Origin: Diploscapter coronatus
Lineage: Eukaryota > Nematoda > Chromadorea > Rhabditida > Rhabditidae
Length of the DNA stretch: 64,000 nucleotides
NCBI GenBank assembly: GCA_964036155.1
Contig: OZ038423.1
Coordinates: 45,833,249-45,897,248 of the forward strand
Reading direction: 5' to 3'
Shown in pieces: positions 1-64,000 of the stretch (position 1 is the stretch's first letter; each line of letters begins with the position of its first letter). The translations under genes were made by a program, and so were the position numbers. The notes beneath the pieces were generated by a model, which was not told the origin of the DNA, ran no database searches, and was given only the letters and a program-made list of their open reading frames with translations.

Positions 1-1
1 T

Positions 2-2515
2 CGCTGCCTGCACTGCAACATCGTGGTCCACGCCCAGTGCTCAAAGAGGGTGGTGAACACTTGCGGGCTGCCTGACCAATATGGAGTCCATTTCCTGGAA
101 AACAACACCTCGATGGCTGATGGACGCATGAACGGATGGCTGAAGGTGTTCAGGTACGGTATTCCAATATTCGAGTATCTTAGGATTACGATATTTTTAA
201 ACCTAGAACTAAATGAAGTTGCAGCTTTTTACCTAGATTTAATCTAACTATATATTATTTTATTCGAATTTTTAACCTAGATAAGTTCTATGTAGCTTTT
301 AATCTATGTTAATTTTATTCAAATTATTGATTTTTAGAGATGACTGCCCCTCTAAAACCTGGCAATCCATGTGGGCTGTCCTCGACAAAATGAAACTCGT
401 CTTCTATGATAACGACGCGATTGAAGCAGATCTCAAGGTAGCTCAGCCCAACATGAAGATCAACCTGGATTCTGAATCCTGGACGCTGAAAACGAACGTC
501 GTCGTGCCTTCTGAAGGCGGTATGCCGGGAGAGCACAACCGACTGACTCATAACATCATTCAGTTGAAGATGAACTGGTAGGATCCTTTTATCTTTCAAC
601 AAGAGGTCTTCTATTTTTAAAATGAAGATCCTTCGTTTTTTTTTAATGTAGGTTTTATATTTTAAAATAAGGTGCCTTCTATTTTAGCTACTCCATCTTC
701 CTTCTGGCGCCCTCCATCTCTGCCGCCACACGATGGATCGACATGCTTCAGAAGGCACACACCAAACGAATGATGCAAATGCAGAAGCCCGACTGTCTTT
801 CTGAACAGATCTGTGTCATGGTAAGGGGATCTTATATTTAGAAGAAAAAATCGTAATTTCAGACTCTCCAATCCCCGAACAATCTGGCTATCTTCTCCGT
901 TGCTCTCATTGATGATCTTCTACTTCTATGTGCCCAAACTGGGCTCTTCTATTCCACTCTGAATGGCCCGAGGCTTCCAATTCATATTCAGGGTATCAGC
1001 TCGATGACAGCGGTAAGTGATTATGCAGGTGAAAGTGAGCGCGCTTAGAGTGATTATTTGCAGATGGCGTGCATGGACGACATCAACTGCGTGGCGATGA
1101 TAATCGGCCCTAGCAGGAAGCTGTGTATCGCTCCAATTTCGACGATTGTCAAACAGGCCAAATCTGGAAACTCTCCAGCGGTACACCCTGATTCAATTGG
1201 ACCCTTCGAAAGACTGAATGTCCTACTCTATCATAGGGAGGAGGCCACTAACCAGAGGTAAAGATGTGAAAATTTCGGAAAAAGAACAAGCCTCATGATG
1301 AAGATCAGCTTCTCTTTCAGAAAGAGATTAAAACATTTCAGATACCTCTGCGTTGCCGACTACACTAACATTTACATCTTCAAGTACAACTCTTCCAAAG
1401 ATCTCTTTTCGCTTACTCAGGTAAGATTGGTCTCCTATGCTGGAAAGAGAGCAAAATTCCATCTTTCCAGACCCTGACTACCCGAGAGCCTGTCATCTGT
1501 ATGCAATCGGGTCTGGGAGGATTTTACTATGCGGCGGATTCATTCTATTTTGTTCCCCTGACCGAGCAAGGATCGATCGTTTCCAGGCCGATCTCGCAAA
1601 ATTCTGGCACCGATTATCCGGTCGCGATTCTGAACACCGATAAGGACGAGGTCCTGCTGGCTTGTCAGAGTAAGCAAAAATCATATGATATCATATTTTA
1701 AAATTTTCTTTAAATGACGTCATTTATTCATTTATTTTTTTCAAATATGAAATCAATTTTAAGTAGATTTTATGTGATATAGTTTGTAAAGATTCCTTAA
1801 AAGTGGTATTTTCACTGATTTCAAAAATGGTATTATTTTAACATCAATTTTTAGATCACGGTATCTTCTGCAACTCGTCCGGACAGGACACACGAAACGT
1901 GAAGATCGAGTGGGAGCAAATGCCTATGGAATTCGGTAAAACCTCAACAAATACCGTAACTTTAAAAATGAGCATTTTTCAGTTTTCACATCACCCTATC
2001 TCTACATAATTCACTATGACTCGATTGAAATTCTACAGTTGGCCACTAGGCAGGACAGGAATAGTGAGAGGTATACTGCAACTTGAAAATAGGGCACTGT
2101 AGATTATCATGCACCTAATTTAGCGTGCTGTCAGCGGAGCGCGAAGTTTTCTCCTGTCAGAATGCACATATCGTGGGTAAGCAGCCGAACGGAGACGTCT
2201 ACATTTCGATTTCCTCAGAAGACAGGACCGAACTACACAAATTCAATGCGATTAACAAGAGTACGACTTAAAATTAACAAAATTAGAATAAATAAATTTC
2301 TAAATTAGGGAAAAGTCATTAGCATAAACCTTAGAAAATCGAATAAATAACTCTTCTAAGTTAGTAATTAGTTTTTTTAAAATTAGTATAGTCTTAAGAA
2401 TTTGAATATTTTAGAAGGCACGCTCTCAAAGAAAAGAGCCTTCTCGTTCCAAGACACCCCCAAAGACACAGTGCTCAATCAGAAATCTAAATCTTCTTCA
2501 TCTTATCAGGCATAA
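2..2515 (+). CDS. Citron Rho-interacting kinase-type protein, C-terminal part (C1 end, PH, CNH domains)
   Basis: Multi-exon gene cut off by the left window edge. The first codons give the end of a C1 zinc-binding domain (cysteines in CLHC...H..C...C, residues about 1-22). A PH domain follows (exons at about 338-575 and 687-820, with WKxWQSMWAVLD-like and RWIDML segments). After it comes a citron-homology (CNH) beta-propeller domain, spread over exons from about 862 to 2270. The tail is short and Ser/Lys-rich, ending SSSSYQA and TAA at 2513-2515. Order C1-PH-CNH is that of citron kinase and of its nematode relatives, which act with Rho in cytokinesis. The kinase domain and coiled coil would lie upstream, so this window cannot show whether a kinase domain exists. 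Introns are short and end in TTTCAG. A polyadenylation signal lies 35 bp after the stop. Confidence 0.85.
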
Positions 2516-2549
2516 TCTATTATTTTATTCCTCTCGAAAATTTTAGATG

Positions 2550-2555
2550 AATAAA
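2550..2555 (+). terminator. AATAAA polyadenylation signal of the citron-type gene
   Basis: Canonical AATAAA hexamer 35 bp after the TAA stop, in AT-rich 3' UTR. Confidence 0.6.
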
Positions 2556-2808
2556 TATGATTCAAGAAGAATATTTGTAAATTTGTACAGCGATATAATG
2601 TTGTAGTACCAATTCGATCTTCATCAAGCTCAAGGCGTACAGACTTTGGGAAAATCCATAGTATTTTATGCTAATTTTCATTTGCAAACAAATCCTATTA
2701 GTTAGTACTTTATCACTAGGGTCTAGTATTCAATTGAAGATCATCCTTTAAGAGCCATTCCACGAATAAACAGAAAACTGTCAAAGGAGATCTGAGCAAT
2801 TGCAAAAG

Positions 2809-2909
2809 TGTTCCGAATCCGAACCAAACCTATATGGATGGATACACCCATGGGCTCTAATCACAAAAATGGGGAGACCAGACCCCGTCACCTAAAGTGG
2901 GCGAGGCTA
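2809..2909 (+). repeat. Left arm of a 100-bp inverted repeat flanking the F-box/Kelch gene
   Basis: This stretch matches the reverse complement of 5651-5750 over about 100 bp, including CCAAACC, ATGGATRRATACACCCATGGG, TAATCACAAAAA and GGGCGAGGCTA. The two copies stand in opposite orientation on either side of the Kelch gene. They could be two insertions of a short interspersed element or the ends of a larger unit. Confidence 0.75.
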
Positions 2910-3350
2910 GGAAAGGATCAAAGTGGATATTTTCGAGGGGTGTGTTAACATAAGTTGACCAATTTTCGATATGCCATCAATTATTTATTGTTTTCCTTGA
3001 ATTTATTTGATCGCATTTAAAACAATGGAATTTTCTGGTAATGACGTTGTTGCAAATAATGGAGAGTAAATGACAGGATCAGAGCTGTCTGAAATTCGAA
3101 AAAGATCGAACTTTAACCTAACTTGAACTGAACTGAACTTCCAGACAATTCGAAGTTCAGTTCAGTTCGTACAACCCTGATTAAAAGGAATATTTATTTT
3201 AGCTACAATTATCCCTCATCACTTTTGGATGTCTTCGAGAGTTATCTCTATCATGATTATCGAATTAGAATGTACGAAAGTGAATAAAGATACTTTTTAT
3301 TAAAGTCGTATGAAAGTTACGAAAAATTGAATGCATTAAAATTGAAGATT

Positions 3351-4763
3351 TCAGATATTAAATTCTCCGACGTCACGCCATTTATTCGTTTGTGGATCGT
3401 ATTCCTCGATTGAATTACAGAAATTCTTAGGTCCAAATTCTTGATATCTAGGTTAACAAATATTTCGTGTAAAGATATGCAAAATTTCAGCTTACCCTCC
3501 GACTGCATACAACTTCCCGTTAGTGGCAACGAGTGAAGGAGAATATCTTGCATGATTCATATCAGCGATTTGAGAAGTTCGGCTCCTAGAAAAATCATCG
3601 GGACATCGGTTAGAAAAGATCAATTTTGTCTATCTTTTTTTCTCTTCATACTATTTCTTAGAGTATCTGGTGTCTTTTTCTAACCAGTATCTTGATGTCC
3701 CGGTGACTTTTTCTAGGAGCCAAGAAAATTGACTTTCAACTGGAGCTGAGGGGTCGAAACACAGACAGGATCTTAATATCCAATCATCCCTAAATAGATA
3801 ATGATGCATTATTTATCATACAAAATTAAACCATTTCGACCCTCTACTTATATAAATTCTTCCATTTAGCGATGCAACTCCGAAAGAAGATTGGTTTTTT
3901 AGGATCTCTCCAATTTCAATCCATTCCCGCTCATCGTCTGATAATCGATATATCTTATTACTAGTATATCCATCAATAACTGAATATTCATAATTATAAT
4001 AATGAGCATGCTATAATGTGACCGTATAAAATCCCATCGCATGTTATTGCTTGAGCCTCCCTAGTTGGAAGAGGAAAAGCAGGTCCTGTTTGCCATTTTC
4101 CATCTATTAAAACCTGAATAAATTATTTCATGGACTTTCATTCGATCTTCTTACATCAACGCGATTCGCGCGTAGATATGTTTTAGGATCTATTCCACCC
4201 AAATAATACAATCTGTCTTTAAAATAAGCCACAAATGCAGCCCTACGCCATTCAGGAGGATCTGGTCCTGCAAAAGATGCAATAAAATTAAACCAATCTA
4301 TTGGCTTTTGTAATGTTACCTCTAGTAATTTTCCGAGTATTCAGGTCAAACATTTCAAACGATTTTTTATAAGATTCAATTGCGAACATCTAAATTTTAC
4401 AAAATTTTCAATGCCAAATAAAATAATCTACCTTATCTTTCGTAATTGCTACTTGATGTGATTCATAATTATAGGTAAATTTCGCAATCTGCTCAACAGA
4501 GTTAGTATGCGAATCAAACAGACAAATTCTTCCTTGTCTAATATCGTTGTTGTTATAAGGCACTAAATACTAAAATTAAATTTCGCTCATACAAGAAATA
4601 TTTTCCTACGATAGAATAAAGTTTTCCTTTCGAGCGCTTTCGGCAGATATTTCTTGATTATTTGCATCGTCCGTTTATTAGTCCAGGCCAACTGTCCCAG
4701 GTCTTTGAATTCGGGATATTCGCAGATCAACAATATAATTTCGACTGGTAGATTGGCTAACAT
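3351..4763 (-). CDS. F-box-like/Kelch-repeat protein, probably disrupted by a MITE
   Basis: The minus-strand gene starts MLANLPVEIILLICEYPEF, an F-box-like sequence (LPxEIILxI...DLxxLxxTNKR). Short exons carrying Kelch blades follow: GRICLFDSHTNSVEQI, RLYYLGG, ILYVIDG, RIYISRG, KLYAVGG and NSIEEYDPQTNKW, about six blades. The stop is TGA at 3351-3353. Introns are 43-50 nt; one has an unusual GTCACA donor, also seen at the same place in the Kelch copies at 51.6-53.9 kb. F-box/Kelch proteins usually recruit substrates to SCF ubiquitin ligases; that role is inferred. A 141-bp inverted-repeat element at 3581-3721 sits inside what is one exon in the other copies. I found no splice pair that removes it and keeps the frame, so the gene may be a recent pseudogene or make a truncated product. 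Confidence 0.65.
3581..3721. mobile_element. 141-bp MITE-like inverted-repeat insertion inside the Kelch gene
   Basis: The ends are inverted repeats starting GGCTCCTAGAAAAA with a shared CGGGACATC core and GGTTAGAAAA inner part. Aligning the Kelch copies at 52.98 kb and 51.82 kb shows no counterpart, so this is an insertion. It brings in-frame stops to the Kelch reading frame. Confidence 0.7.
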
Positions 4764-6563
4764 CTTTGTTAAGAGACCTAAACAATCATCACAGTATTAT
4801 TTCGAAATGGAGATAGTAAAAGAGTTGATTGAATGAGAAAGTCTCCAATTAATGATTTGAAAGTAGAAGTACCCCTATTTAAATAATATATCAAGTTGAA
4901 ATATACAAATTGAAGCTAAAAATAAGTGAGGAAAAAAAGAAAAGTGACCATTCATGGAAGACGAGAATTGAGAACTGAATGAGAAGGATAAAGAAGTTGG
5001 CAAGTGGATCTTTGGGTCACTTACTCGGTATTTTCTGTATCTTTTCATGCACTATTTCCTCTTCATTGATTATGCAGGTGATTTTTGGAGGTGTATCGTG
5101 GCCACTTTCAAAAAGCCTTTGGGTTAAAATTATCTTCACATTTATGATCGTAGTCTGGCGAGTGTGGATGAAGTAGAATTGAGCGGGATCTAGATTGGGG
5201 AAAAAATTAAAGTTTTAAACTTCATAAACCTTATGTTATGATGATCAGATCTGAAAGATCATTAAACAGGCACGACAGAAGTAGATGAAATGATGATGTC
5301 GGTCAATTTACCGGGTGCTTAAGAGTGCACAGATCTATAGGGGACTTAAGTCAAGATTTCTTTATGGCCAACCCGTCATAATACTTCCCTCAATTTTGTA
5401 TCTTTAACCAGAAATTTCAAAATTCTGAGAAAAATCCTACAATATATGTATACCAATCGATAGAGCTTGAAAACTAAGCAACTTTTGTGAAGACACTATG
5501 ATCTCCTATTATGGTATGCGTGGTACGGTTATTTGAATGGGTCTAGCTGGTGAAAATGGCAAAAATTTTCGAAAATCTTTTATAGCAAGTTTTCTTTATA
5601 CCTTCCGAAATCTTTCAAATCGTCAAAACTCCTAACTTTTACCCCACACGTAGCCTCGCCCTCTTTTGGGGGCGGGGCCTGGCCTCTCCGTTTTTGTGAT
5701 TAGGGCCCATGGGTGTATTCATCCATATGGGTTTGGTTCGAACCCAGGACACAAAAAATTGGCATACCGAAACTTATAGAATTTGTGCAAATTCTTGAGA
5801 AAGTGGTTATTTTATCTCTTTTAAGGCATAAATCATAATTCGCTGAGGTATGATATTTACTTTCAAATGAAATGACACTTATTTTTGTCTTATTCAAATT
5901 TTTCAGTGGTTTTCGCATGGATAAAAGACTACCAGAAAACAATGAAATTAGAGATAATTGGTAAATGAGAGAGTGCGAAAGAAGAAAAAAGACATAGAGA
6001 TTTGCCAAAAGAGGACGCCGCTAGAAAGACATCAAAGGATTTCTTCCTCTCCTCTTTTTCCATACTATTTCTCGTCAGTTTTCTTTCTCTAACATTTTCC
6101 CTTACCTTCACTATTTCCCTATCTTTTCTTTCTCCGACTCTATTTCTTTCTCTGCGCCTTCTATTAAAACCTCTATCTCTCACCACATGCCGCCTTTATG
6201 TATGGACGCTACTTGGCTATTTGTCCCTTATGTTTTACCCCCATATCTTTCAGAAGTTTAGACTTTGATTTGGGTTTTGGGTTTAAACTTAAACTTTTCA
6301 GTTTTAAATCATCTTTAAAGTTTTATTATTTCTTTAAACTATCTTGATTTAACACGATTATCGATGTATTGATTGGCTGATTGATTAAAGATCTTTGTAA
6401 TTCAATAGCCACTTGTTGGTTTGATATCGATTCAAACTAAGTCTTCGTGTTACAGCGATAGGTCTTAATTTTCATAAACAAATTATATTTTGCTTAAAGT
6501 TTCGAATTTCAGGCTAACATTGATAAGATCACCTAGTTTCCTCGATTTTAAATTGACATATAA
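4764..6563. other. Intergenic region between the divergent F-box/Kelch and APC-like genes
   Basis: No convincing coding exon. Bases 4840-5000 resemble 61730-61880, upstream of the second Hsp70 gene, for example the shared AAATAAGTGAGGAA block and the shared GAATTGAGAACTGAATGAGAA block. The right arm of the 100-bp inverted repeat lies at 5651-5750. A pyrimidine-rich tract at about 6040-6180 lies upstream of the APC-like start. Confidence 0.6.
5651..5750 (-). repeat. Right arm of the 100-bp inverted repeat flanking the F-box/Kelch gene
   Basis: Reverse complement of 2809-2909 with scattered mismatches. It contains GGTTCGAACCC, which resembles a tRNA B-box, so a tRNA-derived SINE is possible. 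I could not see a matching A-box or a tRNA fold. Confidence 0.7.
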
Positions 6564-9500
6564 ATGACCCTAAGCGATGACGATTCTACCACTGAGGATA
6601 TACCGGGTCCGTCGTGTTCTGAAAGCTTAGGGAGGCCTCAGTTTGAAAATCAGGTTATAATTAAAGTAGTAGCTAAATTTGATAATTTATTCCAGAGAAT
6701 AATCGATGTCGAAGCTGAAATCTCCTTATTATTGGCGCCTCTGAACTTTGAAGAACGACGAAAATTCAAGGTTACGAAAGAAGATGCTCTTCAGCTCGAT
6801 CAAATCCACCAGCAAATATTCGCAATCATATCTGGTCAACGGGAGCTCGTGCCGCAGAGGTATGTGTTGCAAGAAATAACCCAGCACCTCTAACCAAATG
6901 AGCTGTTCGATCACCATCAATATACTTCAGATATCGTCGTCTAAAGGACGCCTTCGATCATTCGAAGTGTGTTAGGGAACAGGTTAATTCTTATTTTCTA
7001 ATTCCGAATTCATATATTCCTTCAGATCTACATTCTACGAGGGGATGCCAGCGCTGTCGAGGACAGAGAGTGCACCACGACGTATCTAAACCGGCTTTCT
7101 AACGCGTTAAATAGTATCGTCGACGCTTCATTCGATGAGGAGTACAGGAAAAGCGCTATTTTACTGGGTCAGTTATTATGGAATAGCTAAAATTAGCATG
7201 TGTTACTATTCAGGACTAGTGGATGGCCTAGCTGAAGTGCTAATTCTGGAAGTTCAAGTCTTCAAAGTCAACCTGAAATCTAACGAGCATCGTTCGATAA
7301 GAAAGTCGATAGCTAACGGCCTGACGAACCTGACGTTCAAACAGCCACTTTCCAAGAAGCGACTATGTCTTTACAACAGATTCATCGACACCGTGGTGCT
7401 GATCATCGAAAATGCTCCGAATTTGGTCCAGGTAAACAACTAGTTAGTTTATTGTAATTGCGCTTAACGTCAATTTTATCTTCCGTTAAGTTAGTGGTGT
7501 TGTACCATAACTTTTTCACGCTATTGGATGCATAACATAGCGATGTATTCGAAGTTTCTTCAAGCAAAATCTAGGAATATATCTGTACATTTGAGATTTC
7601 ATATATGCGATTATTTAAAAATCGATATATTCTGAGATTCAATTGATTATACCTTTATTGCGATCTAAGCGCATAGGCAACAGCTGACGCGTCCTGCGCA
7701 AGAGAGAATTGGATAGAAAAAGTATAGGATCAAAGACCTTTGACTTATCCGCGCAGTATTACAGCATATCTCTAATCTAGCATTGAATAATGAGGAATAT
7801 GAAATGCCGAAATTTATAAAACGAATATTTACATAATCAGTTCATAAATATGCTTTTTGTAAATTATGAAATTAAAATATTAGGAATATGCTAATTTCAG
7901 GTCTACGCAAGTATCATTCGAAATCTGTCCTGGAAGGCCGAGGATGAACTTGCGGGTGCTCGGTTGTCTTCATGCGTGCCCGCACTTGCGATGGCTCTAG
8001 TCAGAGCGCATAGTCAAAGTGATAAACTCTGCGTTCAGGTATGAAAGTTATCCCTGAAAATCTTGATTACTGTAATCTTTAGGCTACTCTTTGTGCACTA
8101 TGGAATCTGGCGTCACATTCGAATAACAATAAAGCGACCATTTGTAACACGCCGCATTGCCTGCAAGTACTGGCTATGCTACTGGATTGTGACCCAGCTA
8201 AAGCAGTAAGCTTTAAATAAAATTACTAATTTTTGAAGTCCACAAAATTCACTGACCACTAATTTTAAAAGCGAATCAATGTTAGTATATGGGACGAAAA
8301 TTTTTGTGACATCTATCATGGCATCCTTCTTTCGAAACTCGAAAAATCTATTTTCAACGTTATTTTTCTTTAAAATCCACGAATAGTCCAGAAAAATAAA
8401 ATGTTCAATTTTTGACAAAAATTGCTATTTTAGTCGAGTGTCGAAAGCGCTTCGGGGATTCTGAAATACGTGACACAATATCTCTCGACTACATCTACAC
8501 ACTTGGACGTACGACCTGAGCTTGTTAGAAGACTATTGGATCTTCTATTTGACGGAAGCTTCACCACGATCACCAATGCTTTGGGGGCACTGACAAATCT
8601 AGTCGTGAAAGATCCGCATCTCCAGGTATTTTCATTGTGGAATTTCATATGTCAATGAACTTTAAATATCCGGATTTCAAAAATCTATATCTTAGAACCT
8701 GATCCGACACAATGCTCGCGCCATGCAACAATTGAACTCTTTACGGAACTGCGCTAGGGACGACATTCGAGGCGCTGTAAAGAATATCCTCAACCACATC
8801 AATCAACCCAGCTCTACAAGATATGGAGGTAGCTGTTTAAATTTTAAAATAATTATAGTTTACCTTAATTTTTGAATATTAATCTAATATTAAAATTTAA
8901 AATAATTAAGTACCAAAATTTATTGCACTCTAAAGGCGAAATTTGACGAATTCCCTCTAGAAATTTCTATTTGAATTAAGAAATTAGCATATTTTTATCG
9001 TTCTTAAATTTGTCTAACTCCTAATTTAGGCATGTCCTATTCGTATATGGACCAGAACTCGATGTCCATGCAGTCCTCAGCAGATCGATTCAACTACCCT
9101 CCCATGCATCCATCTCAGACCATCTCTCCCAGGCTTTTACCTCTGAGGATGAACCGACCTAGTCCTGGAGCCTCGGGAATCCCTATGATTCAACCATTTG
9201 AGGGACGATCCGCCAGTCTTCCGAGATACCTGCACAATACTCAACGACAGAATGAGTAGGGGACTATGTTATTCTAAGTTCAAGAAAATAATTTATACAT
9301 TTTTCCCTTATATCTTTTTAAACTAAGGATTGTCAAATAGACGAATGTAAAGTTTTTATAAGAAATTTTCCAGAAGTCACCTGTCCCCAAGAGGTGGTTT
9401 CAATATGGGCCCAATACGTCAGCAACAAAACCAGGAGCTGCAAAATAAAGATCCGGAGCAGGAGCATCCCGACATCGACCTCAATGAAGCCAGCGAATCT

Positions 9501-11245
9501 ATTCTGTGTACGAGAGGAGGGTCGACATCCTCAATCAACAATCTCTCTGAACAGCCGGTAGGGGCTTCATAGGTCCGGATTTATAATATCCAGTGCGTCT
9601 TTAGAGCGGTGGATGGTGCTCTACTGCTGAAACCGAACGCAGTAGCGCAAGGCTTTCTCCTGTATCCCTATCTGAGCTACCTTCATCTCCAACACTTTGT
9701 GGTGGTAAAAAATCTTTAAAACCCCAGAAAATTCACAATGTATTTTCAGTGATGAACCAGCCCCAGCTACCTCTATCTCAAACTGATCAGACCGGAACAG
9801 AGATGGGAAAGAATCAGAACGAGGCAGGAGGCAGTACGGCTTCCACAGCGCTAGTTGCGGACCAAGTCACACCAACAGTGGGTCAGGTCGGACCTGGCCG
9901 AATCTCGGACATGCATCCGGGGTATCAGCCCATGATCATACCTATGATCTCTCAGGATGTGCAAAATCAATCGTATCATGGACCAAATGCTATTGATAGT
10001 CCGGGTAAGAAAATAAAGCACTGATGGAGATCAGTTTTTCTATTGAAAAGAGGTCAAGAGTTCATGAAAAGATATCGAATTTTCGAGAAAATAGATTAGT
10101 ATTTCGTTAAAAGAGATCAATTTCCTTAAAAAGTGATCGGTCTTCAGACGATAATCTCCCCGCACCTTCTATGGGCGACGATTTCTACGCTACCCTACAA
10201 ATGGATGTGGATCTATTAACGAGATCCATCGAATCAGCCCTGCCGACGTCGAATTTCAATTCACCTGGAGGCCAGCATCACTCGCGAAGACGGTATCAGA
10301 GGAGCGACGAGGTGAACACGAGTTCCAGAAGGCATTCCGGAAGCAGGAGAAGCGGAGGAGCGGTTCAGACTGGTATGGATTCTAGGAAAAAATGAACAAT
10401 TACTGAAACTCAGCTTTTTCTTGGAAAATAACAAATTTTTCTGAAAATAAATACTTTTTCAGACAACGAAAGACTCTTGAGAGAAGCAATTCTCTCCGAA
10501 ATGCCACAACAAAACGGCCAACAAATAACGACGCCGAAGGGATCAAAAAACGCGTGGGGCGACTTCTGTGAGACAGAAAAATCTAGGTATTCTTGAAAAG
10601 GAATCAGGAGTTTTTGAAAAAAGATCAACTCTAGCAAGCGAAGGGACACAGTGGGTCGCCCGGAGAAAAACGCGTTCGATGACGGTCCCTTCAACGATAA
10701 CGACATGTCTTCTGATAGGTAAAACCTAGGCTCCGCCCATTTTTTCCGATTCTTATGCGACACTTTTGCAGTTCGATCAGCAGTACGGTAGATCTATCGA
10801 TTCCAACTGACTGCAATGGAGACGATCTGATTGTCGATTGCAAGTTAGCCATGAAAAGGAAGACGAAACCACCCGCAAGTCACCTGCCCCTACCCGCAAA
10901 CCATGCGAAAACTACCCTGAGGATTACGGTACTCCAATTTCTTATCTATATTTTTAAGTATGATAACTTCAGAGATCTCCTGCGGCGCGAAAATTTCAAA
11001 TGAATCAGAATAATTCGAGTTCGAATAAAATCGCCGCTACCATATCTCCGTATAACTACGAGAAGAGTGCGTTGAATGTAAGGGAAATTCGCATGAATTT
11101 GGGGAATTAGAAATATTTTAAGAACCGACCTCAGAATAGCATTCAAGCAACGACAACGTCTAATACTTCGAATACGAACTCGACAAAGAACAATAGTTCT
11201 ACAATTCAATCTAATCCGAAACAAATGTTGGTCACGACAGTTTAA
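6564..11245 (+). CDS. apr-1: APC / APR-1-like armadillo protein of the Wnt pathway
   Basis: About 18 exons, roughly 950 residues by my exon estimate. The middle holds armadillo repeats typical of APC: NLSWKAEDELAGA and CALWNLASHSNNNKATIC (exons 7902-8205), a further repeat with NALGALTNLVVKDP (8434-8625), then AMQQLNSLRNCARDD. The C-terminal half is low-complexity (Q, S, N, P). It contains two SAMP-like Axin-binding candidates, IESALPTSN near 10215-10250 and DDLIVDCKLAMKRKT near 10825-10870. The protein ends QMLVTTV, a class I PDZ ligand like the VTSV end of vertebrate APC. APC proteins scaffold beta-catenin destruction and bind Axin; the nematode APR-1 has the same role. It is far shorter than human APC. 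The start is the first ATG of an open exon after an upstream acceptor-like AG. AATAAA lies at 11404. Confidence 0.85.
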
Positions 11246-11719
11246 AAATTAAATTTGCGGATTTTCGAAATTATTAGATTTTTTCTTTCGTAGATTATTT
11301 TATTTAGATGATGATATTCTCTTGAATATGACTCAACGAAATTTACACGGGATGCGTTTTTATTTTATTTTTCATTACGAAGTTGTGTAGGAATTTTTTC
11401 GAGAATAAATCGTTTTTCTCTATTGTATTTTTCCGAAATTGCCATAGTCAACTGAAACATAGGGAAGGCATGACGCAAGCCTTCGTATTATGGTTTGCTT
11501 ATCATTGAATTATCACCATGTCATATCGATTTTCCTCTAAATTGCATAAATTCTAAGATTCCCTGTATCTAAATACAAATCTAAACTTTAAGCCCCACCC
11601 CTTTTTCTACGTTCTGCTTTTGCAGATTCCTCGGATAATCTATAACTATATGTGCATATACTCTAAGGCTTATAGCTATTGAATAGACTACTTTTTCATT
11701 TTAATTAACTTTTTTCAGA
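11246..11719. other. Intergenic: APC-like 3' UTR and upstream of the next gene
   Basis: It contains the polyadenylation signal at 11404-11409 and a TTTTTTCAG acceptor at 11711-11718, one base before the next ATG. The acceptor fits spliced-leader trans-splicing. Nothing else is recognised. Confidence 0.5.
11404..11409 (+). terminator. AATAAA polyadenylation signal of the APC-like gene
   Basis: AATAAA hexamer about 160 bp after the TAA stop, in an AT-rich 3' region. Confidence 0.45.
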
Positions 11720-14700
11720 ATGATCTGGTGGGTTTTATTCCTGTCGATCATTTTCTGCTCGGCACTAGATCAGGGTCCGGTGAACCAATTGTGTTCACCG
11801 AAATTCTTTCCTCCAAATTCGTCGACCCCTCTTTCACTTCAGCAATCACTAAACCTACCCAATTCTTATTTTGTAAGTTAAATAATATCATTTTAAGAAT
11901 ATGGCGAAATAATACTTTCAACATGTTCTAACAATAAAGTTAGTTTATATGAAAGCAACAACTTGCTCTATGTTTTTTTTCACATTATTACGAAACATTG
12001 ATATTTTAGCATTATTTTTTATTTTTGTTTTTTTTTAAATTATTTAATGAAATCATATCATTTTAAAATGAGTCTAATTTGGGTCTCCGGAGTTCTGACC
12101 GACTGGATAACGAGTAAAATTGCTCTTATCGAGGAAGAGGTCTGGGATTTGGGCGCTTCGTCGATTGTCAAAATATCGAACAAGTCCTTGGATCTGACGT
12201 GGATTAAAGATGGAGAAGACACGTATTTCATCAACAAGACTGACAACACTTGCGCTTATAATAAGGTAAACTATAACAGAGTGCGCCAAAGGTCTGGACT
12301 GCTTCTGAATTTATTTTTTTTAAATCATCACCTGTTTAATATTAGCAAAAATTGTCTAAAACTAGAATTTATCTTCTCAAATACTAATGCTATCCATTAG
12401 AAAAATTTGATTTCATTTGGCTATAAATTCAGGATTTTTACAGTTTCGAATTTGAATGCAAAGAGCAGCCCAAACTTTTAGCGTACCCTGTATATTCATG
12501 CTAAAAAGTATATTTATCACGCCTAAATTTAATATGATTAATTTATAGTAATTTTCGCATTTGAAGCATCATATATTTTATACATACATAAGTAAATTCA
12601 TTTAAAGAAATATATGATTTAGGATATTTTATAACTAAATTCAGACACTCCAAGTACCCTATGGCATTTCGGACAGAGTCCTGAAAATTTTCAATTCAAC
12701 CGGACAAAATCTGGCCTCAATAGTTAAATCCGTGATAGATTTCTCGAACTCTACGACAGGATATTATATCGTGAGCCTAAAATCTTGATTTTATATATCC
12801 GGATAAATTTAGATCGAAAAACAACCACCTGTAGTGGCTGGTATGGAGGGAATACATTGGTTGGCCTGCAAAAACGGATCTAAGCCTGAGGACCCAGCTC
12901 TATTAGTTGAAGTCCTGTTTTCCGGTGACCAAATTGAGCCCCCTACTCTGAATATCTCGAAACAGATCATGTTAAGCCTCAGAATCGGAGAGTTTAACGG
13001 AAGTTTCACAGGTAAAATATCGAAATTCGGTATTTTGCTGAACTTTATGATTTAGAAAATAACACTTCTCCGTATAGCTACATCCATATTGAATTTGATA
13101 AACTAGCCCTGGCTGAACCAAAGGAAACCCAGATTAAAGTAAGTGGTTTCAAATGTCTTAATCTCTTGGGATTTGTAAAATTTAGCTTCCACCCGGTCAA
13201 GTCTGCTCAGGACTGAAAAATACTACTTTGCCATTGAAACAAGTTGATGAATTCTACGGCGTTATTGAGGACGAAGTCAAACTTACTTCGACTAAGGTTT
13301 AAAATTTTAGCGAACAGGTTATCTTACCTAAATTTTTAGGTATTCTACTCTTCTTCCAATGGTATTGTGGTTGAGTCGAGTTCTGCTAAACCATATCCGT
13401 TTTTCAACGAGGCTTCAGACGCTGCTCAGATTGTGCATTCTTTTAAATATGGTATTTAAATTATGCCATTAATATAATAGTAGTACTCTGTATATGCAAA
13501 GGAAATTTTATTTAAAGAGTTATGGAGCATTTTAGTAGACTTTTACAGTGTTCATTTGATTAATGATAGTACTACTCTTCAAGTACTACCTATTATTTTT
13601 ATTTACTGCCTTTAAATAAAACCAGGGTTTTTAACTGAAATTTAAAACTTAAGGATACGAATTCACGTTCTCTCAAACCAACTGTCAGGAAATGAAGACT
13701 CTGCTAAACACTACAAATGACGTGGCCACAGATGATAAAGGACTTCATCTGAAGCCTTTCCTGCAAATTCTTTTCAATACGAACCTCAATTTTTCCAAGT
13801 TCACACCGGTAACCATCAATTTAATTCAAATCAAAAAGATATTTGTGATGCAAATTCAGACGAAGACAGGGGATAACATTACTGTTGACGTCTATAAGGC
13901 TACAGACTTGGATAATTCGACGGTTGAATTGTTTACCATTAAGGACGAACTATATTCAATTAGACGATATGTTAATGTAAGTTAAAACTAATTACTATTT
14001 TTAAAAGCAATATATTTTAGGGAACACTAATATCAGATCAGAGAATTATCCCTCTACCTATAAATGGTTTCTCCCTATCTCAACTTGAATTCGGACTTAG
14101 ATCATGCTATCAACCACCTACCGTGTCATCTCATGTGGATACTGTAATGATCGAGTTACCAGGAAGTAAGATTTTGAATAGCCCAACGCGTTTTCATATT
14201 CTATTTTCCTATGTCTTATCATAGGATTACCTCTATCATAAATTATGGTTTCCAGATTAAGCTTAGAGTATTTGTAGTTTTTTTTTTTTAAATAAAAAAA
14301 CTAAGTCCAGTTTAAACGCCTATTGGACACTTTAGTTTGAAAATAGTTAAAGCATACATCATTTACTTTTATCTGCTCGAGTATCAAAATTGGAATTTGT
14401 TCTCAAAAAATGTTTCTTCAAAAATTTTTTATAGCAAAATTGAAAAAAAAACTACAATTGTCAATTTTCGTCGATTTGTTTATTACATTCAGAACTAGAA
14501 CTTTCTCGTCTCGCATCCATTCGCTCATCGTTCCAGTTAAACATTGTATTTTTAGAATCGTTAGCAGACGTATTCTCGGTCGGACTGGAAACCTTCACAA
14601 ATGCTTTCGCTCAAGCTATGAACCAAATTGGTCAAATTTCACCACTCAGAATCTCAGTATTCCCGGTAAAATACAAGGTTTTATATATTCTAAAATAGCA

Positions 14701-15249
14701 GATATTTAAGGTCATGAAAAACAATGAAGCATTTGATCTGGTAGTGAATGTCGCAGAGAAAACACAGATCCAGCCCGGCCCGGTTGGAACCAATTTCACA
14801 GTAATTAAGTTTTTAATTATCTAATTAAGTGGCCTAATTAAACCTAACTAATTACAGACTGAAGACGTTTCCTCTGCTTTTATTGAAGCGCTCAATAAGA
14901 CTCTAGCGAAAGGAGATATCGAATTCAAAGTTAATCAGCAGGTAATTCAACCTGAAAAATACATTTGTTTTAAATCAATAAATGTTTAAGCCCTGGAAAA
15001 TCGCGTCTAACACTCTGACGAGGTTCCCTGAAGCGCACACCAAACGCTGGAATGGTTTCTCTGGAGGCTCCATGTTTGTCCTTGGAATCTTTGCATTCAT
15101 GCTCGGCATTGCTCTAGGTACACATTTATCTTCAACCAACTTCATTTGCCCAGATTACTGTAATTCATTTTAATTTAGGCGCTGGTGGTATATTGTTTAT
15201 CAACAGAAGGAAACAAATTTCTACCCTGGCCTATCAGGTCTTCGAATAA
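11720..15249 (+). CDS. Secreted / type I membrane glycoprotein of unknown function (LolA-like ectodomain possible)
   Basis: The protein begins MIWWVLFLSIIFCSALD, a clear signal peptide, right after a TTTTTTCAG acceptor. A long ectodomain follows over about 12 exons, with many N-x-S/T sites (NSS, NKT, NST, NNT). A spaced pattern such as EDTYFINKTDNTCAY, GQVCSGLKNTTL and DEFYGVIEDEV recurs. Near the C-terminus a hydrophobic helix (GGSMFVLGIFAFMLGIALG) is followed by GGILFINRRKQ and a short cytosolic tail ending YQVFE. The alternating beta-strand and cysteine pattern reminds me of metazoan LolA-like proteins, but that is a weak guess. The topology and gene structure are well supported. The acceptor of exon 2 near 12060-12090 is not a good TTTCAG, so that boundary is uncertain. 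Confidence 0.7.
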
Positions 15250-15362
15250 TTAACCGTAACTTTTTTACTTTGTACTTAAATATCAAGTTAACATGATTCC
15301 AAAGCCTTTCAAACTCTATAATATCGACTTTAATTTATTTCCGATACTTAATCTACCTAAAT

Positions 15363-16253
15363 TATTGTGTCGGTCCGTAATTTCTTGCCATCTTTCGTTA
15401 TTCCAGAGTTTTTTTAGGATAGAATCCGAGTAATACCGAAAGGGTTGTGGGATGTATTATAGGGCAGCACTCTAGCATATCATATGTGATGTTCCAATCA
15501 TTCAGCTGTTGATTATAAATTTTTAGCAAAGGGGGATGAAAGAGGTAAATTCAAGGGTCCCTAGTTTACTCGAATATCCTACGCCGAATGATAGGAAACT
15601 GACGAAAATGGCATTATCAGACTTGGGCAGCCTTTCTTTGTGTGAGTTCACAGTTGGTTTTTGGATGATATTTTCTGAGTGGGAATTTACTAGCAAAAGA
15701 AATTCAGTGTTCGATTATCTTGAAAAATGTTGTCCCTGACGCAACGCTCTGGGTGTTTTGAGAGGTCAATCACTGGAATGCATAGAGAAAGCTTAGACAT
15801 ACATATCATATTACAGTAATTACCTCATGAATATCATTTGTTACAGTGGAATTAATTTTTGAGGCGAGCAGTCAAAACGCTTATCCAAATGGCAAGGGTT
15901 TAGAGAAATGGCTAAAAATCATATACAAGTGAACGCTTCGAGAAACTTCTTCTGGCCCATTATATTGAGATGGATGCTCGAATTATAATGAGCTTTTAGC
16001 CGAGTCCTAATAGTTATATTGGCGCGAAAGAATGATCATTGAAAAATTTATCTCAAAAATGGTTACTTCTTCTTTAAGTGTCCATATATTTGCAATTATA
16101 CATGGATGAGGACTCAAGTTTCCTCCCAACGAACTGCGATTACTATCCTAGATTATCATAATCAAATCACCTATTCTTGATCAGACTAAATAAAGAAAGA
16201 AATATTTAAAATCTCTTGGAAAGTTGGGGCAAGAAATGGTGGACCGACACAAC
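15363..16253. mobile_element. Degenerate DNA transposon-like element with terminal inverted repeats
   Basis: The left end at 15363-15390 (TTGTGTCGGTCC...ATTTCTTGCC) and the right end at 16221-16253 (GGCAAGAAAT...GGACCGACACAA) are inverted copies. The interior has a 67-codon ORF at 15536-15739 of DNA-binding-like character and no intact transposase. It is probably a decayed DNA transposon; the family is not assigned. Confidence 0.5.
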
Positions 16254-17474
16254 ATTCACATCTTGCATCGAAACTTAAATACTTAGGAGCTTTTGTAACT
16301 AAATTTGATTTTCAGTTAAGACATAATATTCAAATTTAGCAATGATTAGATTTAAGATTTATTCCGGATATATAAAGTCCGGATAACATTTTTCGTATTA
16401 ATCTGTAAGATACTAAGGTACTTAATTTAATTCCATTCGATCCCTATACTGGTACTAGAGACTTGTGATTTTGACTTTTCATCGTAAGAAATTCAGCAAA
16501 AGTTTGCATTATTCATTTCCAGAGAAAGTTAACTAAAATAAAAATTTCCAGAAAAGTTGTAAAAATTGGAATTTCAAGCAAATAAGAGGCCAACGTCACA
16601 ATTAGTCGTAAAACTTGCTCATTACCGAAACTTTTCTCCATTCGTTTGTTCTATTTTTGGGAGCAACTAATAGTTTTTATCAAGAAATTCGCGAAAGAGG
16701 TCTCGCATAATGGCGCACGGGCCTAGCAGTTTCAATAATGAGCTGGAAACTACGAGAATTCGTGCACATTCACTGTTCATTGATTGAATTCTAATTTTCA
16801 ATTTTTCTAGAAACTTTGATTTTAGTCTATTTTCGCCGGAGATGAATGATAAAAAGGTGTGAATAAAAATTCGATTTTCTCCGTAAATTACATGAAATTC
16901 GTCATTTTCCAATGTTTCCCTACAGAAAGACGGTTTTTACCGTGCATCTTTTGATCTGCATTGACAGTGTTATCACTAAGGCATGATTTTAGATGACGTC
17001 AGGTACTTCAGAATAATATATATTTAAACGGTACTCTTTTCAATATTTATTAACAGACTCTTGCAACAACTCGAGCTGAGTTTTATTTTTGGCTGAGATA
17101 TTCAAAACTGGATATGGTAGCGTCTTAGTGTAGCGGCTAAAGGATCGGATTTGAAATTTTTGCAAAAAAGAATATCACCTGGATACGAAGAACTGAAAGA
17201 AATGCCTGGTCTGTTTCATGTGGAGTACCATTTTGTCCATGTTTTTAAAACTTTGTCCACATTGTATGCATCGTAGTACTTTATTAACTTTACTATCTAA
17301 AATTCATTTTTTTTTTTCAAATTTTAACCCCCCCTCTCCTTTCACCTTCTCTAGAGTAGTTCAACTGATCTGCCAAATTTGGCAATGAAAATAGTGCATT
17401 CAAATTCGCCGCTGATTTTGCAGAGTTTTGACCTGAAATTTAAAGTCTCACAAATTTGTTTATATCTCACGAGG

Positions 17475-17822
17475 GAAATTTCGGAAGTGTCCGCTTCCGA
17501 TTTGGCTGATTTTTTCATCAATAAGGTTTTCTGCTGTTCTGGTCACGAATCTGAAACCAGAAAATACAATGGTGATCTTGGCAATCCCGAACGTCCTTAT
17601 AGTAGATAAACGCTCTATGTTGTAGTGAAGTAATGTATGTAAATGTGTGATTTCAACACCGCGTGCAATTTCTTTGCTGTATAAAAGCGGTTTTCGCGAT
17701 TTCTAAGGCCAGGGAGGCCACCATTGCACTTTTCGACTTCAGAATCGTGATCAGCGTCACTAAATGTCCTCATAGTGAAAAATCAGCTAAATCGGAAGCG
17801 GACACTTCTGAAATTTGCCTTG
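17475..17822. repeat. Long imperfect inverted repeat
   Basis: Arms at 17475-17600 and 17690-17822 are reverse complements with mismatches and gaps. The best-conserved part is AAGTGTCCGCTTCCGATTT followed by GCTGATTTTT. It could be a foldback element or two head-to-head fragments of one repeat. Confidence 0.6.
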
Positions 17823-18417
17823 TCAGCCGATTTTGCTCGAATTAACATTGGTCTTGTGGTAATTTATTGCCTGTACATAGAAATGAGAAATATCAGGATA
17901 AAATGGGGAGTGCAGAGAAAATACTCCGATATTCTCATACATGGCCGAAGTCATTCATCAATCTTCTTCGGCAGGATTTCTGCGTCTCTAGCCTCTCTTC
18001 ACTTTCCGTGCTATTTCTCTTCTCTTTTTGAAGCCCCAGGTTCAGATGATTTATGCGCCGAAGATAGACATTTTCAATACGTAAAGTGTTTCACGATATC
18101 GGCAAAGTATTGATTGAAAATAAGCCAATTGTTCACAGATTCCAATATTGTAACTTTAAAATTGAAGACCATAACCCTAGGGACCATAAGCTACGCTCAT
18201 TTCCTCCCTTGGAAAAAGGAGACAAAAGTCGTCGAGCTAACGCAACACTGTTGAAAAGTGGCTTTATCGAAAAAAATTACTTCACGGAAAACTACTTATC
18301 GAAAAGAATCTGGAAAATATGGATTTTCAGAAAATGTGGCTTTTGATATTTTACGATATTTAACAAAAATCCACTTATGGTCTCTACATAAACTCTAATT
18401 TATATATTTGTATATTT

Positions 18418-18675
18418 TTATGCTAAATATATAGCGATTTTCCCAGGACCGTATTTCTCCAGCGACTTTTCGAGCAACGATAGAGGATTAGAATTAGAGG
18501 TTGAACACTCAACATCCGAATCTTTGATCTTCGTTGAATCAGTTTTATTGGATATCGACTCATTCTAGAATATAACGAGTTAAAGGAAAACGTAACGTCG
18601 TCATACCGCAATCTCGCCATCACGCTCATCTGAATCCTGACGTCGAATTGGGTTCTTCTGTTTTCGACGTGTCAT
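18418..18675 (-). CDS. Small two-exon ORF with NuRD-recruitment N-terminal motif, or 5' end of a larger gene
   Basis: The minus-strand ATG at 18675 opens MTRRKQKNPIRRQDSDE, which matches the RRKQxxP motif at the N-terminus of FOG, SALL and BCL11 zinc-finger proteins. In those proteins it binds RBBP4/7 of the NuRD complex. Exon 1 (18607-18675) ends at a GTATGA donor. A 42-nt intron ending TATTCTAG leads in phase 0 to exon 2 (18418-18564), an acidic Ser/Asn-rich stretch ending YGPGKIAIYLA and TAA. The predicted product is about 71 residues. I found no zinc fingers downstream on this strand as far as 15.3 kb. It is therefore either a short protein carrying only the motif, or the first exons of a gene whose other exons I could not recognise. 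Motif and splice sites are seen; function is inferred. Confidence 0.45.
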
Positions 18676-20198
18676 ATTCGGAAGTACAGTAGGAAGAAAT
18701 CTAAATGACGCTAAATAGTAAATAGTAAAGTACCGCGTCGTCTACCTTCGTTCATAGAAGAAAGAAAAATGCTTATTTAACTCGGTCTCTCTATCGTTTC
18801 TATCTTTTCGACATGCTATTTTGCTTTTTCTGATTCTTTCGAGCCTCCAGTTTTCCCATACTCTTTTCCCTCACATCGTCAATCTATCAAAAGCGACAGA
18901 ACGCAGAAGGCAGTTATGATCCGGAATGATAGATTATGGGAATGCGAGAGGAGCCAGAGAAAAAGAGAATAAATGTTCTGGAAAAACGGATGATATGCGC
19001 ACTGGGATATCATTTATTATCAGATATTTGCAAAAATAATCTATGATATAAAATTTAGGCACTAATTAACTAAGGACGTGATTACTGAAGTTGATTTTCA
19101 CCATGAAATTATTATAATCATGATATTTAAAATATATATCAGTCGGATTTTTTGGTCTTTATTTAAAGACATGAGATAGATTTTCTAAAACCCCAATTTA
19201 GAACGCACTTTAGCCTATAATTAGTCTTGAGTGTGGGTAGAATGAATATTTTATTTTTCTGCTTACATAAATCTGGAACTTTCTCATGGGGGAATTTAAT
19301 ATTTGTGGAAGCAAATTCTTTTCTTCATTAATTAAAGGAGACTCGAGTTTTTGCCGAAGTTTTATTTGAAAGTCTCACAAATTTATTGAAAGTCCCCAAG
19401 GTGACAGCTTATTTTGAAAAACTTGTTTTCGGATATGCCAGACGTCTTTTTGTTTTGTATGCTAATGCACGGAAATAGAGGCCTCCTTTTCCTATGTTTT
19501 CATCCGATAATTAGATGTTTCAAGGTTTAGAGTCTAGATTCACGATTGACTTATTTTGAGTAGTTGCCTGTCAAACTTGATTTAGATATTGTTTTTTTTT
19601 CCTTATATATTTTTTCATATATTGAAATGTAACGTTTAAAAACTGTCTAGGATATAACTTACAACTCACTTGACGTGTATTTTAATTGCCCTTGGGGATT
19701 TCACGCGCATTCGATCTCATTAACACCGCCAGACAAATTGCTCTGGCATCCTTAATCATTGCGACAAGCTAGATACGCAGAGAGGACAATTAGTAGACGA
19801 GGATTACCTGAAAATTGCTTCCCGGTTCGTATATCAGGCGAGTTTCTATTTATCAGATTTTTTTTAAAAACGACTATTTTTAGAGCTAATAAGTTCGGGC
19901 CAAATTTAGATTTTTAGTGGGCCAAAATTTGTTGTACGCTTAAAGATAGAGCCTGAAAACTGTATGGTATATTTTAAGATATGTACCATGGTAATCTGGG
20001 AAACGAATGTGAATAGCGAGATTTGGATTTGCATATCTTTCCTTCTTTTCCCTCTTTCATTCTTCTCTCTCCTAAACGGATTTCGGAAATCCCGTGTCTT
20101 TTAAACGAAGAAGACAACTTTTCGCATTGAGAATTGTCACTTTTTGATCTTTAAAATTTCTATTTGAAGTGGGCCGTTCAATCTACCTATGCTTCAAC

Positions 20199-20214
20199 AC
20201 GTGACATGTCACGT
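20199..20214. promoter_or_regulatory. Perfect 16-bp palindrome with nested CACGTG-type boxes
   Basis: ACGTGACATGTCACGT reads the same on both strands. It holds two GTCACGT/ACGTGAC half-sites of the kind bound by bHLH or bZIP dimers. It lies about 1.45 kb upstream of the GPCR start. Regulatory use is a guess. Confidence 0.3.
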
Positions 20215-20470
20215 CTGTTATTGATGCATAAACTTTAATCTCTTCTAGTTAATCTTTTAAGAATATAGCTCAGATCGGAATTCTTAAAAGATTTGTGAAA
20301 ATCCATTTCTCGTTTTTTTCTGAAGATTTCTGAATTCATTTTGTAGAACTGACGCGTTTTTCCCCCATTTTGATGGATGCCCCTAGGGGAGTTATGCTAA
20401 ATACTTAAAACTTTGGTTAGGCTTCAGAAAAATGTTTTATCTATACTTAAGTATAGAAAGGAAAAACCAG

Positions 20471-20519
20471 CTGATATATGAAGTTTAAAATTTTGACTTT
20501 CTAAATCTTCATATATCAG
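20471..20519. repeat. Short hairpin
   Basis: Perfect 13-bp arms CTGATATATGAAG and CTTCATATATCAG are separated by 23 bp. The arms resemble the TTCATATATC motif that recurs elsewhere in this window. Confidence 0.5.
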
Positions 20520-21659
20520 TCTCGAGTAAGCGTCTTAACCAATTCAGTTTCAGGCTTTTCCTAAGATTCCAGATAAAGATTGTCCTTTTGAAAACGCAAC
20601 TTTAACATCATATAAATTCGATGCTTTCATTTCATGTTATTGCAAACTTTATCTTATATTACATGCATCCTGAATAATTCATATGTGCTCATATCGTTTT
20701 CGCCGTCTTCTGAATGTAAAAACATTGAAGTTTTAAGCGTTTTTTTGGAAACTCTATCATCTGTAAGATATTTTCAATCTCATTTCCTTTCCTAAATCCA
20801 AAGATCATTCTTCTTTTGCAAATATTTTGAAAAAATGGGCGGTGCTTATGAATTAAATATGCTGCTTCCAAGAATATGAATGAAGATTATTAAATCTTAA
20901 GCCTCAATTTTTACATTTAGCCCCGCCCACTTTAAATAAACGATCAGTTCAAATTTGATGATGCGAAGTTCAGCTATGTTTCTTATGCACTGGCAGATAA
21001 CTCCCTTAAGACTTCATAACTCCATCTTTTCCTCTCTAACTCTTCATAAAACTTCAATGTTTCTTCAACTCTATGACTCTTTTCTTTGATTTATTCTTTT
21101 CAAATAACATTTGATCTGAAGAAAAGACGCATTTGAGTGGAAAGCTATTCTCATTCTTTGTCTATTTCCTTGTTTTCGATTAATGTAGTCAAATCCTGAA
21201 GGACTTTCATTTGGATAACTGAATTACTGCGTCAAAATATGATGATGTTCGCGTGTCGAAGCTTGATATGCTGACTCCATTATGCTAGAAATTCTTCATA
21301 TCTTTATTTCTTAAAGTGACAAAGATTTGTACATACCATGATAACTCATTTTTTCAATTGAAAATTGTAATTATTTCATATATCCTTCATAAGAATATGG
21401 CATTTTTTGCGTCTTTCTGTGGTGACGAAGAGCTTTATTCTTTCATCTAGATTCGATTAGTATCAGACACACATACGTTCTTCCCTAATTTTTTGCTGTT
21501 TTTCCTTTTCCTTTCTCTTAAACCCCCTCTTATTTTTCAGAGGAAGACCTTCTCACTTCCTGTATCATGTTTCATTTTTCTGAATTTTTAACATTCTAAA
21601 ATTCTATTCTTTTTCATTTTTTTCAAAATTTGAATATTCAATTTTATTTTAATTTCAGG

Positions 21660-24170
21660 ATGCCAGATCTCATAGATCCTCAAAACATATCCCCCTCAAA
21701 TCCGGATCTATTCGAATTTTCCAAAGAAGAGGCTTGCAATGTGAAATTAACCCCAGGAAATGTGTTTCTTTCAACCGTCCTCTTAATTTGCTTCATCGTC
21801 AGTTTGATTGGAAATTCTATCGGTATGCCTGAAACTTAGATTTACTAGACAATTTAAAACTTCAGTGATAGTCGTGATCATATGCAAGAGACATAGACCC
21901 AGATCGATAACCAACTTTTACCTATTAAATCTAGCGGTGGCGGATTTATTGAGGTAAATTTACTATAAAATTTTTGATTTAAATGAAATTTTCAGGACAG
22001 TAGTCTGTATACCTTCAACTTTACTGTCCGAGTTAACACACTGCTGGCTTCTAGGGTCGATAGCCTGCAAGATAATAGCCTATACTCAACGTAATAGTAT
22101 TTTAAGGATAAAAATTCATATATACGATTTTAGCTGTTGGAGTATGTGCCTCAGCTTATACCTTAGCCGTAATTTCGGTTGAAAGATACTACGCTATCTG
22201 CTTACCTTTGGAATCACGAAAATGGCATACTAAGGTAAATTTTCTGTTTTTTTAAATGAAGATCATCCTTTTCCCCTGATGAATTTGTACTAGTCCATTT
22301 TTCTGAAAGTTAATAAGTTAGTTTTGTCGAATTTTAAACGAAGGTCAACTGTTTTCTAATTTAAATTTGAACTCAGTTCATATTTCTCCTAAATTTACTA
22401 ATTGCAATGTTCTAGAAGCGGGCCTTAATTACGATTTCACTGGTGTGGATTTTTTCGTTTGTGGTAAACATTGGCAGCTTAATAATATTCGACGCCTTCC
22501 CTACGAGGTATAATTGAACATTAAGAGATTTAAAGAAAAATACGAGTAATCCAAGTAATTTGAAATAAGAGAAGGCTGTTTTCATCGTATAATAAACGGG
22601 GTAAATAAGGAAAGGAGATATTTAGGATTTCATATATCCATTTTTGGCAATTTGTATATAAGTTCTAAAACTTATGATTATCTAGGGGGCTTTATTATGG
22701 GTTCTAAATTTAGAAAAGAGCAATTTTCGAGCTGTATGAGTTCTCAACTTAAGTATAATGCGATGTTCCTAAGTTCTATTTGAGTTTAGAACATCTGAAG
22801 CTTAAAATAAAGAAAATGAATAGGAAATTTCAGGCTCCAAATTACCTGTGACACTACAAAAGGTCATTTAGTGGACTTTATCTATCAATTCTACGTTACT
22901 TTTGTAAGTCTGACTTAAATTTTTCAGAAAATATCTGTTTTAGACCTTACTTTTTATACCCTTATTCTTAATGGTAGCATTATATGGGCATGTTATATTC
23001 ACCTTGAATAATGCAATAAATAGCGATAACCCTACTGTCGAGCAGAAGTTGATAGAAAATAGTAAGCATTTTCTTCGAGTTTTATTAAATTTAAAACTTT
23101 AATTTAAGCTCTACCCTCTAAAGTTTCATTTTCCGTCTGGTTTTACACTGCCGCGACGCGTATCAATAGTTTTAAATGCAGAAATAAGGTTGGTTTTCCC
23201 AAAAGATGTCTAATTTATTGATTTTGTCATATTTTTTATTAAATTATGTATGATGTCTCAGGTATACATGAGATTTTTCGAGAAATAGACGTCTATTTTT
23301 GTCTTACTAATTTTCCGTTTTTAAGGGAGTGTGATTTATTCTGAGCGAGTAAAAGTGACAAGTCTCACTCAAAATGACATAGAGTTCAAAGACCTAAAAT
23401 TTTAGGACAAAGATTGCTTATCCATAACATCTTTAAACCGGAAAACCTCATATTCTGGCTCAATATCTTCGTTATTCACTCCCTGTGGTAACAGTCTGGA
23501 TTCAAACACAGTTCTAAGAAGTACAAATCAGGTAATTTTCATGATTTTTAAAAATTTAAATAAATTGAGCTTCAGGCAAAGATAGTCTTAGCAAAGAGAA
23601 AGGTTACCAGAATGCTGATCGCTTTAGTGGTGGTATTCGCGGCATGCTGGGTGCCATCATACGCATGGTGGTTATTCATTAGAGCTGCCGATTTGATGGT
23701 AAGTGACCCACCTGAAATGGTAATCATTACTGTTTTAGGGAATGGACGTGTGGAACTCGGGTCTAAACTCAGTGTTGACGATTCTAACCTACATTTCATC
23801 GATGGCGAACCCAGTTACATATTGCTTTATGGTAGGACTACCAAAGCTTTGCCACTTTGCCAAATTGGATATTTTAGAACAAGTCCTTCCGAACTTCAGT
23901 ATTCTCATGCTATAAGAAGACGAATAGCAGCAATACCAAAAGGAGAATGGTATTTTCTTTAATTCTTTAAAACTAATATATCTTTACTTATGCTTCAAGA
24001 CCGGCCTTGCTACCGCTTTAACTCTAAAAGAGAATAACAAGAGTCGGAAGTCTGATAAGGACAGGGTTCAGGGTATACCCTTGATTAAGGTATTTTTATT
24101 TAGTATTTTATTCGTTGTTTTCAATCGATTTACGATTCAGATCGATCTCGCTAGCAGCGTCCACATATAA
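21660..24170 (+). CDS. Cholecystokinin/sulfakinin-type rhodopsin-family GPCR
   Basis: The ATG follows TTTCAGG, a likely trans-splice acceptor. Seven membrane segments are readable: TM1 VFLSTVLLICFIVSLIGNSI, TM2 FYLLNLAVADLLR, TM3 with AYTLAVISVERYYAIC, TM4 ITISLVWIFSFVV, TM5 LLFIPLFLMVALYGHVI, TM6 MLIALVVVFAACWVPSYAWW, and TM7 ending SSMANPVTYCFM. The extended DRY region ERYYAICLPLESRKWHTK is the hallmark of CCK/gastrin receptors and of the nematode ckr genes. The third intracellular loop is long and Ser/Asn-rich (exons near 23108-23530). The C-tail exon NKSRKSDKDRVQGIPLIK is followed, after a 53-nt intron, by IDLASSVHI and a stop. It is expected to signal in neurons for an NLP-12/CCK-like peptide; the ligand is inferred from the family. 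Confidence 0.85.
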
Positions 24171-24582
24171 TATATCGATGAAGTGATGATAAGTCATGAT
24201 ATTTTCCATGTTTCTCTAACTCTCTCTTCAACCTTATCATTGATCTCCCCTATCTTTACCCATCTCAGACAGGTTTTCTCTCCTTTCTCACTCATCTAGT
24301 CGTACAAATTGATTGTATCTCCACACATGCCATTTATTGAGTATTTGTATCAAATCGAACAGTACCAGACTTTTGTAGTTCTCATCGATTTTGCCAAGTG
24401 TTGCATTCTTTTATTCTTGATCAAACTAATTTTTATGCAATATAATATTATATTCGGGTTTTTGAACGAAATGAAGTGAATTTTTGCAAAACTCAATAAA
24501 ATTCCGAACTTTAGACCTCGCATGTGAAAAAGCCGCAAGATCCATCTTTTATACCATTTGACCAAGTTGCCACTCACCATAA
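24171..24582. other. Intergenic between GPCR and kinase genes
   Basis: 412 bp without a recognised feature. The two genes are in the same orientation. Confidence 0.5.
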
Positions 24583-26049
24583 ATGGGCTATGACCCTAAG
24601 AAGATGGAGAATTACGAGAAAGTCCGAGTTGTGGGTCGAGGTGCGTATGGAGTATGTTGGTTATGCAAAAGGAAGGGGGATCCTTTATCCCAAAAAGTAG
24701 GGATACTTGAAATCCAGACATATCAAATCCGCTTTTAATTCAGGTGATCCTGAAAACGATAAATCTACATGGTATGTCTCAGGCTGAGGAAGGCGCTATG
24801 CGAAGTTAGTTTGAAGTTTATCGACCTTCGTTTGAAGTCCCTCGAAATTTTCATGAAGTCTATTAAAGCTACCTTGAAGTTTAGGAGAAGTGGAGCTCCT
24901 CCAGAAGGTACAACACCCCATGATCATAGGGTACTACGACTTCTTCACTGTGGAAAACCAATTAACGATAGGTAGATCAACAAATGAAGTTATTAATTAA
25001 ATCATGACACCATTTTAGTCATGCAATACGCTGAAGGCGGGACAATGGAGAAAATGATCACCGAGCAAAATGGAGTTCACTTTCAGGAGCCGTTGGTTTT
25101 AAACTACTTTACTCAGGTATTCCATATTCTGAAACTCAAATTGAACCTAAAAAATTTAGATTTTAATTGCGTTAAACCACATGCACTCGAAACAAATTGT
25201 CCATAGAGATTTAAAACCCCAGAATATCCTCCTGAATCGGAAGAAGACTATGATCAAGGTATAAATATTCTAATTTTAAAAAATAGATTAATTTTAAGCT
25301 ATCAGACTTCGGTATCTCTAAAGAACTAAGTACACGGTCTGTGGCGTCTACTGTCATCGGTACTCCGAATTATCTGAGTCCTGAGATTTGCGAAGGTTTG
25401 TTTGATCTAAATTTTAGATGAGTAAAATTTTAAGGGAGGGCCTATAATCAAAAATCAGACATGTGGTCGTTAGGATGCGTCCTTTATGAATTACTCGCTT
25501 TGAAAAGAGCCTTTGATGGCGAAAACCTGCCTTCTATAGTGATGAGGATCACCAAGGTAAGAAAGCGTGCTGCACTTTACAAAAATGATGGGTTTTTTTG
25601 TTGCAAAATCACCGCATATTTTAGTGCAGCTACCAGCCCATAGGCGATCATGCTTCTGCCGCGGCGCAACATTTGGTGGAAAGTCTACTTCAGTTGAATG
25701 AAAAGAAGCGTCCTGACGTTAAAGGTACTAAGAATCAGCATTTTGTCAGAAAGACCAACCTTAGATCTGCTAACCTGGCCCGTCGTGCTACCGATTACGC
25801 TATCGATCCATCTAGATCTGGGCAGACTCCAAGTACCTCAGCCTGATAAGGTTATACTTTTTAGAGACTCAGAAAAGTTGAAATTTTCAGAGAAAACCAT
25901 CGGTCGTTAGTCGATTGAGAACGACACCGGTTACATTGAACATGAAATCGGATAAATCGAAGATTGGAGATTTCACGAGTTACTCGGCAGCGGCTACAAT
26001 GCCCATTGGATCTAAGTCTCCACCCACCGAGCATAGTTTTGGAAGATAG
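24583..26049 (+). CDS. NEK8/NEKL-2-like NIMA-family serine/threonine kinase
   Basis: The protein starts MGYDPKKMENYEKVRVVGRG; the glycine loop is GRGAYG. The ATP lysine lies in VILKTINL, and EVELLQKVQHPMIIGYYDFF is the alpha-C region. The catalytic loop is HRDLKPQNILL and the magnesium loop SDFGISKELS. The activation segment is VIGTPNYLSPEICEG, then SDMWSLGCVLYELLALKRAF. Order and wording are closest to human NEK8 (MEKYERIRVVGRGAFG). The kinase domain is followed by a short basic Ser-rich tail ending PTEHSFGR; there is no RCC1 domain, as in nematode NEKL-2. Exons are joined by introns of about 40-95 nt. Family members act in cilia and, in nematodes, in molting and clathrin endocytosis. Confidence 0.85.
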
Positions 26050-26082
26050 AGATTTTTAGGGCTTTTAGTTTTTTCAAATTAG

Positions 26083-26088
26083 AATAAA
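26083..26088 (+). terminator. AATAAA polyadenylation signal of the NEK gene
   Basis: Canonical hexamer 34 bp after the TAG stop. Confidence 0.6.
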
Positions 26089-27233
26089 CTTGTTTTAATT
26101 TATTTTCTTTATCAAGAAGCCTGGAAACCCGAATCTTGCTTAGAGTGATTTTGATAGAACTTAGTTTCATCCAGTCAGACTTGCAATTTATTTAAGTCTG
26201 TCTCATCTAATATATGGCGGTAACTAATGGACAAATATAAAGTAAGAGCTCGGCCGACCTTGTGTTTGGCTGGAACTAAGGGATAATTTTTGCATAATCT
26301 GAATCTACTCTATCAACGATTCACAAAAGAGCTATTTTACGATTTAGTCCCCATCAAACATTTATTTCTCTTACTCATTTCGAACAAACGATTTGAATAG
26401 AGACCAACACAACATTCTGAGTTTGGAACGACCTTAACCGGGGATTAAGGCGAAAAATCTGTATTTCAAGGCTTCATAATTATCTACTATAACTAATTAA
26501 CTGATCCTTAGCTTTATCCTTGGTGAGCCTACCTATTTCTTTTAGAATTTCGATTATACGCCATATATCTTATTCGTTAACAGTTTCTACTTAGATAGTT
26601 GTAATCAATGCATATTTAAATCCTGTCATGATGAAATCCACACTATTCTTGCCCTATTTTGGTAGCTCCGAATGATTTTTAGTACTTGTGTTTTTGAAAG
26701 AAACGGTATCGCGAAGATTTCATATATCCTCCGATATTTTTAAATTTGAAAAAAAGAATTATGAAACTTCCAATTGACAGAATTTCAGGGGACGCCCACA
26801 ATCTCATCATTCTCATTCTTCTTTTCGATGCTACGTTGAAGTGATCGATTTCTGCTTCAATTTTGTCTTTCATTGAGAAGTAAACACGCTCTTTTCTTCT
26901 TTTTCTCTAACTTCGCCGTACTTTCGATGGTCAGCTGTTGCAGGAAAGAGTTAGAGAGCGAGAGAAGTTACTCTAGGCAAAACTTTGGCATTTCTCTTTC
27001 ACCACATTGTCTCCCTAAATTTCACTATCTTTTCCATCGACGTTTAACTCTGCGGTTGCCAAACTTTCGAATTTTCGAACAATTTAAAAATCGACTTCTC
27101 CATTGCAAAAGCGATATGTGAATACATGAGGCCTTCGCTTTTTATCTGCACCTTTTCCCTCATTCTCTAAACTCCGTCTCTTTTTGACTTATTGTTAAAC
27201 TTGCAGCCCGTACTTCGCACTCTCCAATACATC
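26089..27233. other. Intergenic between kinase and four-TM gene
   Basis: No gene recognised. A copy of the recurring GATTTCATATATCC motif lies at 26716-26729. A TTGCAG acceptor at about 27201-27206 marks the likely trans-splice site of the next gene. Confidence 0.5.
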
Positions 27234-29749
27234 ATGTCTAGCCCGAAATCGATTTTACAGCAGAATATTCAACAGAAACAGGTAAATCAATTTTCCGCCA
27301 AATTTAAGCTTAAATTTAAATCACACTCACTTATATTCAAACTCATGGAACTTATTAAGGGAATCTCCCCGAGTGTGTACTCAAATTTCCTGTCAAGACC
27401 ATAAGTTTTGAAGTACTCAATGAGCTCGGTGAGGTAGGAAAGTTGATATAAAAGCTAGGTGCTGATATGCGGTCATGCGCATTTTGTGCGTACGAATACA
27501 CACCTCCTTAGTTAAGAAGGTGAAAAGGTCAAATTTAAACAATCATGGGATGAATATTTTTTGGTGCTGCTTTCACAAAAGCTACTTAAAATAATCTCAT
27601 CTATCCATTGATATCAATTTTAGAATTTTTGGGCATGCTTTAATTTTTTTTATTTTTGGCTTTTTCGCATATAAGGGGGCCTTTACCAAAAATTAGTTTT
27701 TTAAGTTTTTGAAAATAGTCAAAACCTATGTCAGTTGACAGGGAAGATTATTTTGAGCAACTTTCGAGAAAGAAGCAACGAAAACACATCCATTTCCTTG
27801 ATTTTCGGAAATTTTTAAAATTTGACCTCTTCACCTTCTTAACTAAGGAGGTGTGTATTCGTACGCACAAAATGCGCATGCCCGCATATCAGCACCTAGC
27901 TTTTATATCAACTTTCCTACCTCACCGAGTACTTTAAAGCTATATGGATCTTGACAGGAAATTCGAGCACACACCCGGGGGAGGTTTCCTTGTGAATCTA
28001 TATAGTGCAAAATTTTATTGATCTGCAAATACGAGTCTTTTATGGCATGATAAAGCCTAGCATCATATCGAAACTTCATTTCTTCATAGTTCTTCCATTT
28101 CGAAGACGTCCTCTTATTCTTCTATTTCTGCCTTTTCTAGCTGATCTTCATTATGACTTCAGTCGAAAATAATAACAACCCACCTGTACCAACTCAAGAA
28201 AACCCTGAAAATTCGGAAACTTTCACTCTAAAGCCCATATCTATTTCAGTAAGTTTGAAGAATGCAGAAATTTAAATACGCTCAAAATGTTGAGAATAAA
28301 CAAAAATCATTACTACCCTCAGTTCGCTTCGAACTCCGAGGCCACTCTGCCAGTGATGAACTACGACTTTCCCACGGCCGTCAACACCAGTCGACTCGTT
28401 CAAATTGTTTGCGTCATTTTGCAGGTCAGATTCCGCCCCCATTTTTTTTTTTCAAATTTCGTCCCTTTTTCAAAAAATCCGCTTCCCAATCCAGAACTAG
28501 GCAATGCTAAAGCCAAAATTTTTCATTATGCCCTATTGTGGACCAAGTTATGTGTCAATTTTTAGTGCAAAAATATATTTGAAAACCCGTCCTCTATAAT
28601 TTTCTATCCTGGCTGAAATTTCTGTGTAAATCAGTCCAGAAAGTTTTAAGCCTCATCCTCAATTTTTGTCAAAATCACGAATTACAGCTCCTGTTGGTCT
28701 ATTCCGAATCGGCGAGTCTGTCCTTCACCGCATTCATGTTCTACTCACTGCTGCTCGGCTGCAACCTCGTTCATATTCTGCGTCGATGGTAAGAAACTAC
28801 GTTATCTGGAAAGTGACGTCTCTAAAAATTGCCGATGTCTATGCACCCACGTTTTCCTTTCTACGGGGATGCTGCTCGCCTTTATTTGTAGTTGTCTGTT
28901 GTGCTTTCTCTGATTGCTTCTCTGTAGATCGTTCTGATGACGACGATAGATGTAATTCAGATTCGCTAACAGAGTACAGTTTATTCAGAGAGACACAATT
29001 TCGCGAGTGAACGAAAATGATACTCACTACAGAAGAATGAGCTCTGTAGGCGAATGACTGCTCTGGGTAAAGAACTATTCGAGACTCTCTAACCTTAGGC
29101 GATTGAGCAAAGGGAAGAAATTGAGAGGACGTAGAGAAAAAAAGTTGAACTATGCTCCTTTAGGTTTTGAATAGGGAAATGTTCACGGCAAAAATAGACA
29201 GAAGAAAATATTTACGAAATAAAACAAGAATCAATAGCTTTGAAGGTGCTATAAGCGCAATACCTAAAAATGACTTCATCCGAAATTTGCAGGTACGGCA
29301 GCATCGACGGACGCTACGACCTTAAGCAGCTGATGCGCGAACCGCAAATGACGGTCAAGGTTCAGTACGCCGTCGGTACGCTTCATACGACGTCATGGCG
29401 TCATTTTAAATTTAAAATAACGACTTGTTAACTTTCTGACCCTTTTTTACTCTTTATTGACACCCTTCATTTTAGCGCTCTTCACCGGCATTCTGTTGGG
29501 TGTTATCACGTTCTATTGCGTGTCCCTCAACAACGGTCTGGTCCATACGCTCTTCAGTCTCTCGAATATTGCACAGGTGGGAGGCATTGATCCCTTTTCA
29601 AATTTTACCCCATTTTAATTAAAAAGAAGAGGGTTGATCTTCACCAAGATGTATCTCTTTCCAAATTTTGAACTCTTTTCTTCCAGGTGCTCGGCGCAAT
29701 AGGAGTGCTTTTACTCGAGGTCTACGAGGTGAACGTGAAGAACGCGTAA
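27234..29749 (+). CDS. Four-transmembrane protein, MARVEL-like, function unknown
   Basis: Exon 1 (27234-27281) encodes MSSPKSILQQNIQQKQ. Exon 2 starts at 28141 and can join it in phase 0; it has its own ATG (MTSVENNNNPPVPTQE), so an alternative start is possible. The core exons encode four hydrophobic segments: LVQIVCVILQLLLVYSE, FTAFMFYSLLLGCNLVHI, ALFTGILLGVITFYCVSL and VLGAIGVLLLEVYEV. The loop between TM2 and TM3 (YGSIDGRYDLKQLMREPQM) is cytosolic-like. The stop is TAA at 29747-29749. The total of about 200 residues and the hairpin-pair layout fit small MARVEL-type vesicle proteins, but no signature residue proves it. Intron 1 (about 860 bp) contains a large foldback element. Confidence 0.65.
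27357..27991. mobile_element. 635-bp foldback (long inverted-repeat) element in intron 1 of the four-TM gene
   Basis: Arms of about 180 bp at 27357-27539 and about 175 bp at 27818-27991 are near-perfect reverse complements. The shared core includes AAGGAGGTGTGTATTCGTAC, AAAATGCGCATG and AAAGCTAGGTGCTGATATGC (given as they read on one strand or the other). The roughly 280-bp centre has no ORF of note. It is a non-autonomous foldback/MITE; a transcript would form a long double-stranded stem. Confidence 0.8.
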
Positions 29750-29912
29750 ACGCAGGTCGACCAGCTACAATACTCCTCCACTCGAGTCGCTTCGTGCCTT
29801 CAAAGCCCATACAAAATTTACGTTGAACGAACAATCTCCACTCCTCTGCGTCTCTTGCTCTCACCACACTCTATCCTCATGCAGTGTTCATGACTAACGA
29901 TCAAATATGGCA

Positions 29913-29918
29913 AATAAA
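29913..29918 (+). terminator. AATAAA polyadenylation signal of the four-TM gene
   Basis: Canonical hexamer about 165 bp after the stop codon. Confidence 0.5.
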
Positions 29919-30644
29919 GATTGATTAGATCAAGTTTATCACGTTTTTTTTTCAACTTTTTCGATGTTTAGAAATTAAACATAATGAAAAAGCGAATTTA
30001 CTTGGATCAAGCTCGAAAATATTGAACAGCAACTTTCTTTCTACCGGACTTTCATTACGCGTAGAGAGTCCACTTTTTGACAGCTAGAGACTTGAGTAAG
30101 CAAATATCATAGCTATGGCTAAAATCGATAAATCTGATCAATTTATTACTATTTTAAATGCTAGATTGGTTCAAATGATCAGCCATTCAAAATAAACTAA
30201 CTAATAATAATGATCTGGAGCTAATATAAAAAGTTACAATGAAATTTTGTGCACTTCAATTTAGTACGTTATTTAATCTAGAGAATTCCGATTTAAAAAT
30301 CAAGCTATTTACTTTTTAGCACTAATGCCTTATGTAATTCTCGCAATTTGAGTGATGAGCGGCTATATTATAATCAACGGTGCACGCGCTTTTTCTCTCT
30401 CACCACTCAACTATCTCTCGCGTTCGCGTACTATTTCTTCCCAGTGGTCATTTGAAGCGAACTGTCAGCAAGCTTCTGTCTAATTTCTATCTCTTTCCTC
30501 CATTTTCTGCATCTTTGAATCTCTTCCTGTCCAAACACTCTCTCACTGGCTTTCTTCATACAGAGTCTTTCCCTCCCATCGGCTTAAGGCTCTTATCCCC
30601 GCAGTACAGCCTATTTCGCTCTTGTAATTGTTTCTTTTCGACGT

Positions 30645-30838
30645 AATCCTCTGTATCTCTAACTTCGACTATGGTTTAAGATATAGACTCTGTCATATCT
30701 GCACTTCGAGCTTTCCCACTGTATCTCTGAACTCACTTATAGTTAAAGATAGGAACTCTGTCGTACCTTGTCTTCTAACCATTTCAGACTTTTTCCTACA
30801 TCTCTAACCTTTCAATGTTAAAAGATAGAACTCTGTCC
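30645..30838 (+). repeat. Three divergent tandem copies of a 60-75 bp unit
   Basis: Each copy runs from a (T/A)C ATCTCTAAC-like block through TTAAAGATA to GAACTCTGTC. The copies start near 30645, 30715 and 30788 and differ by substitutions and small indels. Confidence 0.6.
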
Positions 30839-33027
30839 TCGGAAACACTTGTGTTCCGCACGGTCACTCTTTCAGTGTTTCTAAACATTCTCGCGCGCGC
30901 GCGCAATCAGTCGTAGTCCATTTTAGGAAGCCTTCTGTCCATCTTAGGTGTTCCTTTTCCCTTAAATTTAGAGGTGTTTTTTCATCCAACGACTTTTACA
31001 CTGAAGACGACCACACCTAGCCATTTCCAATACAAAATAGCCTATTTTAAGACCTTCGATACAGTCAGAAAGCTGATCTTCATTGCTAAAATTGTCACTA
31101 AAACTTGTAAATCTGAGTTTCAGTAGGTGGTTTCAAATTTTTCCACCCCAAATCTCGGGGGATAAATGCAAAGTTTATGTTATGCGCGTATTGGCGTATT
31201 GTATTCATTCAATAAACCAGCTTTTCGTCTATACTCGCATGGAACTTAGGCAACTTCTTCTGTCTGTATTACTTTCATCGATTCGTATATATCAGCCTGC
31301 ATTCGCTTCCTATGCTTTATCATTATCAGATTTTTTTTATATACCAGCTAGTTTTCCCCTTTTATTCTTGAACATTGGCAAGGGGAATGTTATTTTCCTC
31401 TTTGATAGCCTTTTTCCCCTTATGGAAGTCATTTCCGGCGCGTCAGCTTTTGATCAGGGCGGAAAAAAACCAATTCGATTTTTCTCAAGACGCGAAAACT
31501 TCAGATATTTCGATTTTTATCATATCGGCAAACTATTAAGAAAATTTTAACTTTCATACAGCCAAAGAGGAGGTACATCATTGCATGCGAAATGGCATGG
31601 GAAATATCTTTTAGTTACCTGGCTCTACTATATCTCATGCACAATATAACTAGGACTTTCTTTAAAATATCAGATTTTTCCAGGTTCAGGAAATATTTTC
31701 TCGTCGATGAGCGATATTTTGCGTTGGCCTGAAATCTGCTTCCCGTCAAATTTGCGTTTTGGATTATCTGATTGCGCATCATATTGACTCTAATGACCAT
31801 CTGACCATCGGGCGAGTTTCAAGTCATTCGTCTCTAGGTCCACTTGCCATTCTAGTGGCCGGTAATTTTCTTTAAAATCATCCCGTTTTTCCTTCAATTT
31901 GATATTTTCCGTCATTTTATCAAAACATTCTATCAGTCATCCATTAAGTTCTTGGATTTTAAAATTAGCATACGTGTTTTCTCGTACTATACCTGTTAAG
32001 AGAAAATGGCCTTAACATTGAAATTAGAGATCGTAATTTTTAGAATTCAAGAAACTATTGAATGATCAGATATGATTTATCGGAAATACTTAGGTTTCGG
32101 AACTTTCCCCATAGAATAGCTTATGCATATTATTCTGCTCGATCCATATTTCCCGATGGATACAATTCATGCAAATGGGTAATGGTTAATGGATTTAGAT
32201 TTATGTGATTTTTCTTTCTTTCTTTCTCGAGATCAATACTTTGTAGCGTCCATTCTAGTTCTTAGAATTCTTTCCTTCCTTCCTTCTCCTAAATCGTTTT
32301 CTAACTTCTCGTTTCCCAGTCAATGCCGTTCCTACCCGTCTTTCCAATCCAATTTACAGGTTCGGACAAAGATAATCCGAGTTTTTGTTATCCTAGGATA
32401 TATGAAATCCCATCACCTTAACGGTATATCTGTCACTTTTCTGAGGTGATTGAATATAAATTATGTCTATCTATAGCTTATTCTAGAATTCCTTTAGACG
32501 TTGAAAATTGTAGTATTTGTAAAATATAATGCCATTTTCTTGTAATTCCATAGCAATTCAATTCTTTTGATGCCATTATATTAATTAGACATGGCATCTT
32601 TTACTTCTATTGTTTCCTTAGGGTGGCACGGAGATTCTATTCTTTTGTGCAATGCACCGTTTTTGTCCCACAAACTCTAAAAAGGCGTATCATTTTCAAT
32701 TTATTTATTTCGGCCCTATTATAATCTTTTAACCCCCAAAGAGTATTCCCGATTAATTTTTAAATTTAGTATAAACTATTTTAATCCATATAATATATTC
32801 AATTTATCTGAGTCTAATTATAATTTTTCTCGACCTTCAAAGTAGTATCTTATTAAAATATGTCGAGCGCTTCCCAGACTTTGTAAGAATTACATCAAAG
32901 AAAGCGCCGATCTTTGAAACGATCCACTCCGCGAAAAAGTGTCGTAACTTTCACCGCCTGTCTGTAATTCTCCGAAATCCGCAATTTTTCGCGGTTTGCG
33001 CTACAATTTATCGTCGTACGCTTGAGA

Positions 33028-33076
33028 CAATAAAATCTTCGATCAAATTAGACTATGTTTTGATAAGATTTTATTG
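33028..33076. repeat. Hairpin with near-perfect 20-bp arms
   Basis: The left arm CAATAAAATCTTCGATCAAA pairs with the right arm TTTTGATAAGATTTTATTG around a loop of about 10 bases. It could be a decayed MITE core or a small-RNA precursor; nothing favours the latter. Confidence 0.5.
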
Positions 33077-33740
33077 CCAATAAAATATGCGCCTAGAGTA
33101 AATATAATTTGAGATTAATCTAGATTTATAATTAGACGACTTCATATATTCTGTCTTTTCCTGACCTTATATCTCATATCTAACCAAACCATCAATATCT
33201 TTACCTTTTACACATCAAGTAATTTGTCCTATCGAATCAAATAGGTATTTTGATATGTATTATCCTCCCATTCTCGATATAACCACTATTTACGTGATTC
33301 AATACTAATCCTACCAATTAGCGTACGCATTTTATTGTTTTATAAATGTTTTTTCAGCTGCGGAATTTTCGCTTTTCCATATCGATTTATTTTAGGCTAC
33401 ATCAAATTTGATATAATTTTAAAAGTTGTCCTTTATCCATTAATTTAATGACGATTTTATACGGCTTCCTGTATATGCCATCGAATGATCACCGTCATCG
33501 GCTGTATTTGTCATCGGGTAGAGAGGCGAGAGCGCGTGTAGGTGATGCAGAGAAACAAGAAGAAGGGTCGATGACAACTACAGCTGATAGCATATACAGG
33601 GGGACCATTGTTGTACGATATATACATTTCAAAACTATTCGAATTCTATACCATTTTAATCCCAAATTTTCAGGCTATATTTCTATGATACCTAATACCG
33701 GCTAGATATGGTGCAATCGTTTGTTTATTTGATTTTTTAA

Positions 33741-36700
33741 ATGGCCTACCCCGGCAGCTCGGGCATTCCCGGGGCGGTCAAGATCATCCCCGCCTCAGCG
33801 TTTCGGCACTATTCTCAGCAGCAGCACCAGGGTCGATCTGGAGACGTAGGACAGCACTATGGAGAACCCAATGATACTTATTTTAGCTATGATCAGGTAG
33901 GTATTTTGATTCTGATATTTAAATCGTATCCTAAGCTCAAATTCGCATAAAATATACTTTAAGATCGATATATTTTAATCGTATCTTAAATTTTACAATC
34001 CAGAACTAATGTCATACGATTCACATTTTATTTTATATCTTAAATGTATGTATTTATCCAAAATCAATAGTATTTTAAATTCGTACATCTTAAAAGGTCT
34101 ATTTAAACTGAAAATTGTCGAAAACCGTTCGTAATCTTATCGATTACCCTTCATAGCGTGCTTAGTCCGTCGTAATCCCCAATCTCCACTCTTCAGAAGC
34201 ACTCTTCTCTTCTCGATTCGAACCCTCTCTCTGCTATGCTTTTGGCCCAATCTTTGCAAATCTCTGCTTTGTTTGATTTGTTCGCCCCCTGCTGCACATT
34301 TTCGTGTTCTTGTCATTTCTCTGCATTTTCTCTTATCACATATGCACATTCCTTCATCTTAACGTATATTATAATTTTCATGACCAAATACCTAAAATCT
34401 AACCTATTCACTACCTGGTTTTCATACTTCTAAAGATCTAGAAGGATATATTAAATCCCCGGATATATGAAATCCATGTTTATCCTCTCCCTATAGCCCA
34501 TTTTGGCACTGTAGCTCTTTTCATCGCTTCTTTGCATCGTAATGAGCGCAAAGCGATCAGATTGTTCAAGTGAATCGCAAACACCCGCCGGTCGGTCGGC
34601 CATCTTTCAAAGGCCTTCGAGGCCTCATCATCAATCGATATGTGGAATTTCATATATCTCTGGATATTAGAACTCCTGATCAATAAAGGGCTTACAAATC
34701 CCTCAAATATCGATTTATCGTGCATTTCTTTAATTCAAATACCATCTTATCTTCACCATTGCATACCCTGTATTTCCCATTAAATTTTCGCTCCCCCAAA
34801 TTTTCCTCGTCTCCTATTTGTCTCTTCATCTACGCCTATCTTTCATCGAACGACGCTAAATATGTAAAAATTATTGTGAAGGAAAGAGTTGAAACCTCTG
34901 CCGAGTGATTTGAGGATACTCAACGCACTACTAGTATACCAAAGCTATTTATCGCAGCATCCCGTTTTAGCTAAACGTCTCTAGGAAAAGTGACGTGAGA
35001 GAGTGTAAAAAATAGGAGAATAATAAGAAACGAGAAAGTTTGAGGGGAGCGAAAATTTGGCAGGAAATACAGGGCATGAGATGTCATACATCCCTTTTTA
35101 TCCGAATATGTTTCAGGAGCCATATCCCGTGAACGCCTCCTACTATATGGGAGATGCCTACAATCCGGCATATCTCCACGAGCCCTACGGTCAAAACGCT
35201 TATATAGGTTTCTAGACTTCACAAATCCGGATCTGGCAAACCCCTTTTCAGATAGCGCATATGGAGACTACGGACCGAGTTATCCCGCATATTATTCAGG
35301 CGCCTCGGCAGCATACCCCTCTGCTTATGGTTCAGGAGGAGTGTATCCAGGTTTAGGAGTCATAATTCTTTGACCTACTTAACTAGATGACAGCTTGTGA
35401 AATGTTATTATGAGAAAAGGGTTTCTTCTATCCTCTCTTACTTCTACATGCTATTTGGTTAGGTTGCGAATTTTCTAAATACTTTACAAAAATTCGCTTT
35501 TTAACCTACTTACCTAAATTTCAGGAGCATATGGACCTTCATACCCACAAGCATCAGCGACCTATAGGGCCTTTCCCCAACCTCAGTTTTCTCCGCGAAG
35601 GCCTAGGTTTGTTCAAAACTAGTGATTTTCCATGAAGATCCCCTTTCTCAGAGCTGCACCCTACGCTGAGCGCGCTCGCAGACCTTTTTCAGTAGATGCA
35701 CTATCATCCAGAAGACACGTCTACCCCACGGGACATACCACTAGAGTTCCCACAGTAAAATATACCATTTGGTACCATGTTTGGAAATTATGGCACTTCA
35801 GAAGAAGCCAACTGCGATGTACCGAAAGCGGAGAGACCCATATACGGTTAGGTACAATAACGTCCAGGAAACAGACTTCGGCGGTGGTGGTACATTCGCG
35901 AACTATAGGCCCTATGAGGTGGGTATGCCATTTCGGTAACTTTACCGAAATGCTACCATTTTCAGATGCAATCTGCCACTTTACGGCGATTAGGACCATC
36001 ATTTTACTCTCCCTCCTATACTACTTATCCTCCAAGTATCATGATGCCCAAAAGGGTGATGAATACCAAACGATACCCACTATTTGCAAGAGTAGCTATG
36101 AAGGCGGCTCAGGTATATTTTGGGTGAAAGCTGTCAGCCACCTACCGAATTTAGTTGATCCTTGGCGCAGCGGTAATTGGCTTGGTTCTATCTCCAATGA
36201 GAGGCACCTCGTTTCACTCGTTCGTCATTCAAACAGCCACAGAATGGCAAGGTTCGAAACTTCTTTGAGCTAGGACTGTTGCAAGAGTTCAATTTTTAGG
36301 TCTAGTAGTTGGTATAGCCTCTGCGTTTAGTATACTTACAGTGATTTTATTGTTAACGTCATTTTTATCGAATTCCGTGCATGCTTGGAGGAAATTGGAC
36401 GCTCTGATAACTGCGGCAGGTATAATTATTCGTATTTCCAGCAAACTTTCAAACTTTAATTTTAGGATGCCTCGGATGGTTGCTAGCAGCGTTTGTAGAG
36501 GCCTACTTTGCCGCTTGTTACCCGCCACAAGGTTAGTTGAAGGAAAATTTTCCCAGAAAATTGAATTTTCAAGGAGCTCGAATAAACCGAGTCTGTCACA
36601 GGGCTGAATGGATCATAGCTACGGTAAATTGAATTTTAAAAACATTCAAAATCGATTTTTTCAGATTTTATGCTTCATAAACGTCGTGCTCTACGTGATT

Positions 36701-36742
36701 GATTTCACGATGTCTTGGCTATCCGGCGTTACTATTTTGTGA
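33741..36742 (+). CDS. MARVEL-like four-TM protein with Tyr/Pro/Gly-rich N-terminus
   Basis: The protein starts MAYPGSSGIPGAVKI. About the first 250 residues are a low-complexity Y/P/A/G/S-rich segment (exons at 33741-33897, 35117-35206, 35253-35350, 35526-35607) and then an Arg-rich stretch. A 47-nt intron at 35756-35802 splits a long open frame; removing it restores KKPTAMYRKRRDPYTVRYNN. Four membrane segments follow: LILGAAVIGLVLSP, LVVGIASAFSILTVILLLTS, CLGWLLAAFVEAYFAACY and ILCFINVVLYVIDFTMSW. The stop is TGA at 36740-36742. The tetraspan layout and charged short loops resemble MARVEL proteins of membrane apposition; family assignment is tentative. A MITE-like inverted repeat sits in the 1.2-kb first intron, ending about 35 bp before exon 2. 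Confidence 0.7.
34761..35080. mobile_element. 320-bp inverted-repeat (MITE-like) element in an intron
   Basis: Arms at 34761-34820 and 35009-35080 are inverted copies. The arms share ACCCTGTATTTCC, AAATTTTCGCTCCCC and TCCTATTT (allowing gaps). It lies within the first intron of the MARVEL-like gene. Confidence 0.7.
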
Positions 36743-37350
36743 TTTTTTTTTATTTTACAAATTCTAGCTTTATTCAATTTCTTATCGAGGTGATATATTT
36801 TAATGCAGGAGGAAAAACCAACATTTTAATGAAGAGCAAGATTCTTCCTCCTACTTACCACAATCTTTCAGTCCTATAAACTGCCTTAAATCATACAAAT
36901 CCCATGTCATTTAAAATTATTGTGATTTTAGATCTTTCAATTTTTTTGCAAAATAACCTCTCCACTCCCCCGTGAGACTGCCTTTTTTCTGTTTTCCTAA
37001 CTCAGGTTTCAAATTTTCAACCGACTTACCGAATCTTTTAAAGTTGACTCCAGCATTTGTCAACCCATTAAAAATCATAATTTTAGCTCGCTTAGATTTA
37101 TTTTCTATCATTAAATTGTGCATTTAATCATCCAAACTGCCATGATCTTCATACTATGAACAGAGGCTTAATTTATTTAAATTTTTGTGTTTATTTTTTT
37201 ATTATTGTTGCTCATTCTGAGACTTCAGCACACTATCATTGCTCAGTCAAACACTAGCAAATCTAATCAATTCCATAACGCTTGTCAAAATCGTTTATTT
37301 TCATGCGAATAAAAGTTTTAAGCATTTTTCAAACATCATTTTATTCAAAA
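36743..37350. other. Intergenic between convergent genes
   Basis: Shared 3' flank of the MARVEL-like (+) and FMO (-) genes. It is AT-rich, and no gene is recognised. Confidence 0.5.
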
Positions 37351-39613
37351 TTACGCCTCGATATTCTGAACCCTCTTTTTAACGATGAAAGGAGCGTCAT
37401 CTGAGTCTGGTTTTAATTCGAAGTCCACGTTCTTATAATTTATCACATCTTGCTTCTTTGCTTCAACCAGATAGTTGAATATTGCCCTAATTAGGTGTGA
37501 TTAAATTAATTAGCATGATTGTCGTATACCTGATTTTAATTAGGTGATCCCATAGCGAAAATCCTCCGAGTTCTGCCAGTCTTTCCATATAGGACCATTG
37601 CTCGTTAAGTAGGAAATGGAATAGCTTCTCATCTAGACCTCGGGATCTTTGTTTACTGAAACTTATGTCATATTTCAAGAAAATGATAAATTCATGCAAT
37701 CTTTAAATAGCACGACATAAGGAAAGCTAAACTTCATTTCTTTGCACGGTAAACGTAAAATTGTCATAGTCGACGTGGAAATTGACGTCTCTAAAATGGA
37801 TAGGCGATTTTCGCCGATCATTCCAACAGAACGCATAAATTTCGGACAAAAATTTGATGTATTCCAATTTGTAGGGTCTCAGCGCGTAGTTGTTTATATC
37901 GTAAGTGTAAGTCCATTGTTCTGAGCTCAATTCGTGGAATCGCTTCGGACCAAGACCCCGCCTCCTCTGTCTTCTGAAAACAAAGGGTGAGTTCCACTGA
38001 ATTGCAGGAAAATGGTGCATCTTACGGAGGATAAGTGATTTATTCGAAAGATTTCTATAAACCTTACTCCATCCATTCATCTTCGAAGTTTTCTAGCTCC
38101 TTTTGCGACGGTAGTTCGGTTTCTCCTAGAGCAAACGCCAACGCCATTCGAACCTGGCATTCAAATAGCGGGAAGGTTATCGCGACCAAGTTTAAGCCTG
38201 AAGATTTGTATAAAATGAAACGTTTGGAATATTTATTTATCACCTATGAAATACAATGATTTGGGGTATTTGATATGGACTACATGTTCGAACAGGGGAG
38301 ATACCATTTGATCTTCGGCTTTAAGTTCAATTACTTCAGAGGATAGGAAAGGGAACTGCAATTCGTATCTTCATTTTAGGTCTTATAATGTGAAGACCAA
38401 CCTTCATATTATACCCAGTGCAGAAAATAATCGTTTCAATATCTGTGATTTCTTTTCCGTCGGCAGTTATCGCGCCGTATTCAGTGATTTCAGCTACATG
38501 AACAGCATATTGGGCAATGCATTCAGGCAACCCCGTATATTCGGCTTTTCTGCTCACTAGTGCGACCTAAATTTGAATTTCCAGGTAGTTCCGACAAGTC
38601 CGGACCTACCTGAGTATTCTGTTTCGCCAACTGCAGAGCAATATCAATTCCAGAGGGCCCAGCCCCGATAATCAGAACTTTCTGACCATAAAACTCCGAA
38701 GCCTTCCTGTAGTCGTGACTATGCAAGGTTCGACCTAGTATTTTTGAGATTTTTTAAATGTAGGTAAGTTCCGACTTGCCCTTAAATCTACTATACTCCA
38801 GAGGTATTCTGGGGTCGAAATAATGCCCGTTACAAACGAATAGAATGTCATATAAACCAGAAGAGGTGGAATTCTGATGCTCGACTTCGACCTAAAATTA
38901 AAGACCGAAAGTTTTTTCGAAATTGAAAAAATACCCTCCATTTTTCCTCCTCTCTAGTGACCCGTGTAACTTTATGGTTGAACTTTATCGGTAGTCCCTC
39001 AGCATATTTCACTAGGTAGTCTAGAACGTCCTGAAATTTTTCCGTCATGCAAAATTTCAGGTTCAGAGTATAAGTCGTAAAATTTGATAAGCAAAAGTCG
39101 TAAAAGAATGTCAAGAATGACATTTCTAAAGCCATCGGAAGAATTTAGCATCGATTTTCACAGATTATTCGGGGATTATCAAATTCCTAATCTAAAAATG
39201 GTAAAGCGATATATACCTGGTGGTCCAAAAAGGATGGTTTATCATCGGAGAATGGTGCATTCTCATACATCATCGCCTCTTTCGGCAGATTGGTTCTAAA
39301 GCACCATTTTTACCAAAGGTTACCGAACTTGTACCATTTCAAACCCACTTCAAGTCAGTATACATACTCGAATGACATTGAGTGTTTTCAGAGTAAACCT
39401 AAAGTTTATCTTTTGGTGAATTTTACCATTTATTGATTTTTACCCATGTACCACCGGGCTGATCTATTTGCTCAAAGACGACAACATTTAGACCTAAATT
39501 TTGGGACTTGGTTACCATTTGGTAAAATGGTATAAAATGATACCCTGTTGAATCGAGTGTTTAGCAGCGGTAAGCCCAGCGGCACCAGCGCCAATAACAC
39601 AAACGTTTTGCAT
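37351..39613 (-). CDS. Flavin-containing monooxygenase with two alternative last exons
   Basis: The ATG at 39613 follows a TTTCAG acceptor and opens MQNVCVIGAGAAGLTAAKH, the FAD-binding GxGxxG. Later come SENTQCHSSMYTDLKWTNLPKE, then FKG joined to RTLHSHDYR (the FMO signature FxGxxxHS..Y), GQKVLIIGAGPSGIDIALQ (NADPH-binding Rossmann) and IETIIFCTGYNMK. The FKG/RTLH junction uses a GC-AG intron (GCAAGT donor, about 38753-38796). After ...NFEDEWM the donor can join in phase 2 either to exon A (37727-37973, RQRRRGLGPKRFHELSSEQW..., with its own TAG) or to exons B1/B2 (37530-37655 and 37351-37486, KQRSRGLDEKLFHFLLNEQW... ending NIEA and TAA). A and B1 are clear duplicates. FMOs oxygenate N- or S-containing compounds at the ER; nematode FMOs are also stress- and lifespan-linked. 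Confidence 0.85.
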
Positions 39614-40001
39614 AATTCCTGAAATTTCGAAAATACTGCAAGCTAAAACAAAGAACTAGACAACAAATGATGATTTTCAAAGTGTTTGCATCGAATTTGA
39701 AATTTCCTGATAAGAAACTGAAATTGTGTCGTAGCTAAATATAAAAGGAATGCCTTGATTATGACCTAGAAATAATGCTTGGAAATGCCAATTTAATCAG
39801 AAAAAAATCTTAAAATCAAAATTAAGCCATTTTTATTCAATAGTGAAATGTTCCTGGTTCAAACAAAGCGCAGAATATTATGTTACGTAGTTAAGCTGCG
39901 CTACTGATAATGACTCTTAATTGAATGGGAAAGGAAATGTTATTATCATTTATCGTTTTCTTTTCTTTTTATTTCTTCCCTCAGTTACTAACGGCAAATT
40001 C
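39614..40001. other. Divergent promoter region between FMO and the secreted-protein gene
   Basis: About 390 bp between divergent genes. A TTTCTTCCCTCAG acceptor at about 39972-39984 lies upstream of the plus-strand ATG. No other element is recognised. Confidence 0.4.
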
Positions 40002-41257
40002 ATGTTCTATTTGTTCATATTATGCAGTATCTTGAAAATTTCTAAGGTTTTTTTTTTTTTAATTTATGGCCTAAATGATATTTAAATTTAGCCTGAACTT
40101 TTAAATGGCAAGGGCACAAGTGATATTCGAATAGTGTGGGATTATAAAAGGGAAAAAGACACCGCTGTACCGGTTTATACCGTAAATGGCCGATATTTTA
40201 TGGAAGTCGAGGTAAAAAATAGGCTTAAATTAAAGTGAGATTTTAAATTTAGCAACTACTTCGAAATAAGTCGAGTCCTAACGATTTTGTTCCTTTGAAA
40301 CGGGCCTTAGAGCTAAACCCTAATGGAAAATGGATGAAGAGATTAGTGCAAAGTAAAAAATTAACAATTTTTAAACGTCATAGCATCGTAGCATCATATT
40401 ATAGACTGTTACAAATTATGATAGAGCAAAATGTAGGGTAGAGATTATTTTCCCTTGTTATTTCGTACGTTACAACTTTTCCAGGTCGCGATAAAAAACT
40501 TAAGTTTACTTAAAAATTTAACTAAAATTTAGGTAAAGACGACGTTTATAGAAATCGGCAGAAAAGAGAAAGGTGTTCTATGCAAGGCAAGGCCCAGATG
40601 ACTAGAGAAGGTATGAAAGTAGTGTATCACTTTTATCAATCTTTGACAAAATCGATGACTTGAAAGAAACATAGCATCATATTGACCTGAGATGATAGAT
40701 AATAGATCTAAAATCTCGTCATATTTTGCTATCCTTAGAAAATCATACAAATCTGAACTAAATTTTCAATCAAAAACCACAATTCTAGGAAAACAATAAA
40801 CTCTAGACTTCGGCATTTTATCACTATAAAAGACTATCATTTTCTTATCTGATTCAATAAAATTATGTGATTTGTGAATGATCTGAATCAAAATATAAAA
40901 TTATTTAAACTCAGGTAATATGGGAGCTTTCGTCTATACTGGCGAGCATGGTGTACGTCAGTCGCAGAGTTATCAAATCAGAAACGGAACCATGGGCGCT
41001 ATAGTCTATTCTCAGTCTGATGTGCCATGTCAGGTAAATTTTAACTTTATTCTAATTTTATAATTCAAACTCAGGGAGTGTCTTTATACTGGATCATACC
41101 GGCTATAGCGCCTCATAAAGGTGCTCGAAAAAAGCGGTTTATTATGGAGGACGGTACTCGAGTCGAATATTACGATGACATTTATCTGAGGGCTTTACCT
41201 CTACCTAGTCAAAGATATCCACACAGTTCGAATCCAGCTAAATTCAGAAATCCCTGA
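40002..41257 (+). CDS. Putative secreted protein, unknown family
   Basis: Exon 1 (40002-40046) encodes MFYLFILCSILKISK, a likely signal peptide, and joins in phase 0 to exon 2 at 40092 (PELLNGKGTSDIRIVWDYKR). Further exons encode GRYFMEVE, NDFVPLKRALELNPNGKWMK, NMGAFVYTGEHGVRQSQSYQ, GAIVYSQSDVPCQGVSLYW and a basic tail ending NPAKFRNP with TGA at 41255-41257. A middle exon near 40534-40608 is less certain. The mature protein would be about 200 residues, beta-rich by eye, with few cysteines. I do not recognise the family. Confidence 0.55.
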
Positions 41258-41598
41258 TTTTCAATATCTTTATTTTCAAAAACACATATCTTAGTAAAGA
41301 AAACCGCGTTTGAGATCAAACCTATGAAATGATGAACAATAAAGGAGAAGTTTTAGCAGGAAAGAAAATTTGCTAACTTTCGCGAAACCCAATTTGTTCT
41401 ACATGTAGTTGCACCCGTTAAATCAAAAAGAAAAAATGATTGAATACTGTCAGATGTATCGCTTCCGGGCCTGCTAATAAAATTAGCATAATGATCTCTC
41501 TCGGATAGTTTTTTTAACTAATCCTCATGATAAAATGAAAGATCATAAATTCTTTGTCGGGTCAGAAAATGAAATGTCTGATTACTGTGGTCCGTACT

Positions 41599-44500
41599 TC
41601 ATAGATGGACTGCGAAGGTATGTGTAGCCAGAACCTGAATCGCCCTGGTCATTCGGCGTCGCTTTTCGTAGGCCTGGATTTCGGGAGACGATGAATTCAT
41701 TGAGGTTTTGCAAGTCCAGTCAATCTGAAAATCGATTTTTAAAGCAGCATAAAAAGATGTTATTTAAAAGGCGTCGTACCAAAGAATCTACAGCCTGTTG
41801 TTGATTGTTCGCCTCGTAGAAAGATGCCAACATCTCAGCGACGTCCTGGTCCCAGATGATCGGGAACGATTCGATGGGCGAGTCGAACGTCGACGACGAC
41901 AGCGTCTGTAATTCAGAATCCATAAGTGACGCCACCTTACAGTAATCCAATAACCTGAGCGACTTTCAGAAGATGCTGCAGTTTAACGTCATTTTCGAGG
42001 AATTGACAGACCAGCGCTGCGAAGGACGTCAGACGAAGGTTCGTGAAGCAAACCCTGAAAACTACGGTAATTCCCAATTTTTTGAAAAATTAAAATACCG
42101 TAATCTGGTCCAGAACTCTTCGTTGATGAAGGGTTGACTGAGGGGTACGGTAACTGAGAAGCAATCGGGTTTCGACACGACGAGAGTCTCCAGATAGTAG
42201 CAGGTCGCCTCGTCCAATTCGTCTTGGACTGAAATTAAAACAAGTTAGCTACTCTAGTATCTCAATTACGAAAAATAATTATCATCGTTAGAAAGAATTG
42301 CTATTTAGCCCAACTAAACATTTAATTACCCGAATCGTCTCAAGTTAATAAGCCTAATTAAAAGATAATTAGTCAATAACCATATTTCAAGTCGCCCATC
42401 GTCCTGAGTAGCTCCGCATTGACCGGGTTGATTCTTATCGCCGTCTTCAGAAGCAAATCCAGACACTCCACAATCGCCTCGCTATTCGGGGCACTAGGGA
42501 GCCTGAAAAAGAAGGATTTCATAAATCTTGAATATAAAGGCAATTTATAACAAAAAAGGTAGTACGATAAACACCAAAGGAAATTTCTTAAGTTCCACAC
42601 GCTACATTATTTTTAATGGCTTTTATATCGCAGTACTTTTATAAAATCGCCAGATCTATTAAATTGAGGAATGTTCTAAATTCGGATTTAATCCTTACGG
42701 AGTTTCCTGGCCAAACATTTCAGTGGCTTTCGGCTGGTTGTAGATCCTCAACTTGTCTTTCTTCTCAGTGATCAGAGCTCGATTGAACAGGTGCGTGAAG
42801 AAGTTGAGAAGGCATGAGAGCAGGAAAGGCTCCTGAAATGAAGAAGTTTCGTAAATCCGGGTATGTAAAATCCCAAGATAAAAGTCCGTGGACTTTCATT
42901 TTTATCTTTCAAAAGATTAACTTCTATTATAGGAAACTTCTAATTTAGGTGAATTTCTAATGAAAATTTAAGACATGTGTAATCCTTTTTTTCCATACCC
43001 TAATGAATTTCAGAAGTTGCACCAGACATCCGATCTTGTGGATCTGATCTCTGTCCGCAAATTGGGGCACATTATCTCCTCGTCTCTTCCTGAAAAAATG
43101 TTTTTAATAATAATAAATTTCTTTATGAGTTAAAATCTGCTTAAAATCATTTTAAATTCAAATCACGTGCGATTCCTCCTTTCAAAACCGATGAAAAGTT
43201 CAAATTCAAAAAGACACTCGACAGTGAGCGTAAATCGCGTCGTTTCCTGCTCATTGCTTTATCTTCATTTTTGCTACTTTTCGATTTTCACCTTTTTTGT
43301 GAATTTCTTCGGTATTTTTCGCAAATTTTTCTCAGCAATTGCTAAAATCACTTGTCCCTGATCTGATACCGATAAAATGATCAAATTTGTGAAAATAAAT
43401 CGAACAAAGCAAAAAGAGGATTAAGCCGAGAAGTTTTCTCTGCTCAGCGATTACAAAAAAAAAAACTGGGTAGACGTGGCAAATAGGCTAGATTCCGAGC
43501 GTCCGTCATTTACGTATTTTTTGAAAGGAGAAATCGTAAGTGAAAATATATATTTTTTTAAAATGTTTACCCTGAAGTCCTGACGAATAGATGAGTGAAG
43601 TTCTCGACGAACGCAGAGACGACGTTAGAGTTCGACGGGTGTTGTCCCACAGCCGCCATTAATTGGACCAGAGTCAGCAGGGGGAAGGATTGGGGCACTG
43701 CGGATCTGCAAAAGAAGGGATTTTATATATCATTTCTCTTAGAAAAGGGCGATTTAATCAATTTGAATTATTTTATAAGAAAAATAATGTTTTTGATAAA
43801 CAAAATCTTTCTATTATATCTTTTATTTTGTTTACCAAAGTGAGTTTTCTGAGATTATAATTTAAAAATTTCCTTACTAACTTCTATTTATCAAGATTAC
43901 ATAATCCTCTTATATATTTTGATTAGAGAAACTTTTCTATTCTAACTGTTTTCTATGATAAGAAAAATGACTTGATCTTTCTACTTAAAAAAAGATAAAT
44001 AAAATCGAAAACCCACGAGACTTTCTTGATGATGAACTCGTATTCCTGAATGTTGAGGAGAGTGGCCATCGACTGAATGAAGAACGAGGCGATGTTGTTG
44101 AGACTGCGCAGATCCACTAGCAGCAAAGACTTCGTCGTCGGGCACTTCAGGGGCAGATCTGGAAGAAGGGGGATTTCAAATCGTCTTTTTGGATTTAATC
44201 AATCTGGATATAGAAAGTCCATTTTCCTACCCGAAGAAATCATTTGTCCTGGCATGTAGAGGGCACTGTTCACCACATTGTTTTGCAGTCGGATAAACTG
44301 AATTCAAACTTTAAAAATTAAACTCTTGTCAAAAATCGAAAAAAAACCTCCAGTGCGAACAACTGAGCTATGGTCTGATTTTGAGAGGCGCCCATTTCGT
44401 TGACATATCTGTCCACGTACACCTTCCATTGGGCGATGTTCTGAAGAAATTATATCAATTTTCAAGATTACGGTAACTTTGAAATACCCCTAGAGAGCCA

Positions 44501-47500
44501 AGTTGGTTCAGCTTGGAGAGGAGAAGCAAGTGGAAGACGTTGATTGGGTGGCCACTTCTGGTAGGGCCGATCACAACCTCATCCAACACGTCGGAATAGC
44601 GTAGCTGGAAAGAGGTCTTTTTCCGAGAGATCAACAATTATAAAGAGGTCAAAATTTTTGAAAATAGATCAAAATTTGCTTACCATCTTCGAGTGAAAGT
44701 ACCTCGTGACCACGGGTTCTTGCTGCATCTCCATGAAAGCGGCTTTCAACGTCTCCAGCTTGAAATGAATGAGAATCCGCCAATAGGAGTTGTCGCTTGA
44801 GAGAAGAACTGGAAAGGAGTAAATTAGGATTTCATATATCTCATCGATTTAAAACAAGTCGAGATCTTATATGTCTCCTGGATTAAAAAGATAAAAATCT
44901 CATATATCCCTTTAGAATTAAAAAAAGGGTTTCAGAGTTTCATAAATCTCACCTCTGAGTAGCTGAGCTCCAGGAACGACGATTGAAGGCGGCCTCTGAA
45001 TGTGGACGATGGGCTTGGGTACTCCCCCGAAGACGAGCATTTCCGAGGCGTATTTCTTCAGTTCCTCCAGGATATTAGCATAATTCGCAGAGAGGAAGTG
45101 GAGAAGCGCAGTGACGAAGTTGCGATCAGAAACTAGAGGGACTTGTCGGATCAGGGACTGAAACAGGAGTTTCATATATCATTTCGAAAGGCGTTTTATA
45201 TATCCGGATCTAATGATAGACAGTCATAGGTAGCCTTGAATAAATAAGATTATCTATTCAATATTCCTTTCGTCAAAAAATTATGCGGCTATTTTTAAGT
45301 TTCAAATCTAAGAGATTCGGGATTTCAAATATCCCCCACCTGAACGAATCTCTGAGTGGTTGATGGATCGTCGAAATTCGGTCGAATGGCGATTATCCTT
45401 CCTTCCACTGCGTCTCTGGCCATGTTCTCTGCGGCTACCATAATCTGAAAGAAAAAAATCAATCATTTTATTCTTTCAAAAATTAAAACTACCTTGAAAT
45501 GTCCATCCAACTGAGTTTCCGCTTGCCTTCTGTAGAAGCGTCTTTTTCGAAAGATGTTTGAATCGTCGGTGAGAAACTGAAAGTTCAAAAATTGAATAAA
45601 AATACAAATTTGTAATTATCAAAAAATTGAATGCTTAAAAAGCGACTAATAAAAGCGAAAAAGTTGCACATCGCTACATACGAAACAGTATACGAAATGA
45701 TGGAGGAGAGATTCTATCACCTTACTATTTCGTATATAACGAATGCAAGCTATCTTTCCAGATTTTCTAAAAATGCAAGTTTTAATTCATACCTTCTGAT
45801 CAATGATCATCTCGTCCTCTTCATTCCTCTTGGCCAATTTGGGGAAGATCGGTTTAAGTCCCAGGCAGGTGCAGTACCCATTCACTTTTTCGGGCTGGAA
45901 GGCGATCAGTCGATTGTCCGAACTCGTCATTTTGCAGTTTATCTTCAGCAGGTCGTGTTTGCACCCGGATAGGTCGCCACTGGAAAAATTAAAATATTTT
46001 CTAAATCTAAAATTGTCTTACTTGGAGAATTTATACTCCACCATCTCAAAGTTAGCCTTGTTAGCCAGGTCCTTAGCTGGTACTGGGATTCCAGAAATTG
46101 TGAAGTCGACCTGAGTATTGAGAAATTAGCAGAAAAATGAAAACTCGGCAATTAAATTTATTTTAAATTGGAAAAGTTATTGCAAAATATCGTGCTCGCC
46201 GCTGAAAAGGCGCGCTTCAACCCTAGAATCCATGCTTCAATCAAAAATGAAAGTGCTGCTAGTTACCTCTTCTTCTTTCTCCCCCTGATAAGTGAAAAAA
46301 GGACAGCACTCTCATTTCAATTGGAGCAAGAAATTTAGAGTTAGAGCACGCTCGTTCCAGCGCCGAATACTATAACAACGAGAACGATAAATTCAAAATG
46401 AAAAAAATTATAGTAAACCTGAGGAATTTCGACCACCAAAGATGGACCCGTAATGGCGACTTCTAGCGTGTCTGGAGCCGCTTTGACGAAGGGCGACAGG
46501 AACGAATTGATGGCTGGCACGGCCATTTCACAGGGGCTGTTCGCCATTTTTGTGAAGTAGGCCAGAGCACTGAAAACTAGAATTTTGATTTAAAATCATA
46601 AAAAAATCGAAAATAATAAAGGTTCGAAAATCAAAATACTCACTTCGGCACCCTTTCCTTGATCTCGCCAATCAGCTTCTTGATCGCCTCCTGCTTTGAG
46701 ATGCTCGTTTCATTAGCGGATGCCCTGAAAATTCAATTCTGGTAAACATGGTAAAGAAAGTGGTATTCTTACTGGCTGAAGGACGGTATCTTTGGGGCGG
46801 GAAATGGTAGCGTGGTCTTCTGGTAGACGAACATCGTGAACGAGTGAGTGATCCAGGGCTCGAATGCGGCGATGGGAGATGGTACGGATGGGCCTTGCAG
46901 GAAAGCTTCTAATCGCTCTACCAGAGACTTGGCAATCGACCATTCACCTCTGAAATGGTAAAATTATAAAAATGGTAAAAAGAATATTTTGGCACCGTAA
47001 AATAGTAAATACCTACCTGTCAACCAATTGGCTGAAGTCCCATTTGAGCGCAGAAAAGCAGGCCGCTGCACATAGCCAAAGACAGGCGCACTTTCCGTTG
47101 ATGTACTGCACGTCTTCTGGAAATCATAAATTTACAAAAAAAAATCAAGAAATAAGTAGAAAAAGAAAAGACACGTTGAACAATTACCTTGTTGATCGTT
47201 CTGACTGTCCAGAAGACTGATCTCCTTTTCAGTGGCCAGGGCTTCGGACACGAACTGGATGCAAAGTTCGGAGAGGGTGGCTGAAAAAATGCAATTCCAT
47301 AAGATTTTAAAACGCAGCAGATTAAGAAATATTGAACATCTTCATACATTAAATGAACTATTTTTAAGAGTGCTCCATAAAACAATAGTTGAAATAATAA
47401 AAACACCCACCATTATCAGATTGGTCATTTTCCAGAAGTTCTTGCAGCCTTTTTCGATCGACGAAATAATCGAACCAATTGGTCTTAGGCTCGCTCCAAT

Positions 47501-47552
47501 CGCCCTCGTATTCATGCAGAAGTTGTTCTTCAAATGAATTGTCGCATAACAT
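41599..47552 (-). CDS. ints-8: Integrator complex subunit 8 (INTS8)
   Basis: More than 20 exons, about 820 residues. The ATG at 47552 follows TTTTCAGG. The N-terminal region has NWFDYFVDRKRLQELLEN, matching the WFEFLL...L start of INTS8, and later SALKWDFSQLVD (human AHLKWDLDILEK). The C-terminal part has a TPR-like block AIRINPVNAELLRTMGDLKY followed by LDEATCYYLETLVV. It ends with IIWDQDVAEMLASFYEANNQ, SPEIQAYEKRRRMTRAI and TGA at 41599-41601, parallel to the human IWDVTILEYLTYLHHK ... QRRKKKFLQ end. INTS8 helps hold PP2A on Integrator and is needed for snRNA 3' processing and promoter-proximal attenuation of RNA polymerase II. One intron holds a foldback element (46186-46352). Confidence 0.8.
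46186..46352. mobile_element. Small foldback element in an INTS8 intron
   Basis: Imperfect inverted arms: GTGCTCG... AATCAAAAATGAAAGTGCTG on the left and CAGCACTCTCATTTCAATTG ...GAGCAC on the right. About 165 bp in all. Confidence 0.5.
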
Positions 47553-48121
47553 CCTGAAAATTAGAATAATCAACAAAAACCACTTGCCAAGTTTGCTGTG
47601 TTGTAAAAAAAATACGGTTTTACTCTACTTCACCATAGAGTACAAAGATGAATAAATCTTTGAAAATTACTGTAAAAATTTCGATTATACGCTTTGTGCG
47701 GCAGAATAAAACTGACAATATCCAAAAAGAAATCAATAAAGTAAAATAAAGGATTTCTTTATTCGTATCGGTAAAAATGTATGCGTTTTACAAAGAAGCG
47801 TAACAAGTATGATTTACAGTGATTTCAATGGGAATGATCGTGTGTCTGGAGACTGACTATTTCACAATAATTCAAAGACTTTCAAGTAAATGAGTTTACG
47901 AGGCATGGCATAGAATGCGTAAAGTATACAAATCCTGGATATCAAAAATCTGGATATAATATAAAGCTATGTCGATCTCTTGAGTAAGTACTATTCAATC
48001 TGAGTATTCGAAAAAATAAGCTCTAATAAAAAATCTACTAATTGGAGATTCGAAAATATTATCTTTTGCAAAAAAATAGAATCGGAAATGCAGACCACTC
48101 GCTTATTCGATCATATTCAAA
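47553..48121. other. Gap between NDRG and INTS8 (same strand)
   Basis: About 570 bp holding the NDRG 3' UTR; a minus-strand AATAAA appears as TTTATT near 47757. The INTS8 start follows about 200 bp later with an SL-type acceptor. Same orientation and modest spacing allow an operon, but do not prove it. Confidence 0.4.
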
Positions 48122-50864
48122 TTAGCACTCATCCACATTTGCAGTGACGGCAACCGAGGAGCCATTTTGTGCGTCTTGGATCTTCTTCATGAGTTTCGTC
48201 GCATTCAGCGAGGGGACTGTAAGAAAAATTTCATTATGTTTTTAAAGTCAGCTAAAATAAAAAGTGACTTACAGTATCCCAGTCCTTGCAGAAAAAGGAT
48301 GAAACTTTCCGTGACAGAGTCGGGTCGGTCGTCAAGGACTAGGCCACAGGAGTCGGAAACCTGAAATTAAAAAAATAAAAACTAGAAAATAAGCTTTTTG
48401 GAAATTTCGTTCAACCTTCGAATTAGGATGAGTTAAAGGGGTAGGCCTTATGTTGTTCACCAATAATCTACTCATCGAGTAGGATATGTTTGAACTGCTA
48501 ATCCTACATGGCATAACCTAGCCTACCCTATTTCTAAGGTTAGGTGAAGTTCGCAAGAAGCCAAAGAACACAGGGTATACCTTAATCCAGTCAGATTTGG
48601 AGGGGTCGAGCTTGGTGTTGATCTCGACGGACTCTTCAATGAACGCGCTTCCCGCCCCCACGATTTGCATAACGGGAACATTCAACTTCGGCCCGTTCAA
48701 ACCGTCCCGAGAAAACACGATGTCGTTGCGGCTGAAAATAAACATTCAATTTTCTCAATTTTGATTTTTAAACAACACCACTTTTCAAAGAACGGATTTT
48801 GGAAAGCAGGTTGATTTTTGGGAAAACTACATTTACTAAAAGTACGGTAAAAAATTAGTCTCTTACTTCACATAAGACTCAATCAGCATGGCCAGATTGT
48901 TGGGATTCGGTAGGTGTTGGAAGTAGACTCTGCAAAATCAATAATAAAAATCGATCTTCGCGGGTATTTTTCTAACTTTCAAAAAAAATTTTTTTTTAAT
49001 TGCAGGTATTTTTTGAAAATACATATTTTGAGGGTATTCGAAAAAAAAAACCTGTATTGTCGAACGATATCCTCGCTGCACTGGTCGATTCTTCGCCCGA
49101 AGTGATGCCACATCAAATAGTCCACCGTAAATGAAGTCATGCCGTATTGACGCAGATAGCGCATGTTCATCTGAAAATAAAACCAATAAAATTATCCTAT
49201 TTCTCCTCAAATAATAGATTGCAGAGGGAAAGGGAAGGAGTGCCCCCGCGAGATTAACCATTATACTTCTGCGTCTCTACTCCTTTGCCTTTTCTTTCAC
49301 TCTTCGAGGATACGCATTCTGTCCCCTTCAGTAATCTATCATTTATGGAATAACAGAAGGTAAAAATAGATTTTTAAAAATATCTTTTCTTTATTAATTT
49401 TATGAACATGGTGGAATTAAGCAAATAAAATACAAAACGCACCTTCTCATAGCCCCATTCGATCCAGCCAGCCCGGCTCGAAACCCCATTCACCAGAACT
49501 AAGGCATCAGCGAGTTTTTGATGGGCCAACTGAAAATTGATCCTTTTATCAGTAACAAGATTTTATAAATGATAGGAAACTTTGTATCAATTATAAGATG
49601 CTTTTATTTCTTATCATTGATAGGAATATGTTTAAACTTTGTATCAATTGATAATAAGATTTCGAAAGGCTAAAATCATACCGCAAATCTCAGCAGAACA
49701 TTCGCTCCCAGCCCCACTCCCAGCAAAACCGCGGATTTCAATTTGAAATGCTCGAAAACGTCGTGGACGATCTTCGCCAGACCGTCCATAGTCGGGTAGA
49801 CGTAGCTGAAAAGATATAAATACAAACTGGGATAAAATAGCCTTTTACAATAATATCCTGATTTATTGTATGAAATCTAGCTAAGTTGGGTGATAAAAAA
49901 TGGATCAACTTTAATAATTTGAAAAAAAAAATATATATATATAAACAGAAAAAAAACAAACTTTTCAGGCAGGGGCTGAGCGTCTATAGCCTGTCCGGGC
50001 GCGTTTATGTTGTAGATGCAGAACTTGTCCGTGAACTCGGCGATCGAACCGAATTGAAAGAAGTTTTGGAAATTGCTCTCCGCTGAAATTCAAAAATATT
50101 CTAGAAATCTTTTGACAACGAAAAGATTTTTCATTTTATCTAAAAAAAACTCGCTTTCAGATTATGTAAAATCTCTAAACTCGTAAAATATGATGACGTC
50201 AGAAATATATATTTTTAAATAAACAAATAAACCTACAATCGAGCCCCAGATCGTGGAAAGTCACCAGCGGATGTCTCTTCCTGTTGCCGTAAATGCTGAC
50301 TTTGACCTTGCCGAACGAGGTGTCGACTTTCTCCTGAAATTAGCATATTTCCTACAATAGTCCATGAATTTCTAGAATGAATTTACAGTTCTAGACAGTT
50401 TTACTGAACAGTCTAAAATTTTAGATAGATTGAGAAATTTAGCACAGAGATAGAAGCTTCCTAGTCATTCGCATAACTCATATCAAATTTCAGGCCTCCT
50501 GTACAAGTCACCAGTTGAACATGAGCGCGATTTATAAAATTCACCAGCTTTCTCTCTCTTCCCTACTCTCGAGAACAAAACAATTGGCGAATTTTACAAA
50601 TGGTGTGATCATTGCGAGCTGGTGAATTATACAGGAAGCCCAAATTGCATTCATCTCTAGAGACCCTTCATCTACTTGTCAAACTTACGTTCGGGTATTT
50701 CGAGTAAAAACTCGACGCGAAAATCGGGTTCTGCGATGAGTTTTGCCAAAAATGAAAATCAAGAGTTTCACCACTCGACTAACCTCGTCAATTTCGCCGA
50801 GTTTCTCCTCCTCGACAAGCGGCTGCATCTCCTTCGTGAACGAGTGAAGCTCCATCGACGTCAT
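48122..50864 (-). CDS. NDRG family protein (non-catalytic alpha/beta hydrolase fold)
   Basis: The start is MTSMELHSFTKEMQPLVEEE. The NDRG core is clear: RHPLVTFHDLGLDCESNFQN, NINAPGQAIDAQPLPEKYVY, PTMDGLAKIVHDVFEHF, GVGLGANVLLRFALAHQKLA, ALVLVNGVSSRAGWIEWGYE, KLNVPVMQIVGAGSAFIEES and SVTESFILFLQGLGYFPRL. The nucleophile elbow reads GVGLGAN, without the Ser of true hydrolases, as in all NDRG proteins. The C-terminus is short, ending ANVDEC with TAA at 48122-48124. About 10 exons. NDRG proteins act in stress, vesicle traffic and differentiation; one homologue is usual in nematodes. A foldback element of about 130 bp lies in one intron. Confidence 0.85.
49209..49345. mobile_element. Small inverted-repeat element in an NDRG intron
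   Basis: Ends AATAGATTGCAGAGGGAAAG and the inverted CTGTCCCCTTCAGTAATCTAT. The inner part has a second inverted pair, GGGAAGGAG and CTCCTTTGCC. A related end sequence is seen near 18870-18950. Confidence 0.5.
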
Positions 50865-51589
50865 TTTACTTGAAATCAACAATTTAGCCAAAAAATCGAT
50901 ACATTTAAAGAAATTCAGGTAAAAACGCGAGAAAGTTGAAAACGAAAATCAATTTACGAAGAGAGAGATAGAAGGAAAGGGAGAGAAAGAAAGATAGAAA
51001 CGCACTGGTAAAAAGCGGGATAGAGAAGGAGCTTAAAATTGCGTTTCCGAAAGACGAAGAAAACAAAATTTGTCGCCGAAACATAAACACGATGATTCAG
51101 AGAAGTGATGAGAGATCTTCGATAAAATTAGAAGAAGAAAAGTATGTTCAATAGACTCTCAAAAATGACGGTTTCTTAGGTCCGGACTCGAAAATGTTTC
51201 GAGGAGAATCTGAACTAGCTATAATTTTGGACTTTCTGTACATTTTCGATGAGGAGCTTAATTTCAAAATTTGAGGCCTGCGGGATAAGTCTAGATAAAA
51301 GCTAGCCTTCTGATGAGTCAGACTTGGGAAGCACTTTCGTCAGACGAAAAAAACTAAGGGGGACAGGTCGTAGAGGGTCCCTGACGATCGTCCTCCCTAG
51401 GACTTATTACTAGAAAATATTGGATTTGGTTAGAGTTTTTAAAATAAAATCTTTGAAAAAATATTTATTTCAGCTACAATGTTTCAGCGTCTTTATTGGA
51501 TTTTTTCAAGTTGTCTGTATCATGTGCATTGAAATTAAATTATTATTTTACATTTATTGAATAAATTTTCTAGATGAAATCGGAGATTA
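50865..51589. other. NDRG promoter region and 3' flank of the Kelch unit
   Basis: A purine-rich tract lies at about 50955-51010. Repeat block TCGTCCTCCCTAGGACT at 51384-51400 recurs at 56324-56341. Bases 51455-51540 are the 3' UTR of the Kelch unit and are homologous to 3187-3262 and 56035-56115. Confidence 0.5.
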
Positions 51590-53940
51590 TTATAATCGAA
51601 CTTTATTTGCGTTAAATTTTTCGACTTTTTGCCATTTATTCGTTTGTGGATCGTATTCTTCAATAGCGTCACAAAAGTTTATCGGACAGTATAAACCCTC
51701 ATTTCTTCTCTCGCTACTTTGATATCTAAGTTAACAAATATTTCGTATAACGATATACAAAATCTCAGCTCACCCTCCGATTGCATACAATTTCCCATTG
51801 GCGGCAAGAAGAGAATGATTGTATCTTGCATAATTCATATCAGCGATTCGAGAAATTCGACCGCCAACTGGAGCTGAGAGGTTGAAACACAGACAAGATT
51901 TTAATGCTCTTCCACTAAATATATAATTATACATTATTTATCATACAAAATTAACGACTCCAATCCTCCAGTTATGTAAATTTTTCCATTTAACGATGCA
52001 ACTTCAAAAGAATATCGTAATTCTAGAAGCTCTCCAATTTCAATCCATCCCCGTTCATCGTCTGATAATCGATATATCTTTCTACTTTCACGACCATCAA
52101 TGACTGAATATCCACAATTACAATAATGAATATTTTATAATATGACCGTATAAAATTTCATCGCATGTTATTATTTGAGCACAACCAATTGGAAGAGGAA
52201 AAGCAGGTCCTGTTTGCCATTGTCCATCTATTAAAACCTGAATAAATTATTTTATGGATTTTCATTCGATCTTCTTACATCAACTCGATTCGTATCTTCA
52301 CTGGTGTCAGGATCCCATCCACCCAAGTAATACAATTTGTCTTTGAAATAAGTCACAGATGCCCATTTACGCCATTCAGGAGGATCTGGACCTGTAAAAT
52401 TCTTTGAATCGATCATTCATGAATTTGTTGACAAGACCTCTTGAGATTTGTCGAATATTCAAGTCATATATTTCAAATAACTTCTTATAATTATCAATTC
52501 CAAAAATCTGAGATTCAAGAAATTATTCAAAATAACGAACACAAGAACTTACTTTATTCTGTGTAGTTGCTACTTCATATGACGAATAACAATTGTGCAA
52601 TTTTGCAATCTCTTCGACTGAGCAGGTATATGAATTGAACAAGCATATTCTTCCTTCACTTTTATCATTATTTCGATAATAAACTAAATTATTACGAATC
52701 ATTTCAAAATCTCTTAGCTTTCAACACAATTTCTTACGGTAAAATAAAATTTTATGTAAATTAATTTTTTCGACTTTACGCCATTTATTCGTTTGTGGAA
52801 CGTATTCCTCGATTGAATTACAGAAGTCTCTAAGTCCCGATTTTTGAAATCTAAGTTAACAAATATTTCGTATAAAGATATGCAAAATCTCAACTCACCC
52901 TCCGATTGCATACAATTTTCCATTCGCAGCAACAAGCGAATGATGATGTCTTGCATAATTCATATCAGGGATTCGAGAAATTCGCCTGTCAACTGGAGCT
53001 GAGGGGTCGAAACACAGACAGGATTTGAATATTTTATTAGGATAACTAAATACATAATGATACATGATTTATCATACAAAATTAACGACTCGTATCCTCC
53101 AGTTATGTAAATTTTTCTATTTAACGATGCAACTCCGAATGAAATTCGTTGTTTTGGAATCTTTCCTACTTTAATCCATTCCCGTTCATCGTCTGATAAT
53201 CGATATATCTTTCTACTTTCACGACCATCAATAACTGAATATCCTTGATTACAATAATGAATATGCTATAATGTGACCGTATAAAATTCCATCGCATGTT
53301 ATTGTTCGAACAGATCTAATTGAAAAAGGAAGAGCAGGCCCTGTTTGCCATTTTCCATCTATTAAAACCTGAATGAATTATTTCATGGACTTTCATTCGA
53401 TCTTCTTACATCAACTCGATTTGTCGTTCTTACACTTCCAGGAATGTATCCACCCAAATAATACAATTTATCTCTGAAATAAGCAACAGATGCATATTGA
53501 CGCCATTCAGGAGGATCTGGACCTGTAAAATTCTTTGAATCGATCATTCATGGATTTGTTGAGCAGACCTCTTGAAAGTTGTCGAGTATCCAAGTCATAT
53601 ATTTCAAATGACTTCTTATAATTGTCAATTCCAAAAATCTGAAATCTAAGAAATTATTAAAAATAACGAGCATAAGAATCCACTTTATTCTGCGTAGTTG
53701 CTACTTCATATGGCCAATACCAATTGTCGAATTTTGCAATCTCTTCTACTGAGCGGGTATATGAATTGAACAAGCATATTCTTCCTTCACGATTATCATT
53801 ATTTTCATAATAAACTAAATTATTACGAATCGTTTCAAAGTCTTACTTAGTTTTCAGCATAATTTCTTACGATAGAATAGCATTTTATGCGAATTAGTGA
53901 TATTCCAGGATAATTCAATCAGTGGGATTTTAATTCCTTT
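51590..53940 (-). CDS. Double Kelch-repeat region, probably the C-terminal part of an Hsp70-Kelch fusion
   Basis: Two tandem copies of the same Kelch module run without a stop between them. Unit 1 (53940 to about 52750) opens KGIKIPLIELSWNITNSHKM, then LFYL, GRICLFNSYTRSVEEI, KLYYLGG, ILYVIDG, KIYITGG, KLYAIGG and NSIEEYVPQTNKW. Its last exon runs straight into KINLHKILFY and the donor that starts unit 2, which repeats all blades and ends NANKVRL with TAA at 51590-51592. Introns of 43-50 nt sit at equal places in both units and in the F-box/Kelch gene at 3.4 kb. Each unit would form about six blades. The first exon has no start codon until just before LFYL and begins after an AATTTTAG acceptor in phase 0. 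It therefore most likely receives sequence from the Hsp70 exon that ends at 53988, 47 nt away. Confidence 0.7.
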
Positions 53941-53987
53941 CTAAAATTATTACTTTCATTTTAGTAATGAATTATTTATTTTCAAAC

Positions 53988-55670
53988 CTCCAAAGCATCT
54001 GCAATAATCGCAGCTCCATGAGCTACAGTATCTTCAGGATTGGCATCGAATCTCAATTTTGCCTGGCCAAATTTATGCGACAAAAGTTCTTGAATCTTTG
54101 GAATTCGAGTTGATCCACCAACCAGAATCCATAAATCTCATATTTATATTCAGTGAAAAACATCGGAATCTTGCTTTTCCCAATGATAAACTTACCACAT
54201 TGTCAATTTTTTCTGCTAAGATTCGTGCAGTTCGTAGAGCCCTTTCAACCATTTCCATCGCTTTATCGAATAAATCTTCGCAGAGTTGGTTTAAGTTAGA
54301 TCGCGAAATTTCCACATTCACGCTTGTATCATCATTAATATCCAGCTGCAAAATATTAGTTCCATTTCAGAATCAATCAAATTAACATTTCTTACGTAAA
54401 TATTGTACGATTCCATGTGAAATGACAGAGATTCTTTTGCTTCTTTGCACGCTTTCCGTAATCGTTTCATCCATTTTGATTGTCGCGATATATCGAAGTT
54501 GTCCGATTTCTTCATCTCATCGACTACGTATTTCATTATTCTTTCGTCGAAATCTTGACCGCCTAAATGATATAATTTACAAACCATAAAGTAAGTAGCG
54601 TAATAACAAACCCAAATGAGCATCACCACACACTGACTTCACATCAAATTTTTCTTTTTTGATTTCCACGATACTAATATCTAGGGTTCCTGGAAATTTC
54701 AATCCATAATTAAATGTATGTATTGCCATATAATCAAATGATTGAAGCTAAATCATTGTCTTAATTGTATTTTCTAATTGTCTAGTATTAATTCCTTGAA
54801 AGTCTAAATCTTTTACCCTTAGCGATCATTTGCATACAAAATTTTAGTTTTCTTCCAAAACAACATCATATCCAAATATATTCTAACCTGCTCCCAAATC
54901 AAAGACCATAATCGTTGAGTCAGTTATTCTCATTTGGTTGTAATAAGCAATTGCAGCTGTAATAGGTTCGTGTAGTAAATATTCCAATTCAAGTCCAGCC
55001 ATTTGAGTCGCTCTTTTTGTTGCATTAATCTGCTCTAAATTGAAGAAAGCAGGTATTGTAACAACGGCATCAGTTATTTGTTTATCTAGATATCCCTGAA
55101 CAGATATCTTTAGCTTCCACTATAAAATGATCATTATTTACTTCAGCTGTAGCCTTTAATTTCTTCAAAATTTCCGCCGAAACTTCTTCCGCCTTTATAA
55201 ACCGCTCATTTGGTTTTCCTTTGTTCAACACATATCCACAAAAACCCTAAAATTAGCGTTTTGAAGAAAATCATGAATATCTTGAATATATTACATCCCT
55301 AGTGTCGACGTTAAATGTCCAAAGATATCGATTCTCAGGATTAGGCAAATCAACTATAAATTTCCAGCCAATCAAATTTTTTGAATCTATTTTAATGAGT
55401 TTTATCACAACTTTTCAGAAGTATAATTTTTCTTACCATATAAAATATTCGTTGGGTCTGTATTGCAGTTCAAAGCAGAATTACCCACGAGAATTTCCGA
55501 GCCACAGTAAGTAACTACAGATGAAATTGTTCGCTTGTCTAAAATTTTAGAATATTCTTAGAAAATAATAAAGACAGACCATCATCAGAAGCAATCACAA
55601 AAGGCTGTCCGTCTTTAATCACGGAAACACGTGAATATGTCGTGCCCAAGTCGATGCCGATATAGACCAT
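53988..55670 (-). CDS. Hsp70-family ATPase domain (copy 1), N-terminal part of a probable Hsp70-Kelch fusion
   Basis: Starts [20 protein letters not shown] (phosphate 1 loop with Asp and Thr). It continues with DSKNLIGWKF, VVTIPAFFNLEQINATKRA, LLHEPITAAIAYY, IMVFDLGAG joined to TLDISIVEIK (phosphate 2; one Gly replaced by Ala), GDAHLG joined to GQDFDERI, and LVGGSTRIPKIQELL (adenosine motif). It ends EDTVAHGAAIIADALE at 53988. No Hsp70 substrate-binding domain follows. If not spliced it stops after one more codon (GTT TGA). If that GTTTGA is a donor, a 47-nt intron joins it in frame to the Kelch exon. The intron at 54129-54195 has a good GTAAGT donor but the expected acceptor AG reads GG, so this copy may be damaged. 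ATP-binding residues are otherwise kept. Confidence 0.75.
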
Positions 55671-56485
55671 TGCTTATTCTTTAATTTTTTTAAATAAAAA
55701 AATTTGTACTGATTTAGGAAATAAATTCTGCATTCATGCGCAAATGAATAAAAAATCAATAATAATTAGGAGCAAGAAAGCAAGCTTTTACATTGAATGA
55801 TAATTGATAAGAGAGTAGTGATGTCGAATGTTTCGCGAGAAAGAAAATCTTATCATAAAATGAATAGTTTTGACAAATAATTGAGAATTAGAAATAAATA
55901 ACTGAAGGGATTTTTAATTGGTTGAACAATAATCTGCTCAATTTCGAATGCCATCCAAAATGTCGTCTCGCATTCAAATACAACATTCTCAGGAAGGATA
56001 GAGAGTAAAAAGTTTACATTTTAAGAAATATTTTAGAGAATATTTATTTCGGTTGCAATTATTCCTCATTACTTCTGGATGTCTTCGAGAGTTATCTGTA
56101 TCATGTTTGTTGAAAGTTTTAATAATAGTTGAATACAGATAATATTCATAAAATATAATATGTCAAATAAAAGGGCTAGATGGTATTAAGCTGCATTATT
56201 CAAACTTCAATCTTCCTGCCCCTGGTCTCAGCATTTAAAATTTGAGTTATTTATTGATTAAAAATATAACCATTTTGAGAAAATATATAGAAAGTAGATC
56301 GCAAGGGAGTAAGGGGCTTCTGATGATCGTCCTCCCTAGGTCTGTTTTTCACAGATTGTGCTTTCGATTTATTCTAAATTATATATTTAATTTATTTAAA
56401 AAAGAAATTCAAGTATTTCCTAACCTTACGTTATGTAATTATTTGCTAGATCAGTTCCAAAATATTTCATTACAAATAAATAGCT
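55671..56485. other. Shared 5' flank of Hsp70 copy 1 and 3' flank of the coiled-coil unit
   Basis: 55633-55933 looks identical to 61100-61400. 56035-56115 matches the 3' UTRs of both Kelch genes. 56324-56341 repeats the block at 51384-51400. No ORF is supported here. Confidence 0.7.
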
Positions 56486-58684
56486 TTAAGATCCATTAAA
56501 CTCTCTAATAATATCTTCCTTGTAGAGCATCGAGTATAGCTTGTCAAATATTTTCTGTCGATCACTATTCGATTTAGATTTAGCATACTTCAAAGCATCG
56601 ACAATTTCCATGAATATTTCATATAGCTCCTTATTTCGTGTTTTTCCAACATCAACATGCTTGCGATTAATTTCAGACATTGAATTCGTACTCAGGTATT
56701 CTTTAAGTCGATTTATGATTGTAGGAAATTCGTGATTCTCCAAATTTTGGATATCATCATTTGTAACTGAACGTTTGTTTATCGTTTTCGTTATAGTGAT
56801 AATATAAAGTCCCAAATAGGTTGACTGAACTATAAGAGCATTTTCATCTTCAATCTCACAATTTATTTCGTTTATCAAATCTTCATATATTTGTCGGTAG
56901 TTCTCTTTTCTTTGGGTTATGTTCGTTATTTCTTCATGGAGTCTTTGAAGTGGTTGTAAGCAAATTGATAATTTTTCAAAATAATTGATCTTATCATTAA
57001 TATCTGATTCAGGTGAAATAGCGATCTTGTAGTCATTTCTTAAATCATCTAGATATTTCTTCACATCAAATATATAGCGACGATTCTTATTTTCGTTATT
57101 TTTATCATCAAATCTTTGCTTTATTCGATTGAGAATCGACATAATTTCATCTCGAATGCCAACTAATTCCTTCCAAATAATTTCCTTTTCTTCCAAAACT
57201 ATCAATTTACTCTCAACTACAGTTAAAATTGCTTCTAATGCTTTCACAGTAGGATCATTTGAATTATTTTGATCTTCAATTAACTTCCTTGCTTCGTTAA
57301 CTTCGAATTTTGCTTGATCAATTGTTGGTGCAAATTGTTCGGGGTTACAACAAGGATCATATAATAGCTCACGAAAAGTTGAAACGAGTTCAGACATTTT
57401 TAAAAGTGAATTCTTAACTTCCTCTGAATATTTTTCTTGAAAATCTATCAATTTTCTTCTTTCCTCGTTTTGAGAACTCAAGATATGTTCCATATCTGCT
57501 AATGTCTTTGCCCAACATGTATACTTCTTAACCTCTTCTGGATCAAGATCGTCAGGATTCAATTTTTGAATTTTGAAATATAAATCGGCGATTATCTTTC
57601 TATTCTTGATTAATTGACACGAATATTTCTCTAATGATTCTAGATTCAAATTGCATCCCTTCATAACCTCCATCGCTTCGTTCGCTTCATTAATTCTATT
57701 GCTAATGTTGTCGAACATATCCCATGCTTTCATTTTAGCAATACGTTTTTCTTTCCAATATTCCATTAACTTTTCCATTTTATAATTGCACCTATTGCAT
57801 ATTTTCTTTAGTTCAAAACCATATTTATTATCTGGAGTTATTTGTAGTATTTTTCGAATTCCTTGCTTTTTCGTTTTTAGATTTTCTATGCTTAATTTCA
57901 ACTCATCTCGGGTATTCGGTCGTTCTTCTGTTAGCTCCTCAATATCTTGGATGAGAGAATTAGTATTAGGTGCAATTTTTAGAAATTCGATTTTATCTTC
58001 AAGATACTGTTTAATGTCTATGATAGTTCGGTGGAGTTCCATTGCATCTTCAAACAAACTATCTTTTATAACCTCGCGACTAATCATGACATTATCTTCA
58101 CGCGTTATATCGTCTAATTCTTTGGCCTTGAGAATGAAATTATCAATCATTTTACTCCGGTTAAATACAGTATTCAGTGCTTCTTCAGCATTCTTACTTT
58201 TGTATAAAAAATTCTTGATGACTGTTTTCATATTTGATATTTTATCCTTAGTTTCTTGATGCATTTTTTTAAATGCTTTTTCTCGCACTTCATTCATCAA
58301 ATGATTCATATTCTCTTCTATTGTTCTTATCCTTATAAAATCGTCTTCGAATAGTTTCGATTGATCAACGAGCGTGAGAATACGTATATTATCTTCGATC
58401 TTCTTTAGATAGCTGTTCATTTTGTCAATGACTTTCGTCTTTCGCTCCATTTCTGACTTCATTCTTATCGTTTTGAAGCAACTTTCAACAATTTGAATAA
58501 CTCTCATTTGCTTTGAATATCTAGGGCTATTCTTCTTCTTTTTCCTTAAAATCGATATCCTTTCTAATACAGGTTTTGCTAGTCCTTTTGGTAGAGATCT
58601 AATTTCGCCCTCCAAACTTTTGACTTCATCAATCGCTATATCATCAATAGGAGAATTTAGTAATCTGTTTACATTATCTTGCAT
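56486..58684 (-). CDS. 732-residue alpha-helical/coiled-coil protein in one exon, probably fused to Hsp70 copy 2
   Basis: Uninterrupted ORF of 2.2 kb, far longer than any other exon here. It starts MQDNVNRLLNSPIDDIAIDE and ends IIREFNGS. It is rich in K, E, I, N and L, with heptad-like spacing throughout and almost no Gly or Pro, so long helices of spectrin or coiled-coil type are expected. I do not recognise the family. The ATG comes directly after TTTTCAAGTTTTAG. That site could be a cis acceptor, joining in phase 0 to the Hsp70 exon ending at 58964, or a spliced-leader site making this a separate protein. Its 3' flank is homologous to the 3' UTRs of the Kelch genes. It is AT-rich like the neighbours. 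Confidence 0.75.
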   Translation of the reverse strand: MQDNVNRLLNSPIDDIAIDEVKSLEGEIRSLPKGLAKPVLERISILRKKKKNSPRYSKQMRVIQIVESCFKTIRMKSEMERKTKVIDKMNSYLKKIEDNIRILTLVDQSKLFEDDFIRIRTIEENMNHLMNEVREKAFKKMHQETKDKISNMKTVIKNFLYKSKNAEEALNTVFNRSKMIDNFILKAKELDDITREDNVMISREVIKDSLFEDAMELHRTIIDIKQYLEDKIEFLKIAPNTNSLIQDIEELTEERPNTRDELKLSIENLKTKKQGIRKILQITPDNKYGFELKKICNRCNYKMEKLMEYWKEKRIAKMKAWDMFDNISNRINEANEAMEVMKGCNLNLESLEKYSCQLIKNRKIIADLYFKIQKLNPDDLDPEEVKKYTCWAKTLADMEHILSSQNEERRKLIDFQEKYSEEVKNSLLKMSELVSTFRELLYDPCCNPEQFAPTIDQAKFEVNEARKLIEDQNNSNDPTVKALEAILTVVESKLIVLEEKEIIWKELVGIRDEIMSILNRIKQRFDDKNNENKNRRYIFDVKKYLDDLRNDYKIAISPESDINDKINYFEKLSICLQPLQRLHEEITNITQRKENYRQIYEDLINEINCEIEDENALIVQSTYLGLYIITITKTINKRSVTNDDIQNLENHEFPTIINRLKEYLSTNSMSEINRKHVDVGKTRNKELYEIFMEIVDALKYAKSKSNSDRQKIFDKLYSMLYKEDIIREFNGS

Positions 58685-58823
58685 CTAAAACTTGAAAATT
58701 GATGTTTTTAGGAAATTTAACCAGATCTAGGGAGGGCTTAAATCAGAATGCCCTTGCGACCTACCCTCTTTATATTTTTGGGTTTAACTCAAATGCTCCC
58801 TAGGTCCGAATTTAGCATGGATA

Positions 58824-58958
58824 GGGAGGTCATTTGTAAAACTCGTAATACCGTAGCATGCGAGATATTATAGGGTAGGTGGAAAGTAGGCTAAAAAATC
58901 TTTGTCCACACTTCGTATGTTACGATGCTACGAGTTTTACAAATTTTCAATAGGGAGG
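58824..58958. mobile_element. Small inverted-repeat element in the intron before the coiled-coil exon
   Basis: Arms GGGAGGTCATTTGTAAAACTC and its inverted copy at 58935-58958 (GAGTTTTACAAATTTTCAATA...GGGAGG), each with a GTAGCATG/GATGCTAC inner part. The right edge lies about 5 bp from the Hsp70 exon end. A second inverted pair (CTAGGGAGGG / CTCCCTAGG) lies at 58728-58805. Confidence 0.6.
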
Positions 58959-58963
58959 ATAAC

Positions 58964-61137
58964 CTCGATTGATTTCGCAAAAATCGCCGCTCCATGGGCC
59001 ACTGCTTCATCAGGATTGATATCAAATTTTAGCCTATTCTTTCCAAATTTTCCTGCCATAATTTGCTTTATTTTAGGAATTCGAGATGAACCACCTGCTA
59101 GAATCTAAAAATCATAGAAAGCTTATTTTCCGATTAATTTTGAGGCCTGACAAACCACATAATCAATTTCTGATTCTGATAAACGTGCGCTATTCAATGC
59201 GCTGTTCACTGTTATCATGACCTTTTCGAATAAGTCACTACACAATTCTTCAAATTTCGTTCTTGACAAAACGACATTCATTTCATTGTTGTCATTTATT
59301 TCCAACTAAAATTAACTATTAAAATTATAAATAGACAAATTCTACATGAATATTATCTGAATCTCTGACGGATAGCGCTTCTTTGACCGTTCGACATTTA
59401 TCACGCAATCGTTTGATCAGTTTAGGCTTTTTCATAATATCGTATTCGGATTCATTTTTAAACTCTCTCAATGCATAGTTCATAATTTTCCCATCGAAAT
59501 CTTGACCCCCTAAATTTGGATTATTTTTAAAAAGTTGAATTTCCTTTTGTATCGTGTAATGAAGAAGAGAATATTTATGCAACCCTTTGCAAGTCGCTCT
59601 TTTCACTGCAATCAAAGCTTCGCCCATTCAATTTAGCCTTTTTCGAATTTTTTATTAATGTTTTTGCCATTTTTCGTTCATAATTCTCATAAAATTAGTT
59701 AGATAAGTGATCAACTAACCTACCTAGATTGAAAACCGAATATTTTATCAGTTTCGACAGTATTTCATCCATATAGATAGTAGTAACGACAAATAATCAC
59801 ATCGAAATAAATAAACGCGTTGGGTTTTCCATCTAGATAAGCTAATTTGTCAATTATCCAACAATTTGGATGATAATTATAAACTGAAAATATTAAAAAC
59901 ACTAATAAAAGCTCGAAAAGCGGCGAAAATAAGCCATAATGAGTGGACGGAGCCTTGATTACACTAAAAAGAGCAACTTGCAAAAGGGCTACAGGAATGT
60001 TCTCTTCTCCATTACGCAATATACCAATCTGTGGGTCTCCTGCAGCACCTTTGGTCGCGATTTCACCATTCATTATTTCAATTATGCTGATATCGAGCGT
60101 TCCTAAGTTAATATTGTCTTTAATTTCTAGTAAAATTCTAACCCCCTCCAAAGTCGAATATCAAAATCTTCGAATTATCTAATCCTATCTTCTCTTGATA
60201 AGCATACGCAACGGCTTTAGACTCTTCAACTAATTCTTTCAAATCGAGTCCAGCTAACTCTACAGCTTTTCTTGTGGCTGACTTCTCTTCATATTTAAAA
60301 CTCACAGGAATTGCAACAACTACTCCTAGTATATCCTTGCTCAAATAGTTCTAGATAAAAGAACTGCTTATCAAAAACAATTAATTTACAGCCATTCATA
60401 CCTCTGCCAAAAATTTTAAATGCTTGAGAATTTCAGCTGAAACTTCTTCTGCTTTTATAAACCGTTCATTTGGTTTTCCTTTATTTAATACATATCCACA
60501 AATCTCCTAAAATTAGCGTTTTGAAGAAAATCATGAATATCTTGAATATATTACATCTTTCGTGTCGACGTTAAATGTCCAAAGATTTCGATTCTCAGCA
60601 ATGGCCAAATTATAAGGAACATGCCATCCAATCAGCCTTTTCGAATCTTAAAATATACAGTGGCAGCAAAAGTTTGGAAGCGAACTTAATTTTTTCAGCA
60701 CCCATTTCATCCATTAGTCATGAGCCAATTCGAATAATAAAATTTTGGCATACTAATGAGATTTGATCTTATCTAAGATTATTCAAACTTGAAACAACAT
60801 CTATTCACGATAGGTTGATGGATTGAGTTTGCAATATTTTGATTTGTTTCCAAACTTTTGCTCTCCATTGTAGATAAAAATAAATAAAAGCCATCCTACC
60901 ATATAAGATATTGGACAAATCTGTATCGCAGCTTATAGCTGAGCTTCCAACAATAATGCCATGATTAGAATAAGCGACTACGGATGGAGTCGTGTAACTA
61001 CCTAAAATATGCTATTTAAAATAAAAATAATGAGCTATAAAGTTGCCATGATCGTTATGAATCGTCACAGGTCGACCATTTTCGACGATCGCAACGCACG
61101 AATATGTCGTGCCCAAGTCGATGCCGATATAGACCAT
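58964..61137 (-). CDS. Hsp70-family ATPase domain (copy 2), N-terminal part of a possible Hsp70-coiled-coil fusion
   Basis: Starts [20 protein letters not shown]. Then [75 protein letters not shown] joined to [30 protein letters not shown] and [18 protein letters not shown]. It ends [19 protein letters not shown] at 58964. The Thr, Asp, Lys and Glu of the ATPase site are kept. No substrate-binding domain follows. Intron 1 is GC-AG: a G|GCAACT donor at the position where copy 1 has G|GTCTGT. Two introns carry mobile elements (59579-59994 and 60658-60870). The 3' junction is either GAG|GTTATC spliced to the coiled-coil exon in phase 0, or read-through to VILPIENL and a stop. Confidence 0.75.
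59579..59994. mobile_element. 416-bp MITE-like element in an Hsp70 copy 2 intron
   Basis: Terminal inverted repeats of about 52 bp: 59579-59630 and 59941-59994 share CCTTTGCAAGT(C/T)GCTCTTTT and CAATCAA(A/G)GCT. The rest of the 530-bp intron is filled by it. Copy 1 has no counterpart in its own intron here, which is only 47 nt. Confidence 0.75.
60658..60870. mobile_element. Tc1/mariner-type MITE in an Hsp70 copy 2 intron
   Basis: The ends are inverted repeats CAGTGGCAGCAAAAGTTTGG and, inverted, CCAAACTTTTGCTCTCCATTG, flanked on both sides by TA. TA duplication and a CAGTGG..AAAAGTTTGG end are typical of Tc1/mariner derivatives. No transposase is present (213 bp). Confidence 0.8.
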
Positions 61138-62047
61138 TGCTTATTCTTTAATTTTTTTAAATAAAAAAATTTGTACTGATTTAGGAAATAAATTCTGCAT
61201 TCATGCGCAAATGAATAAAAAATCAATAATAATTAGGAGCAAGAAAGCAAGCTTTTACATTGAATGATAATTGATAAGAGAGTAGTGATGTCGAATGTTT
61301 CGCGAGAAAGAAAATCTTATCATAAAATGAATAGTTTTGACAAATAATTGAGAATTAGAAATAAATAACTGAAGGGATTTTTAATTGGTTGAACAATAAT
61401 TTGCTGAATTTCGAATGTTATCTCGCATTCAAATGAAACAAGCTCAGGAGGAAGAGAGTAAGATGCTTTAGTAAATATGGAATGTTTATAGAAAGGCAAT
61501 TATGAAAGATAAGATGGGATGACCGTTCATAAAATAAAAACATTCAAATGAAAAAATAACGCAGCTAGGCGATATATGAAAGACAAAATTTGAAATAGAG
61601 CAATGAATTATCATTTTTCTCTCAAATTTGATGTTCAAATCAGAATATGGCAATTTAAGGAGAAATGTGAATATTGAAAAAGTAAGCAGAATGTTCCTTC
61701 TTAAAATAATGATTTGGAAGTGAAAACAACCCTATTTAGGCGACATATGTATCAAGTTGAGATTTCGTATCGAAGATATACAATTGAAGCTAAAAATAAG
61801 TGAGGAATAAAAAGAAAAATGACCATTTATGGAAGACAAGAATTGAGAACTGAATGAGAAAGATAAAGAATTTGGCAAATGAACCCTAATTTTTCAGCGA
61901 TAGTGGACGCCCTTCACATCGGGGACGAGTATTCGAGCTAGGAAAAAGTTGATCTTCACGAAAAAATACGCGATTTTCTGACATAAAGGCTTCTTTAATT
62001 AGCATTTTCGTGAAATCTTGAAATGTTCATTTCCGAATTTGGCTACA
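61138..62047. other. Intergenic: Hsp70 copy 2 promoter and upstream of the next plus gene
   Basis: 61100-61400 looks identical to 55633-55933. 61730-61880 resembles 4840-5000 upstream of the F-box/Kelch gene. A TTTCGCGAGAAAGAAAA block at 61297-61313 loosely resembles a heat-shock element, but the nTTCnnGAAn register is not exact. Confidence 0.6.
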
Positions 62048-63071
62048 ATGGCGCAGAACGTGGGTGAATGCAAAGATGTGCTTCTTGGTGAGTGGTGATG
62101 CCATTTGAATCACGACGTCGTCACTTTCCTGATCACGTCATAGATTGCTGTATCTTCAGAAATGCACTTTCTGATGCGCTACACGATGTCGGAGCTGGAG
62201 GATGGCGAGTTGCTCCAAGAGGCCATCGAACAAGGCATGCAGGTATACGATAGATGAAGTCATCTGATTCCTGGTATCAATTTTAGATGACGTTACCGCA
62301 TTTCAGAGACTCGCCGAAGACTTCGATCAGAACTACGTGGATCTGCTGTCGCGAATTAACGAATTGGAAAGGAGGATTCGGTGGGGCAAAGCAGAAATGC
62401 AGGGCAGCGATATGCTGGAGCGCACTGAGAGGGCGCTTAACCAAGTAGAAGGAAGTTTTATAGATCTCGACTTAATATATCCCATTTCAGGAAGGCCTGC
62501 TGATTGAGAAGATGAACCGACTCGAGCAGGTCGCTGATATCGTCAAGGTGCATGTCGCTCATTTATCTAATTTACCGTATTTTGTAGGACAGCATTCTCG
62601 CAGTGCACCACGTCCGCTATCTGATCGACTCAAAGTACGACGTCGACGGGATTCGGGATGAAGTGACGGCACTCGCCTACGCTGTCACGCACATCGAGAG
62701 TACGGTAAGTTGACGTTAACTGAAAATTATAATATTTAAAAATCCAAAATTACTGCAGATCCCCGAACGACTTCTGAAGCGAACTGGCGAGAACTCGATC
62801 GAGCGGATTTGCCACGATGCGATCATCGTTCTCAAGGACATGTAGGGGATTGCGATAATTGGACGCCATTTGGATTCTGGAGATGATTCAGGCCGACGAC
62901 AGATGACAGTGAAGACGCGATTCGAGATCTGACGGCTCTGGCAAGCGCTGCGAAGGACGGCACGCTCGTGGAGAAACTCGTCGGGTAAAATTGAGCTATT
63001 TCTATGAAAAATCGAGTTAATTTCTTTTATTTTCCAGATCCGCTGAAACCGAACGTCGGGAATTCAATTGA
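62048..63071 (+). CDS. Helical/coiled-coil protein of about 230 residues, family not recognised
   Basis: Seven exons. MAQNVGECKDVLL joins in phase 1 to EMHFLMRYTMSELEDGELLQ. Then RLAEDFDQNYVDLLSRINEL and ERRIRWGKAEMQGSD, EGLLIEKMNRLEQVADIVK, DSILAVHHVRYLIDSKYDVD, IPERLLKRTGENSIERICHD, and a Thr/Asp-rich tail ending ETERREFN with TGA at 63069-63071. The protein is almost entirely helical with heptad-like segments. Length and the LEQV..IVKDSILAVH stretch faintly recall dynactin subunit 3, but this is too weak to name it. The GC content of these exons is higher than in the neighbouring accessory cluster, as in the other conserved genes. Confidence 0.65.
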
Positions 63072-63488
63072 AGAGGAAAATTTGTCGTCCCTGAAAAAAT
63101 CTCAAGCCAAAACGCGTGTTTTCCTAGTACAACATAAATGAACTTGCAAGATTTAGATAGGTTTTCATATAAGTTTTGCACTTCTCTCGAATATCTTCAT
63201 GAAATTTTCATAAATCTGATAAAGTTAGTAAGATTTATAAAGGTTTAATCGAGTTTTTCCCATGTTATAGTCTAGTGTCCCCTAGGTAACAATGCGAAGT
63301 ACAGCTATATTTTTGGGAAAAAACTCGGCCCGAAACGTTCTTTTCATTTCTTTTCTGCAAAATCCCTCGCCGTAATCGATAAAACTCCCCCTTTCGTTCA
63401 TTTGCGCTTTGGTTCATATCATTGCTCAGTCGTTTCAGAGCCTTTATTATTTCGAAATTATTTGAATTTTTAGAAAATAGCCCTAAAA
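63072..63488. other. Intergenic between the two last genes
   Basis: 417 bp, no recognised feature apart from an AATTTTTAG acceptor at about 63465-63473 before the next ATG. Confidence 0.4.
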
Positions 63489-63823
63489 ATGTGGGAGGCA
63501 GGAAACTTCACCGATTATGATTTGCTGGATTTTTCGGATTACAATTTAACCGCTTCCAATTTAACTGCCTCCAAACACTGTGCGGAGAATCTCCGCTTCT
63601 ATAAACATACGACATTAGTGAGTCATAGGAAAACTATTCATAGATTAGTAGAAAAAAGCGATTTTTTCAGGCTTTCGTGATTTTATTCTGCCTTTCTCTA
63701 CTTTGCAATATTGGAACGATAGTGTGCTTCTTTCGTCACACAATTAGAGACAAGGTGACCGAACTTGCGAACAGACTCACCTATCGGCAGCACAACAATG
63801 AAGGTCTTCTTGAAAACTCGTAA
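63489..63823 (+). CDS. Small single-pass membrane glycoprotein, about 94 residues, unknown
   Basis: Exon 1 encodes MWEAGNFTDYDLLDFSDYNL with N-glycosylation sites NFT, NLT and NLT. A GTGAGT donor and a TTTTTTCAG acceptor lead to exon 2. Exon 2 has one hydrophobic segment (AFVILFCLSLLCNIGTIVCF), then the positive stop-transfer sequence FRHTIRDK, a short tail ending NNEGLLENS, and TAA at 63821-63823. The topology suggests N-terminus outside. It looks like the N-terminal tail and TM1 of a receptor, but no further membrane segment follows before the stop, so a stand-alone micro-protein or a truncated receptor are both possible. Confidence 0.5.
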
Positions 63824-64000
63824 ATTGTTCTCGTATTTTCGAAAATTGCGTCGTTTTTTGTTTTCCTTATGAAAAGCAGCTTTATATAGCCGGTTAGAGC
63901 TTTTATCCTGCCTCAAAATGGGACTTACATTTATTTTCGACATTTTTACTTTGGAAATAACGTTGTTTTTAATTTCTCAGCTATGAAGATCATCTTTATA

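Follow-up and report, generated by a model that had tools for sequence, protein, structure and literature searches.

HSPA13 (STCH) is a single-domain protein of the endoplasmic reticulum and represents an Hsp70 that lacks the substrate-binding domain. Six-bladed Kelch propellers are carried, together with an effector domain, by F-box-Kelch and BTB-Kelch adaptors such as KEAP1. Among nematodes, the main text of Weinstein et al. 2019 (PMC6872716) describes an expanded Diploscapter Hsp70 cluster III of 59 genes with positive selection at its root, read there as heat adaptation; passages of that text on heat induction concern Halicephalobus. The terms 'kelch', 'substrate binding' and 'domain architecture' have 0 occurrences each in the same main text, and Hsp70 and Kelch likewise have 0 occurrences each in the main text of the paper on the D. 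coronatus genome (PMC5483258). The open-access literature that we searched yielded no description of an Hsp70 NBD-Kelch architecture; public databases contain D. pachys proteins that carry the two domains.

We analysed a window of 64,000 nucleotides of the Diploscapter coronatus genome (C2:45833249-45897248), for which a preliminary description had proposed an Hsp70 ATPase domain joined to Kelch repeats. Our analyses bear this out through a stop-free spliced model, a matching linker in D. pachys and the presence of both parts at 29 of 30 loci, and we are close to certain that the fused architecture is that of the family. The gene family would be large and apparently lineage-restricted, with one or two predicted six-bladed Kelch propellers taking the place of the substrate-binding domain.

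Results

Structure of the predicted gene

Reverse-strand translation and splicing gave a minus-strand model from 55670 to 51590 of 24 exons and 952 codons with zero stops, in which the introns are short (41-56 nt, and a single one of 198 nt). The predicted protein runs from an Hsp70 ATPase domain (NBD) through a linker exon into two Kelch modules. The first part, NBD1 (53988-55670, minus strand), has 382 aa in nine exons (55670-55580, 55538-55437, 55386-55295, 55246-55142, 55095-54888, 54689-54612, 54562-54396, 54345-54192 and 54136-53988) and ends ...TVAHGAAIIADALE. The solved chains closest to it in sequence are Hsp70 NBDs, and Pfam HSP70 matches residues 4-382 of the 952-aa model at 3e-99. 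Of the 599 positions of the profile the match covers 2-376, after which Kelch comes next, so that the substrate-binding domain and lid are missing and the Kelch region stands in their place, as had been proposed; the remainder of the model is Kelch (Kelch_1, 3.1e-42). At E 0.1 the 952-aa model matches 16 Pfam families, none of them F-box or BTB/BACK, and an Rfam scan gave nothing at gathering thresholds.

Between the two parts lies intron 9, the hinge intron (53987-53941, minus strand), which is 47 nt long, runs GTTTGA..AATTTTAG and is in phase 0; the spacing and phase reported previously for the Kelch exon are thus correct. Exon 10, the linker exon (53871-53940, minus strand), encodes KGIKIPLIELSWNITNSHKMLFY plus 1 nt, and its LFY end forms the first propeller strand (242-249 in the P0001 model). 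Kelch module 1 (52757-53889, 271 aa) and Kelch module 2 (51590-52756, 282 aa, stop TAA at 51592-51590), both on the minus strand, have six blades each by a count made by eye in the sequence, in agreement with the two tandem six-blade modules of the preliminary description. A designed six-blade propeller, 7ona, is a structural match of a relative (rank 40, TM 0.70 by target), and the truncated P0001 model contains the strands that make up five blades, with a portion of the sixth. The modules have the same intron pattern, 74% protein identity and introns that are 89% identical, with dS of 0.25 and dN/dS of 0.64 between them and a dN/dS of 0.39 against the F-box copy described below; from their sequences they are a tandem duplication.

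The join in the window and in Diploscapter pachys

When the hinge intron is left unspliced, the ATPase frame ends ALEV-TGA with AATAAA within the next bases. Both the TGA and the AATAAA are contained in intron 9, and no other of the 23 introns has AATAAA. Exon 10 does contain an ATG in frame (53883-53881), which encodes the M of HKMLFY where the first propeller strand lies, and the previous statement that this exon lacks a usable start codon was too strong; relatives have I, V, T or some other residue there. The open frame of exon 10 is by itself no evidence, because 26% of random 23-codon minus-strand frames in the window are also open.

In a protein search, the four best matches to the Kelch part were D. 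pachys proteins with Hsp70 and Kelch families. The D. pachys hinge, AIIADALE, commonly leads into a linker K-G-I-x-x-P-L-I, then LFY, then Kelch. Collinear alignments of the fused model that span the join were obtained with P0002 (75% over 447 columns) and with P0004 (51% over 611 columns). Compared with 16 D. pachys linkers, the exon 10 peptide reached a mean score of 49.6, where the best control reached 27.5; its first 17 aa, without the LFY end, still scored 37.8, where no control exceeded 25.2. None of 30,501 control peptides equalled the linker score, these controls being other stop-free 23-residue peptides of the window, with family loci masked and the D. pachys linkers trimmed.

Among 43 D. 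pachys proteins listed (the best 120 of 7,790 for one search), Kelch words occur in 20 of the 37 that have an NBD; some of the remaining 17 resemble ordinary Hsp70s, and one of the 20, P0025, has a different order of kinase, Kelch and Hsp70. Four predictions stop at the LEV of such a hinge: P0050, P0051, P0057 and, past a second copy of the hinge, P0047. All of these D. pachys models are predictions, in some of which Kelch exons seem to be skipped or read in another frame, and endings of the type RYIDYQTMNGNGLK occur in another frame of the window's Kelch DNA. An artefact of gene prediction in D. pachys was considered as the source of the fusion and is countered by the DNA of the 30 loci presented next.

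Junction loci across the Diploscapter coronatus genome

The assembly searched comprises 169.7 Mb in three contigs, the two large ones of 87.7 and 82.0 Mb appearing to fit a Diploscapter with two chromosome copies. Junction DNA has at least 44 matches in this genome (40 of 572 candidates scored). Thirty junction loci were fetched, the window's own copy included. Kelch of at least 100 aa lies downstream on the same strand at all 30, and an NBD of at least 100 aa lies upstream at 29, the exception being L045, which also has stops in its linker; NBD, hinge, linker and Kelch hence occur together, with at least 100 aa of each domain, at 29/30 loci. An in-frame linker exon is open at 25/30, between an intron of 43-49 nt and LFY-like residues followed by one base and GT. 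The hinge introns of these 25 loci have GT (21) or GC (4) donors and TCAG (22), TTAG (2) or TAAG (1) acceptors. Linker lengths are 18, 23, 28, 35, 38 and 39 codons, with the frame kept at each, an open frame having been required for extraction; outside these 25, a second hinge copy is found within the linker at L039, L046, L048 and L059. The mean dN/dS of the linker exon is 0.33 (300 pairs; bootstrap over sequences 0.26-0.41), for loci that were chosen by requiring an open frame and are paralogues and so not independent, and that of the last NBD exon is 0.31; these ratios show purifying selection on the linker, read in the frame of the NBD.

A 33-base signature, made up of the acceptor and linker start with up to 3 mismatches, occurs at 134 sites, 67 per strand, which are not equal to genes and count tandem hinges twice; the reversed control has 0 sites in the same genome. 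When the 30 loci were compared with D. pachys, the linkers of L047 and L053 equalled those of P0026 and P0055 in protein, and the matched pieces of the pairs were 54-95% identical.

Hsp70 chemistry and condition of the window copy

For these comparisons Hsc70 R171 is taken as the arginine that docks J-proteins. The D. pachys relatives (29 tested, some without parts) retain the majority of the ATP-site residues that were checked, with Asp366 varying from one relative to another (D 11, E 13, N 2; n=26). At the position of the J-protein-docking arginine, 26 of 27 D. pachys relatives have a residue other than R and the window copy has Y, compared with R in 23 and K in one of 24 comparison Hsp70s. 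The D-V/I-x-P-L-S-L-G pattern for a DVLLLDV-type linker is absent from the fused model, P0001, P0004 and P0026, this being a weak pattern that matched only 3 of 10 comparison Hsp70s; by eye, KGIxxPLI follows the hinge in place of the hydrophobic interdomain linker. With neither a substrate-binding domain nor the J-protein-docking arginine, a canonical Hsp70 chaperone cycle is unlikely, and in view of the same two losses we do not adopt the earlier description of the propellers as the client-binding part of a chaperone.

The window copy keeps D10, T13, K71, E175, D199, T204, D206, G338 and R342 of the ATP site and departs from the expected residues at Gly202 (Ala) and Asp366 (Glu), in addition to Y for R171. 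Its intron 8 (54137-54191, minus strand) has GG at the acceptor, where all 18 other readable loci have AG (11 of the 30 were not readable). Since this consensus acceptor is lost, the model takes a weak donor and acceptor, GTTTAT..ATGAG at 54191-54137, the sole in-frame alternative found, which adds four residues (VNLW). Intron 11 has a weak donor, GTGGAT, its counterpart in module 2 being GTAAGT. Hence, this copy may be impaired while the family is sound.

Linker flexibility and Kelch loops

For P0004, AlphaFold2 gave a pLDDT of at least 90 in most NBD blocks, values below 50 at residues 387-443 and 445-447, which begin at the hinge and reach into the first blade, and values of 62 to 94 by blocks in later blades; P0004 is truncated in Kelch, and the poor first blade may stem from this truncation. 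The P0001 model, whose NBD is incomplete, also has a linker stretch (215-237) below 50. These models suggest that the linker is probably a flexible tether of variable length.

Differences between Kelch modules 1 and 2 are concentrated in the DA and BC loops (31/73, compared with 38/196 elsewhere; p 2.5e-4, in a test devised after the alignment had already been inspected). The loops have a dN/dS of 1.31 between the modules, with 0.40 elsewhere, and of 0.86 and 0.95 in the comparisons of the modules with the F-box copy, with 0.26 and 0.24 elsewhere. The contrast of DA and BC with the bottom-face loops is not significant (p 0.30 between modules; 0.09 and 0.16 against the F-box copy), and with dN/dS above 1 in just one of three comparisons no positive selection is established in the loops. 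By these counts and ratios the DA and BC loops are less constrained, on what would be, by comparison with KEAP1, the ligand-binding face.

Neighbouring and kinase-associated loci

A second Hsp70 NBD gene of the same family, NBD2, was identified by sequence comparison at 58964-61137 (minus strand) and ends SIE at a hinge-like donor. The 5' flank of the fused gene (55671-56016, minus strand), reaching the ATG, is common to both genes, with 322 of 332 aligned bases identical. NBD2 may be impaired too, since its model works only with a GC donor for intron 1 and with an acceptor, AGCAAG, that is poor. An intronless ORF of 732 aa (58684-56486) matches the Pfam ANC-1 spectrin-like repeat at 3.8e-9, and a protein search with it found none at E 0.001 among 7,993 candidates scored; this ORF is a candidate second fusion partner, that of NBD2.

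At 3351-4763 (minus strand) lies an F-box-Kelch gene whose Kelch part is of this family and is likewise joined at the LFY strand; its F-box-like Pfam match is weak (1.2e-4; 22.2 bits, below the curated cut-off of 24.3). Inside one of its Kelch exons there is an insert of approximately 150 bp with inverted-repeat ends (about 3730-3581). Elsewhere in the genome, three of four fetched kinase loci (L061, L063 and L064) have the same Kelch family about 0.41-0.43 kb downstream of the last kinase exon, and D. pachys has kinase-Kelch predictions (P0022, P0023 and P0028). We did not accept a kinase-Kelch fusion as being as firm as that of NBD and Kelch, given the gap of about 0.42 kb.

Discussion

That the two halves are separate genes, a stand-alone ATPase gene ending ALEV-stop and a headless Kelch gene, was the alternative raised in the preliminary description, and the in-frame TGA and AATAAA just past the hinge, the ATG of exon 10 and the LEV endings of four D. 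pachys predictions all speak for it. We regard it as highly improbable. Upstream of the ATG, exon 10 is conserved at the protein level, with a score for the first 17 aa above that of every control, which led us to drop a Kelch gene starting at that ATG; the ATG position itself is variable in relatives; purifying selection acts on the linker in the reading frame of the NBD; and the parts lie just 47 nt apart, both being kept at 29/30 loci. The conserved linker and these loci strongly favour the fused reading, and the window copy itself is likely to be expressed as a fusion, at least at the hinge. Two products from one gene are a different matter: splicing of intron 9 would give NBD-Kelch, and its retention with polyadenylation in the intron would give the NBD only, the choice being regulatory. 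A stop directly after the hinge in frame at 27/30 loci, AATAAA at 19/30 and conserved splice sites beside them are consistent with such a switch, which we nevertheless think doubtful; the stop overlaps the splice donor hexamer, and therefore its retention can follow from splicing alone, and the whole intron is only about 15% diverged. ATPase-only isoforms ending ALEV-stop may still exist alongside the fusion, because four D. pachys predictions end LEV at the hinge.

Two further explanations concern the standing of the window copy and of the family. The lost intron 8 acceptor, the weak GTGGAT donor of intron 11 and the change of Gly202 to Ala would all be expected if the window copy were a decaying pseudogene of a functional family, and of the other full-length junction matches that were scored the closest has 85% identity, with partial matches of up to 93% over 218 bases. 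Against decay, a single open frame passes through all 24 exons of the model, and the Kelch dN/dS is 0.64 between modules and 0.39 against the F-box copy; we give the pseudogene serious weight without thinking it probable. The family is very probably, to judge from the published account, the Diploscapter Hsp70 cluster III of PMC6872716, and its reading as an ordinary chaperone expansion for heat adaptation would draw on the 59 Diploscapter genes and the positive selection at the cluster root reported in that main text. We consider that reading improbable: the model is without a substrate-binding domain, the J-docking arginine is absent in nearly all relatives and almost invariant in comparison Hsp70s, Kelch follows in 30/30 fetched loci, and heat-induction passages of the same text concern Halicephalobus.

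The account that we favour, and hold to be rather probable as a whole, is of a lineage-restricted NBD-linker-Kelch family in which Kelch would provide targeting and the ATPase would be tethered to it. Such a protein would not run the peptide-gripping cycle driven by J-proteins. The Kelch propellers may instead pick a partner protein through their faster-changing loops, and the ATPase domain may serve as a tethered effector or as a nucleotide-dependent docking switch, in the way of the F-box in the window's F-box-Kelch gene, so that one recognition module would stand behind several effectors, the Hsp70 ATPase among them. Diversification of the Kelch face over many copies would suit partners that change, for example pathogen or selfish-element proteins. 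This recognition-plus-effector role, argued by analogy, is put forward tentatively. A bolder form, which we offer as speculation, would make the Hsp70 ATPase one of several interchangeable effector arms of a large Kelch repertoire, the F-box and perhaps the kinase being others, with the loops of each copy aimed at another protein; the outcome could be ATP-gated intracellular recognition, perhaps in innate immunity or the control of selfish elements, misread until now as an expansion of heat-shock genes.

The NBD-Kelch family provides a natural test of what an Hsp70 ATPase does without a substrate domain or contact with J-proteins. It also bears on the published claim of heat adaptation, inasmuch as counts of Hsp70 domains hide copies that are not full chaperones, and what has been described in print as a set of additional heat-shock chaperones may have another role altogether.

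HSPA13/STCH resembles the predicted protein in having an ATPase domain without a substrate-binding domain, and differs in that it is not known to have Kelch or to form a large family. The F-box-Kelch and BTB-Kelch adaptors, KEAP1 among them, share the combination of propeller and effector domain, but the effector in the window's protein would be an Hsp70 ATPase domain and its model contains no BTB, BACK or F-box. In the kinase-Kelch predictions and loci, the same Kelch family lies beside another catalytic domain; fusion there is less certain, because about 0.41-0.43 kb separates the kinase exon from Kelch. With the Diploscapter Hsp70 cluster III the family shares expanded, Diploscapter-specific Hsp70 homologues, whereas the main text of PMC6872716 describes its members as heat-shock chaperones.

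Related Hsp70 and Kelch genes

The window contains a second Hsp70 nucleotide-binding domain (NBD) gene on the minus strand (58964-61137), which ends in a hinge of the same kind as that of the Hsp70-Kelch gene, with SIE before GTTATC. The 5' flanks of the two genes (55671-56016 and 61138-61470) are identical at 322 of 332 aligned bases and yet the encoded proteins have diverged, a combination that suggests either recent gene conversion or duplication of the promoter. Beyond the second NBD gene, after a gap of 279 nt in which an inverted repeat is visible by eye, an intronless open reading frame of 732 amino acids (56486-58684, minus strand) begins in phase 0 after TTTTAG. It contains an ANC-1 spectrin-like repeat, and no protein database match was found for it at E 0.001 among 7,993 candidates scored.

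Elsewhere in the same genome, four of the fetched loci (L039, L046, L048 and L059) carry a tandem duplication of hinge and linker within the gene, and one hinge signature occurs three times at a spacing of about 2.5 kb (G000:C2:10881791, 10884301 and 10886810).

Splice donors and Kelch neighbours

A GC donor replaces GT in 4/25 intact hinge introns (intron 9; loci L033, L038, L041 and L055), a proportion of GC-AG introns that seems high at a single intron position. Both Kelch modules of the Hsp70-Kelch gene (53277-53235 and 52146-52104) and an F-box-Kelch gene whose Kelch part belongs to that family too (3351-4763, minus strand; intron 4022-3980) have a non-consensus donor, GTCACA or GTCATA, at the equivalent Kelch intron. 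This F-box-Kelch copy seems to be interrupted by an element of approximately 150 bp with inverted-repeat ends, recognized by eye inside a Kelch exon (about 3730-3581).

Kelch sequences of this family also occur near protein kinase genes, lying on the same strand approximately 0.41-0.43 kb downstream in three of the four kinase loci fetched (L061, L063 and L064), and predictions from Diploscapter pachys join a protein kinase and a Kelch region of this family in one protein.
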